A stretch of 39,559 nt of DNA from Myxococcales bacterium (GTDB taxonomy: Bacteria > Myxococcota_A > UBA796 > SXON01): assembly GCA_009692605.1 (NCBI GenBank), contig SHYV01000009.1, positions 1 through 39,559 of the forward strand, given 5' to 3'. Under the pieces are notes generated by a model. The model saw only the letters and a list, made by a program, of their open reading frames with translations. It did no database searches and was not told the DNA's origin. Numbering within the stretch: position 1 is the first letter of the stretch; each line of letters starts with the position of its first letter. Below are positions 1 to 39,559 of this stretch, piece after piece. The position numbers and the translations under genes were made by a program.

Positions 1-32
1 CCTTTCTGATTCCCTGACCCCTGGAGCCCTCC

Positions 33-1607
33 ATGAACGAAAACGACACCTCCTACACGTCCGACGACGAGATCAACGCTGAGCTGGCCGCTTTCGAGGC
101 GGCGGAGGCCAAGAAGCTGGGCATTGACAACAGCACCCAGCACTGGAGTGACCCGGTCCCCTCCGGCTTCACGTTGAAGGAGCGCCCCCACACCACGTTG
201 CTCGTCTCCGGGCTCACGCTCGCCCACGATCAGTTCGTCGTCGCGGCGCTCTCCGGCATTGGCTACAAGGTCGAGGCGATGGAGGTTCCGAACCAGGAGT
301 CGCTCACCTTCGGCAAGGAATACGGCAACCGCGGCCAGTGCAACCCGACGTATTTCACGGTGGGAAATCTGGTCAAACACCTTGCCCATTTGCGCGACAA
401 GCAGGGGATCCCGACCGAGGAGATCATCCGCGATTTCGTCTTCCTGACCGCGGGTGCGTGCGGCCCCTGCAGGTTCGGCACCTACGTGACTGAGTACCGC
501 AAGGCGCTTCGGGACTCCGGCTTCGACGGCTTTCGCGTCATGCTCTTCCAGCAGCAGGGCGGGCTGAAGCAGGCGACTGGCGAAAAGGCGGGGCTCGAGC
601 TCAATCCGGCGTTCTTCCTCGCCTTGCTCAAGGCGCTGTTCACCGCTGACATCCTAAACCTGCTCGGCTACAGGATCCGCCCCTACGAGGTGGAGCCCGG
701 CAGCACCGACGCCGCGATCCTGCGTTGCAAGGCGATCATCAACAAGAGCCTCGCCGAGCAGACCCCGCTTGTCTTTGCCCTGCACAAGGTGTCGAAGGAG
801 CTGAAGGCGGTGAAGGTGGACAAGGTCCAGCCGAAGCCGAAGGTGATGATCATCGGTGAGTTCTGGGCCATGACCACCGAGGGGGACGGCAACTACCACC
901 TCCAGCGCTTCCTGGAACAGGAGGGCGCCGAGGTCGACATCCAGCCGCTGATCAACTGGATCCTGTTCATGATCTGGGAGAACACCCACGACACCAAGGA
1001 GCGGATGACGCTGCGCAAGGACGACGCTGGGCGCAAGGGCCTGGAGGGCACGAACCCCTGGAAGAAGCTCGCGCTCTTGAAAGCGGCGGACGTCACCATT
1101 CGGGCGGTCTTTCAGGGCATGGCGTACACCGCCGGCCTGAACGGCTACCACCTGCCCGACATGGACGAGATCGCGTCTCTCGCGAGCGACCACTACGACA
1201 ACAACGTGCGGGGCGGTGAGGGGCACATGGAGATCGGGAAGGTCATCCAGTCCGTTCAGAAGAAGAAGGTGCACATGGTCGTCAGCGTGAAGCCGTTTGG
1301 TTGTATGCCCTCGTCCGGAGTGTCCGACGGCGTGCAGTCGTTGATCACGCAGCGGTACCCCGAGCTGATCTTCTGCCCGATCGAGACGTCCGGCGATGGT
1401 GCGACCAACGTGCAGAGCCGCGTGCAGATGATGCTGTTCCGCGCCCGTCAGCGCGCGAAGGAGGAGCTTCAGGCCTCGCTTGAGAAGCGGGGCATGTCGA
1501 TCGATGAGGCGAAGGCCAGGGCCAAGGCGAAGGGCTGGACCGCGCTTCGTCAGCCAAAGCACGCGGTGATCGGCACCGGCGCGAACATCGTCGAGCAGTT
1601 GGCGTAG
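33..1607 (+). CDS. 2-hydroxyacyl-CoA dehydratase activase-related FeS protein
   Basis: This 524-residue cytoplasmic protein resembles the C-terminal (DUF2229/HgdB-like) part of large 2-hydroxyglutaryl-CoA dehydratase activase proteins. That family handles radical dehydration of acyl-CoAs and binds [4Fe-4S] clusters. Visible support is a set of conserved cysteines in typical settings: C103 (GQCNPTYFTVG), C143 and C146 (GACGPC), C424 (KPFGCMPSSGVSDG) and C448 (FCPIETSGDG). The BadF/BcrA-type ATPase that normally accompanies this module would have to lie upstream of the window. The ATG is preceded by a GGAG ribosome site 8-11 bases before it. The N-terminal 40 residues are acidic and not family-like. 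The substrate is unknown; a role as an activase subunit rather than a dehydratase is possible. Confidence 0.75.
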   Translation: MNENDTSYTSDDEINAELAAFEAAEAKKLGIDNSTQHWSDPVPSGFTLKERPHTTLLVSGLTLAHDQFVVAALSGIGYKVEAMEVPNQESLTFGKEYGNRGQCNPTYFTVGNLVKHLAHLRDKQGIPTEEIIRDFVFLTAGACGPCRFGTYVTEYRKALRDSGFDGFRVMLFQQQGGLKQATGEKAGLELNPAFFLALLKALFTADILNLLGYRIRPYEVEPGSTDAAILRCKAIINKSLAEQTPLVFALHKVSKELKAVKVDKVQPKPKVMIIGEFWAMTTEGDGNYHLQRFLEQEGAEVDIQPLINWILFMIWENTHDTKERMTLRKDDAGRKGLEGTNPWKKLALLKAADVTIRAVFQGMAYTAGLNGYHLPDMDEIASLASDHYDNNVRGGEGHMEIGKVIQSVQKKKVHMVVSVKPFGCMPSSGVSDGVQSLITQRYPELIFCPIETSGDGATNVQSRVQMMLFRARQRAKEELQASLEKRGMSIDEAKARAKAKGWTALRQPKHAVIGTGANIVEQLA

Positions 1608-1619
1608 CGCAGGCAGCCA

Positions 1620-2543
1620 ATGAGCGTACCTGATGGGGGCCAGAGTGGTCAGGCCCCCCGCTCCGCGGCATCGGGCTACGCTCTTGGGGTGATCGCCCTC
1701 CTGCTCCTGCCCCTCTGGGGCGCCGCTTGCGCTCCCGAGGACGACGCTGCGGTGCGTCGCGCGCACCGTTCGCCCCCGCCGGACACCGCGACGGACACCG
1801 ACGCGGACACCGACGCGGACACCGACGCGGACACCGACGCAGACACCGACGCAGACACCGACACCGACGCGGATCCGTGGGCGTCGGACGACACCACGAA
1901 CGAGTGGACCTTTGGCATCGACGTGTCCCACTGGCAGGGGACGATCGACTGGCCGAAGGTCGCGGCGGACGGCATCGACTTCGCTGTCGCCAAGGTCACC
2001 GAGGGCGACTACTACGTCGACGACGAATTCGAGAACAACTACGCTGGCGCGCGCGCCGCGGGCCTCATGTTCGGGGGCTATGTCTTCGCGATCCCGGACG
2101 ACTCCGGCGGCGCCACACAGGCCGACTTCTTCGTGAACAACGGCGGCGGCTGGGTGGACGACGGGTGGACGCTCCCCGGGGTGCTCGACATCGAGTACAA
2201 CCCGTATGGCGACACCTGCTACGACCTCTCCCGCAGCGAGATGAAGCAGTGGATCACCGACTTCAATGACGAGTACATCGCGCAGACGGGCCGTGCGCCG
2301 CTGGTCTACACCAATCAGGATTGGTGGAACTCCTGCGTCGGCGACAGCGACCTGCCTGATACCAACCCGCTGTGGGTGGCCTACTGGTCCTCGGGCAGCC
2401 CGGCGCTGCCGTCGGGGTGGTCGGACTACGTGGTCTGGCAGTACACGGACGATGAGTCGGTGAACGGCGTGGGAGGCGGAGTGGACGGGGATCAGTTCCA
2501 CGGCTCCCAACGCGCGCTGCGTGCGTTCGCGCTGAACGAGTGA
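1620..2543 (+). CDS. GH25 lysozyme-like lipoprotein with Asp-Thr linker
   Basis: A predicted surface lipoprotein with a glycoside hydrolase family 25 (Chalaropsis-type muramidase) domain, expected to cleave peptidoglycan. Residues 1-37 form a signal peptide ending in LWGAAC, a slightly atypical lipobox with Cys37. Residues 59-85 are a low-complexity Asp/Thr/Ala linker. The catalytic domain starts at about residue 98 with FGIDVSHWQ (Asp101) and carries LDIEYN (Asp190, Glu192), the acidic residues expected at the GH25 active site. The domain runs to the C terminus (VWQYTDD near the end), so it looks complete. The gene begins 12 bases after the preceding stop. Self-wall remodelling or an attack on other bacteria are both possible. 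Confidence 0.88.
   Translation: MSVPDGGQSGQAPRSAASGYALGVIALLLLPLWGAACAPEDDAAVRRAHRSPPPDTATDTDADTDADTDADTDADTDADTDTDADPWASDDTTNEWTFGIDVSHWQGTIDWPKVAADGIDFAVAKVTEGDYYVDDEFENNYAGARAAGLMFGGYVFAIPDDSGGATQADFFVNNGGGWVDDGWTLPGVLDIEYNPYGDTCYDLSRSEMKQWITDFNDEYIAQTGRAPLVYTNQDWWNSCVGDSDLPDTNPLWVAYWSSGSPALPSGWSDYVVWQYTDDESVNGVGGGVDGDQFHGSQRALRAFALNE
1794..1874 (+). repeat. 12-bp tandem repeat encoding the DTDA linker
   Basis: A tandem array of the 12-base unit gacaccgacgcg, about six copies with one-base variants, codes for the Asp-Thr-Asp-Ala linker between lipid anchor and GH25 domain. Copy-number changes would stay in frame and only change linker length. Confidence 0.9.
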
Positions 2544-2573
2544 GCTCTGCGGCCGAGCAGGCCCAGCGCCGTC

Positions 2574-2732
2574 TCAGTCCAAGATTGCGCAGACGGTTTC
2601 GCAGTCCTTCTCTGCGATCGCGCGGGTGTAGTCGGTCTCCGCCGCGCAGTTCTCCTCGTAGTCGGTACGCTCTTCGTCGGTCGTCAGGGCAGAGTAATGA
2701 AACTTCGTCTCCCGCAGGCAGGACGCGCGCAT
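2574..2732 (-). CDS. Possible small Cys-containing protein (52 aa)
   Basis: A short frame between two convergent genes. The predicted peptide starts MRASCLRETK and ends CETVCAILD. It is acidic, contains four cysteines, and its codons favour G/C in third position, so it reads like a protein rather than an antisense shadow. An alternative GTG start lies at 2759. No ribosome site is obvious and I recognise no family. It could instead be the tail of a decayed gene, because a short direct repeat lies just upstream. Confidence 0.3.
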   Translation of the reverse strand: MRASCLRETKFHYSALTTDEERTDYEENCAAETDYTRAIAEKDCETVCAILD

Positions 2733-2771
2733 GACCGCTGGCAAGGGGTGGGGACACACGCGGCCAGAGGC

Positions 2772-2806
2772 AGGAGGGACAGGGACAGGAGGGACAGGGA
2801 CAGGAC
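2772..2806. repeat. Two-copy 15-bp direct repeat
   Basis: The unit aggagggacagggac occurs twice back to back (2772-2786, 2787-2801), followed by a partial copy. It lies in the otherwise empty 2733-2860 stretch before the 3' end of the membrane-protein gene. No function is apparent; replication slippage is a sufficient explanation. Confidence 0.75.
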
Positions 2807-2860
2807 GGGCCGGCTAGGGATGAACATGGCGTGATCGTAGCACGTGGGGCCTGCTGAAGA

Positions 2861-4504
2861 TCAAGGCTGCGCAGCCCAGATCGCCCCGCTCCCGTCGGTG
2901 ATAGTGGGCTCCCCCAGCGCGGCTGTCGCCCTCGTCACTGCCTCGCTCGTCGGAGCTCCAAGCGCGACGAGCACCGAGCCCAGCGGGAGCGCGCGCAGGT
3001 CGGGTGGCGCCGGTCGGTCGGGGTTCGCGAGCAGGGCGCGCCCGTGGGCTCGCTGGTCGAAGTAGAGCTTTTGGGGGTGAACTCCGGGCCCGTTCGCTCC
3101 GATCACGCTGATGGGCCCTGACGGCAGCTCGGCGAGGCGCCCGTAGATCGAGGGCGTGTCCGGCGAGGTGCCGGGCAGGGCCAGCGGCCCCGGGGCCAGC
3201 CACGCCGCGTCGGCGTACACCGCCGCGAGCGCCAGCGGCACGATCAGGATGCCCCCCCGCCACAACCGCCTCCTCATCCGGTCGATCCCCGCCGCCGCCA
3301 GCACGACGCACGCCACCTGACCGAGCAGCCACAGGCGGGCGTGATGGTTGAAGCTCCCGGCGAGAGGCAATTGGTCGAGCGCTCGGGCGACGAGATTGGC
3401 GGTCGGGGTCACGCCGTCGTCGCCGACCAGCGGGTGCCCCGCGACGGAAGGGTGGACGCCGACGCTCCACGCTGCGAGGCCGAGCGCCGGGAGCGTCAGC
3501 GGCCCGCTGCCGACCAGCGCCAGCGCGAGCGTCGGATAGCCGATCCAGGTCGGATGCTCCCTCACGAACGCGGTCCCGAGCGGCTCCTCGCCGAAGTGGA
3601 TCCCCCCGGCGCTGTCCTGACCCGGGGCGACAAAGCTCGCCACATCGGAGGCGCGCCACGGGTTCACCCTCCACAGGGGTTCTTGCTGCACGGGCGGTGC
3701 TCCAAAACGGTGCCCCTCGCCCGAGAGCCTGGACTGAAAGGGCAGCACGGCGGGCAATGCGATTCCAACCGCGAGCGCCGCGGCCAGCACCACAGGCGGC
3801 AAGGTCAGGTTTCGTTGGGCGGCCGCCGCCCGCCAGGCCCCGACCCCGAGCGCCGCCGCTGCGCCGAACCAGGCGAGGTACAGCCCGCACCACGCTGAGA
3901 GGCCCAGCAGGATCCCCGCCCCCAGCACGCGCGCTCTGGCCCGAGCCGCGGAGCCATCCATCGGGCCGCGTGCGAGCTCCGCCGTCCCCGCCCACAACAG
4001 CGCCAACGCGAGCAGGACGAGCCCTATGGCGCCGTCCTCGGTGAGCCCGCTCCACAGCGATCCGCGCCAGATCGGGGACAGCACCACGCCGACCGCGACG
4101 AAGGAGGGGGACAGGCCGGCAGCCCGGCCGAGCGCGGCCCCGCCCAGCGCCGCGAGCACGATCCAGCCCACCACGAGCAGGTTCCACGCATCGGTCAAGC
4201 CGAACGCCCGCGCCAGCCCGCCGGCGATCCAGGTCGGAAGCGGGTCGATGACGTGCCGGTCAGCTGTCCCGGCCGCCAGCGATGTGCCCGTCGGCCACGC
4301 CGGCCACTGCTCCGCTGTCCACGCCTGCACCCATGCGTGACCGTAGGTCTCTGCGCGGGGTGAGCCCACCAGCTCGCCGCGCGCGATCGCGGGCCCGGTG
4401 AGCACCGCTGCCAAGGCCATTCCCAGCACCCCGTCCCGCCACCGGCACAGCGGTCGCCCCCCCCGGCTGGCCCCGCTCGAGGAGGCCCGGTTGGCCAATG
4501 TCAC
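2861..4504 (-). CDS. Polytopic membrane protein, GT-C/YfhO-like
   Basis: A 547-residue integral membrane protein with roughly ten hydrophobic helices and a soluble C-terminal tail. Its layout (first helix, a loop with RAETYGHAWVQAW, then DPLPTWIAGGLARAFG and a helix rich in small residues) resembles GT-C glycosyltransferases or YfhO-type proteins. These transfer sugars from polyprenyl-phosphate donors outside the membrane. The chosen start is a GTG at 4504, whose GTGA overlaps the stop of the upstream radical SAM gene, which indicates translational coupling. An upstream in-frame start at 4594 would overlap that gene by 94 bases and adds a non-membrane, shadow-like extension. The acceptor is unknown; the two partner genes suggest modification of a peptide or lipid. 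The family call is tentative. Confidence 0.72.
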   Translation of the reverse strand: MTLANRASSSGASRGGRPLCRWRDGVLGMALAAVLTGPAIARGELVGSPRAETYGHAWVQAWTAEQWPAWPTGTSLAAGTADRHVIDPLPTWIAGGLARAFGLTDAWNLLVVGWIVLAALGGAALGRAAGLSPSFVAVGVVLSPIWRGSLWSGLTEDGAIGLVLLALALLWAGTAELARGPMDGSAARARARVLGAGILLGLSAWCGLYLAWFGAAAALGVGAWRAAAAQRNLTLPPVVLAAALAVGIALPAVLPFQSRLSGEGHRFGAPPVQQEPLWRVNPWRASDVASFVAPGQDSAGGIHFGEEPLGTAFVREHPTWIGYPTLALALVGSGPLTLPALGLAAWSVGVHPSVAGHPLVGDDGVTPTANLVARALDQLPLAGSFNHHARLWLLGQVACVVLAAAGIDRMRRRLWRGGILIVPLALAAVYADAAWLAPGPLALPGTSPDTPSIYGRLAELPSGPISVIGANGPGVHPQKLYFDQRAHGRALLANPDRPAPPDLRALPLGSVLVALGAPTSEAVTRATAALGEPTITDGSGAIWAAQP

Positions 4505-5700
4505 CGCTGGCCATCCGAGGGGTTTCTGGCTGGGGCGGTCCAGGCATCGGTGGGGGCTGGCACCGGCCCCTGGCCCTGTGAGCAGCGCGTGCACGCGGCA
4601 TGGGGTGCTCCGTCAAACATCCCGACGCGCAACGCCGTCATCTCTGGACCGGTCCAGATCGCCTCGAACGACCGCTCGTGGAGGTTCCCGACGTACGGCC
4701 GCCCCTGCACACAGCAGGGGGAGACCGCACCCCCCGCGTGCAGGTAGGCACGCCCCCAGAGAAAGCTGCACCGAGCGCCCAGCCCGGAACGAAGCTCCCA
4801 CGCGCGGACCGCCGCGCGCGCCAGAGCCGCCCTGAGCGCGGAGCGCCGGCGTGCGCCGCCGCGCAGGGAGGACAGGACCCGTCGGGCCGCCGCCCCCGGA
4901 TCCTGTCTGGGAGAGAGCGGCGGCTCGCCGGGCAGATCAAGCCCTACACCGCGCCGCACCGCCATGGCCCGGGCGGCCGCCAGGCGTTCCTCGACCCTGT
5001 CCGGAACAGCGTGCAGTGACAAGCCCAGCAACGACGGATCGAGCACCTCGAGCCAACAGCACGCGACGCGGTCGGCCCCGAGCCGCGAGGCCAGATCCAC
5101 CAGATCGGGGAGCTCGTCGATGTTCGCGGTCGAAAGCGTCATCGCGAGCATGAATTCGGGGCGCGATCCGGCTGGCCGCGCCAGGCGCGCCCGCTGGAAG
5201 CGCTGGAGGTTCTCGAGGATCCTGGCGTGACGGGCCCCGGCGCGGATCCGCTCGACCGTCTCCGGGCGCGCACCGTCCAACGAGGCGATGAGGAGCCCGA
5301 GTCGCGGGAGCAGCCGATCGAGCAGCCCGGGGCGATGGAGAGCGGTCGCGTTGGTGACGAGCTCGGTGGTGATGTCGAGGGTGTTCACTCGGTCGAGAAA
5401 ATCGAGGAAGTGCGGGGCGATCGTCGGCTCGCCCGCCACGCTGAACGAGAGCCGTGAGACCCGGGGCAGCACCTGGTCAACGATCCGGTCGAACAAGGCG
5501 AGGGGCATGTCTACGCCGGAGCGGGTCGACCCGACCAGGTGTTGCGCGCACCAGATGCACTCGAGGTTGCACCGCAGCGTGTTTTCGACGTTGATCCAGG
5601 TCGGCCAGGGCGGCGGCACGCGCCCGAGCGTCTCGACGACTTTGGCGGTCGGGACCGCGGGATGCGTGGTCGGAGTCCGGGTCGTCGGCTTCAGGGTCAT
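4501..5700 (-). CDS. Radical SAM/SPASM domain enzyme
   Basis: A 399-residue radical S-adenosylmethionine enzyme. The N-terminal barrel carries the cluster motif C-x3-C-x2-C (Cys44, Cys48, Cys51 in LRCNLECIWCAQH). It continues with the typical SAM-binding strand (SFSVAGEPTIAPHF) and a strand ending in LIASLDGA. The C-terminal region has a SPASM-like set of cysteines (GARCSFLWGR, VSPCC, then CTRC), which would bind auxiliary FeS clusters. SPASM enzymes commonly modify peptides or act in cofactor and sugar chemistry. The ATG at 5700 overlaps the hydrolase stop as ATGA, so the upstream open frame to 6237 is not coding. No short precursor peptide was found next to it. The substrate is unknown. Confidence 0.88.
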   Translation of the reverse strand: MTLKPTTRTPTTHPAVPTAKVVETLGRVPPPWPTWINVENTLRCNLECIWCAQHLVGSTRSGVDMPLALFDRIVDQVLPRVSRLSFSVAGEPTIAPHFLDFLDRVNTLDITTELVTNATALHRPGLLDRLLPRLGLLIASLDGARPETVERIRAGARHARILENLQRFQRARLARPAGSRPEFMLAMTLSTANIDELPDLVDLASRLGADRVACCWLEVLDPSLLGLSLHAVPDRVEERLAAARAMAVRRGVGLDLPGEPPLSPRQDPGAAARRVLSSLRGGARRRSALRAALARAAVRAWELRSGLGARCSFLWGRAYLHAGGAVSPCCVQGRPYVGNLHERSFEAIWTGPEMTALRVGMFDGAPHAACTRCSQGQGPVPAPTDAWTAPARNPSDGQR

Positions 5701-6500
5701 GCGGTCGATGCGATCTCGACGATCCGTGCGATCACCCAGTCCGGGTCGTCGAGCGGCAGGTCGTGTCCGGCGTCGGGGTGCACGTGCAGGGCGGCCCCGA
5801 GGCGGGCCGCGAGCGCTCTGGAGATCGCCGGGCTGCAGAGCCGGTCGCCCTCCGAGCACATCACCGTCACCGGAATCGACAGCGACGCGGGAGCGTTGGT
5901 TTGGGATGCCGCCCACAATTGGCGAACGAGCACGTCCACGCCGATCGGCACCTCGCGTGCGAAGCCGGCGAACTCGGCGGCCTGCGCCCGACCGTGCGGG
6001 GTGTTGCAGACGAGCCCCAGTATCCGCGCCTCGCGCGCCTCCGGGTCGGCGCCGAGCAGCGCACTCGGAAGCGCCGCGAGGAGCGTACGGAGCGCCTCGG
6101 GGGAAAAGCGTTGGAAGGTGCTCCCCAGATCCTTGGTGGACGTGTTGCACACCGCGACGTGGGCGAAGTCCTGCGGGTGCGCCTTCGCCCACGCCATCGC
6201 GATCATGCCGCCGAACGAGGGGGCGAGGATACCCCACGCCCCCTCGCCTCGCTCGGCAATGAACCTGTCGCGCAGGTCGGCGACGACCCCTGCGATGGAG
6301 CTGGGCGAGGGGCGGTCACGCTCCGTGCCTACTCCGGGAAGGTCCAGGCTGAGCACCGGGCCGCGAGTGCTCTCGGCCAACCGTTCCGGGAACGACCCCC
6401 AGTGTCGCCGTTCCCGCACCAACCCGCGCAGGAGCAACCAACCGAGCGTTTGACCCGGCTTCTGGGAACTGAATGACGAAATCTCCTGACCTTTGGACAT
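5697..6500 (-). CDS. Alpha/beta hydrolase
   Basis: A 267-residue alpha/beta-hydrolase. The nucleophile elbow is APSFGG (Ser95), where the usual first Gly is replaced by Ala. The acid is probably the Asp in CSEGDRL and the base the His in DAGHDLPL. The layout resembles BioH/MenH-like esterases with a small cap. The start at 6500 was chosen because GGAGAGG precedes it by a few bases and translation from 6605 would add a non-conserved basic stretch. It is the first gene of a coupled trio with the radical SAM and membrane genes. Its start codon coincides with the -35 element of the divergent lipoprotein promoter. A thioesterase or a peptidase-like role is possible. Confidence 0.85.
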   Translation of the reverse strand: MSKGQEISSFSSQKPGQTLGWLLLRGLVRERRHWGSFPERLAESTRGPVLSLDLPGVGTERDRPSPSSIAGVVADLRDRFIAERGEGAWGILAPSFGGMIAMAWAKAHPQDFAHVAVCNTSTKDLGSTFQRFSPEALRTLLAALPSALLGADPEAREARILGLVCNTPHGRAQAAEFAGFAREVPIGVDVLVRQLWAASQTNAPASLSIPVTVMCSEGDRLCSPAISRALAARLGAALHVHPDAGHDLPLDDPDWVIARIVEIASTA

Positions 6501-6522
6501 TCGGGGGGCCTCTCCGTACTCT
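6494..6522 (+). promoter_or_regulatory. Sigma-70-type promoter of first lipoprotein gene
   Basis: TGGACA and TACTCT are separated by 17 bases, and the ATG lies 22 bases further on. The element aligns, with small gaps, to the better promoter upstream of the downstream paralog (7933-7961). Its -35 box overlaps the start codon of the divergent hydrolase, so the two genes may interfere. Confidence 0.5.
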
Positions 6523-6544
6523 ATCTTTCCCAGCTTGCTGATCC

Positions 6545-7879
6545 ATGATCGTGTCGCCCTTACGTTGTAGTCTCGCCCCGGTTGCCACCGCCGCCTTCGC
6601 CGCACTTCTGGCGGGCTGCAGTCCCAAAGTGGTGGACGAGGTGACCGACACCGCCATCGGCCACGACAGCGGGGACACGAGCACCGCCGAGGACACCGGG
6701 GACGTCGACACCGGCGTGCTCACCGGCGTTCATGGGACCGTCGAGGGCACCGTCTACCTGCAGCTCTACACCACGGATGAGGGTGGAGACATGGTGTTGA
6801 TGGACTGGGACGAGACCTACGGCGGATACCCGTTTGGTTCAGTCTTCGTCGCGGCCTACAGCGCGGACGATGACGGCTACCAGTCCTTCTACGATCAGCA
6901 CGTCATCACGTCTCCGACCGTCTCCCCGGCCCCCGGCGGGGATCCGTATGGACTCGACATCGACGTCGATGACCTCGACAGCGTGAACATTTTTGCCACC
7001 GTCGACTACGTCGGCGATGGCATCATCGGCACCGGCGAACCGACCGGCGCGCACCCCAACGAGGTGACGGTCACCAGCAACGGCACGGTCAACGAGGTCG
7101 ACATCACGGTGATGGTCCCCTGGGCCGGGAGCGGCGGCGGCGGTGGGTCTGGGTGCACTGATGTCGTGGACATCAGCGGTACCGCGAGCGTTTCGTCTTC
7201 CTGGACGGATGGCGACTTGGCTGCCATGCTCTTCGACACCAACGGCGCGGGGCCCTACACCGGGGTCCGGGTCAGCCCTACCGCGACCTCGGACGGCGCT
7301 GAGGCCGCATATGACCTCCCGGTCTGCGCCAACTATGGCGACTACCAGCTACTTGGAGCGTGGAACTCCGACGGGAACGGGCTGTTCGACCCGGCCGACA
7401 CCTGGGGTTCGTACGTCATCGACGACTCCACGGACGGAAACCCGATCTCGATACGCGAGGAGTCGCTACCTGACCACGACATCCTCATCCCGTTCGGCGA
7501 ATACCGACCGGCGGTTGTGCCGTTCGTCTCGATCTCCGGTACGCTCACCTCCAGTGAGGACTGGTCCGCCTACTCCGAGGTCTACGTGGCGGCGCTGAAG
7601 TACCGTCCGCAGGGCGACACCTCGGTTGGCGAGCTCAAGGAAGGGTACGACATCATGGAGTGGTCCACGGCCGAGCTGGCGACGGACACCGCATTGGAGT
7701 ACCACGTGGAGGTCCCGGCCAATACCATCATTTACCTCTGGGCCTACGCCGACATCGACGGGGACGGCATCCTCAACGAGGTCAGCGACCCGGTGGCCAG
7801 CCTGAAAAACTCCACCGGTCGAACGGTCACCGGCTCGACCTCGCAGTCCGGGCAGGACCTTCAACTCACCGTACCCTGA
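6545..7879 (+). CDS. Repeat-domain lipoprotein, paralog A
   Basis: A 444-residue outer-surface lipoprotein of unknown function. The signal peptide ends in LLAGC (Cys25). It is followed by an acidic Asp/Thr/Ser linker of about 35 residues. The mature part appears to hold three similar beta-rich modules, the second and third beginning ISGTASVSS and ISGTLTSS. Each module contains or ends in an Asp-rich loop such as DIDGDGILNE, reminiscent of calcium-binding EF-hand or dockerin-type loops. A glycine stretch (GSGGGGGSG) separates modules one and two. The next gene is a close paralog over its whole length, so the pair arose by tandem duplication. Calcium binding and surface adhesion are inference; no enzymatic motif is visible. 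Confidence 0.82.
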   Translation: MIVSPLRCSLAPVATAAFAALLAGCSPKVVDEVTDTAIGHDSGDTSTAEDTGDVDTGVLTGVHGTVEGTVYLQLYTTDEGGDMVLMDWDETYGGYPFGSVFVAAYSADDDGYQSFYDQHVITSPTVSPAPGGDPYGLDIDVDDLDSVNIFATVDYVGDGIIGTGEPTGAHPNEVTVTSNGTVNEVDITVMVPWAGSGGGGGSGCTDVVDISGTASVSSSWTDGDLAAMLFDTNGAGPYTGVRVSPTATSDGAEAAYDLPVCANYGDYQLLGAWNSDGNGLFDPADTWGSYVIDDSTDGNPISIREESLPDHDILIPFGEYRPAVVPFVSISGTLTSSEDWSAYSEVYVAALKYRPQGDTSVGELKEGYDIMEWSTAELATDTALEYHVEVPANTIIYLWAYADIDGDGILNEVSDPVASLKNSTGRTVTGSTSQSGQDLQLTVP

Positions 7880-7932
7880 GCCGTTCCCCCTCGGCGTCGG
7901 AAGGGCGCCCGATCACGACATTCCGCCTGCGC

Positions 7933-7961
7933 TTGACATTCCGGGACACTTCCCATATACT
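7933..7961 (+). promoter_or_regulatory. Strong sigma-70 promoter of second lipoprotein gene
   Basis: TTGACA and TATACT are separated by exactly 17 bases. This near-consensus promoter would start transcription near 7968, giving a leader of about 17 bases before the ATG at 7985. It sits in a local AT-rich patch within the 105-base gap between the paralogs. Confidence 0.8.
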
Positions 7962-7984
7962 TTTTCTTACATATATGGTGCTCG

Positions 7985-9373
7985 ATGATCCGTAGCAACG
8001 CGCGTACCCCGCTCTCTCTCGTTCTCCTCGGGGTCGCTTCGGTGCTCGTGGGCTGCGCCCATGACAAGCTCCTCGACACCGTAGCCGACGAGGACACCGC
8101 CGTCGGCCACGACGACGACACGGGCGATACCAGCACCGCCGAGGACACCGGTGACGTCGACACGGGGGTGCTGTCGGGCGTTCACGGGACCGTCGAGGGC
8201 ACCGTCTATCTGCAGCTCTACACGATCAATCAGAACGGCGACATGGATCTCATGGACTGGGAGGAGACCTACGGTGGGTACCCCTTCGGGCCGGTTTTCG
8301 TAGCTGCCTACTCTACCGATGAGGACGGGCACGACACGTACTACGACCAGAACGTCATCACCGCGCCCACGGTCTCCCCTGCGCCGGGCGGCGACCCGTA
8401 CGGGTTGGAGATCGAAGTGGACGACGTTGACAGCGTGCAGATCTACGCGAGCGTGGACTATGCCAACGACGGCATCCTGAGCACCGCAGAGCCGACCGGG
8501 GCCTACCCGAGCGCGGTGACCGTCTCCAGCGACGGAACCGTCACCGGGATTGACATCACCGTCATGGTCCCCTGGGGCGGTGGCGGTGACGGTGGCGACG
8601 GGTGGGGCTACGGGAGCGGTGGGAGCGGCAGCGGGACCGGGACCGGCTGCGAGGACACCGTCGAGATGAGCGGCACGGTCACGATCTCCTCGACCTACCT
8701 GGAAGGGGACGTGGCTGCGTTGATCTACGATACGGCGGGCGCAGGCCCCTACGCACTGGACCGCGCGACCCCGACCGCGACCTCAGGCGGCGCGGAAGCT
8801 CCATTCAGCTTCAGCGGGTGCTCGAACGTCGGAGACTACAACCTGCTCGGGGTCTGGGATTCCAACGCCAACAGCCTGTTCGACCCGGCGGACCAGTGGG
8901 GGGCCTACGTCACCGATGGTGCGGTGGATGGCAATCCGATCACCATCGGCGACACGTCGATGACCGGCCTTGAGATCCTCGTGCCGTTCGGTGACTACCA
9001 GCCCAGCGTCGTCCCCTTCGTCTCGATCTCCGGCACGTTGACATCGTCTCAGGACTGGTCCACCTACGGCGACGTCTACGTTGCCGCGCTCAAGTACCGC
9101 CCCAACAGCGACCTCTCCGTCGCCGACCTGAAGGAAGGCTACGACATCATGGAGTGGTCGTCAGCCGAGCTCGGGGCGAGCAGCGCCTTGGAGTACCATG
9201 TCGAGGTTCCGGCCAACACCATCGTGTACATTTGGGCCTACGGCGACGTGGACGGCGACGGTATCCTCAACGAGGTGGGCGACCCCATTGCCAGCCTCAA
9301 CGACGCCTCGGGCCGCGCGGTGACTGGGTCCACCTCGCAGGACGGCGCGGACCTCAATCTGGACGTTCTGTAG
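7985..9373 (+). CDS. Repeat-domain lipoprotein, paralog B
   Basis: A 462-residue lipoprotein closely similar to the gene just upstream. Shared segments include GVHGTVEGTVYLQLYT, PTVSPAPGGDPYGL and KEGYDIMEWS. The signal peptide ends in LVGC (Cys24), followed by an acidic linker containing DTGDTSTAEDTGD. The glycine-rich joint between modules one and two is longer than in paralog A (residues around 199-219). The second-module Asp loop is weaker here (SNANSLFDPAD), while the last (DVDGDGILNE) is intact. It has its own strong promoter. The gene ends in two consecutive TAG codons, immediately before a patatin-like frame. Function is unknown. Confidence 0.82.
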   Translation: MIRSNARTPLSLVLLGVASVLVGCAHDKLLDTVADEDTAVGHDDDTGDTSTAEDTGDVDTGVLSGVHGTVEGTVYLQLYTINQNGDMDLMDWEETYGGYPFGPVFVAAYSTDEDGHDTYYDQNVITAPTVSPAPGGDPYGLEIEVDDVDSVQIYASVDYANDGILSTAEPTGAYPSAVTVSSDGTVTGIDITVMVPWGGGGDGGDGWGYGSGGSGSGTGTGCEDTVEMSGTVTISSTYLEGDVAALIYDTAGAGPYALDRATPTATSGGAEAPFSFSGCSNVGDYNLLGVWDSNANSLFDPADQWGAYVTDGAVDGNPITIGDTSMTGLEILVPFGDYQPSVVPFVSISGTLTSSQDWSTYGDVYVAALKYRPNSDLSVADLKEGYDIMEWSSAELGASSALEYHVEVPANTIVYIWAYGDVDGDGILNEVGDPIASLNDASGRAVTGSTSQDGADLNLDVL

Positions 9374-10554
9374 TAGCGGGCCACGCCCTCGTCCTCTCAG
9401 GAGGGGGAGCACGCGGCGCCTACGAGGCGGGCGCGCTCCGGTATGTCTATGGCCCGCTGGCGAAGCGGATTGGAAAGGATCTAGCTCCTGACGTCATTTG
9501 CGGCACCTCGGTCGGCGCGCTGACCGGGGCCTGGGTGGGTGCGCTGGGGATGGCGGCGGCCGCCACGCTCTCGTACTTCTGGCGGGAGCTTGAGCCCCAG
9601 CACATCTACAAGATGCACCTGCGGGATCTCGTCAGTGGACGAGATGCCTTCCTGCAGCGCCGTACGGCCCTCGGCGGGGGAACGGCGCTCTTCGACCCAT
9701 CGCCGCTCTATGAGCACGTCCGCCACGCGATCCCTTGGCGGGCGCTCTACGAGCGGATCGACTCCGGCGCGCTGCGGGCGTTCGCCTGTGCCGCTACCGA
9801 TGTCGCGAGCGGTCGATGCATCCAGTTCGCTGATGGCGACCAGGGGGCGCGTCGTTCAGCGCCGGGTCCGGATTTGGGAGAGACCCTTCGAGAGACGCCG
9901 ACCTCGACGCTGAGGGGAACGCGCATCGGGCCGGAGCATGTGCTCGCCAGCGCGGCGATCCCGTTCGTCTTTCCCTCGGTGTCGGTGAACGGGCGCTGGA
10001 TGGTGGACGGCGCGCTGCGGCAGAACACGCCGCTCGGGCCTGCGCTGCAGTATCAAAGCGACCGGCTGCTCGTGATCGGCGTGAAGCGGCATCGCAGCGA
10101 GACACAGACCGCGCCGGTCACCCCTGCGGTCGCCCCCGACCCGCCCTCGGCGGTCACGCTCGCCGGCCGCGCGCTCAACGCGCTGATGCTCGACCCAATC
10201 GAAGAGGACCTGCGGCGGATCCAGCGGTGGAACGCCATGCTCATCTGGGCCGCGGACGCCTATCCGGACTTTCTGGAGCGGCTTGGCAATGAGCACCGCG
10301 CGTACAAGGTGGTCCGCAGCGTGCACCTCCGGCCGAGCGAGGACATCGGCCGCATCGCCGCGCGCATTTTTCCGATCGTGTCCGCGGAGCTCGACTGGTC
10401 GAGCCGCGTCTTCTTTGAGGCGATCGCCGACCCGCACGAGGCGGACCTGGTCAGCTACTTCCTCTTCCACAAGCGCTACACGAGGGAGCTTGAGGAGCTC
10501 GGATACGCTGACGCCGAGCGGGCCGAAGCGGAGCTTGGGGCGCTGCTGGGCTAA
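9373..10554 (+). CDS. Patatin-like phospholipase (start unresolved)
   Basis: A serine lipid acyl hydrolase of the patatin/RssA type, up to 393 residues. The oxyanion-hole motif SGGGARGAYEAG is at the N terminus, the nucleophile elbow is CGTSVGAL, and the catalytic Asp is in MVDGALRQN, so the Ser-Asp dyad is complete. Family members usually begin a few residues before the Gly-rich motif. Here that region overlaps or directly follows the lipoprotein stop and has no ATG, GTG or TTG. The nearest in-frame starts are a TTG at 9232 and an ATG at 9154, both deep inside the lipoprotein gene. The coordinate given is simply the first codon after the overlap. A noncanonical start, a sequencing error or long-overlap translation could explain it. 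Confidence 0.82.
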   Translation, partial: VAGHALVLSGGGARGAYEAGALRYVYGPLAKRIGKDLAPDVICGTSVGALTGAWVGALGMAAAATLSYFWRELEPQHIYKMHLRDLVSGRDAFLQRRTALGGGTALFDPSPLYEHVRHAIPWRALYERIDSGALRAFACAATDVASGRCIQFADGDQGARRSAPGPDLGETLRETPTSTLRGTRIGPEHVLASAAIPFVFPSVSVNGRWMVDGALRQNTPLGPALQYQSDRLLVIGVKRHRSETQTAPVTPAVAPDPPSAVTLAGRALNALMLDPIEEDLRRIQRWNAMLIWAADAYPDFLERLGNEHRAYKVVRSVHLRPSEDIGRIAARIFPIVSAELDWSSRVFFEAIADPHEADLVSYFLFHKRYTRELEELGYADAERAEAELGALLG

Positions 10555-10566
10555 GTCTGTTGCGAA

Positions 10567-12009
10567 CTACCCGCCGCCGAGCAGGATCCTCACCGCAGTC
10601 ACCGCGAAGATGACCCCAGCGATGTCGGTCAGGACACCCGTGAGCACCGCGTGCCGCGAGCGGTGGATCCCGATCGAGCCGAAGTACAGGGCGAGCACGT
10701 AGAACGTCGTCTCGGAAGAGCCGTTCACCGTGCCGGCGACCTGCCCGATGAACGTGTCCGGGTCGTAGACGCGCGTGAGCTCGGCGGTGAGCGCGATGGC
10801 CCCTGACCCCGAGAGCGGGCGCAGGAGCGCCAGCGGCAGGACCTCCGGCGGCAGGCCGATCAGGCGGCACACCGGGGCGACCAGCGTCACCAGCCGGCCC
10901 ATCGCGCCGGACGCCTGAAACATCCCGACGCCGGCGAGGATGGCGACGACAAAGGGGACGATGCGCATGGCGGTCGCGAAGCCGTCCTTTGCCCCTTCGA
11001 TGAACACTTCGTAGACCTTCACGCGCATCATGACGCCGACGCTGAGCATGCCGAGGATGAGGCCCGGGATGATCCATGATGTGACCGCCGCGCCATACTG
11101 GTGGGCGGCCCAGACGAAGGCGCCGAACGCAGCCAGCACCGAGAGCATCGGCGCGAATTCGCCGAGCCCGATCGGGGTCGCGGGTCGCGGGTTCGGGTCG
11201 ATGGGCGCTGTCACCGCGAGCGGGAAGAAGCGCTGCAGGGACTTGCAAATGATCACTGCGGCGATGGTGTGTAGGACGGTCCCTGCGAGGGTGGGCAGGA
11301 GGATCGCCGCAGGGTCGCTGGACCCGAGCGCCGCGCGGATGGCGATCACCCCGGTGGGCAGCACCGCCACGCCCGCCGTGTTGATGGCGAGAAAAAGCAC
11401 CATGGCGTTGGTCGCGGTCCCCGGGGTTGGGTTGAGCGTCTCAAGCTCCTGCATCGCCTTGATGCCGAACGGGGTCGCCGCGTTTCCGAGGCCCAGCACG
11501 TTCGCGGCGAGGTTCATGATCATGGCGCTCATCGCGGGATGCTCGCTTGGAACATCCGGAAAGAGCTTAACCATCACCGGGCGAATCCACCGGGCCATGG
11601 CCTTGAGCCCGCCAGCGGTGTCGACGACCTTCATCAGCCCCAGAAAGAGCGTCATCGTGCCGACGAGCGAGAGCGCTAATTCAACCGCGGCTTTTGCGCC
11701 GTCGAGCGCGCCTTGTCCGACCACCGCCATGGCCTCAGCGCCGGGCACCCTGACGGTCATTGGGCCATTGGGTGCATGCGAGCGGACGGTGGCTGTGCTC
11801 TTGTCGACCCGTTCGATGGTGCCGTCGTAGGTGCGCATGCCGTCCGGCGCCCCCTCGCCGGTGGTCACAAGGACGGCTGTGCCCGCGGCGAGCCCGGCTG
11901 CGGGGATGCTAGCGGTCTCGGCGTTGAGCACTGCCTGGTACGTCGGGACGCGGTTGAACCCCGCTACGAGCACCGGGATCAGCACGAGGAGGTAGAAGAC
12001 GACGTTCAC
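10567..12009 (-). CDS. Fused SpmA-SpmB nucleoside-recognition membrane protein
   Basis: A 480-residue multi-pass membrane protein that fuses the two Gate (nucleoside-recognition) domains known as SpmA and SpmB in spore formers. The SpmA half carries LGLGNAATPFGIKAM and the SpmB half carries RPLSGSGAIAL and VNGSSETTFYVLALYFG. Fused versions occur in non-spore-forming Gram-negatives, where the role is unclear. An extra beta-rich insert of about 70 residues (roughly 25-95) follows the first helix. The gene ends 12 bases from the convergent patatin gene and is divergent from the redox operon across an 87-base region holding a perfect palindrome. No transported substrate can be inferred. Confidence 0.85.
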   Translation of the reverse strand: MNVVFYLLVLIPVLVAGFNRVPTYQAVLNAETASIPAAGLAAGTAVLVTTGEGAPDGMRTYDGTIERVDKSTATVRSHAPNGPMTVRVPGAEAMAVVGQGALDGAKAAVELALSLVGTMTLFLGLMKVVDTAGGLKAMARWIRPVMVKLFPDVPSEHPAMSAMIMNLAANVLGLGNAATPFGIKAMQELETLNPTPGTATNAMVLFLAINTAGVAVLPTGVIAIRAALGSSDPAAILLPTLAGTVLHTIAAVIICKSLQRFFPLAVTAPIDPNPRPATPIGLGEFAPMLSVLAAFGAFVWAAHQYGAAVTSWIIPGLILGMLSVGVMMRVKVYEVFIEGAKDGFATAMRIVPFVVAILAGVGMFQASGAMGRLVTLVAPVCRLIGLPPEVLPLALLRPLSGSGAIALTAELTRVYDPDTFIGQVAGTVNGSSETTFYVLALYFGSIGIHRSRHAVLTGVLTDIAGVIFAVTAVRILLGGG

Positions 12010-12028
12010 GGTAAATCTGTATCACACT

Positions 12029-12042
12029 ATTGACGCGTCAAT
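12029..12042. promoter_or_regulatory. 14-bp perfect palindrome in divergent promoter region
   Basis: ATTGACGCGTCAAT is a perfect palindrome located 20 bases before the spmAB-like start (minus) and 55 bases before the pseudo-phosphatase start (plus). It is well placed to be a dimeric-regulator operator serving one or both units. The regulator is unknown. Confidence 0.45.
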
Positions 12043-12096
12043 GCATAAATCTGGTTCGGGCGTATTTTTCCAACGCACGGGATAGCGGCCTGGGGC

Positions 12097-12501
12097 ATGA
12101 CGCTCCTGTTTCTGGATGACGACGACGCTGCGCGGGCTCCGCTCGCCGCCGGGCTCGCGCGCATGCTGGCGGAGCTGTTCGACATCGACGCGAGTGCCTA
12201 CAGCGCTGGCATGCGCCCCTCCCACGTGCGTGCGGAGGTGAGGAAGGTGCTTCGGGAGGTGGGGGCGCCGATCGACGGCATCCACGCGAAGCCGCTGATG
12301 GCGGTTCCCCTTGATGAGGTCACGCTCGTTGTCCGGCTTGCTCCGGGCTTGAGTTTTCGTTTGCCGGCGGACGTCCCGTGCTTGGATTGGCACCTGCCGG
12401 ACCCATGCTGCGCGCCGCCAGCGGAGCGGGACGATGCCTACCGCGCGACGCGCGACGAGCTGCTTCGCCGGCTGCGGCTCCACCTCTGCGGGGCCGGATG
12501 A
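12097..12501 (+). CDS. LMW protein phosphatase/ArsC-like pseudoenzyme
   Basis: A 134-residue protein with the fold signature of low-molecular-weight tyrosine phosphatases and thioredoxin-linked arsenate reductases. The equivalents of FLCTGNSCRSPMAE, YSAG, the Lys-Pro-Leu after GI, VPLDEV and the Asp loop LPDP are all recognisable. The catalytic P-loop is destroyed: residues 6-15 read LDDDDAARAP, so the nucleophilic Cys is Asp7 and only Arg13 and Pro15 remain. The general-acid Asp102 is kept. Other cysteines are Cys95, Cys104, Cys105 and Cys131. It heads a tight run of redox-type genes and lies 28 bases before a TlpA thioredoxin. A ligand-binding or regulatory role is likelier than catalysis. 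Confidence 0.75.
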   Translation: MTLLFLDDDDAARAPLAAGLARMLAELFDIDASAYSAGMRPSHVRAEVRKVLREVGAPIDGIHAKPLMAVPLDEVTLVVRLAPGLSFRLPADVPCLDWHLPDPCCAPPAERDDAYRATRDELLRRLRLHLCGAG

Positions 12502-12529
12502 CTCGCTCTGCATGGACGGTTGGTGACGC

Positions 12530-13036
12530 ATGTCGCGGATGATCCGCGACTGGGCCTTGGCGCTCGGGGTTGGCTTTCTGGTGTTCTGGCTCGCGGACGT
12601 GTTGTCTCAGCAAGGCGGCTCGTCGGCCCGTGGTGGGCCTGCGCCAGCCTTCACGCTTGAGAAGATTGATGGGGGCACCATCGCGCTCGCCGATGTGAGG
12701 GGCGGTGTGGCCGTGCTCAATTTCTTCGCGACGTGGTGCGGCCCGTGCAAGGCTGAGATGCCTGAGTTCTCGGCCTATGCTCTGGCTCATCCTGAGGTGA
12801 AGGTCATCGGCCTGGTCGTCCCGTCCAACGAAGGCGCGCGCCTGCCCGAGATCATCCACCGCTTTCGGTTGACCTACCCGGTCGTGGTGGTCGACTCCTT
12901 GACCGAGCGCGCGTACGCGATCCACGTGTTCCCCACGACCGTCGTAGTCAAGGCGGATGGCTCGATTTCGGATCGGATCGAAGGCGCTATCGACGGGAAG
13001 ACCTTGGCGAAGGCCGTCGCTCGGGCGGGCAGCTGA
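12530..13036 (+). CDS. TlpA-family membrane-anchored thioredoxin
   Basis: A 168-residue thiol-disulfide oxidoreductase facing the periplasm. Residues 7-25 form a single N-terminal membrane helix. The thioredoxin fold follows with the active site TWCGPCKAEM (Cys70, Cys73) and the cis-proline loop VFPTTVVV. The family (TlpA/ResA/AhpC-TSA like) reduces or rearranges disulfides of exported proteins, for example during cytochrome maturation. No cytochrome biogenesis gene is adjacent. The stop overlaps the next start as TGATG, so translation is coupled to the FAD dehydrogenase. ATG codons at 12530 and 12539 are both possible starts. Confidence 0.9.
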   Translation: MSRMIRDWALALGVGFLVFWLADVLSQQGGSSARGGPAPAFTLEKIDGGTIALADVRGGVAVLNFFATWCGPCKAEMPEFSAYALAHPEVKVIGLVVPSNEGARLPEIIHRFRLTYPVVVVDSLTERAYAIHVFPTTVVVKADGSISDRIEGAIDGKTLAKAVARAGS

Positions 13037-14664
13037 TGTTGTTGCACCTGTCGAACCTCGCGCTGGGGCCGGACCCCGAAGCGGCTGATCTTCACGCCCT
13101 CGTGGCCCTGCGGATCGGACGGCCTCCGGTGGCGGTCTCGTTGCTGCGTAAGTCTCTGGATGCGCGGGCTCGGCCCCCAGTCTGGCGAGCCACGCTGTGC
13201 GTCGAGGTCCAAGGCGATGAGGTCCCGGAGGCGCCAGGCGTGCGGGCATGGTCCGAGCGGGACGAGCAGCGCCGGTCGGGCGTCGTCCCCGCGGTGCGAA
13301 AGGTATGGGTGCGCCGGCCGATCATCGTCGGCGGGGGGCCAGCCGGGCTGTTCTGCGGCCTTCGGCTTGCCGAGGCGGGCGCATCCGCCATCCTGCTCGA
13401 GCGGGGCGGTCCGGTCGAAGATCGCATCCCGGCCGTCAACGCCTACTGGCGCGGAAAGGCGCTGGACCCCGAGAACAACATCGTGTTCGGTGAGGGCGGG
13501 GCCGGCACCTTCTCGGACGGCAAGATCTACACCCGCCGTCGCGACGGCGAGCTGGGCTGGGTGTTTCATCGACTGGTGGACGCCGGGGCGGATCCTGAGA
13601 TCCTCAACGAGTCCTGGGCGCACCTCGGCACCGACAAGGTGCGTGCCATCCTCCCCGTCTTGAGGCGGACCTTGGTGTCCGGCGGGGTCGATGTACGCTT
13701 TCATACGCGCGTCGACAGCTTCATCGTCGAGGACGGGGAGTGCGTCGGGGTGCGGGTGACGCGCTCCGTTGCTGGTCAGGACGGCGAAGAGCGGGGCCGG
13801 TCGGAGACCGAGGAGATCCGGGGCGGTCCGGTGGTGGTGGCGACGGGGCACTCGGCGCGCGACACCATGGAGGCGCTACTCGCCTGTGGCGCTGCCGCCG
13901 AGCAGCGCCCGATCGCCATCGGGGCGCGGATCGAGCACCCACAGGCCGTCATCGATGCGGCGAGGTACCCCACCGGCCGGGGAGACCTGCCCGCCGCTTC
14001 CTACCGGCTGGCGTTCACGCCCCCGGGCTCCAGCGACGCCGCCGCCTACACGTTCTGCATGTGTCCCGGGGGGCTCGTCGTCCCTGCGGAGGAGCTCCAT
14101 GGACTGGTCGTCGTGAACGGCATGAGCTTCTCGACGCGCATGGCGCGGTGGGCGAACTCGGCGCTCATCGTGCAAGTTCCCGTTGAGGCCTACCGTCCGC
14201 ACGAGCGTTGGCCGGGCGACCCGATGGCCGGCGTCGCGTTTCAGCGCTCGATCGAGCAGGCAGCGTTCGCGATTGGCGCCGGTGCGGCGCCCGCGCAGCG
14301 TGTGTCCGACTTCCTCGCCGGGCGCGGGAGCACGGATCTGCCGCAGGTGAGCTACCCGAAGGGCGTTGTCGCGACCGATCTCGCGGGCGTCCTGCCGTCC
14401 GCCGTCATCGTGGGTATGAGGGAGGCGATCCTTCATTTCGACAGCGAGATCCCAGGGTTCGGCGGAGATGCCGGCGTGCTCATCGCCCCGGAGACGCGTA
14501 CGACGGCGCCGTTGCGGTTCTTGAGGGGGGCGGACCTGCAGAGCACGACGGTGAGAGGGCTCTACCCGTGTGGTGAAGGAGCGGGCTTCGCAGGGGGCAT
14601 CATCTCGGCCGCGTTGGACGGATTTCGTGTGGCGGAGGCGCTCGCGCTCGTGGAAAATGGCTGA
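13036..14664 (+). CDS. FAD-dependent dehydrogenase (COG2509 type)
   Basis: A 542-residue flavoprotein. After about 90 residues of a small N-terminal domain, the dinucleotide-binding motif VGGGPAGLFCGLRLAEAG (residues 98-115) ends in an acidic strand (LLERGG). Further family-like segments are FGEGGAGTFSDGKIYTRR, VVATGHSARD and the C-terminal CGEGAGFAGGIISAALDG. This matches the uncharacterised COG2509 FAD-dependent dehydrogenase family, whose substrate is not established. It is cytoplasmic. The start overlaps the tlpA-like stop and its own stop overlaps the next gene by eight bases, which makes it the core of the operon. Confidence 0.87.
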   Translation: MLLHLSNLALGPDPEAADLHALVALRIGRPPVAVSLLRKSLDARARPPVWRATLCVEVQGDEVPEAPGVRAWSERDEQRRSGVVPAVRKVWVRRPIIVGGGPAGLFCGLRLAEAGASAILLERGGPVEDRIPAVNAYWRGKALDPENNIVFGEGGAGTFSDGKIYTRRRDGELGWVFHRLVDAGADPEILNESWAHLGTDKVRAILPVLRRTLVSGGVDVRFHTRVDSFIVEDGECVGVRVTRSVAGQDGEERGRSETEEIRGGPVVVATGHSARDTMEALLACGAAAEQRPIAIGARIEHPQAVIDAARYPTGRGDLPAASYRLAFTPPGSSDAAAYTFCMCPGGLVVPAEELHGLVVVNGMSFSTRMARWANSALIVQVPVEAYRPHERWPGDPMAGVAFQRSIEQAAFAIGAGAAPAQRVSDFLAGRGSTDLPQVSYPKGVVATDLAGVLPSAVIVGMREAILHFDSEIPGFGGDAGVLIAPETRTTAPLRFLRGADLQSTTVRGLYPCGEGAGFAGGIISAALDGFRVAEALALVENG

Positions 14665-15115
14665 CGGGGCCGAAGGGACGCCGAGATGGGGGTTCGCCCG
14701 TGATTGGGGGCGGGCGCTGCAGCGGCGAATCCTGACCGGGCTTCCGGCCCGCGTGCGGTCGGAGGTCGTCGCGTTGGCAGAGCCGGTGGTCCGACAGGTG
14801 TTGGATGAGCGCCGTCAGGCGCTCCTGCTCGCACGTCAGGACGTACGTCGGGTTCAGGGGGTGCTGAGGGCCATGGAGCGGCGGATCGAGCGCGCCACAG
14901 CGCTATTCGACCGTCGACCACTCGGGCCCGAGTTGACCATTCACGCCGCGCACGCCCGGGATGTGAGGGTGCAAGAGGTCTTCGCCAGCTACGGGCTCCC
15001 CGACTGCGTTTCCTGCCCGGTCGGAGCGGATGAGACTCTGGCGGAGGCCGCGTTTGCGGAGGGTTTTGACGTCGTGCAGGTGATCGAGGCGCTGCGGAGG
15101 CTCGGGCTCGGTTAG
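14657..15115 (+). CDS. DUF1858-like Cys-x2-Cys protein
   Basis: A 152-residue cytoplasmic protein. Residues 30-85 look like a basic, helical segment. The C-terminal 45 residues match the pattern of the DUF1858 domain: a helix, then YGLPDCVSCPVGADETL (Cys117, Cys120), then EGFDVVQVIEAL. That domain is often found with hybrid-cluster proteins or as a small disulfide-active module. The ATG at 14657 overlaps the FAD gene by eight bases; an earlier in-frame start at 14570 would overlap far more. Next to a flavoprotein and a thioredoxin, a redox partner role is plausible but unproven. Confidence 0.7.
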   Translation: MADGAEGTPRWGFARDWGRALQRRILTGLPARVRSEVVALAEPVVRQVLDERRQALLLARQDVRRVQGVLRAMERRIERATALFDRRPLGPELTIHAAHARDVRVQEVFASYGLPDCVSCPVGADETLAEAAFAEGFDVVQVIEALRRLGLG

Positions 15116-15124
15116 GTTATCTGT

Positions 15125-15328
15125 ATGCCCGATCTGGATCCCTACACCCTCTTCGCGGGGCTCGCCTTTTCGGCTGCCGGGGGCGCAGCCTGGGTGTACG
15201 GCAAGCGAACGTCGAAGATGCGCCCCATGCTGTTGGGGGCTGCGTTGGTCGGAGTGCCGTTCCTGCTGAACGGCATCGCGCTGTGGTGCGCTGGCGCGGT
15301 GCTCTGTGCGCTCGTTGTCTGGCCCTGA
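15125..15328 (+). CDS. Small two-helix membrane protein (67 aa)
   Basis: A 67-residue protein with two predicted membrane helices (about 9-24 and 34-64) joined by a short basic loop (YGKRTSKMR). It starts nine bases after the preceding stop, and its TGA is directly followed by the ATG of the next gene, so it sits inside the operon. I cannot assign a family or function. Its conserved spacing argues that it is real. Confidence 0.65.
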   Translation: MPDLDPYTLFAGLAFSAAGGAAWVYGKRTSKMRPMLLGAALVGVPFLLNGIALWCAGAVLCALVVWP

Positions 15329-17062
15329 ATGAGCGCATTGACCCCCCGATTGCTGCTCGCCGCCTACGAATCCGGTTTCCGGGAGCGCTTGCTCGTACCG
15401 CCGGACCGGGCTGAGGATCTGGGCGCTCTGTCCGCTGCGGTGGACGCGCTCCCGGCGTCGGCGCGGGCGCTCCTTGAACTTCTCCGACTCGTTGTTCCTG
15501 TCGGTGAGCCGCTCCCGGAGCGACTGCGTACCGTGATCGACCGCGAGGGGGGCCCGCTGTGGGCGTCCGCGCTGTTGTTGCCGCGTCCGGGCCAACTGGC
15601 GGCGGAGATCCATCCCCGGCACTACGCGGCCGCCTGCAGGCTGAACCCGACGCTGGAGGGCTTGCCGCTGCCCGTGCCGGTCCTCGATTCACCCTTCACC
15701 CCATCGCTCGCGCCGTCCGACGCCCGCTCGGACGCCGTAGTGCTCGCCGCTCACCTCGAGTCCTCCCCGTGCCAGCTCAATCAGGACGGCACACCGCGGC
15801 GGGACCACGAGCGCCGGCTCGCGAACATCTTTGGGGGGAACGCCGATCGCGCCTCACTTGGGCTGCGAGTGGGGCGGTTGCTTGGGATCATCCGCGGTAC
15901 GCGGGACCGCCTGCTCGGCATGCCGGAGGCCAACCCCCGCGCGCTTCACGATCCGCGCCCGATCTTCGAGCACGGTGAGCTTCGGGCGGCAGACATCGTT
16001 CTGCGTGTGCTCGGCCCCACCGCGGTCGACGTGCCGGCGTGGATGTCGCGCCTGTCGGCGCATGCGCCCGAGGCGCTCCACACGCCAGCGGACCCGCTGG
16101 GCTGGGAGCGGGGAGAGCGCGCAGTTTTCTTGCGCGTGCTGGACACCCTTCACCGGCTGGGGGTCATCGACGCGATGCGCGATGCCGAGGGCGTGACCGC
16201 GTTCCGGGCTGCGACGGGGGTCGGGGTTCCGACCGCGGGCTTCCTGCTCATGCCCGATCTGGACGTGCTGGTGCATGCGGGTGAGCTCCCTCTGACCGCG
16301 TACGGACGCCTCTGCCGTCTCGCTCCCTACGTGGATGGGGCCGGGCTGCACCGCCATCGGCTGACCCGCGAGGGCGCCGCGGCCGAGATTGGGGCGGGTC
16401 ACTCGGACACGTTGGATTTCCTGATCGCCCATTCCCGAACTGGAGTTCCGCCTTCGGTGGCGGACACGCTGCGCGAGTGGCAGCGAGCCGCCAGCCGCAT
16501 CACCGTGCTGGTCGGTGTCGATGTGATCGAGGGCCCCGACGGGCTTCGGCTCCGCGTTGGTCCCGCCCCCTCGGACGCCAGGGTGTTCGACTACGCCCAG
16601 CCGTGTCGGGGGAGGTTTTGCGTCGAGGAGGGCAAAATCTCGATCCCCGAGGGGTGGGACTCCCTGACCGTGCGGGCCACCGTGAGCCGGGTGGCTCGCC
16701 TCGTGGGCAAGGAGGGCGGGGTTTGGGTTTACGCGCCGGAGCTGCGAGCACACAAGGACTCGGACGAGGTGGTGGCGCGGTTGAACGAGGCGTACGGGGG
16801 CCAGATTCCCGGCGAGTTCGAGATCTTGATCCGGGCGGGCGCGGGGCTCCCGCCGCTGCGGGCCGAGCCGGCGTGGGTGCTGCGCTTTCCGGAATCGATC
16901 GCGGGTGCCTTGCGCCGCGATGGTGCTCTATCGGGCTTTTTCCGGCGAACCGGGGCGATTGACGAGGTGGTGGTATCCGACGCGGACCTCCCCGCCGTTC
17001 GCGCTCGACTCCTGCAGTTGGGCGTCATGATCGAGACGCGGGACGTTGAATCTGGGCGCTGA
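15329..17062 (+). CDS. Orphan XPB/Ssl2 N-terminal-domain protein (no helicase motor)
   Basis: A 577-residue protein resembling the Helicase_C_3/XPB-Ssl2 N-terminal-like family. The diagnostic section is at residues 295-400: GFLLMPDLDVLVHAGELP, then an all-helical part with FLIAHSRTGVPPSVADTLREW and a beta strand RITVLVGVDVIE. In helicases this module precedes the ATPase motor, but no Walker A or DEAD-type motif is present. Members without a motor are known from bacteria with unknown function. The N-terminal 290 residues are helical and winged-helix-like by appearance. It is the last gene of the operon and is followed by an imperfect hairpin. A DNA-associated role is inference. Confidence 0.65.
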   Translation: MSALTPRLLLAAYESGFRERLLVPPDRAEDLGALSAAVDALPASARALLELLRLVVPVGEPLPERLRTVIDREGGPLWASALLLPRPGQLAAEIHPRHYAAACRLNPTLEGLPLPVPVLDSPFTPSLAPSDARSDAVVLAAHLESSPCQLNQDGTPRRDHERRLANIFGGNADRASLGLRVGRLLGIIRGTRDRLLGMPEANPRALHDPRPIFEHGELRAADIVLRVLGPTAVDVPAWMSRLSAHAPEALHTPADPLGWERGERAVFLRVLDTLHRLGVIDAMRDAEGVTAFRAATGVGVPTAGFLLMPDLDVLVHAGELPLTAYGRLCRLAPYVDGAGLHRHRLTREGAAAEIGAGHSDTLDFLIAHSRTGVPPSVADTLREWQRAASRITVLVGVDVIEGPDGLRLRVGPAPSDARVFDYAQPCRGRFCVEEGKISIPEGWDSLTVRATVSRVARLVGKEGGVWVYAPELRAHKDSDEVVARLNEAYGGQIPGEFEILIRAGAGLPPLRAEPAWVLRFPESIAGALRRDGALSGFFRRTGAIDEVVVSDADLPAVRARLLQLGVMIETRDVESGR

Positions 17063-17069
17063 CCACGGT

Positions 17070-17092
17070 CCCGAACAACGGTGGTTGTCGGG
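17070..17092 (+). terminator. Possible operon-end hairpin
   Basis: CCCGAACAAC and GTTGTCGGG can pair with one bulged A and a four-base loop, eight bases after the preceding stop. No immediate T-run follows; a stretch of A and T begins about 13 bases later. It is a weak candidate terminator or RNA-stabilising structure. Confidence 0.35.
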
Positions 17093-17192
17093 TGCGCTCG
17101 CGGCTTAAAAATATATCGAAGTAAATTCAATCAGTTGTGCCTGATTCGGTCAAATGGGGGTGCGGTTCCCGATTTTTTACTTCGCGCTGGCC

Positions 17193-17198
17193 TACAAT
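17193..17198 (+). promoter_or_regulatory. Probable -10 element (TACAAT)
   Basis: TACAAT lies 24 bases before the GTG start at 17223, in a 160-base AT-enriched gap. No good -35 box is seen at the expected distance, so the promoter may depend on an activator or an alternative sigma factor. Confidence 0.4.
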
Positions 17199-17222
17199 GC
17201 CGGCCACCCCCCCGGAGTTCAC

Positions 17223-17918
17223 GTGTCCGACAGCGCTCGAGTCAAGGAAATTCTGCAGCAAATCGCCGTGGAACGCTCTAAGGGGGTACGTCAGGGACGC
17301 ATCTTCGGGCTCGTGCTGCTCGGCATGTTCGCCCTCACCGCCGGCAGCATCTACTGGCGCATCACCCACTTCGACACTGCCAAGCTTCAAGCGTCAATCG
17401 AGCGGGAGGCCAGCGCGCGCGTGTGGCCTTTGGTCTCGAAGGAGATGGACCGCATCGCGGCGGACGCGGTCCCAGCGCTCACCGCAGCTCTCGCTGCCGA
17501 AGCCGTCAACTTCATGCCCAATGTCTCCGAGAAGCTGGCGGGGGAGAGCGTCCTCTTTCACGATCATGTCCACAAGAAGATGACGTCTGCGCTCGACACG
17601 GCGTTCGCGCGAGCGGTGTCCGAGCAAGGCGATGCGATGAAGGGGCGGTTTCCGCAGTTCGCTTCGAACCCCGAGAGGTACGACGCCCTCATGCTCAAGC
17701 TCAACGCGCGCTGCCAGCAGTGGGCGCAGGCGCAGCTGGACACGACGTTCGCCGAGCACATCGTCGTGCTGCAGTCCATCAACACCTCGGTCCAGACCTT
17801 GTCGCTGCAGGCCGCAGCCAATGCGAATGACCCGAACGGCGGCGGCGCCCGCTCTATGGAGGACGTCATGACGCTCCTGCTTGAAATCATGAACACCCGT
17901 CTCGAAGGGAAGGGCTAG
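17223..17918 (+). CDS. Single-pass membrane protein with helical periplasmic domain (first of pair)
   Basis: A 231-residue protein of unknown function. A charged cytoplasmic N terminus (SARVKEILQQIAVERSK) is followed by one membrane helix (about residues 27-46) and about 180 residues of mostly helical sequence outside. The GTG at 17223 was preferred because GGAG lies a few bases before it and the upstream frame to 17154 crosses the promoter-like region. The following gene has the same architecture and starts three bases after this stop. The two could form a membrane complex. I recognise no family. Confidence 0.7.
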   Translation: MSDSARVKEILQQIAVERSKGVRQGRIFGLVLLGMFALTAGSIYWRITHFDTAKLQASIEREASARVWPLVSKEMDRIAADAVPALTAALAAEAVNFMPNVSEKLAGESVLFHDHVHKKMTSALDTAFARAVSEQGDAMKGRFPQFASNPERYDALMLKLNARCQQWAQAQLDTTFAEHIVVLQSINTSVQTLSLQAAANANDPNGGGARSMEDVMTLLLEIMNTRLEGKG

Positions 17919-17921
17919 ACC

Positions 17922-18626
17922 ATGTCTGAATCCACTGACGTCGTCAAAGAGATCGAAGACCTGCTCACTGAGCAGCTGAACGCCGAGCAGAAGGTAACTG
18001 GCGTAGGCCGCCGCAACGGGCTCATCGTTGTCGCGATCGCCGGCGCCTACCTTATTGGGATGAGCTGGGTCGCTTCAGAATTTCTGGACCCGGAGGGGCT
18101 CGCTCTGGCGGCGTCCGGGTACGCCGTGGAAGCGGTCCCCGCCGGGGCTGCGCAGATCCACGCGCTCGTCGTCGAAGGCGCCCCCGACCTCGCCAAGCTC
18201 GGGGCCCAGCAGTTGATCGCCCAGATCCCGAGCTACCGGGTGTCGTTGGAGCAGCAGATCGACCCCGTGATTGATGAGGTTGCCGGCGTTCTGGCCGACG
18301 CTGCAGTGAAGAAGATGGCCGCCAGCTCCGGGGACCCGAACGCGACGTACAGCGACGACGCTGCGCTGGAGGTCGCCGCCACGGCGGCGGTCGAGTCCCT
18401 CGATCTGGTGCTCTCCGAGGCGATGCAGGAGAAGGGCGAGAACGGCGAGTCCCCCCAGCACACCATCACCGAGAGCCTGACTGGGCTCAAGCGCATCGAC
18501 ACCGAGCTGTCCCGGGGCGCGAGGAAGGAGGGGGACCCGGCCGAGCGGGAGCTGCTTTTGGCGTGGCTCAACGTGCTCGGTACGGCCGATCTCACCATCG
18601 AACGCGAAGCTCCGAACCATAGGTAG
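17922..18626 (+). CDS. Single-pass membrane protein with helical periplasmic domain (second of pair)
   Basis: A 234-residue protein with an acidic cytoplasmic segment (residues 1-30), one membrane helix (about 34-53) and an Ala-rich, acidic, mainly helical outer domain. A GGAAGGG ribosome site precedes the ATG, and only three bases separate it from the upstream gene of the same architecture. There is no clear sequence repeat between the two, so relatedness is by layout only. Function is unknown. Confidence 0.7.
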   Translation: MSESTDVVKEIEDLLTEQLNAEQKVTGVGRRNGLIVVAIAGAYLIGMSWVASEFLDPEGLALAASGYAVEAVPAGAAQIHALVVEGAPDLAKLGAQQLIAQIPSYRVSLEQQIDPVIDEVAGVLADAAVKKMAASSGDPNATYSDDAALEVAATAAVESLDLVLSEAMQEKGENGESPQHTITESLTGLKRIDTELSRGARKEGDPAERELLLAWLNVLGTADLTIEREAPNHR

Positions 18627-18673
18627 CGCTCCGTCCGGGGCCTCGGGAGGGGGCCGGGTGTCGCGGAACCGCG

Positions 18674-19666
18674 TTGGCCGCGCTACATGTCCGACCCGCG
18701 GAGGCGCGTCTGCCCGTCACTGTTCTCGGCCCTGAGCGCCCCGCTCCGATCCTCGCGACCGCCATTCAGAGGCTCGCCGTGTCCGGTGGGGGCCCGCTAG
18801 CCCTGATCAGCGCGGGTTGGCGATACGACGAACAGCGCGACGAATCGCTCCGCGAGGCTCTGGGTGAGCCGGTGCGAAACCTAAGATTGTACGGGGCGTT
18901 TCGGGATATCGAGCGCGCGGCTCCCGACCTCGTCGCGGCCCATGCTCGAAAGCAGGCGGCGTTGAAGGCGGTGAAGGTTCTCTATCGGGAAGCGATCGTG
19001 GCAGCCCTCGCCGGGGTCCAGAAGGTGGGCGGCAGTCGCCGGGATCGGGCTTGCCCGTGGTACCAGCAGGCGATTCGCCACCTGCAGGAGGTGGACACGC
19101 TGTTCCTCGCGGAGGCGGACCGGCTGCACGAACAGTTCGCGGAGACCGAGCGCCCGCTCGCTCATCCGGCGGTGCAGGAAGTGCGCGCGGCTATCCTTGA
19201 GACGCTGGCTGGCTGCCGAGCGCTCTTGATCGCCGGTGGCCACGTCGGGGTGCTGCGGAATCGCATGTCGTTCTTCGGGCTCGATCAGGCCTTGCGGGAG
19301 AAACCCATCATCGCCTGGTCGGGCGGCGCGATGGTGCTCGCTGAGCGGATCTTGCTCTACCACGACCACACGGCGCACGGCGTGGGGCTCGCTGAATACC
19401 TGGACCGCGGGTTTGGGCTCGTGCCGGGCGTCGTTTTCTTGCCGCACGCTGAGCAGCGTCTCGACCTCGCGCGGGCGGACAGCGTTGGCATCCTTGCGGC
19501 GCGCCTCTCGCCGTTCCGCGCCATCGCCATCGAGAACGGTGGCGGCGTGTCGCCGGAGGGTGAGCGTTTCGGGCGGGCCGACGCGGTTCGCCAGCTGCAC
19601 GAGGATGGATCACTGACCGAAGTGCCCGCGACCAACGCATGGGGGGCCGATGCAGCGCGTTCTTGA
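18674..19666 (+). CDS. Peptidase S51/cyanophycinase-like protein
   Basis: A 330-residue cytoplasmic protein resembling the S51 family (peptidase E and cyanophycinase, class I amidotransferase-like fold). The nucleophile region is IIAWSGGAMVLAE, where family members usually have GWSAGA, and the base is probably the His in VFLPHAEQRL. A long helical insertion (about residues 65-175) separates the N-terminal strand region from the active-site half and is not typical. The only plausible start is a TTG at 18674, with a weak ribosome site. The 3' end overlaps the esterase gene by 17 bases, so the two are coupled. Substrates could be acidic or capped peptides, but catalysis is not certain. Confidence 0.65.
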   Translation: MAALHVRPAEARLPVTVLGPERPAPILATAIQRLAVSGGGPLALISAGWRYDEQRDESLREALGEPVRNLRLYGAFRDIERAAPDLVAAHARKQAALKAVKVLYREAIVAALAGVQKVGGSRRDRACPWYQQAIRHLQEVDTLFLAEADRLHEQFAETERPLAHPAVQEVRAAILETLAGCRALLIAGGHVGVLRNRMSFFGLDQALREKPIIAWSGGAMVLAERILLYHDHTAHGVGLAEYLDRGFGLVPGVVFLPHAEQRLDLARADSVGILAARLSPFRAIAIENGGGVSPEGERFGRADAVRQLHEDGSLTEVPATNAWGADAARS

Positions 19667-20804
19667 CCTGACTGCGCGCCTCGAGCGCTCCCCTCAGGAC
19701 AGTCGGCGACTGCTGGCCGAGTTCGCGGCACAGTGGCAGTTCCCGTTGATGGACGAAAACGACAACGCCACGTTTTTCTACTGGGATGGTCACGCCGCAG
19801 ACTCGATCTTCCTGCAGCACTGGGTGTTCGGGTTGCCCTCTCGTCAGGAGTTCCGACGGATCGGTTCCACAGATGCGTTCTACCTTCCGCTCGCCCTTCC
19901 GCGCGGCGCCCGGGTTGAGTACAAGTTCGAGGTGGTACGCGGAGAGAATGGTCGATGGATGCAGGACCCCCGGAATGCGCGGCGGGCCTTCGACCCGTTC
20001 GGCTCCAACTCGGTTTGTCCGGCGGGCAGCTACGTAGACCCTGAGTGGTGTCGCCTTGACCCGAACGCCCGGAGCGGCTCGTTGGAGACTCACCGCTTTT
20101 TCAGCAAGGTTTGGGGTGACGAGCGCGAATACAAGATCTACCGGCCCGCCGAGGCGCGGCCAGGGAAAGAATACCCGCTCCTGATCGTGCATGACGGCGG
20201 TGAATTCCTCCACTACGCCGAGATGAAGACCCTGCTGGACAACCTGATTCATCGGCATGAGGTCGCCCCGCTTATCGTTTGCTTCACCAACGGTGTCCGG
20301 CGGAACTGGGAGTATGCGGCGAACCCGAAGCAGGCGGACTTCTTGCGCCACGATCTCCTCGCTCACCTCAACGCGACCCAGCCGGTGCTGGATGGGCCGC
20401 AGTTCCGAGGGATCATGGGGGCGAGCTTCGGGGCTGTCAGTTCGCTCTATGCGGCGGTGCGGCATCCGGGAGTGTGGGGCCGCCTGCTGCTCCAGAGCGG
20501 CAGCTTCGCTTTCACCGACATCGGCGAGCATACTCGCGGGCCGATGTGGGACCCAATCGTCGGTTTCGTCAACAGCTTGCGCGATTCGCCGCCGCCGATC
20601 GATGCTCAGGTGTACCTGTCGTGCGGCACCTTCGAGTCGTTGATCTATTACAACCGCAGCCTCGTGCCGGTGTTTCAGAGGGTCGCACAGGGGGTCCGGT
20701 TCTCAGAGGTGCCGGATGGGCACAACTGGATCAATTGGCGCGACCGGCTCCGCGAGGCGTTGACCTGGCTGTTCCCAGGTCCGCTGTGGATGTACTACGA
20801 GTGA
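19650..20804 (+). CDS. Fes-type esterase with N-terminal E-set domain
   Basis: A 384-residue alpha/beta hydrolase of the enterochelin esterase/putative esterase family. The first 140 residues form a CBM48/E-set-like beta domain (ATFFYWDG, AFYLPLALPRGARVEYKFEV). The hydrolase part begins near REYKIYRPA with LLIVHDGGEF. The nucleophile motif is MGASFGAVSS and the catalytic His is in VPDGHNWINW. No secretion signal is visible, so it should be cytoplasmic. It overlaps the S51-like gene by 17 bases and converges with the minus-strand lipoprotein gene, sharing ten bases at their ends. The substrate (siderophore, peptide ester or other) is unknown, and no siderophore genes are nearby. Confidence 0.85.
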   Translation: MQRVLDLTARLERSPQDSRRLLAEFAAQWQFPLMDENDNATFFYWDGHAADSIFLQHWVFGLPSRQEFRRIGSTDAFYLPLALPRGARVEYKFEVVRGENGRWMQDPRNARRAFDPFGSNSVCPAGSYVDPEWCRLDPNARSGSLETHRFFSKVWGDEREYKIYRPAEARPGKEYPLLIVHDGGEFLHYAEMKTLLDNLIHRHEVAPLIVCFTNGVRRNWEYAANPKQADFLRHDLLAHLNATQPVLDGPQFRGIMGASFGAVSSLYAAVRHPGVWGRLLLQSGSFAFTDIGEHTRGPMWDPIVGFVNSLRDSPPPIDAQVYLSCGTFESLIYYNRSLVPVFQRVAQGVRFSEVPDGHNWINWRDRLREALTWLFPGPLWMYYE

Positions 20805-21256
20805 GGCGCCAGCACGCGGAACGCCACGGGGACCACGTAGCCGTTCCCGGTGAGGTGACCGATCACCAGCACCGGCAAGCCAACGTAGCGGCGTAACGGA
20901 GCTGCGGTCTGGTCGTCGAGCACGATGGTGGACCCGGAGTTGCGGTCGTCAATGACTAGACGGGCGCCGTAGGCACGCACTACGCCGACGTAGTTGCCCG
21001 AACCGTCGCCGGCGTCGAGCACTCGCCAGTCGCGCACCTGCAACGCGCCGAAGAGGAGCCAGCCGTCCACCTCGACGACGCAGTCGTTCAGGTAGCGGAG
21101 CGGCGCTGCTTCGCCGGGGGTGGACAGGCGAGTCGCCACGCCGGTCGCCGTCCGCAGGATGGGCGGCGCTCCCGTCTCTGGCTCGGAGATCACCAGGCCG
21201 ACGCGATGCGCCATGCATCCGGCCAACAGGGCGACGGCGGCTAGCGACGGGAACAG
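20795..21256 (-). CDS. Small lipoprotein with noncanonical start
   Basis: About 153 residues. A hydrophobic stretch LAAVALLAGC is a convincing lipobox, so this is probably a lipoprotein with a beta-rich mature part (YLNDCVVEVDGWLLFG, RLVIDDRNSG). The frame is open upstream to 21322 but contains no ATG, GTG or TTG before the signal peptide. The coordinate given uses a CTG at 21256, just after the stop of the VKOR-DsbA gene. A TTG at 21226 would remove the signal peptide. The basic n-region (RR) lies upstream of the CTG, so the true start may be another rare codon. Function is unknown. Confidence 0.55.
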   Translation of the reverse strand: MFPSLAAVALLAGCMAHRVGLVISEPETGAPPILRTATGVATRLSTPGEAAPLRYLNDCVVEVDGWLLFGALQVRDWRVLDAGDGSGNYVGVVRAYGARLVIDDRNSGSTIVLDDQTAAPLRRYVGLPVLVIGHLTGNGYVVPVAFRVLAPHS

Positions 21257-21263
21257 GAGGCGC

Positions 21264-22613
21264 CTACCGGTCCGGGTTCGGCGGCGGTGGCGGCGGGAGG
21301 GGCTGGCCGGACCGTGAAGCGTTCAGGATGGTCTCGATGGCTTCTTTCCCGCCGATCACCCGCACCCATTGGTCGCCGAACGCCCCCTTCAGGAAGATGG
21401 CGGGGGTTCCGCTGATCTGTGCGGTACCACCGCCCTCGACATCGGCGACGATCGCCTGTGCCGTGGTGGGGTCCTGCATGCAGGCTTCGAACGCTTTCGG
21501 CTCAAGGCCCACCTGCTCGGCCATGAACCGCAGGTCGTCCTTGCCGAGGTAGTCGGGATTCGCGAACATCTGGCTCGCGAGCTCCCAGAAGCGCCCCTGT
21601 ATCCGCGCGCACTCGGCGGCGGCCGCGGCCTGGCAGGAGTTCTCGTGCCGGACCCCATCGACGAACCGGTTGCAGCTTCCGGAGATGGGATAGTGTCGAA
21701 AGTAGGCCTTTATATCCTTGTTCTCAGCCAGTAGTTGCTCTATGACCGGGAACATGGTCGCGCAGTGAGGACACTGGAAGTCCGCCCACTCGACGAAGGT
21801 ATAGGCCGCGTTCGGGTCCCCTTTCATGGGTTCGGTGCCGTCGAGGGTGATCGTGCCTACGGGTTGCTCGTAGAGGCTGGCGAGGTTCAGTGTGGCGGGG
21901 CCCGAGGACCCAGCGGCGGTCGCCCCCGGCGCGGTTGGGCCGCCGGTCTGGTAGGCGAGGACTCCGATGATCAGCCCAGCCAGGCCGATGATCAAGGTGG
22001 GAACAGCGTGCTCCTTCAGCGCGTCGACCGGAGAGACGCTCCGGCTCTCCAGTGTGCTCCCCACGAGCAGCAACACGTTCACGCCCCAGGTTGCGGCACA
22101 GATCAGGCACAGCGCGGGGATCTTGTAGCTGGCGTACGCAAGAAAGACGTCGTATCCGACAGCTCCGACCGAGAGGACCATGATCATGGCGGCGGCGCGT
22201 GGCGCACTGCCTCGGAAGGCGCTGAGCGCCAGCCAGGCGACGGCCACGTAGAACGCGAGGCCCACCAGCGCGATCGGCACGCCTCCGATCTCGGCGTAGC
22301 GAGAAGTGTTCACCGCATTGCAGTTGAGGAGCGCTGAGATATTACAAATCGAGGTGCCGCCCGCCAGCGCTTCGCGGTGCTGAAAGGCCAGATACACCGC
22401 CAGCAGCGCGCCATACTGGGCGGTGAGCAGGAGCCCGAGCGTCCGTCGGTAAACGAGGACGCCGATGCAGGCGACCAGCCCGGCGGACAGTCCAGAGATG
22501 AGAACTGCTGGTGCAACCTCGCTATCTGCGGCAAATGCTGTCGCGGGTGTCAACAGGCCCGCGAAGCCGATCCCGACCATCGCGAGTAGGGGTAGGGTGG
22601 CAATCCGCTTCAT
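21264..22613 (-). CDS. VKOR-DsbA fusion disulfide-forming protein
   Basis: A 449-residue inner-membrane protein that fuses a VKOR domain to a DsbA-like thioredoxin domain. The VKOR part has loop cysteines Cys90 and Cys98 (CNISALLNCNAV), Ser104, and the quinone-site pair Cys169-x2-Cys172 (ALCLICA) in a later helix. After a further helix and a Pro/Gly linker, the DsbA part carries FQCPHC (Cys281, Cys284) and a cis-Pro loop SGTPAIF near the C terminus. Together they would oxidise exported proteins and pass electrons to quinone, replacing DsbB/DsbA. A signal-like first helix precedes the VKOR helices. The C terminus is a Pro-rich tail. It lies in a probable tetR-murJ-VKOR operon. Confidence 0.93.
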   Translation of the reverse strand: MKRIATLPLLAMVGIGFAGLLTPATAFAADSEVAPAVLISGLSAGLVACIGVLVYRRTLGLLLTAQYGALLAVYLAFQHREALAGGTSICNISALLNCNAVNTSRYAEIGGVPIALVGLAFYVAVAWLALSAFRGSAPRAAAMIMVLSVGAVGYDVFLAYASYKIPALCLICAATWGVNVLLLVGSTLESRSVSPVDALKEHAVPTLIIGLAGLIIGVLAYQTGGPTAPGATAAGSSGPATLNLASLYEQPVGTITLDGTEPMKGDPNAAYTFVEWADFQCPHCATMFPVIEQLLAENKDIKAYFRHYPISGSCNRFVDGVRHENSCQAAAAAECARIQGRFWELASQMFANPDYLGKDDLRFMAEQVGLEPKAFEACMQDPTTAQAIVADVEGGGTAQISGTPAIFLKGAFGDQWVRVIGGKEAIETILNASRSGQPLPPPPPPNPDR

Positions 22614-22646
22614 TCGGGCTCCGGCGCGCGGGGGTCTAATCAGAAA

Positions 22647-24263
22647 CTACCCGCCGCGGGGCAGGCGCAGCCGTCTGAGCGCCTGGGTCGCCTCGGGGAA
22701 CCCCATCGCTCTGGTGAGCGCGAGGTAGGTGACGCCGAACGGGCCGAACACCACCAGAGCGGCGAAGATGGGGTGCAGGTGGCTGCCGACGGTCTTGATC
22801 GCCAACGCCAGCAGGCCCGCCGCGCATCCTGCCGCCCACAGCTTCGCGATGGCGACGGAGGGAACACCGGTCGGGCCCACCCGGCGGTCGAGCCAGCGCT
22901 TGAGCAGGAGGTACTCGACCCAACCGGCGATGCCAGCTGCGGCGGTGAGGCCCGCGATGCCCCAGCTGGGATCGATGTACAAGAGGGCGGGGAGCTTCGT
23001 CGACATCCACCACCCGAGCGCTCCAGCGAGCACGAGGCGCGCAATGGCGGCGCGAAGGGGGGTTCGGGTGTCGCGCAACGCGGAGAAGGTCGAGCTGTAG
23101 AGGCGGCCCCAGGTCTGCGCGAGGAGACCGAGAGAAGAACCTGCGAGAGTCACCCAAACGCGAACGGTGTCGGCGCGGGTGAATTGCCCGGACTGGAAGA
23201 TCGCGGCGGCGATCGTGTCGCCCAGCAGCATGAAGGCGACGGCCGAGGGGATGACGTAGAACGCGATGCGCTGCAGGCTGTTGGCGAGACGCCCGCGGAG
23301 CCAGGTGGCGACCTCGTCGTCCGTGCCTGTGGCGCCTGACATCGCGGGCAGCTCCGCGGCCGAGACCGCCATGCCGAAGAGGCTCACCGGCAGCGTGTAC
23401 AGGGTCGTGGCGTACTGGAACACTGCGATTGACCCCGACGGGAGCAGTGAAGACAGGATCTGGTCGATCAAGCTTGAAATTTGCATCACGCCGCGCCCCA
23501 TGAGGGCGGGCACGAAGTTGCGGAGCACGGTGCGCACGTGCTCGCTGGCCAGATTGAGCGCCGGGCGCATGTGCGGCGCGACCGCGAGGACGGTCGGGAT
23601 CTGGACAGCGAATTGGAGCGCCGAGCCGACCACCGAGGCAGCCGCCAGCGTGCTCACCAGCACCTCTGGGGCTTGGCGAGAGCCGAAGCCTACCAGCGCT
23701 GCGATCATCGCCGCGTTCCAGACGACCGGGGCGGCGTAGGGCAACAGGAAGCGCCGGTGGCTGTTCAGGATCCCCAGACACCATGCGGACACGACCAGCA
23801 GCCCTGCTCCCGGAAAGAGCACGCGTACGAGCGTGAGCGTCAGCGCCGCCGTCGGCTGGTCGAGCCCGGGGGCGATGAGCCAGACCAGCGCTGGCGCAGC
23901 GACGACTCCAAGCGCCACCAGCAGTGCCGAGACCAGCGCTAAAAGCCCGCCGATCGCTCCCGCTACTCTGTCGGCCTCCCGACCTTCCCCGCGCGCCAGC
24001 AACCCGGCGTAGACTGGGATGAAGGATGACGAAAGCGCGCCTTCACCAAACAGATTTTGGAGCAGGTTCGGGATCCGGAACGCCGCGCTGAACGCGTCCG
24101 CCGCCAGCCCGGTGCCCAGGTAATGGGACATCGCCTTGGTGCGAACCAGCCCAGCGATTCGCGACAGGAAGATGCCCACGCCCACCAGCAGCGCGCTCCG
24201 CCCCGAGTCCGGCTCGACCCCGCCCGGTGGCGTGTGGGGCGTTGGCGGCGTCGGAGGCGGCAT
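22647..24263 (-). CDS. murJ: Lipid II flippase MurJ
   Basis: A 538-residue MOP-family membrane protein with about 14 helices. It would flip lipid II across the cytoplasmic membrane for peptidoglycan synthesis. Diagnostic sequence includes SRIAGLVRTKAMSHYLG near the N terminus and FRIPNLLQNLFGEGALSS, both characteristic of MurJ/MviN, with functional arginines kept. A Pro-rich cytoplasmic tail of about 20 residues precedes the first helix. The gene follows a TetR gene by 30 bases and precedes the VKOR-DsbA gene by 33 bases, all on the same strand. Linking murJ to a TetR repressor is unusual, and whether it is really controlled by it is unknown. Confidence 0.95.
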   Translation of the reverse strand: MPPPTPPTPHTPPGGVEPDSGRSALLVGVGIFLSRIAGLVRTKAMSHYLGTGLAADAFSAAFRIPNLLQNLFGEGALSSSFIPVYAGLLARGEGREADRVAGAIGGLLALVSALLVALGVVAAPALVWLIAPGLDQPTAALTLTLVRVLFPGAGLLVVSAWCLGILNSHRRFLLPYAAPVVWNAAMIAALVGFGSRQAPEVLVSTLAAASVVGSALQFAVQIPTVLAVAPHMRPALNLASEHVRTVLRNFVPALMGRGVMQISSLIDQILSSLLPSGSIAVFQYATTLYTLPVSLFGMAVSAAELPAMSGATGTDDEVATWLRGRLANSLQRIAFYVIPSAVAFMLLGDTIAAAIFQSGQFTRADTVRVWVTLAGSSLGLLAQTWGRLYSSTFSALRDTRTPLRAAIARLVLAGALGWWMSTKLPALLYIDPSWGIAGLTAAAGIAGWVEYLLLKRWLDRRVGPTGVPSVAIAKLWAAGCAAGLLALAIKTVGSHLHPIFAALVVFGPFGVTYLALTRAMGFPEATQALRRLRLPRGG

Positions 24264-24293
24264 TTCGCCGGTTAACTCGCGGCTACCGCTCTG

Positions 24294-24893
24294 TCAGGCC
24301 AGCATCGCCGGCATGGTCGCGAACGTTGCATCCAGCAGCGCGGTCAGATCACCCCCGTCGACCAGCCAGCGGGTAACGGCGACGTTCAATGCGGCTATGG
24401 CGATCGTCGCCAGCATGTCGCTGAACAGCGTGCCCTGACCAGGGCTACGCGCTGCCACCTCGGCGCTGATGGCCACGATCCAAGACGCTTGAACGTCACG
24501 GTGTCGACCGCGAAGCTCGGGCGTTTCGAGGGAGAGCCTCAAGATGGCCCGTGTGCGGACCGGGTCGCGGGTGTACTCGGTGACGATGGGCTGGAAAGCA
24601 GCCCGCATCGCAGCCAGCGGCGACTCGGACGCGGGCCGCGCCCGGTAGAGCTGCCCGAACTCCAGTCCAAGCTCTTCGGTTCGCGTGGTGACGACGTCCT
24701 CCTTGCTCTGGAAATACCGGAAGAAAGTTCGCCGCGAAATTCCGGCGGTCTGTGCAATGGTCTCCACAGTGGTTGCGTCGTAGCCGTCGCGCAGGAAGAG
24801 ACGCAGAGCGTGCTCCCGAACCATTGCCCGAGCGGCGCGCGAGCGGGCCTGACGCCCTCTTGGCGGTGGTGCTTTCGGGTTCCCGGATGACAT
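24294..24893 (-). CDS. TetR-family regulator
   Basis: A 199-residue regulator. The N-terminal basic tail is followed by the classic helix-turn-helix segment: ALRLFLRDGYDATTVETIA, then TAGISRRTFFRYFQSKEDVV, at about residues 29-68. The C-terminal ligand-binding domain is helical and unassigned. It is the first gene of a minus-strand unit with murJ and is divergent from the J-like/TPR gene. The gap holds a short palindrome that could be its operator. An effector is not deducible. Confidence 0.93.
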   Translation of the reverse strand: MSSGNPKAPPPRGRQARSRAARAMVREHALRLFLRDGYDATTVETIAQTAGISRRTFFRYFQSKEDVVTTRTEELGLEFGQLYRARPASESPLAAMRAAFQPIVTEYTRDPVRTRAILRLSLETPELRGRHRDVQASWIVAISAEVAARSPGQGTLFSDMLATIAIAALNVAVTRWLVDGGDLTALLDATFATMPAMLA

Positions 24894-24902
24894 GAGCCTG
24901 AC

Positions 24903-24912
24903 ATGATATCAC
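24903..24912. promoter_or_regulatory. Candidate TetR operator/-10 region
   Basis: ATGATATCAC contains the palindrome TGATATCA, ten bases before the tetR start. On the minus strand it also reads as an extended -10 (TG-A-TATCAT). This AT-rich 90-base patch, unlike flanking coding DNA, is the natural place for promoters of both divergent genes. The site is short, so it could be chance. Confidence 0.35.
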
Positions 24913-25043
24913 ACCTCGTGCTTCGTTATCCAGTGGCACTCCGTGTAAAATTCAGGAAAATACGCGGGAAATTCGAAATTGGTACCTCGCGGTCCGGCCC
25001 GGAATGGCAGGACACCGGCCCGCTTCCCGGTTACGCGACGGGG

Positions 25044-26486
25044 GTGCCGGAACCGCGCGTCGCCTTGGGGCCATCCGAGTCGGAGCAAGCTCCGGGCGGA
25101 GTCTTGTCGGTCACGAACGCCCGGGCGCTGGCCCGTTGGTGGGCTCGGAGCGCCAACGGGGTGTTGAAGGTCGACGGTGTCGTCGACGGCGTGGAAGAGA
25201 CTGCGCTGGTTTTGCTGGCGTCGGGTGGGCCAGTAGGGCTGGACGGGGTGGAGGGGATCGAGCTGGCCTTGCGGGGGGGCTCTCTCTCTTTTGATCCGCT
25301 GGAGGCGGATGAGATCGGGGATCGCCAGGCGATGGCTGAGGCCCTGTGGCGTGCGGCGCGGCGGATGGCCGGGGGTGACGCGATGGACCCCGAGCTCATG
25401 GTGATGCCGGGCGCGACGCCAGCGCTGGGGAGCTCGCCGCTGGAGGGAACGTTGGCCGCTGCGCTTCTGGCCATGGAGGAGCCGGTTCCCTTGACCGCGC
25501 TCGCGGACCGCCTCCGCCTCCACCTCGATCGCGTCGTGGACGAACTGGCCGTCACGACGTGGCTCGGCCTCACGACGCTCAAGGAGGCCCATTCACTCCT
25601 CGGTCGTCGACAGCGCCTGATCACGCCGCCGGCGATCATCGTGCCCCAGTCCACCTTCGCGGAGGCCATCGGGCCGGTCCGTTCGACCGATCCGCCCCGG
25701 CGCACGCTTCCCCCCGTTCCCCCCGTTCCCCCCGTTCCCCCCGTTCCCCCCGTTCCCCCCGTTCCCCGCGGTCCGACCATGCCGCCCGCCGGGTGGTTTG
25801 GCGAACCGCTCTGGCCGGACGCGAACGCTCGGGGTGCGGGCGGCTTGGGCGCGTTCACCCTTGGCCCCGGCCTGGCTGAACAAATGCAGCCGCTGACTCG
25901 CCCGCCCGTGCCGATCAGCCGGCTCCAGCGTGAGGCGGAGCTGCTTCGGCACGCCGATGGCTGGACGGCCTTGGGGATCCCCCGTGGGGCGGGGCGGGAC
26001 ATGATCGTGGCGTCGGCCAGCCGGATGCGGGAGCGGTACTCGGCGCTCCAGCGCGACCCCAACCCCGATGCGCGGGGCTACGCGGTCGAGATTCTTCGCC
26101 GGGTGTCTGACGCTGAGCGTTCACTGCTGGGCGCGGACGCCGACGACCGGACCGATCCAGCAGCCACGGAGCACGTCGCGGCTGCGGGAATGGCGCTTGA
26201 GCGGAACGACTTTTCTAAAGCGGACAAGCACCTTTCGGCCGCGCGGCGCTACGCTCCAAACGACGCAGGCATCCTCGCTCAGCTCGCGTGGGCGCGGTTC
26301 AGGAACCCGGACCACAAGCGGCTGGCGCGCGAGGAAGAGGCCCTCGAGTTGGTGGCGCTCGCGCTCCAATTCGATGAAGAGTGTGTGCAGGCGTGGCGCA
26401 GCAAGTGCGAAATCGCCCGTGCGCGCGGGGACATGGATGCCGCTCGGGTGGCCATGCAGACCGCTTCTCGGCTAAGCAAGCGCTGA
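25044..26486 (+). CDS. J-like domain plus TPR protein with PPV repeat linker
   Basis: A roughly 480-residue cytoplasmic protein. The N-terminal part (TNARALARWWARSANGVLKV, then LRGGSLSFDP) resembles the DUF4388/PATAN-type domain seen in myxobacterial signalling proteins. A Pro-Pro-Val repeat linker follows at residues 223-240. A DnaJ-like helical segment follows (DGWTALGIPRGAGRDMIV, then ERYSAL), without a clear HPD motif. The C terminus has TPR-like helices (GMALERNDFSKADKHLSAAR). The GTG at 25044 was chosen because the frame from an ATG at 24903 crosses an AT-rich promoter-like stretch; that start cannot be excluded. The domain calls are tentative. Confidence 0.65.
   Translation: MPEPRVALGPSESEQAPGGVLSVTNARALARWWARSANGVLKVDGVVDGVEETALVLLASGGPVGLDGVEGIELALRGGSLSFDPLEADEIGDRQAMAEALWRAARRMAGGDAMDPELMVMPGATPALGSSPLEGTLAAALLAMEEPVPLTALADRLRLHLDRVVDELAVTTWLGLTTLKEAHSLLGRRQRLITPPAIIVPQSTFAEAIGPVRSTDPPRRTLPPVPPVPPVPPVPPVPPVPRGPTMPPAGWFGEPLWPDANARGAGGLGAFTLGPGLAEQMQPLTRPPVPISRLQREAELLRHADGWTALGIPRGAGRDMIVASASRMRERYSALQRDPNPDARGYAVEILRRVSDAERSLLGADADDRTDPAATEHVAAAGMALERNDFSKADKHLSAARRYAPNDAGILAQLAWARFRNPDHKRLAREEEALELVALALQFDEECVQAWRSKCEIARARGDMDAARVAMQTASRLSKR
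25710..25763 (+). repeat. 9-bp tandem repeat coding Pro-Pro-Val
   Basis: Six perfect copies of cccccc gtt encode six Pro-Pro-Val tripeptides between the N-terminal domain and the J-like part. The array is in frame, so length variation would alter only linker length. Confidence 0.92.
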
Positions 26487-26524
26487 CTGGCTGTCTGGGG
26501 GCAAATCCGTGAGGCTGCGCGGGG

Positions 26525-27607
26525 TCAGCGGCGGTTGCGGCGGCGTGCGGCGACAAGGGCCGCCGCGACGAGGAGCCCGCCGTACGCCGATGAGGGCGCG
26601 CTAGCGGTGGAGGTGGAACAGCTCCCCACCGAATCGTAATTCTGGCCCACCTCGTTGGGGCGCGCCGGGTCGTCGTCGACGTTCGGCGGCGAGGTGTCGG
26701 TGTCCGCGTCGGTGTCGGTGTCGGTGTCGGTGTCCGAATCGGTGTCGGTGTCGGTGTCCGAATCGGTGTCGGTGTCGGCGTCGCCCGAGCCGCCCAGCTC
26801 AGCGTTCGAATATACGGGGGTGTACCCCTCAATCCAGTTGAGCTGCTTGTCCACCCGAACACCGCCAGTCGCTCCACCTTCGCACGGGGTGCTGTCGCCG
26901 TTGGGCGAGTACACATAGCTGTTCACCAGGATGAGCTCGAACTTGTTGCTACCGAGTATCTCAAGGCCGGCGCCGCCAGAGTCGCCCGAGCAGACGTTCT
27001 GCCCATCGGCTGGGTCGTACCCGTAGATCGTATCGCTGTCGTAGTCGTACATCGGGATGTCGGCCATGCGCTTCTTGGAGGAGTCTTGCCCGCTGTCGGT
27101 GGTGATGCCCCAGCCGACGTACCGGATGTCCTTACCGACGTCGGTGTTCTTGATGGCGTCCTTGTTCACGCCCATGAAGTCGATGCTGGTGATGGGCGTG
27201 TCGAGCTCGAGGATTCCAACGTCGTCGGTCAGGTACTGGTCGTCGTAGTTGGGGTGCGCCGCCCAATCGACGATGGTGACGGACTCATCGATGCCGGTTC
27301 GGCTGTTGAGGTCGGACCCCACCACGACGATGAACTCGGACATGCCGTAGCTCGGCAGCTCGTCTTCCATCGCGACCACGCAGTGGGCCGCGGTGAGCAC
27401 CCAGCTTGGCGCGATCAGCGTGCCGGAGCAGTAGTTGTAGCCGTAGCCTCTGGAGTCCATCGCGTAGAGGGTGACGACCTGCGGATAGTCGGTGGTGGCG
27501 GTCCCGTTCACGATGGGCGGGGGCACTGGGTCCGCCTGTGCGACGGTCGGGAGTAGGCCGACCAGCGCGACGAACCAGACGGGTAGAACGGATGACCGGG
27601 ACATCAT
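26525..27607 (-). CDS. Trypsin-like serine protease with MYXO-CTERM-like tail
   Basis: A 360-residue secreted S1-family protease. A signal peptide (about residues 1-25) is followed by a short propeptide and IVNGTATTD, the usual activation boundary. The catalytic triad is complete: His75 (LTAAHC), Asp129 (LTDDVGILEL) and Ser210 (CSGDSGG). After the domain comes a long Asp/Thr/Ser linker, then a C-terminal segment with a Cys (SVGSCSTST), a hydrophobic helix and RRRNRR. That tail resembles the MYXO-CTERM sorting signal that anchors or releases surface proteins. ATG codons at 27607 and 27604 are both possible; the ribosome site lies inside a hairpin arm. Specificity cannot be set confidently. Confidence 0.93.
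   Translation of the reverse strand: MMSRSSVLPVWFVALVGLLPTVAQADPVPPPIVNGTATTDYPQVVTLYAMDSRGYGYNYCSGTLIAPSWVLTAAHCVVAMEDELPSYGMSEFIVVVGSDLNSRTGIDESVTIVDWAAHPNYDDQYLTDDVGILELDTPITSIDFMGVNKDAIKNTDVGKDIRYVGWGITTDSGQDSSKKRMADIPMYDYDSDTIYGYDPADGQNVCSGDSGGAGLEILGSNKFELILVNSYVYSPNGDSTPCEGGATGGVRVDKQLNWIEGYTPVYSNAELGGSGDADTDTDSDTDTDTDSDTDTDTDTDADTDTSPPNVDDDPARPNEVGQNYDSVGSCSTSTASAPSSAYGGLLVAAALVAARRRNRR
26695..26785 (-). repeat. Tandem repeat coding Asp-Thr/Ser linker
   Basis: Repeats of a six-base gacacc-type unit on the minus strand, with ser and ala variants, encode the Asp-Thr linker of the protease. The composition is like the linkers in the GH25 and paralog lipoproteins, which suggests a common style of surface-protein spacer. 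Confidence 0.88.
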
Positions 27608-27612
27608 GTGGA

Positions 27613-27646
27613 CCTCGAAGCCGGCGGAGCATAGCCGACTTCGAGG
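27613..27646 (-). promoter_or_regulatory. Leader hairpin covering the protease ribosome site
   Basis: The leader can form a 13-bp stem (one G-U pair) with an eight-base loop: arms 27634-27646 and 27613-27625. The 3' arm contains GAGG, the likely Shine-Dalgarno sequence, five to eight bases before the two ATG codons. This would hide the site and reduce translation until melted or bound. The loop also contains TATGCT, which could be a -10 box; if so the hairpin would not be transcribed. Confidence 0.5.
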
Positions 27647-27705
27647 TTCGGCCGCTCAACTTGCGGTGGCGCGCGGCGGTGCCCAGCGCGACGTTTGCGG
27701 GAATT

Positions 27706-27855
27706 TCACGCCGCCTCTTCCCGTCCCTGCTTCGGCTTGGAGAGCAGGTCGTTCACCACCGCCGCGGTGGCGACGCTGGCAAGCTCCTCATCACCGTACT
27801 GGGCCAGAAACTGCGCGTAGAGGGTAGAGATGATGTCGCCGAGAGTGGTGTTCAT
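27706..27855 (-). CDS. Small acidic protein (49 aa)
   Basis: A 49-residue protein beginning MNTTLGDIISTLYAQFL and ending GREEAA, predicted helical and without a membrane segment. It is supported by a well-placed GGAG ribosome site and an excellent -24/-12 promoter match just upstream. An upstream in-frame extension to 28014 overlaps comF and lacks support. I recognise no family; it resembles small regulatory or cytoskeletal-associated proteins only in size. Confidence 0.7.
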   Translation of the reverse strand: MNTTLGDIISTLYAQFLAQYGDEELASVATAAVVNDLLSKPKQGREEAA

Positions 27856-27887
27856 GCGGGACTCCGTGTGGGGGCGGTCTGGTGGTG

Positions 27888-27903
27888 TGCAAGATCGGTG
27901 CCG
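27888..27903 (-). promoter_or_regulatory. Sigma-54 (-24/-12) promoter
   Basis: On the minus strand the sequence reads CGGCACCGATCTTGCA, close to the consensus TGGCACG-N4-TTGCA. GG and GC are at the required 10-base separation. It lies about 22 bases upstream of a plausible leader for the 49-aa gene. An enhancer-binding regulator would be needed; no gene for one is in the window. Confidence 0.7.
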
Positions 27904-27976
27904 GGCTCGATCAGCGTGGAATTGAGCGAGTTTGTGGGGCAGCCGTCCGGGCTGTCGTCGGGTCTGTTTGACGTTG

Positions 27977-28645
27977 TCAAGGGCTTCGGACGCCCCCTGC
28001 TGCGGCGACGACAAGCAGGGAGACAGACCGCGCCCCTGACTCTCGCAATGCGAGCGCGCACGCAGAGGCGGTTGCTCCGCTGGTCAGCACGTCGTCGACG
28101 AGCAGCCACCGGCCGGCGACCGCCGTCCGTGCGGTGTACACGCCGCGGACGTTCGCCAGCCGGTCCTCGCGGGACTGGCCGGCCTGGGAGGCCCCACCAC
28201 CGCGTCGCAGCACAGGTGAGAGCGGCGCATCGAGCGCGTGTTGGAGTTTGGCGGATAGCAGCTCAACCGGGTCGAAGCCCCGGCCCAGTCGGCGCACCAG
28301 GCTGGCGGGCACGGTCGTAAGCCCGTCGAACTGTTCCACGGCGAGACCGGCCGGAGCGTTTCTGGCCCCGGCGTGGTCGGCCAGAAGCTCCCCCAGATTG
28401 AGGAGCACGTCTTCCCGGCCTCCGTACTTGGCGCTCCGAAGCAGGCCGCCGAGCAGCCCGCTGTAGGGCCCAAGGCACCAACCCTCGTCGATGAACTCGG
28501 GCAGGGAGGTGATCGACGCGAGCCCACGGGGCAGGTCCTGTCGGCACCGCAGACAGAGGCGTCCTTCGAGGCCTGCGCGCGTCGTCTCGACCGGGTGCGC
28601 GCAGGCAGCGCATCCCTGACCAAAAGCAGCGAGCATCTCGAACAT
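27977..28645 (-). CDS. comF: ComF-family phosphoribosyltransferase-like protein
   Basis: A 222-residue ComF/GntX protein. The N terminus has a four-cysteine zinc-ribbon (CAACAHP and LCLRC). The C terminus carries the PRPP-binding loop LLVDDVLTSGATASACAL. The family is linked to natural transformation in some bacteria and is widespread with unclear biochemistry. The ATG at 28645 has a GGAGG ribosome site eight bases before; an upstream frame to 28702 lacks one. It follows aroC by 63 bases on the same strand. ComM is elsewhere in this window, but no DNA-uptake genes are present here. Confidence 0.9.
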   Translation of the reverse strand: MFEMLAAFGQGCAACAHPVETTRAGLEGRLCLRCRQDLPRGLASITSLPEFIDEGWCLGPYSGLLGGLLRSAKYGGREDVLLNLGELLADHAGARNAPAGLAVEQFDGLTTVPASLVRRLGRGFDPVELLSAKLQHALDAPLSPVLRRGGGASQAGQSREDRLANVRGVYTARTAVAGRWLLVDDVLTSGATASACALALRESGARSVSLLVVAAAGGVRSP

Positions 28646-28708
28646 CGGGCGACCTCCGTCTCCTTGGATAGGCGCGGAACCTTGTAGGTTCCAGCGCGCC
28701 ACACCGAA

Positions 28709-29785
28709 TCAGACCGACCGCGACACTCCGAGACGTAAGTCAGCGAGCACCAGCGCCATCATCGCCTCCACGATCGGCACAGCGCGGGGCACGACGCACG
28801 GGTCGTGCCTGCCTTGCGGCTCGATGACCGCTGCTGCACCGGTGCGGGTGACCGTCTCCTGAGGTCGAAACAGCGTGGCTACTGGCTTGAAGGCAACTGC
28901 GATTTCGACGGGCATGCCGTTCGAGATGCCTCCCTGGATCCCGCCTGAGTGGTTGCTCCGGGTGCGGATCGTCCCGGTGCTGTCTTGGTAGAACGCGTCA
29001 TTGTTCTCGGAGCCGCGGCGTCGTGCCCCCTCAAACCCGCTGCCGGACGTGAACCCCTTCGCCGCCGGGATGCTCATCATCGCCTCTGCGAGTCGCGCCT
29101 CCATCTTGCCGAACACCGGCTCCCCCCACCCCGCAGGCACGCCCACCGCGCGTCCGCGAATGACACCACCCACCGTGTCGCCCTCTTTGCGCACCTGCCG
29201 GATCAGCGCCTCCATTTCGGCGGCGCGCAGCGGGTCCGGGCAGCGCACCGGGTTCGCGTCCACGACCTCCCGCGACACTGCCCCGGAGTACGCAGCGTCG
29301 ATGTCCCCGACGCGGTCCACCCATGCGACGATCTCGACCCCGGCGCGGTGCAGAAGTTGGCGAGCCACTGCGCCGGCTGCGACTCGGGCGACGGTCTCCC
29401 TCGCGCTGGCCCTCCCCCCGCCGCGCCAATCCCGGTGACCGTACCGGGCCTCAGTCGTGAAGTCCGCGTGCGATGGACGGTAAAGGTCCTTCATCGCTTC
29501 GTAGGGGCGCGCGTCCGCGTCCAGGTTGCGAAACAGGAACGTGAGCGGGCTGCCCAGCGTACGCCCTTCGAACAGCCCGCTCACGATCTCGAAGTCGTCG
29601 GCCTCTTTTCGTGGCGACACGAGCGAGGACTGCCCGGGACGTCGCCGCGCAAGGTCGTCGGTGATCGCGCTCAGGTTGAGCACCAGGTTCGCCGGGCAGC
29701 CGTCAATGACCACCCCGAGGGCAGCGCCGTGGGACTCCCCGAAGGTCGTGACGCGGAAGTAGGTTCCTGTGCTGTTGCCGGGCAT
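28709..29785 (-). CDS. aroC: Chorismate synthase AroC
   Basis: A 358-residue enzyme making chorismate from 5-enolpyruvylshikimate-3-phosphate, the last step of the shikimate pathway, with reduced FMN as cofactor. Signature segments are FGESHGAALGVVIDGCPA, GHRDWRGGGRASARETV, SGSGFEGARRRGSENND and SNHSGGIQGGISNG. The length is normal. The gene starts only 26 bases from the divergent secreted-protein gene, so its promoter would lie inside that gene. Confidence 0.97.
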   Translation of the reverse strand: MPGNSTGTYFRVTTFGESHGAALGVVIDGCPANLVLNLSAITDDLARRRPGQSSLVSPRKEADDFEIVSGLFEGRTLGSPLTFLFRNLDADARPYEAMKDLYRPSHADFTTEARYGHRDWRGGGRASARETVARVAAGAVARQLLHRAGVEIVAWVDRVGDIDAAYSGAVSREVVDANPVRCPDPLRAAEMEALIRQVRKEGDTVGGVIRGRAVGVPAGWGEPVFGKMEARLAEAMMSIPAAKGFTSGSGFEGARRRGSENNDAFYQDSTGTIRTRSNHSGGIQGGISNGMPVEIAVAFKPVATLFRPQETVTRTGAAAVIEPQGRHDPCVVPRAVPIVEAMMALVLADLRLGVSRSV

Positions 29786-29810
29786 GCCAAGAAGCTACTA
29801 CCCTGTGCAC

Positions 29811-30707
29811 ATGCGCGCCCGCCCCGAAAGCCTGTCTACTCGCCCTTCGGCGCTCCCCCGCAGCGCGGGCTCTGTTGCGCGCTGGGTCACTGCGCGCTGG
29901 GTCACTGCGCGCTGGGTCACTGCGCGCTGGGTCACTGCGCGCTGGATCATCGTGCTCCGAGTCGTGGCGGTCTGCACGCTCGCCCTGGCCGCTGTAGCGC
30001 TCGGCTCCTCGGCGGTCCCGCTCGCCATCGCCGGTGCCGCGGATGGCCCAGCGCCGGTGGCCGCCTCGCCGCTGGTGCCGCTGCCCGACGACTGGGTGCG
30101 CCCGTTCAAGACGGCAACCTACGGACGGCACAGCCGGTTTGACAGCCTGCCGCCGGACGTCGGGCGCTACCGGGTGACACGTGCGCTTCACCGGGTCGAG
30201 CCGACGCGCTCCCTGTTTGAGGATTGCGAGCGGCGGCTCGATGGTCGCCGCCCCGTGGATTGTGTCTTGACGTTCCGTGGCCGGGACGGGTTCGGGAACG
30301 CGGCGAGCCCGCTGAAGGGCGTTTGGGACTGGTGGTCGCCGCCTCAGGTGATCCTGCCCGACAGGGTCGTCGCGGGCGAGCGTTGGACCGAACTGCACCT
30401 CAAGCGCGGGTCTACCAGCCGCCGCTCCTGCGAGATCCTCCCGGACGTCAGCTTCTGCGATGACGGGATCGAGTCGCGCTGCGTGACTGAATTCGACGGA
30501 GGGGACACCGTCGTCCTGGCCCAGCATTTCTGTCGTGGGCTCGGCTGGGTGGGCGAGGACGCTCGCGCTCGCCCCGATGGCAATCACACCTTCTCGACGT
30601 TCACCTACGACGTGGTGGTCGACGGGGTTCGCATGCCTGAGCGACGCGATGCCCCCGTCGAGCCGGTGTCGCCGGAGACGGTGTCTGGAAGCGGACGCGG
30701 GGCGTGA
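29811..30707 (+). CDS. Secreted protein of unknown function with ARWVT repeats
   Basis: A 298-residue exported or membrane-anchored protein. An unusually long basic n-region contains five copies of Ala-Arg-Trp-Val-Thr-like pentapeptides (residues 23-47), followed by a hydrophobic helix (about 49-77). The outer part is beta-rich with paired cysteines (FEDCERRL, PVDCVLTF, RRSCEILPDVSFCDDG, SRCVTEF, HFCRGLGWV), so disulfides are likely. The ATG at 29811 was chosen; an earlier one at 29769 overlaps aroC. Its stop overlaps the LarA-like start as GTGA. I recognise no family. Confidence 0.78.
   Translation: MRARPESLSTRPSALPRSAGSVARWVTARWVTARWVTARWVTARWIIVLRVVAVCTLALAAVALGSSAVPLAIAGAADGPAPVAASPLVPLPDDWVRPFKTATYGRHSRFDSLPPDVGRYRVTRALHRVEPTRSLFEDCERRLDGRRPVDCVLTFRGRDGFGNAASPLKGVWDWWSPPQVILPDRVVAGERWTELHLKRGSTSRRSCEILPDVSFCDDGIESRCVTEFDGGDTVVLAQHFCRGLGWVGEDARARPDGNHTFSTFTYDVVVDGVRMPERRDAPVEPVSPETVSGSGRGA
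29877..29951 (+). repeat. 15-bp tandem repeat in a signal-peptide n-region
   Basis: Four perfect copies of gcgcgctgggtcact followed by one diverged copy encode ARWVT pentapeptides ahead of the membrane helix. The unit is a multiple of three, so slippage would keep the frame. Confidence 0.93.
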
Positions 30708-31780
30708 CCACGCGGGCGACGGGACTGGCCGCTGCCCTCGCGGCTTGGCCTCCCCCGGCCCGCGGTCGTATCGTCATCGCGATCCCGGATGGAACCCGCT
30801 CGGTCGATGTCCCCGCGGCGCTGACCGCGCTGGTTGGCCCGCTCGCCGGTTGCGATGTCACGGCGATCGTCGGCCTGGGCTTGCACCGCCCGATGCGCCC
30901 CGAGGAGCTGCCGGCCTCGCCCTTTCGCGTGGTCCAGCACGACCCAGACGACACCCTGCCCACCGCGACGATCGATGGGATCCCGGGCGGTGTCTCGCGC
31001 CACGTCGCCAACGCGGACACCGTGCTTGGGCTTGGCGTCGTTGAACCGCACCAGTACGCCGGATTTTCGGGGGGCCACAAGGCGGTGGCCGTTGGCTGCG
31101 GAGCGCGCGCCACGCTGGACGCGCTGCATCACCGCGACCGGGTGACCGCTCCCGGCGTCGCCATCGGGCGCCTCGACGGAAACCCGTTCCGCGCGACGGT
31201 GGACGGTCTGGGGCGGGCGGCGCGGTGTGAGTGGGTGCTGCTTTCGTCTCAGGGCGGCTGGGAGGCGGGTGAGCCGACCGCTGCGCTGTCCCGGGCCGCC
31301 GCGGGCCTCGACTGCTGGGAGGACATCTCGCAGCGACATGCGTCCGCCATCCTCCTCGTCCCTCCTGCAAAAGCTACCAACTTCTACCAGGCGAGCCGGG
31401 CCGCCACCTACCTCGGGTTGTCCCCGCGTCCGCCGCTCATCGCTGGCGCGACGCTCTACCTTGAGGCGGCGTGTCCAGAAGGGCTCGGCGAGGGGAGCGG
31501 TGAGCGCGCGTTCGCCGCCGTGCTCGCTGGGGCGAGCGCCCCGTGGGGCGGGCTGCTCGACGGCCCGGCGCCCACCGGCGCGGGCACGCAGCGCGCCGTC
31601 GTCCTCGCGATGCTGTTGCGACGCTACCGCCTGATCGTCTGCGGTGTCCTCGATCCGCGTCCTCTGCTCGCGCTGGGGCTTGAAGCCACCGCGCTGCCTG
31701 CTGCCCGGGTGGCTCCCGGCGACGCGCTGATGGTGCGGGAGCCGTTCGCCCGGATCCCCAGGCTCAGCGGCCCGTCATGA
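30704..31780 (+). CDS. LarA-like (nickel-pincer lactate racemase family) protein
   Basis: A 358-residue cytoplasmic protein of the LarA/DUF2088 family. LarA enzymes use a nickel-pincer nucleotide to racemise or epimerise 2-hydroxyacids. Key residues are kept: GLGLHRPM (His61) and EPHQYAGFSGGHKAVAVG (His116, Lys126). The ten-residue His-Lys spacing equals that of the known LarA pair. Length is shorter than typical LarA (about 420-460). No larB, larC or larE genes are in the window, so the cofactor source is unseen. The GTG start overlaps the secreted-protein stop, so the two are coupled. The substrate is unknown. Confidence 0.82.
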   Translation: MTTRATGLAAALAAWPPPARGRIVIAIPDGTRSVDVPAALTALVGPLAGCDVTAIVGLGLHRPMRPEELPASPFRVVQHDPDDTLPTATIDGIPGGVSRHVANADTVLGLGVVEPHQYAGFSGGHKAVAVGCGARATLDALHHRDRVTAPGVAIGRLDGNPFRATVDGLGRAARCEWVLLSSQGGWEAGEPTAALSRAAAGLDCWEDISQRHASAILLVPPAKATNFYQASRAATYLGLSPRPPLIAGATLYLEAACPEGLGEGSGERAFAAVLAGASAPWGGLLDGPAPTGAGTQRAVVLAMLLRRYRLIVCGVLDPRPLLALGLEATALPAARVAPGDALMVREPFARIPRLSGPS

Positions 31781-31891
31781 TTGCTGTCGCGTCACTCTGC
31801 TGACGTAGATCACCCTTGTCCCGAACCCGCGCACCGCGGCGATCCCTTTGCCCTGCGAGCCGACCCGTTCGGGGCGGAGTCGTTCGGGCGG

Positions 31892-33421
31892 CTACTCGCC
31901 GACCCGCATCCGCCACGTCGATCCCGCCGCGCCATCCATCACGACGATGTTGTCTGCGTCGAGCTCGGTGCGTAGCCGGTCGGCTTCAGCCCAATCCCTT
32001 GAGGCGCGGGCGGCGCCACGGGCGGCGATCTTCGCGTCGATCTCGTCCACAGAGCGGCCCTGTGCGAGCAGGCGCTTGGTCTTGACCTCGTCGAAGAACT
32101 CCGCTGGCGACATCGCGCCGATCCCGAGCACCGTGGCGATGAGGTCGAAGGCGCTGCGCGCTGGGGCGAGGATGGCCCCGGCCTTCGTCCTTGCGCCGCG
32201 ATCGTTGCCGAGCCGGTTGACGCACCGCACGAGGTCGAACACGTGGCCCATGGCCTCCGCGGTATTGAAGTCGTTGTCCATGGCTGCCGTGAAGCGCTCC
32301 TGGAACGCTGTGGCCGTCTCCCACGCCTCCAGGCCGGGCTCCCCCATCGTGGGGGGTGCCGCATCGCCGCTGGACCCGAACGCTGTCTCCTTCGCGCAAT
32401 ACAGGCGGTCCAGCGCCACGAGCGCGCTGGTGAGCCGGTCGGAGCTGTACGGCAGAGGGGATCGGTAGTGCGACTCGACGAACATCAGCCGCAGGGCCTC
32501 GCCGGGCACCTCGGCGAGGATGTCGCGTATGCGCATGATGTTTCCGAGCGACTTCGACATCTTCACGGAGTCGCCCGAGTCGTCCTGAAGCGTCAGGTGC
32601 CCGTTGTGCATCCAGTACGCTGCATACGGCTTGCCGTTGCCACATTCGGACTGCGCGATCTCGTTCTCGTGGTGGGGGAAGATGAGGTCGATCCCGCCGC
32701 CGTGGACGTCGAAGGTCTCGCCGAGGTGGTGCCGCGCCATCGCGGAGCACTCGATGTGCCAGCCGGGTCGTCCTTCGCCCCAGGGCGATGGCCAACGCGG
32801 CTCGGCGTCGTCGCCCGTCCAGGCCTTCCAGAGCGCGAAGTCGCATGGGTGGCGCTTTGCCGTGTCGACTGCGACGCGCTCCCCGGCGCGCTGGTCCCCG
32901 ATCCGCTTGCCGGACAGCTTGCCGTACTCCGGGCTGGACTCGACCGCGAAGTAGACGTCGCCATTCTCGGCGCGGTAGCCGTGCCCCTTCGACATCAGCT
33001 CGCCGATGAGCGTGACGATGTCGCCGATGTGCTCGCTCACCTTGGGCGTGAAGTCGGGCGCGCCGATGCCGAGGCCCGACAGGTCCTCCTCCAGCGCGCG
33101 GATGAACATCGACGAGAGCTCGAGCGGCGGTGTTCCGCGCTCCTTTGCGCGCGCGATGATCTTGTCGTCCACATCGGTGTGGTTGCGGACAAACCGCACC
33201 ACGTAGCCCCGGTGCCGCAGGTGCCGGACGACGACATCGAAGGCCATCATCGCGCGGGCGTGCCCGATGTGGCAATAATCATACACTGTCATTCCACAGA
33301 CATAGAGGCCTACCTGTCCCGGAACGCGGGTGGTAAGCGGCTCGATCGAGCGGGAGAGCGTGTTGTAAACGGAGATCGCGGGGAGCGACTGCCCCGCGTC
33401 AGGCTTGGTCTCGGGGGTCAT
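31892..33421 (-). CDS. cysS: Cysteinyl-tRNA synthetase
   Basis: A 509-residue class I aminoacyl-tRNA synthetase that charges tRNA-Cys. Visible motifs are [16 protein letters not shown] (zinc ligand Cys and the HIGH motif), the loop [17 protein letters not shown] and KMSKSLGN (KMSKS). The C-terminal extension with DALR-type helices runs to the end. The ATG overlaps the carD stop as ATGA, so translation is coupled to carD. It converges with the LarA-like gene, 111 bases away. Confidence 0.97.
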
Positions 33422-33924
33422 GCAACCGGCTTCGTCGCCATCGCGTTGAATAGCGCGTCGATCTCCTCACCGACCAGCTTCTCGTCGGAGTCGCGGGCCA
33501 CGGCGATCTCCTGAACCAGCAGCCGGCGCGCCTGATCGAACATCTTGCGTTCGCCGAAGGAGAGCGCCTTCTCGGACTTGAGCAGCGCGAGGTCCCGAAG
33601 GACCTTGGCCACCTCAATCGGATCGCCGGTCTTGATCTTGCTCATGTACTCGCGGTACCGTCGGTTCCACGTCTGGTTGTCGGTCGGCACGTTGCGGTCC
33701 TGGAGGATCTCCCGGACCTTGTTCACATGCTCGGGGAGGATCACCGGCCGCATGCCGATCGCCCGAGCGTTGTGGACCGGCACCTTGATGGTGATCCCGT
33801 TGTCGAGGATCTTCAGGACGTAGAAGATCGCCTTCAGGCCATCCACTTCGACCGAGATGACGTCTCGGATGATGCCTACGCCGTGTGCAGGGTATACGGC
33901 CTTGTCGCCGACGTTGAATTCCAT
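33418..33924 (-). CDS. cdnL: CarD/CdnL-family RNA polymerase-binding regulator
   Basis: A 168-residue regulator of the CarD_TRCF family, close in size to myxobacterial CdnL. The N-terminal Tudor-like domain (FNVGDKAVYPAHGVGIIRDV) binds RNA polymerase beta. The C-terminal helical part (NRRYREYMSKIKTGDP, then VLRDLALLKSEKALSFGERK) contacts promoter DNA. In relatives it stabilises open complexes at ribosomal promoters and is essential. The ATG at 33924 has a GAGG site five bases before. The leader contains a very strong inverted repeat next to that site. The frame to 34089 upstream is non-conserved. Confidence 0.93.
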   Translation of the reverse strand: MEFNVGDKAVYPAHGVGIIRDVISVEVDGLKAIFYVLKILDNGITIKVPVHNARAIGMRPVILPEHVNKVREILQDRNVPTDNQTWNRRYREYMSKIKTGDPIEVAKVLRDLALLKSEKALSFGERKMFDQARRLLVQEIAVARDSDEKLVGEEIDALFNAMATKPVA

Positions 33925-33935
33925 GAAGACCTCGC

Positions 33936-33974
33936 GCCGCCTCTGGCGGCATGAAACGCGCCGCCAGAGGCGGC
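33936..33974 (-). promoter_or_regulatory. 15-bp inverted repeat in carD leader
   Basis: GCCGCCTCTGGCGGC (33936-33950) and its exact reverse complement (33960-33974) are separated by nine bases, ending two bases before the GAGG ribosome site. Each arm can itself fold (GCCGCC/GGCGGC), so one long hairpin or two short ones are mutually exclusive options. It may control translation or be a DNA-binding site. Confidence 0.7.
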
Positions 33975-34155
33975 AAGAAACCGTCCGCCCGGGGCGGAGA
34001 AGAGGGACACCCTCCGGGGTAACCCGTTTGCAGCGGGTTTTCCACCCGTTCGCCGGAGTCATCGCGGGAACCCACCGTAGGGCAGTCATCGCTGAGCTGA
34101 ACGCCGAACTGATCGCCGACGTTGTCCGGTTTGCACCGGGCCAAGGGGGTTGACT
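33975..34155. other. Divergent intergenic region with further small inverted repeats
   Basis: This stretch between carD and the permease pair has CCGCC/GGCGG (33986-33998) and AACCCG/CGGGTT (34021-34039, followed by TT). The latter looks terminator-like on the plus strand but no plus-strand gene ends there. No convincing sigma-70 box or ORF was found. It probably contains the carD promoter. Confidence 0.4.
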
Positions 34156-35190
34156 GTGGGCTCCCCCCGGTCCCCCCGTCCCTCCCCGTCCCCCCTCTCC
34201 CGGCTCTTCTTGCGTGCCATGGCCCGTACTGGCGGCCGCGCCGCCCTTTGGGCCTGGGCGCTGCTCGCGGCCGGTTCGCTGGCCCAGTGGCTCACCTTCA
34301 TCGAGGTCCCGGGCTGGCGCTGCGCTGGCCTGCTCGTCGCAGCGGTGATCGCGAGCTCAAGCACGCTCGCTCTTGAGGTGGCCGTGGTGGCTGGGCCGGC
34401 CGCCGCTCTGGCAGAACTGCGGCTGGACGGAAGTTGGTTGGGCTTGCGTTCGACCGGAGCCCGTGGTCGGGACCTCCTCGCCCCGGTCACGTGCTGGGCT
34501 TTCGGGCTTGGGATCGCCGCGCTGCTGTCCGGCCACTTGCTGGTGCCTGCCGGCCGGGTCTGGCTGCGCGAAGCCCAGATCGAGGCGGCCGCGGGGCTGC
34601 GCCTCGAAGACGGCCGGGCCACGGTGATCGGTCCATGGGCGCTGGCGAGCGGACCGGACGACGGTCAGTGGCCAGCCGGGCTGCGGTTTGCCGGCGGCGC
34701 CGGGCCGGACATGGTCGTCGGGCAGGCGGCCACGGTTCAGCTGACCCGCGTGCGAGGCGCGGTCCGGCTGGATCTCGGCCCGGGTGAGGTCCATCAGGAC
34801 CCGGCGCCGGGCGCCGCGCCGGAGTGGTCGGTGCGGTTCACGTCGTTGGAGACTTCTCTCGCGATCGGTGATGGAGCGCGCGTTCAGGTCGGCGAACGGT
34901 CCACGCCCGACCTTTTGTCTCGGCCGCTCGACGCCTACGAGACATGGATCCTCTGGAAACGATCACTGGTCCCAATGGCGGCGGCGCTGCTGGCCGGGGT
35001 CGGGCTGCCCCTCGGTGGGCAGGTGCGCGCGGGGGCTGGCGTTGGCGTGCTCGGGGTCTTGTTCTGGGCGCTGCTTCGCCTTGCCGACGCGGCGGCTCAG
35101 GCGGGCTCGCCGCTTGACGCAGCGGTCGTCCTGCTGGCCCCATGCGGTGTGGCGACCGCTGCGGCGTGGGCCACGTGGCGCGACCGGTGA
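34156..35190 (+). CDS. LptF/LptG-like permease
   Basis: A 344-residue membrane protein resembling the LptF/LptG (YjgP/YjgQ) permease subunits of the lipopolysaccharide exporter. The coupling-helix-like stretch ELRLDGSWLGLRSTG follows the second or third helix. A beta-rich periplasmic part lies at about residues 135-240, and ILWKRSLVPMAAALLAGVGL with three closing helices follows. The GTG at 34156 is seven bases after AAGGGGG, a better ribosome site than the TTG at 34150. A polypyrimidine tract codes for a Pro/Ser-rich N terminus. The pair with the next gene mimics lptF-lptG, but no ABC ATPase is nearby. Sequence divergence is high, so the family call is moderately secure. Confidence 0.7.
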   Translation: MGSPRSPRPSPSPLSRLFLRAMARTGGRAALWAWALLAAGSLAQWLTFIEVPGWRCAGLLVAAVIASSSTLALEVAVVAGPAAALAELRLDGSWLGLRSTGARGRDLLAPVTCWAFGLGIAALLSGHLLVPAGRVWLREAQIEAAAGLRLEDGRATVIGPWALASGPDDGQWPAGLRFAGGAGPDMVVGQAATVQLTRVRGAVRLDLGPGEVHQDPAPGAAPEWSVRFTSLETSLAIGDGARVQVGERSTPDLLSRPLDAYETWILWKRSLVPMAAALLAGVGLPLGGQVRAGAGVGVLGVLFWALLRLADAAAQAGSPLDAAVVLLAPCGVATAAAWATWRDR

Positions 35191-35834
35191 GCCTCTCGGC
35201 CCGGCTTCCGACGGCGGCGCTGCTGGCCCGCGTCGCGCTCCCTCCCTTTTTGAGCGCGGCGCTGCTGGTCCACGGGGCGGCGGTCGGGCTGCTGGTGCTC
35301 GTGCTCACCGTGGAGCAGGCCAACTCCGGCTCGGGCCAACGGCTCGGCCGGGAGGTCATCGTGCTGTGGGCCCGCCTCGCGCCCGCGGTGTCCATGCTCG
35401 GCGGTGCGCTGGCGTGGGCGCGGATGCCGAAGGTGTTGCTTGGGCTAGGCTCGCTCGGCTGTGGTCCCGGTCTGGTGCGCTGGGCGGCCATCGTCCCCGG
35501 GTTCGTGGCCGCGCTGCTGGTGCTTGCGGTCCCGGCGCAGGGGGCACCGTCTGCGTGGCTCCGGGGCGAAGGTGGCTGGTTCCACCTTGGTCGGGCCATC
35601 CCCGATGCGGTCGGTGGGGTGGTTGGCGCCGCGGAGGGGGTCTGGGCGTGGCCGGTGGCGGGTGCGTGCCTTTTGGGGGCGGTGCTGGGCGCGCGGGCGT
35701 GGGGCGCGGGGGCGCTCGGGGTGGTTGTCGTCGGGAGCCTGCTCGCGGATGGTTTTTTCGACGGGGGGGGGCTTGGGGTGATGGTGGTCGCGCACGTCGT
35801 CCTCTGGGTCGCGCTCCCGAAATGGGCCGCGTGA
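35187..35834 (+). CDS. Reduced LptF/LptG-like membrane protein lacking the periplasmic domain
   Basis: A 215-residue membrane protein with about six helices. Its GTG overlaps the preceding stop as GTGA. The segment LLGLGSLGCGPGLVRWAAIV lines up by eye with LGLRSTGARGRDLLAPV of the upstream permease-like protein. The region between helices 3 and 4, where LptF/G would have a 100-residue beta domain, has only about 40 residues. It could be a shortened partner subunit. The relationship needs alignment; it could also be an unrelated membrane protein. Confidence 0.55.
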   Translation: MSLSARLPTAALLARVALPPFLSAALLVHGAAVGLLVLVLTVEQANSGSGQRLGREVIVLWARLAPAVSMLGGALAWARMPKVLLGLGSLGCGPGLVRWAAIVPGFVAALLVLAVPAQGAPSAWLRGEGGWFHLGRAIPDAVGGVVGAAEGVWAWPVAGACLLGAVLGARAWGAGALGVVVVGSLLADGFFDGGGLGVMVVAHVVLWVALPKWAA

Positions 35835-35919
35835 GCAAGATTGCCCGCGCGGCCCCGGCACCCGCAGTCAGGACCGACCGCACGCCTTCCGTTGGGCGGA
35901 TGCCGATTCAACCGGGGGC

Positions 35920-36984
35920 TTACCCCTCGGCGACGGTCCACTTCCCCGAGCTGGCGGCGAGGTCGGCACGAATCCGACCGAGCAGCGCTTCATCAGCCTC
36001 CAACGCGGTGAGCATCCGGTCACGCCCCTGCCAGCGCAGATCCCCGTACGAGAACCATGCCCCGCTTTTGGCGATCACGCCCCGTTCCTCCGCAAGGTCC
36101 ACGAGCTCACCCAACCGGTAGATCCCCTTGCCGAACAGGATGTCGAACTCCACCTGTCGGAACGGCGGCGCCAGCTTGTTCTTCACCACCTTGACGCGGG
36201 TGCGGTTGCCCACGACCTCATCGTCCTTCTTGATGCCTCCGATCCGGCGCACGTCCAGGCGGACGGTCGCGTAGTATTTCAGCGCGTTGCCGCCGGTCGT
36301 GACCTCCGACGGCCCGAAGGTCACGCCGATCTTTTGCCGCACCTGGTTGATGAAGATGAGCGTCGTATTGCTCTTCGAGACGACGCTGGTGAGCTTGCGC
36401 ATCGACTTCGACATCATCCGTGCTTGCAAGCCCATCTGGGTGTCCCCCATCTGGCCTTCAAGTTCGTCGCGCGGGGCGAGGGCGGCGACCGAGTCAACGA
36501 CGATCATGTCGACGCAGTTCGAGCGTACCAGCATCTCGACGATGTCGAGCCCTTGCTCGCCGCAGTCGGGCTGGGCTACCAAGAGGGCGTCGAGGCTGAC
36601 GCCGATCGCGCGCGCATAGCTGGGGTCGAGCGCGTGCTCAGCGTCTATGATCGCGCACCGGCCGCCGCGCTTCTGCATCTCGGCGATGGCGTGCAGGGCG
36701 AGCGTGGTCTTGCCGCTGGCCTCTGGGCCGTAAATCTCTACGATGCGGCCGCGTGGATAGCCGCCGGAGCCGAGAGCGAGATCGAGTCCGATGGACGCCG
36801 TGGATGTGGTCTCGACGGGCTCGGGGTTGGCGTTGAACTGCATGATCGAGCCCTTTCCGTGGGCCTTCTGGATTTCGATCAGCGTCTGCCGCAGCATGCC
36901 ATCGCGAGGGTTTTCAGGCGGTTTTGTAGGGTTGAGCGCGTTGAGCCCGGTGTGGGCGGCGGGTAGGGTTGGCTGTGCCATCAT
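35920..36984 (-). CDS. recA: RecA recombinase
   Basis: A 354-residue RecA, the strand-exchange ATPase that also triggers LexA-type cleavage. The Walker A motif is GPEASGKTT (residues 86-94), the Walker B region is [11 protein letters not shown], and the DNA-binding loops include [13 protein letters not shown] and [17 protein letters not shown]. The C terminus is short and lacks the strongly acidic tail of E. coli RecA. Two ATG codons in tandem start the gene, the first overlapping the stop of the DUF3006-like gene. It is the last gene of a comM-DUF3006-recA unit. Confidence 0.97.
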
Positions 36985-37337
36985 GGCGTGTGCTCCGTGC
37001 GGTGGACACCGCGAGGGGTGGGCGCTGCGCCGCCGGGCCGGTCCGCAGAACGCGGGCCGGTCTCGACGGCGCGGGGCTCCGGGAGTGGGGTGGGGGGGGG
37101 TAGAGCGGGCCGGCCTGCGGGGGGCCGGCCTGCGGGGGGGAGAAGCACCACGACCGCCCCCTCGCGCACGTCTGCCGCGAACATCAACGCCGGCAGGTCG
37201 GACGTGGTCCGGTCACACCATTCGACGACCACGCGGTCGCCTTCGACGCGGTCCACGGTTGCCTCGTAGAGGGAGGCCACGCCGACGAGGCAGGCGCCGA
37301 CAAGGCAGGCCCGCGGCGCGTGTCGGTGCCTGGTCAA
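36981..37337 (-). CDS. DUF3006-like small protein with Pro-rich tail
   Basis: A 118-residue protein. Residues 23-65 ([15 protein letters not shown], then [19 protein letters not shown]) resemble DUF3006, a short beta domain. A Pro/Gly/Arg-rich tail follows. The TTG start overlaps the comM stop as TTGA, and its TGA overlaps the first ATG of recA, so it is coupled on both sides. A GTG at 37280 is an alternative start. The first 20 residues are mildly hydrophobic and contain two cysteines, so membrane contact is possible. Function is unknown. Confidence 0.55.
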
Positions 37338-38857
37338 TTGGCCCCGAGCGCGTCGGCGTCGTCGAGGCGTAGGCCCACTGCCCGGTGGATGTGGCTCTCT
37401 TCGACCGCGACGGACGCGTCATCGTCGAGGTCCGCGAGCGTGCGTGCGACCTTGAGCAGCCGCCGTCCGACCCGGGCGGACAGGCCCTGGACCTCCATGT
37501 GCCGCTGCAGCGCGTTGAGGGCCGCGGCGGTGGGGGTGGCGGCCTGCAGCACCTGCTCCGCCGATAGCGCTGCGTTGCTGGCAACCGCCCCTCCGTAGCG
37601 CGCACGCTGGCGCAGCCGGGCCCGCTCGACGCGGGCGCGTACGGTGGCGCTGTCCTCGGCCGGGCCGCCGGCCAGAAGGACTGCCGGTGTCACCGGGGAG
37701 AGCTCGACACGAAGGTCGATGCGGTCCAACAGCGGCCCGGAGAGGCGCGCGCGGTAGCGTTGGCGGGCGGACTCCCCGCATACGCAGGGCCGGGTGGGGT
37801 GTCCAAGGTTTCCGCATGGGCACGGGTTCGCGGCGGCCACCAGCATGAAGTTGGCGGGGAAGGTGGTGGATCCCCCAGCGCGTGCCAGCACGATTTGCCG
37901 GTCCTCGAGCGGGCCGCGGAGCACCTCGCGGGCGTGCCGTGGGAACTCCGGGAACTCATCGAGGAAGAGCACGCCGTTGTGCGCGAGGCTCGCTTCACCG
38001 GGGCGGAGCAAGGCCCCGCCGACCAGTCCGGCAGGTGATATCGAGTGGTGCGGCGCCCTGAACGGGCGCTCCGATACCAGACCGCCTCCCCCGAGCAGGC
38101 CGGCCGCGGAGTGGATCCGCGTGCAGGCGAGCGCTTCGTCCGGGGTCAGGGTCGGCAGGATCGAGGGGATCCGGGCGGCGAGCATGGTCTTCCCACAGCC
38201 TGGGGGCCCCTCCATCAACAGGTTGTGGCCGCCGGCAGCCGCGACCTCCAGGGCTTCACGGGCGCCAGGTTGGCCGCGGACATCTCGGAGGTCCAGCGGG
38301 CCGGAGCGCGGCGCTGCCACCCCCGGTCGCGCGCGCTCCAACTCCAGCGCGCCACCCAGAAACTCCGCTGCTTGTCCGAGCGTGCGAGCGATCCGCACGT
38401 CCACCTCGGGCACCAGCGCCGCCTCCTCCGCAGCACCCGGGGGCAGCACCAGACCCGTCATCCCCAGGTCTCGCGCGAGCGCTGCGAACGCGAGCGACCC
38501 CCGGACCGCTCGGAGCTCGCCGCCCAGCGTGAGCTCTCCGACCAGCAGGTACCGCGCGCATCGCTCGGGATCGAGGCGGCCCGCGGCCAGCAGGATCCCG
38601 GCTGCGATCGGCAGGTCGAACCCTGTTCCGTCCTTCTTCAGATCCGCCGGTGCCAGGCTCACCACGATGCGCTGCCGCGGGAAGTCGAAGCCGGACGCGA
38701 GCATCGCTGAACGCACGCGATCGGCGCTCTCCCGCACCGAGAGTGACGGCAGGCCGACGATGGCGACGCTGGGCAAGCGCCGCAGGAAGTCCACCTCGAC
38801 GGTGACCTTCAACCCCTCCACCCCGATCAGGGTGGCTCCAAAGACATGGCTGGACAT
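37334..38857 (-). CDS. comM: ComM/YifB-family AAA ATPase
   Basis: A 507-residue protein of the Mg-chelatase-like ComM/YifB family. An N-terminal Lon-like (ChlI) domain contains GLPSLSVRESADRVRSA and SLAPADLKKDGTGFDLPIA. The AAA domain has Walker A GPPGCGKTM and Walker B VLFLDEFPEF. A cysteine-rich insert (NPCPCGNLGHPTRPCVC) is typical of the family. ComM is a hexameric helicase that promotes branch migration during natural transformation in Vibrio. The ATG at 38857 is six bases after GAGGA; an ATG at 38863 directly abuts it. Confidence 0.93.
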   Translation of the reverse strand: MSSHVFGATLIGVEGLKVTVEVDFLRRLPSVAIVGLPSLSVRESADRVRSAMLASGFDFPRQRIVVSLAPADLKKDGTGFDLPIAAGILLAAGRLDPERCARYLLVGELTLGGELRAVRGSLAFAALARDLGMTGLVLPPGAAEEAALVPEVDVRIARTLGQAAEFLGGALELERARPGVAAPRSGPLDLRDVRGQPGAREALEVAAAGGHNLLMEGPPGCGKTMLAARIPSILPTLTPDEALACTRIHSAAGLLGGGGLVSERPFRAPHHSISPAGLVGGALLRPGEASLAHNGVLFLDEFPEFPRHAREVLRGPLEDRQIVLARAGGSTTFPANFMLVAAANPCPCGNLGHPTRPCVCGESARQRYRARLSGPLLDRIDLRVELSPVTPAVLLAGGPAEDSATVRARVERARLRQRARYGGAVASNAALSAEQVLQAATPTAAALNALQRHMEVQGLSARVGRRLLKVARTLADLDDDASVAVEESHIHRAVGLRLDDADALGAN

Positions 38858-38863
38858 CGACAT

Positions 38864-39135
38864 TCCTCGACCCACCCGGCCGCCGTGTTGGGCGGCATGC
38901 TGGGGTCGGCGGCGGCCAAAGCACGGGGCGTGCCGCAGCACGGAGGGGTCGGAGGCGTCGTGTACGGAGGCCGACGATCAGGCCAGACAGAGCGCGATCG
39001 TGGCCCCGCCCTCAGCGGGCCGGGCGGCGGGGGCTGGGCGGGTAGTGTCGGACCTTCGTCACATGACGAAGGTCACACGGTGACTTTTGCCGGGAAGGGG
39101 GGGAGATTAATTCCCTGTCGGCGGCTGCTCGAAGG
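38864..39135. other. Regulatory region upstream of comM-recA
   Basis: This 272-base non-coding stretch is GC-rich except for a small AT patch near 39108. Apart from the palindromes listed separately at 39051-39084, it contains GGGA-GATTAAT-TCCC (39101-39115), a further imperfect inverted repeat. No gene or clear sigma-70 promoter was found. Confidence 0.4.
39051..39084. promoter_or_regulatory. Overlapping palindromes, candidate operators
   Basis: GACCTTCGTCA-CA-TGACGAAGGTC (39051-39074) is an 11-bp perfect inverted repeat with a two-base centre. It runs into GTCAC-ACG-GTGAC (39072-39084), a second one. The two-base centre is too short for a stable RNA hairpin, which favours a dimeric protein-binding site in DNA. 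It lies about 200 bases upstream of comM. Confidence 0.5.
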
Positions 39136-39420
39136 TCACCGGGCAATGTCCCCCGGGGCGGCTGCGCAGGCCTCCGCTGGCGCCCACCGCGTGTCAGCCG
39201 CGGGGAATGGCGTGTCAGGCACGACATCGAACGTGTCGGCGCAGACGCGGAGGTTCGAGTCGGCGCCCGCCTTGAGCGAGGCGGAGTCGGCATCGAGCGC
39301 GGGCGATGGCCAGCGCACGACGCTTCCGTCGCTCAACGAGGCGAAGAGGTGTGTGCCCGTGGGGTCGAACGCCAGAAGCGTGGCCTTGCTATCTTCGAGA
39401 TCGAAGCGCGGCGGCGCGGG
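39136..39420 (-). pseudogene. Remnant of a WD40-repeat protein (C-terminal blade)
   Basis: The frame is open for 95 codons and reads as the last blade of a beta-propeller: KATLLAFDPTGTHLFASLSD then GSVVRW, followed by a tail with LRVCADTFDVVPDTPFP and WAPAEAC. This matches tails seen in large myxobacterial WD40 proteins. There is an in-frame TGA at 39421-39423 and no ATG, GTG or convincing start before the blade (first TTG at 39336 lies within it). It therefore looks like a truncated leftover, not an intact gene. Confidence 0.55.
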
Positions 39421-39431
39421 TCAGAAAGCCC

Positions 39432-39559
39432 CTACTCAATCACCGCCATCGTCAGCCCCTCGACCTCGGACGCGATGATGTTCTCCGCGACGATGTAGAG
39501 GCAGTAGGGCTCGCCGTCGGCGCACGCGGTGCACACCACGCCGGCCGCAGCGGCCAGAT
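39432..39559 (-). CDS. 3' end of an unidentified gene (partial)
   Basis: The last 42 codons of a minus-strand gene that continues past the window edge. The peptide includes VVCTACADGEPYCLYIVAEN and ends MAVIE. Three cysteines and the pattern resemble secreted or lipoprotein tails with disulfides. It stops 11 bases before the WD40 remnant frame. The family cannot be assigned. Confidence 0.55.
   Translation of the reverse strand, partial: LAAAAGVVCTACADGEPYCLYIVAENIIASEVEGLTMAVIE

Follow-up and report, generated by a model that had tools for sequence, protein, structure and literature searches.

Three overlapping genes for a hydrolase, a twitch-type radical SAM enzyme and a GT-C-fold membrane protein are very likely a lineage-specific gene string rather than a conserved pathway

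Do three genes joined stop codon to start codon also work together? The question is raised by three minus-strand open reading frames (ORFs), read in the order hydrolase, radical SAM enzyme, membrane protein, whose coordinates were checked by translation (Table 1). The window, by which we mean the whole stretch of DNA analyzed here, is the entire contig G000:C131 (39,559 nucleotides). It comes from a genome of 3.9 Mb in 186 contigs, 79% complete and evidently metagenome-assembled, as are its relatives. The original prediction described the three genes as overlapping through ATGA and GTGA, and translation confirmed both overlaps. On sequence grounds all three ORFs are real genes, since each has homologues with intact frames and conserved catalytic residues. 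A promoter and terminator scan of positions 2500–6700 returned nothing informative. Elsewhere in the window, two paralogous lipoproteins encoded side by side (6545–7879 and 7985–9373) have D/T-rich linkers, lack a Pfam match and represent a tandem duplication.

Table 1. Features of the window, with the basis for each assignment.
Feature	Position	Strand	Basis
Conserved 524-aa protein	33-1607	+	Linked to the membrane protein gene on one contig in G001:C35 and G002:C252, with unchanged order and orientation
Remnant of a ~142-aa lipoprotein gene; 52-61 aa cysteine-rich ORF (four cysteines)	2574-2759	-	Similarity to G013 lipoprotein
GT-C-fold polytopic membrane protein (by predicted fold), 547 aa, GTG start	2861-4504	-	AF2 fold and Foldseek
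GTGA overlap, radical SAM stop / membrane protein start; genus synteny break begins here	4501-4504	-	Translation; gene order in relatives
Radical SAM enzyme with C-terminal twitch-type (four-cysteine) auxiliary Fe-S domain (by sequence pattern), 399 aa, ATG start	4501-5700	-	PF04055 and PF13186
ATGA overlap, hydrolase stop / radical SAM start	5697-5700	-	Translation
Alpha/beta-hydrolase-fold serine hydrolase, 267 aa, ATG start	5697-6500	-	Pfam Abhydrolase_6; S95-D219-H246 triad

The middle gene product matched the Pfam models Radical_SAM (E 9.4e-12) and SPASM (E 5.2e-11). Its CX3CX2C core motif is formed by C44, C48 and C51, which were kept in at least 90% of 24 homologues, as were C311, C329, C370 and C373. 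The latter cysteines form the C-terminal pattern C311-X12-G324-X4-C329 followed by C370-X2-C373, and no cysteine occurs past residue 373. A full SPASM domain is defined by seven cysteines in the arrangement CX9-15GX4C-gap-CX2CX5CX3C-gap-C (PMC6231123), and a twitch domain is a shortened SPASM domain with a single auxiliary cluster (PMC9012708). Because the SPASM cysteines stop after the fourth of seven, the pattern identifies the auxiliary domain as twitch type and not full SPASM, with cysteines for one predicted auxiliary cluster. The assignments made earlier, a hydrolase, a radical SAM enzyme and in particular a GT-C-like protein (the last by fold prediction), were supported, and the label SPASM had to be narrowed to a four-cysteine twitch type.

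By sequence, the closest solved relatives of the radical SAM protein were PqqE, SkfB, BlsE, BtrN and DesII. Its AF2 model was closest in fold to SkfB, SuiB, DesII and BlsE, with PqqE and BtrN also matched. A named NCBIfam family was sought and rejected, as all scores lay far under the cut-offs and the best, for TIGR04317 (tungsten-cofactor maturase), reached 90.9 of 380 bits. The enzyme would cleave SAM at the cluster bound by C44, C48 and C51, and its one four-cysteine auxiliary cluster would, by analogy with BtrN, accept electrons in a two-electron oxidation of a small molecule.

The membrane protein had no match in Pfam or NCBIfam, nor did its sequence match any entry in the PDB; hence a comparison of folds was used. 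For the AF2 model (pLDDT 89, pTM 0.91), the top Foldseek matches, at probability 1.00, were ArnT, AglB, STT3, AftA, AftD and Pmt4, and ALG12 and ALG9 were also found. The 23 best PDB matches were all GT-C enzymes or complexes containing them, with E values down to 8.5e-6. The model therefore supports a GT-C fold for this protein. GT-CA enzymes carry their catalytic Asp at the tip of the first juxtamembrane helix (PMC12041525). In the membrane protein, E52 was invariant across an alignment of 25 sequences and directly precedes a helix (residues 53–66) that follows TM1, which puts an acidic residue at the corresponding tip, as judged from its position in the AF2 model. Based on fold and position, the protein is probably a sugar transferase that uses a polyprenyl-phosphate donor and has E52 as the putative catalytic base. 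A search of 237 genomes of the phylum did not detect the protein family outside the class; 21 of the 22 genomes of the bacterial family carry it, as do other families of the order, and the protein is very likely an old, vertically inherited member of the bacterial family's gene set. There is one strongly conserved copy per genome, joined in many genomes of the order by several more distantly related paralogues (E 1e-15 to 1e-40).

The first gene of the string encodes a serine-type alpha/beta hydrolase (Abhydrolase_6, E 8.8e-16), in which the nucleophile, acid and histidine of the triad were invariant in an alignment of 12 homologues. The nearest solved structures were of PHB depolymerase, esterase and RutD-type folds. 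Orthologues with at least 50% identity were found in G001, G003, G009, G011, G013 and G036, with a split copy in G007. The protein would be a generic soluble serine hydrolase whose gene lies at other sites in the genomes of relatives.

The original prediction proposed that the trio forms a coupled pathway, suggested a look at the neighborhoods of relatives, and named a lack of co-conservation as the result that would speak against it. We searched the surroundings of 34 loci holding a relative of any one of the genes for the other two proteins (E <= 1e-3). A second trio gene was found at 0 of the 34 loci. The genome is metagenome-assembled and 79% complete, and the genus was represented by five genomes, so a close relative keeping the trio could exist. 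Nor was a conserved three-gene operon seen at any of these loci. No hydrolase orthologue with at least 50% identity was found in the genomes bearing the radical SAM gene (G017, G018, G010 and G006), and no radical SAM orthologue in the hydrolase-bearing G001, G003, G009, G011 and G013. Among the family genomes searched, the two occur together in this genome only, and with no locus of the 34 holding two of the genes, the proposed coupling fell on the very result that had been named against it.

Each gene has its own surroundings elsewhere. Radical SAM orthologues, full in G017, G018 and G010 and truncated in G006, all belong to genus g3 and share no common neighbors. The copy in G006 (contig C35, locus L028, ~8486–9042) is reduced to the C-terminal half with a gap; this decaying copy suggests a dispensable gene. 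More distant relatives (35–39% identity) were found in families f4 and f6; in one genus they adjoin genes for an acyl-CoA dehydrogenase and a B12-binding-domain-like protein, a context that differs from that of the trio. A search of 379 genomes of the phylum revealed no radical SAM orthologue outside the order, and none was found in plasmids. The membrane protein gene neighbors Sua5/TsaC and a small membrane gene in its own genus, and in genera g2 and g6 lies near M3 peptidase and arginine decarboxylase genes. In genus g3 (L099, L101–L103) the GT-C gene stands close behind contractile-injection-system-like genes (tail tube, LysM, gpD-like).

Gene order in the genus indicates where the string was put together. 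In G001 and G002, of the same genus, one contig carries the homologue of the 33–1607 protein (93% identical in G002), the membrane protein and Sua5/TsaC. In the present genome the order of the first two is kept and TsaC is on contig C126. Immediately upstream of the membrane protein gene the genus order is lost, and the radical SAM gene, then the hydrolase gene, occupy that place. The radical SAM protein was 69–79% identical to its g3 orthologues by search and 66–76% over the full alignment (three genomes), compared with 60–63% for CysS, 60–63% for the 33–1607 protein and about 47–52% for the membrane protein. None of the four other genomes in its genus carries an orthologue, and in the tree the protein was nested inside g3 with moderate rather than strong support (92/96). 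Given an identity to g3 above that of the comparison genes, the absence from its own genus and the position within g3, horizontal acquisition is the simplest reading, with this neighboring genus as the probable donor of the radical SAM gene. In G010 the orthologue lies near transposase-like and PIN-toxin-like genes (by eye from translations), which would fit mobility. Both here (1620–2543) and in G010 (L027), a GH25 lysozyme-type lipoprotein gene is located within ~2 kb of the radical SAM gene; the two lipoproteins are 50% identical and differ in relative orientation.

Overlapping gene pairs often encode interacting products. Exact 4-bp overlaps were counted in 6 of the 23 same-strand neighbor pairs of the window's gene list, the trio's two included; the other four pairs include CarD–CysS and RecA-neighbor–ComM, names that are a reading of the translations. 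The trio's overlaps are not above this background. Overlapping genes are as a rule coupled in translation (PMC6728339; PMC10666635), and the trio is probably co-transcribed and coupled in this way. Co-translation is thus plausible, but an overlap neither fixes protein ratios, as had been suggested for the trio, nor shows a shared function, and 4-bp overlaps join the unrelated genes CarD and CysS as well.

A peptide product might also explain the locus. As a cluster for a ribosomally made, modified peptide (RiPP), it would combine a radical SAM maturase, a processing hydrolase and an exporting membrane protein around an unseen precursor. The SPASM/twitch domain, the presence of SkfB and SuiB among the nearest folds and the four-cysteine small ORF all point that way. 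The predicted fold of the membrane protein, however, is that of a GT-C enzyme and not a transporter, and neither an N-terminal or adjacent RRE domain nor a precursor peptide was found for the radical SAM protein at this locus. In its AF2 model only ~35 poorly predicted residues stand ahead of the core, which leaves no RRE domain like that of SkfB. The small ORF was rejected as a precursor, being a truncated lipoprotein C-terminus: it is 49% identical to the C-terminal third of a 142-aa lipoprotein ORF of G013 (E 4.5e-8; 22 family genomes searched). In genomes with close radical SAM orthologues it was not found, bar one weak match (E 0.15), and a precursor-like gene is largely absent beside the g3 orthologues. 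The earlier remark that no precursor peptide is to be seen was upheld as far as tested, the lipoprotein remnant being the sole cysteine-rich small ORF near the trio and no small ORF there being conserved. GGACAGG-type repeats (~2770–2815) lie beside the remnant and the membrane protein gene. We regard a RiPP cluster as exceedingly improbable.

An error of assembly or binning that joined the radical SAM gene of a g3-type organism to this contig would account for its identity to g3 exceeding that of the flanking genes, in a genome that is metagenome-assembled. Against such an artefact, both junctions are in-frame 4-bp overlaps between intact ORFs, the GC and GC3 of the radical SAM gene match those of its neighbors, and the flanking genes on either side belong to the window's genus; we hold it to be highly improbable. 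Selection might instead have joined the genes by overlaps into a new lineage-specific pathway, in which a sugar or lipid-linked sugar is oxidized by the acquired radical SAM enzyme and transferred by the GT-C protein, with an ester trimmed off by the hydrolase. Two successive 4-bp overlaps without a gap would agree with this, as would the GT-C fold and the twitch enzymes BtrN and BlsE, which act on cyclitols or sugars and are both among the matches of the radical SAM protein. Yet the genes are not co-conserved, most family genomes with the membrane protein lack the radical SAM enzyme, and overlaps of this length are common in the window, which makes a new pathway very unlikely. A freshly assembled, species-specific form of it, with the acquired twitch enzyme oxidizing a sugar that the resident, undescribed GT-C family moves across the membrane and with the resident hydrolase coupled by its overlap, appears very unlikely. 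The trio is very likely not a conserved pathway but a string peculiar to this lineage, whose genes function independently of one another and are probably co-transcribed and coupled in translation. Each protein would act alone: a resident GT-C protein, an acquired, oxidizing radical SAM enzyme and a generic hydrolase.

Gapless stop–start overlaps are often taken as a sign of shared function; this string suggests that they can connect unrelated genes shortly after one of them has moved into a new location. The item worth keeping from the locus is the membrane protein, which represents a class-confined family of predicted GT-C fold without any Pfam or NCBIfam model. It resembles ArnT, PimE, AftA and AglB/STT3 in predicted fold and in having an invariant acid at the tip of the juxtamembrane helix that comes after TM1, and differs from these enzymes in carrying Glu for Asp and in the lack of a Pfam, NCBIfam or PDB sequence match. 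The radical SAM protein shares with BtrN, BlsE and SkfB the CX3CX2C core and the C-X12-G-X4-C and C-X2-C elements, with matching profile and fold. Unlike them it falls under every NCBIfam cut-off, adjoins no substrate gene and has no RRE domain. The hydrolase has the fold and S-D-H triad of PcaD-, MenH- and PHB-depolymerase-like alpha/beta hydrolases, whereas its scores lie far under the cut-off of every named subfamily.
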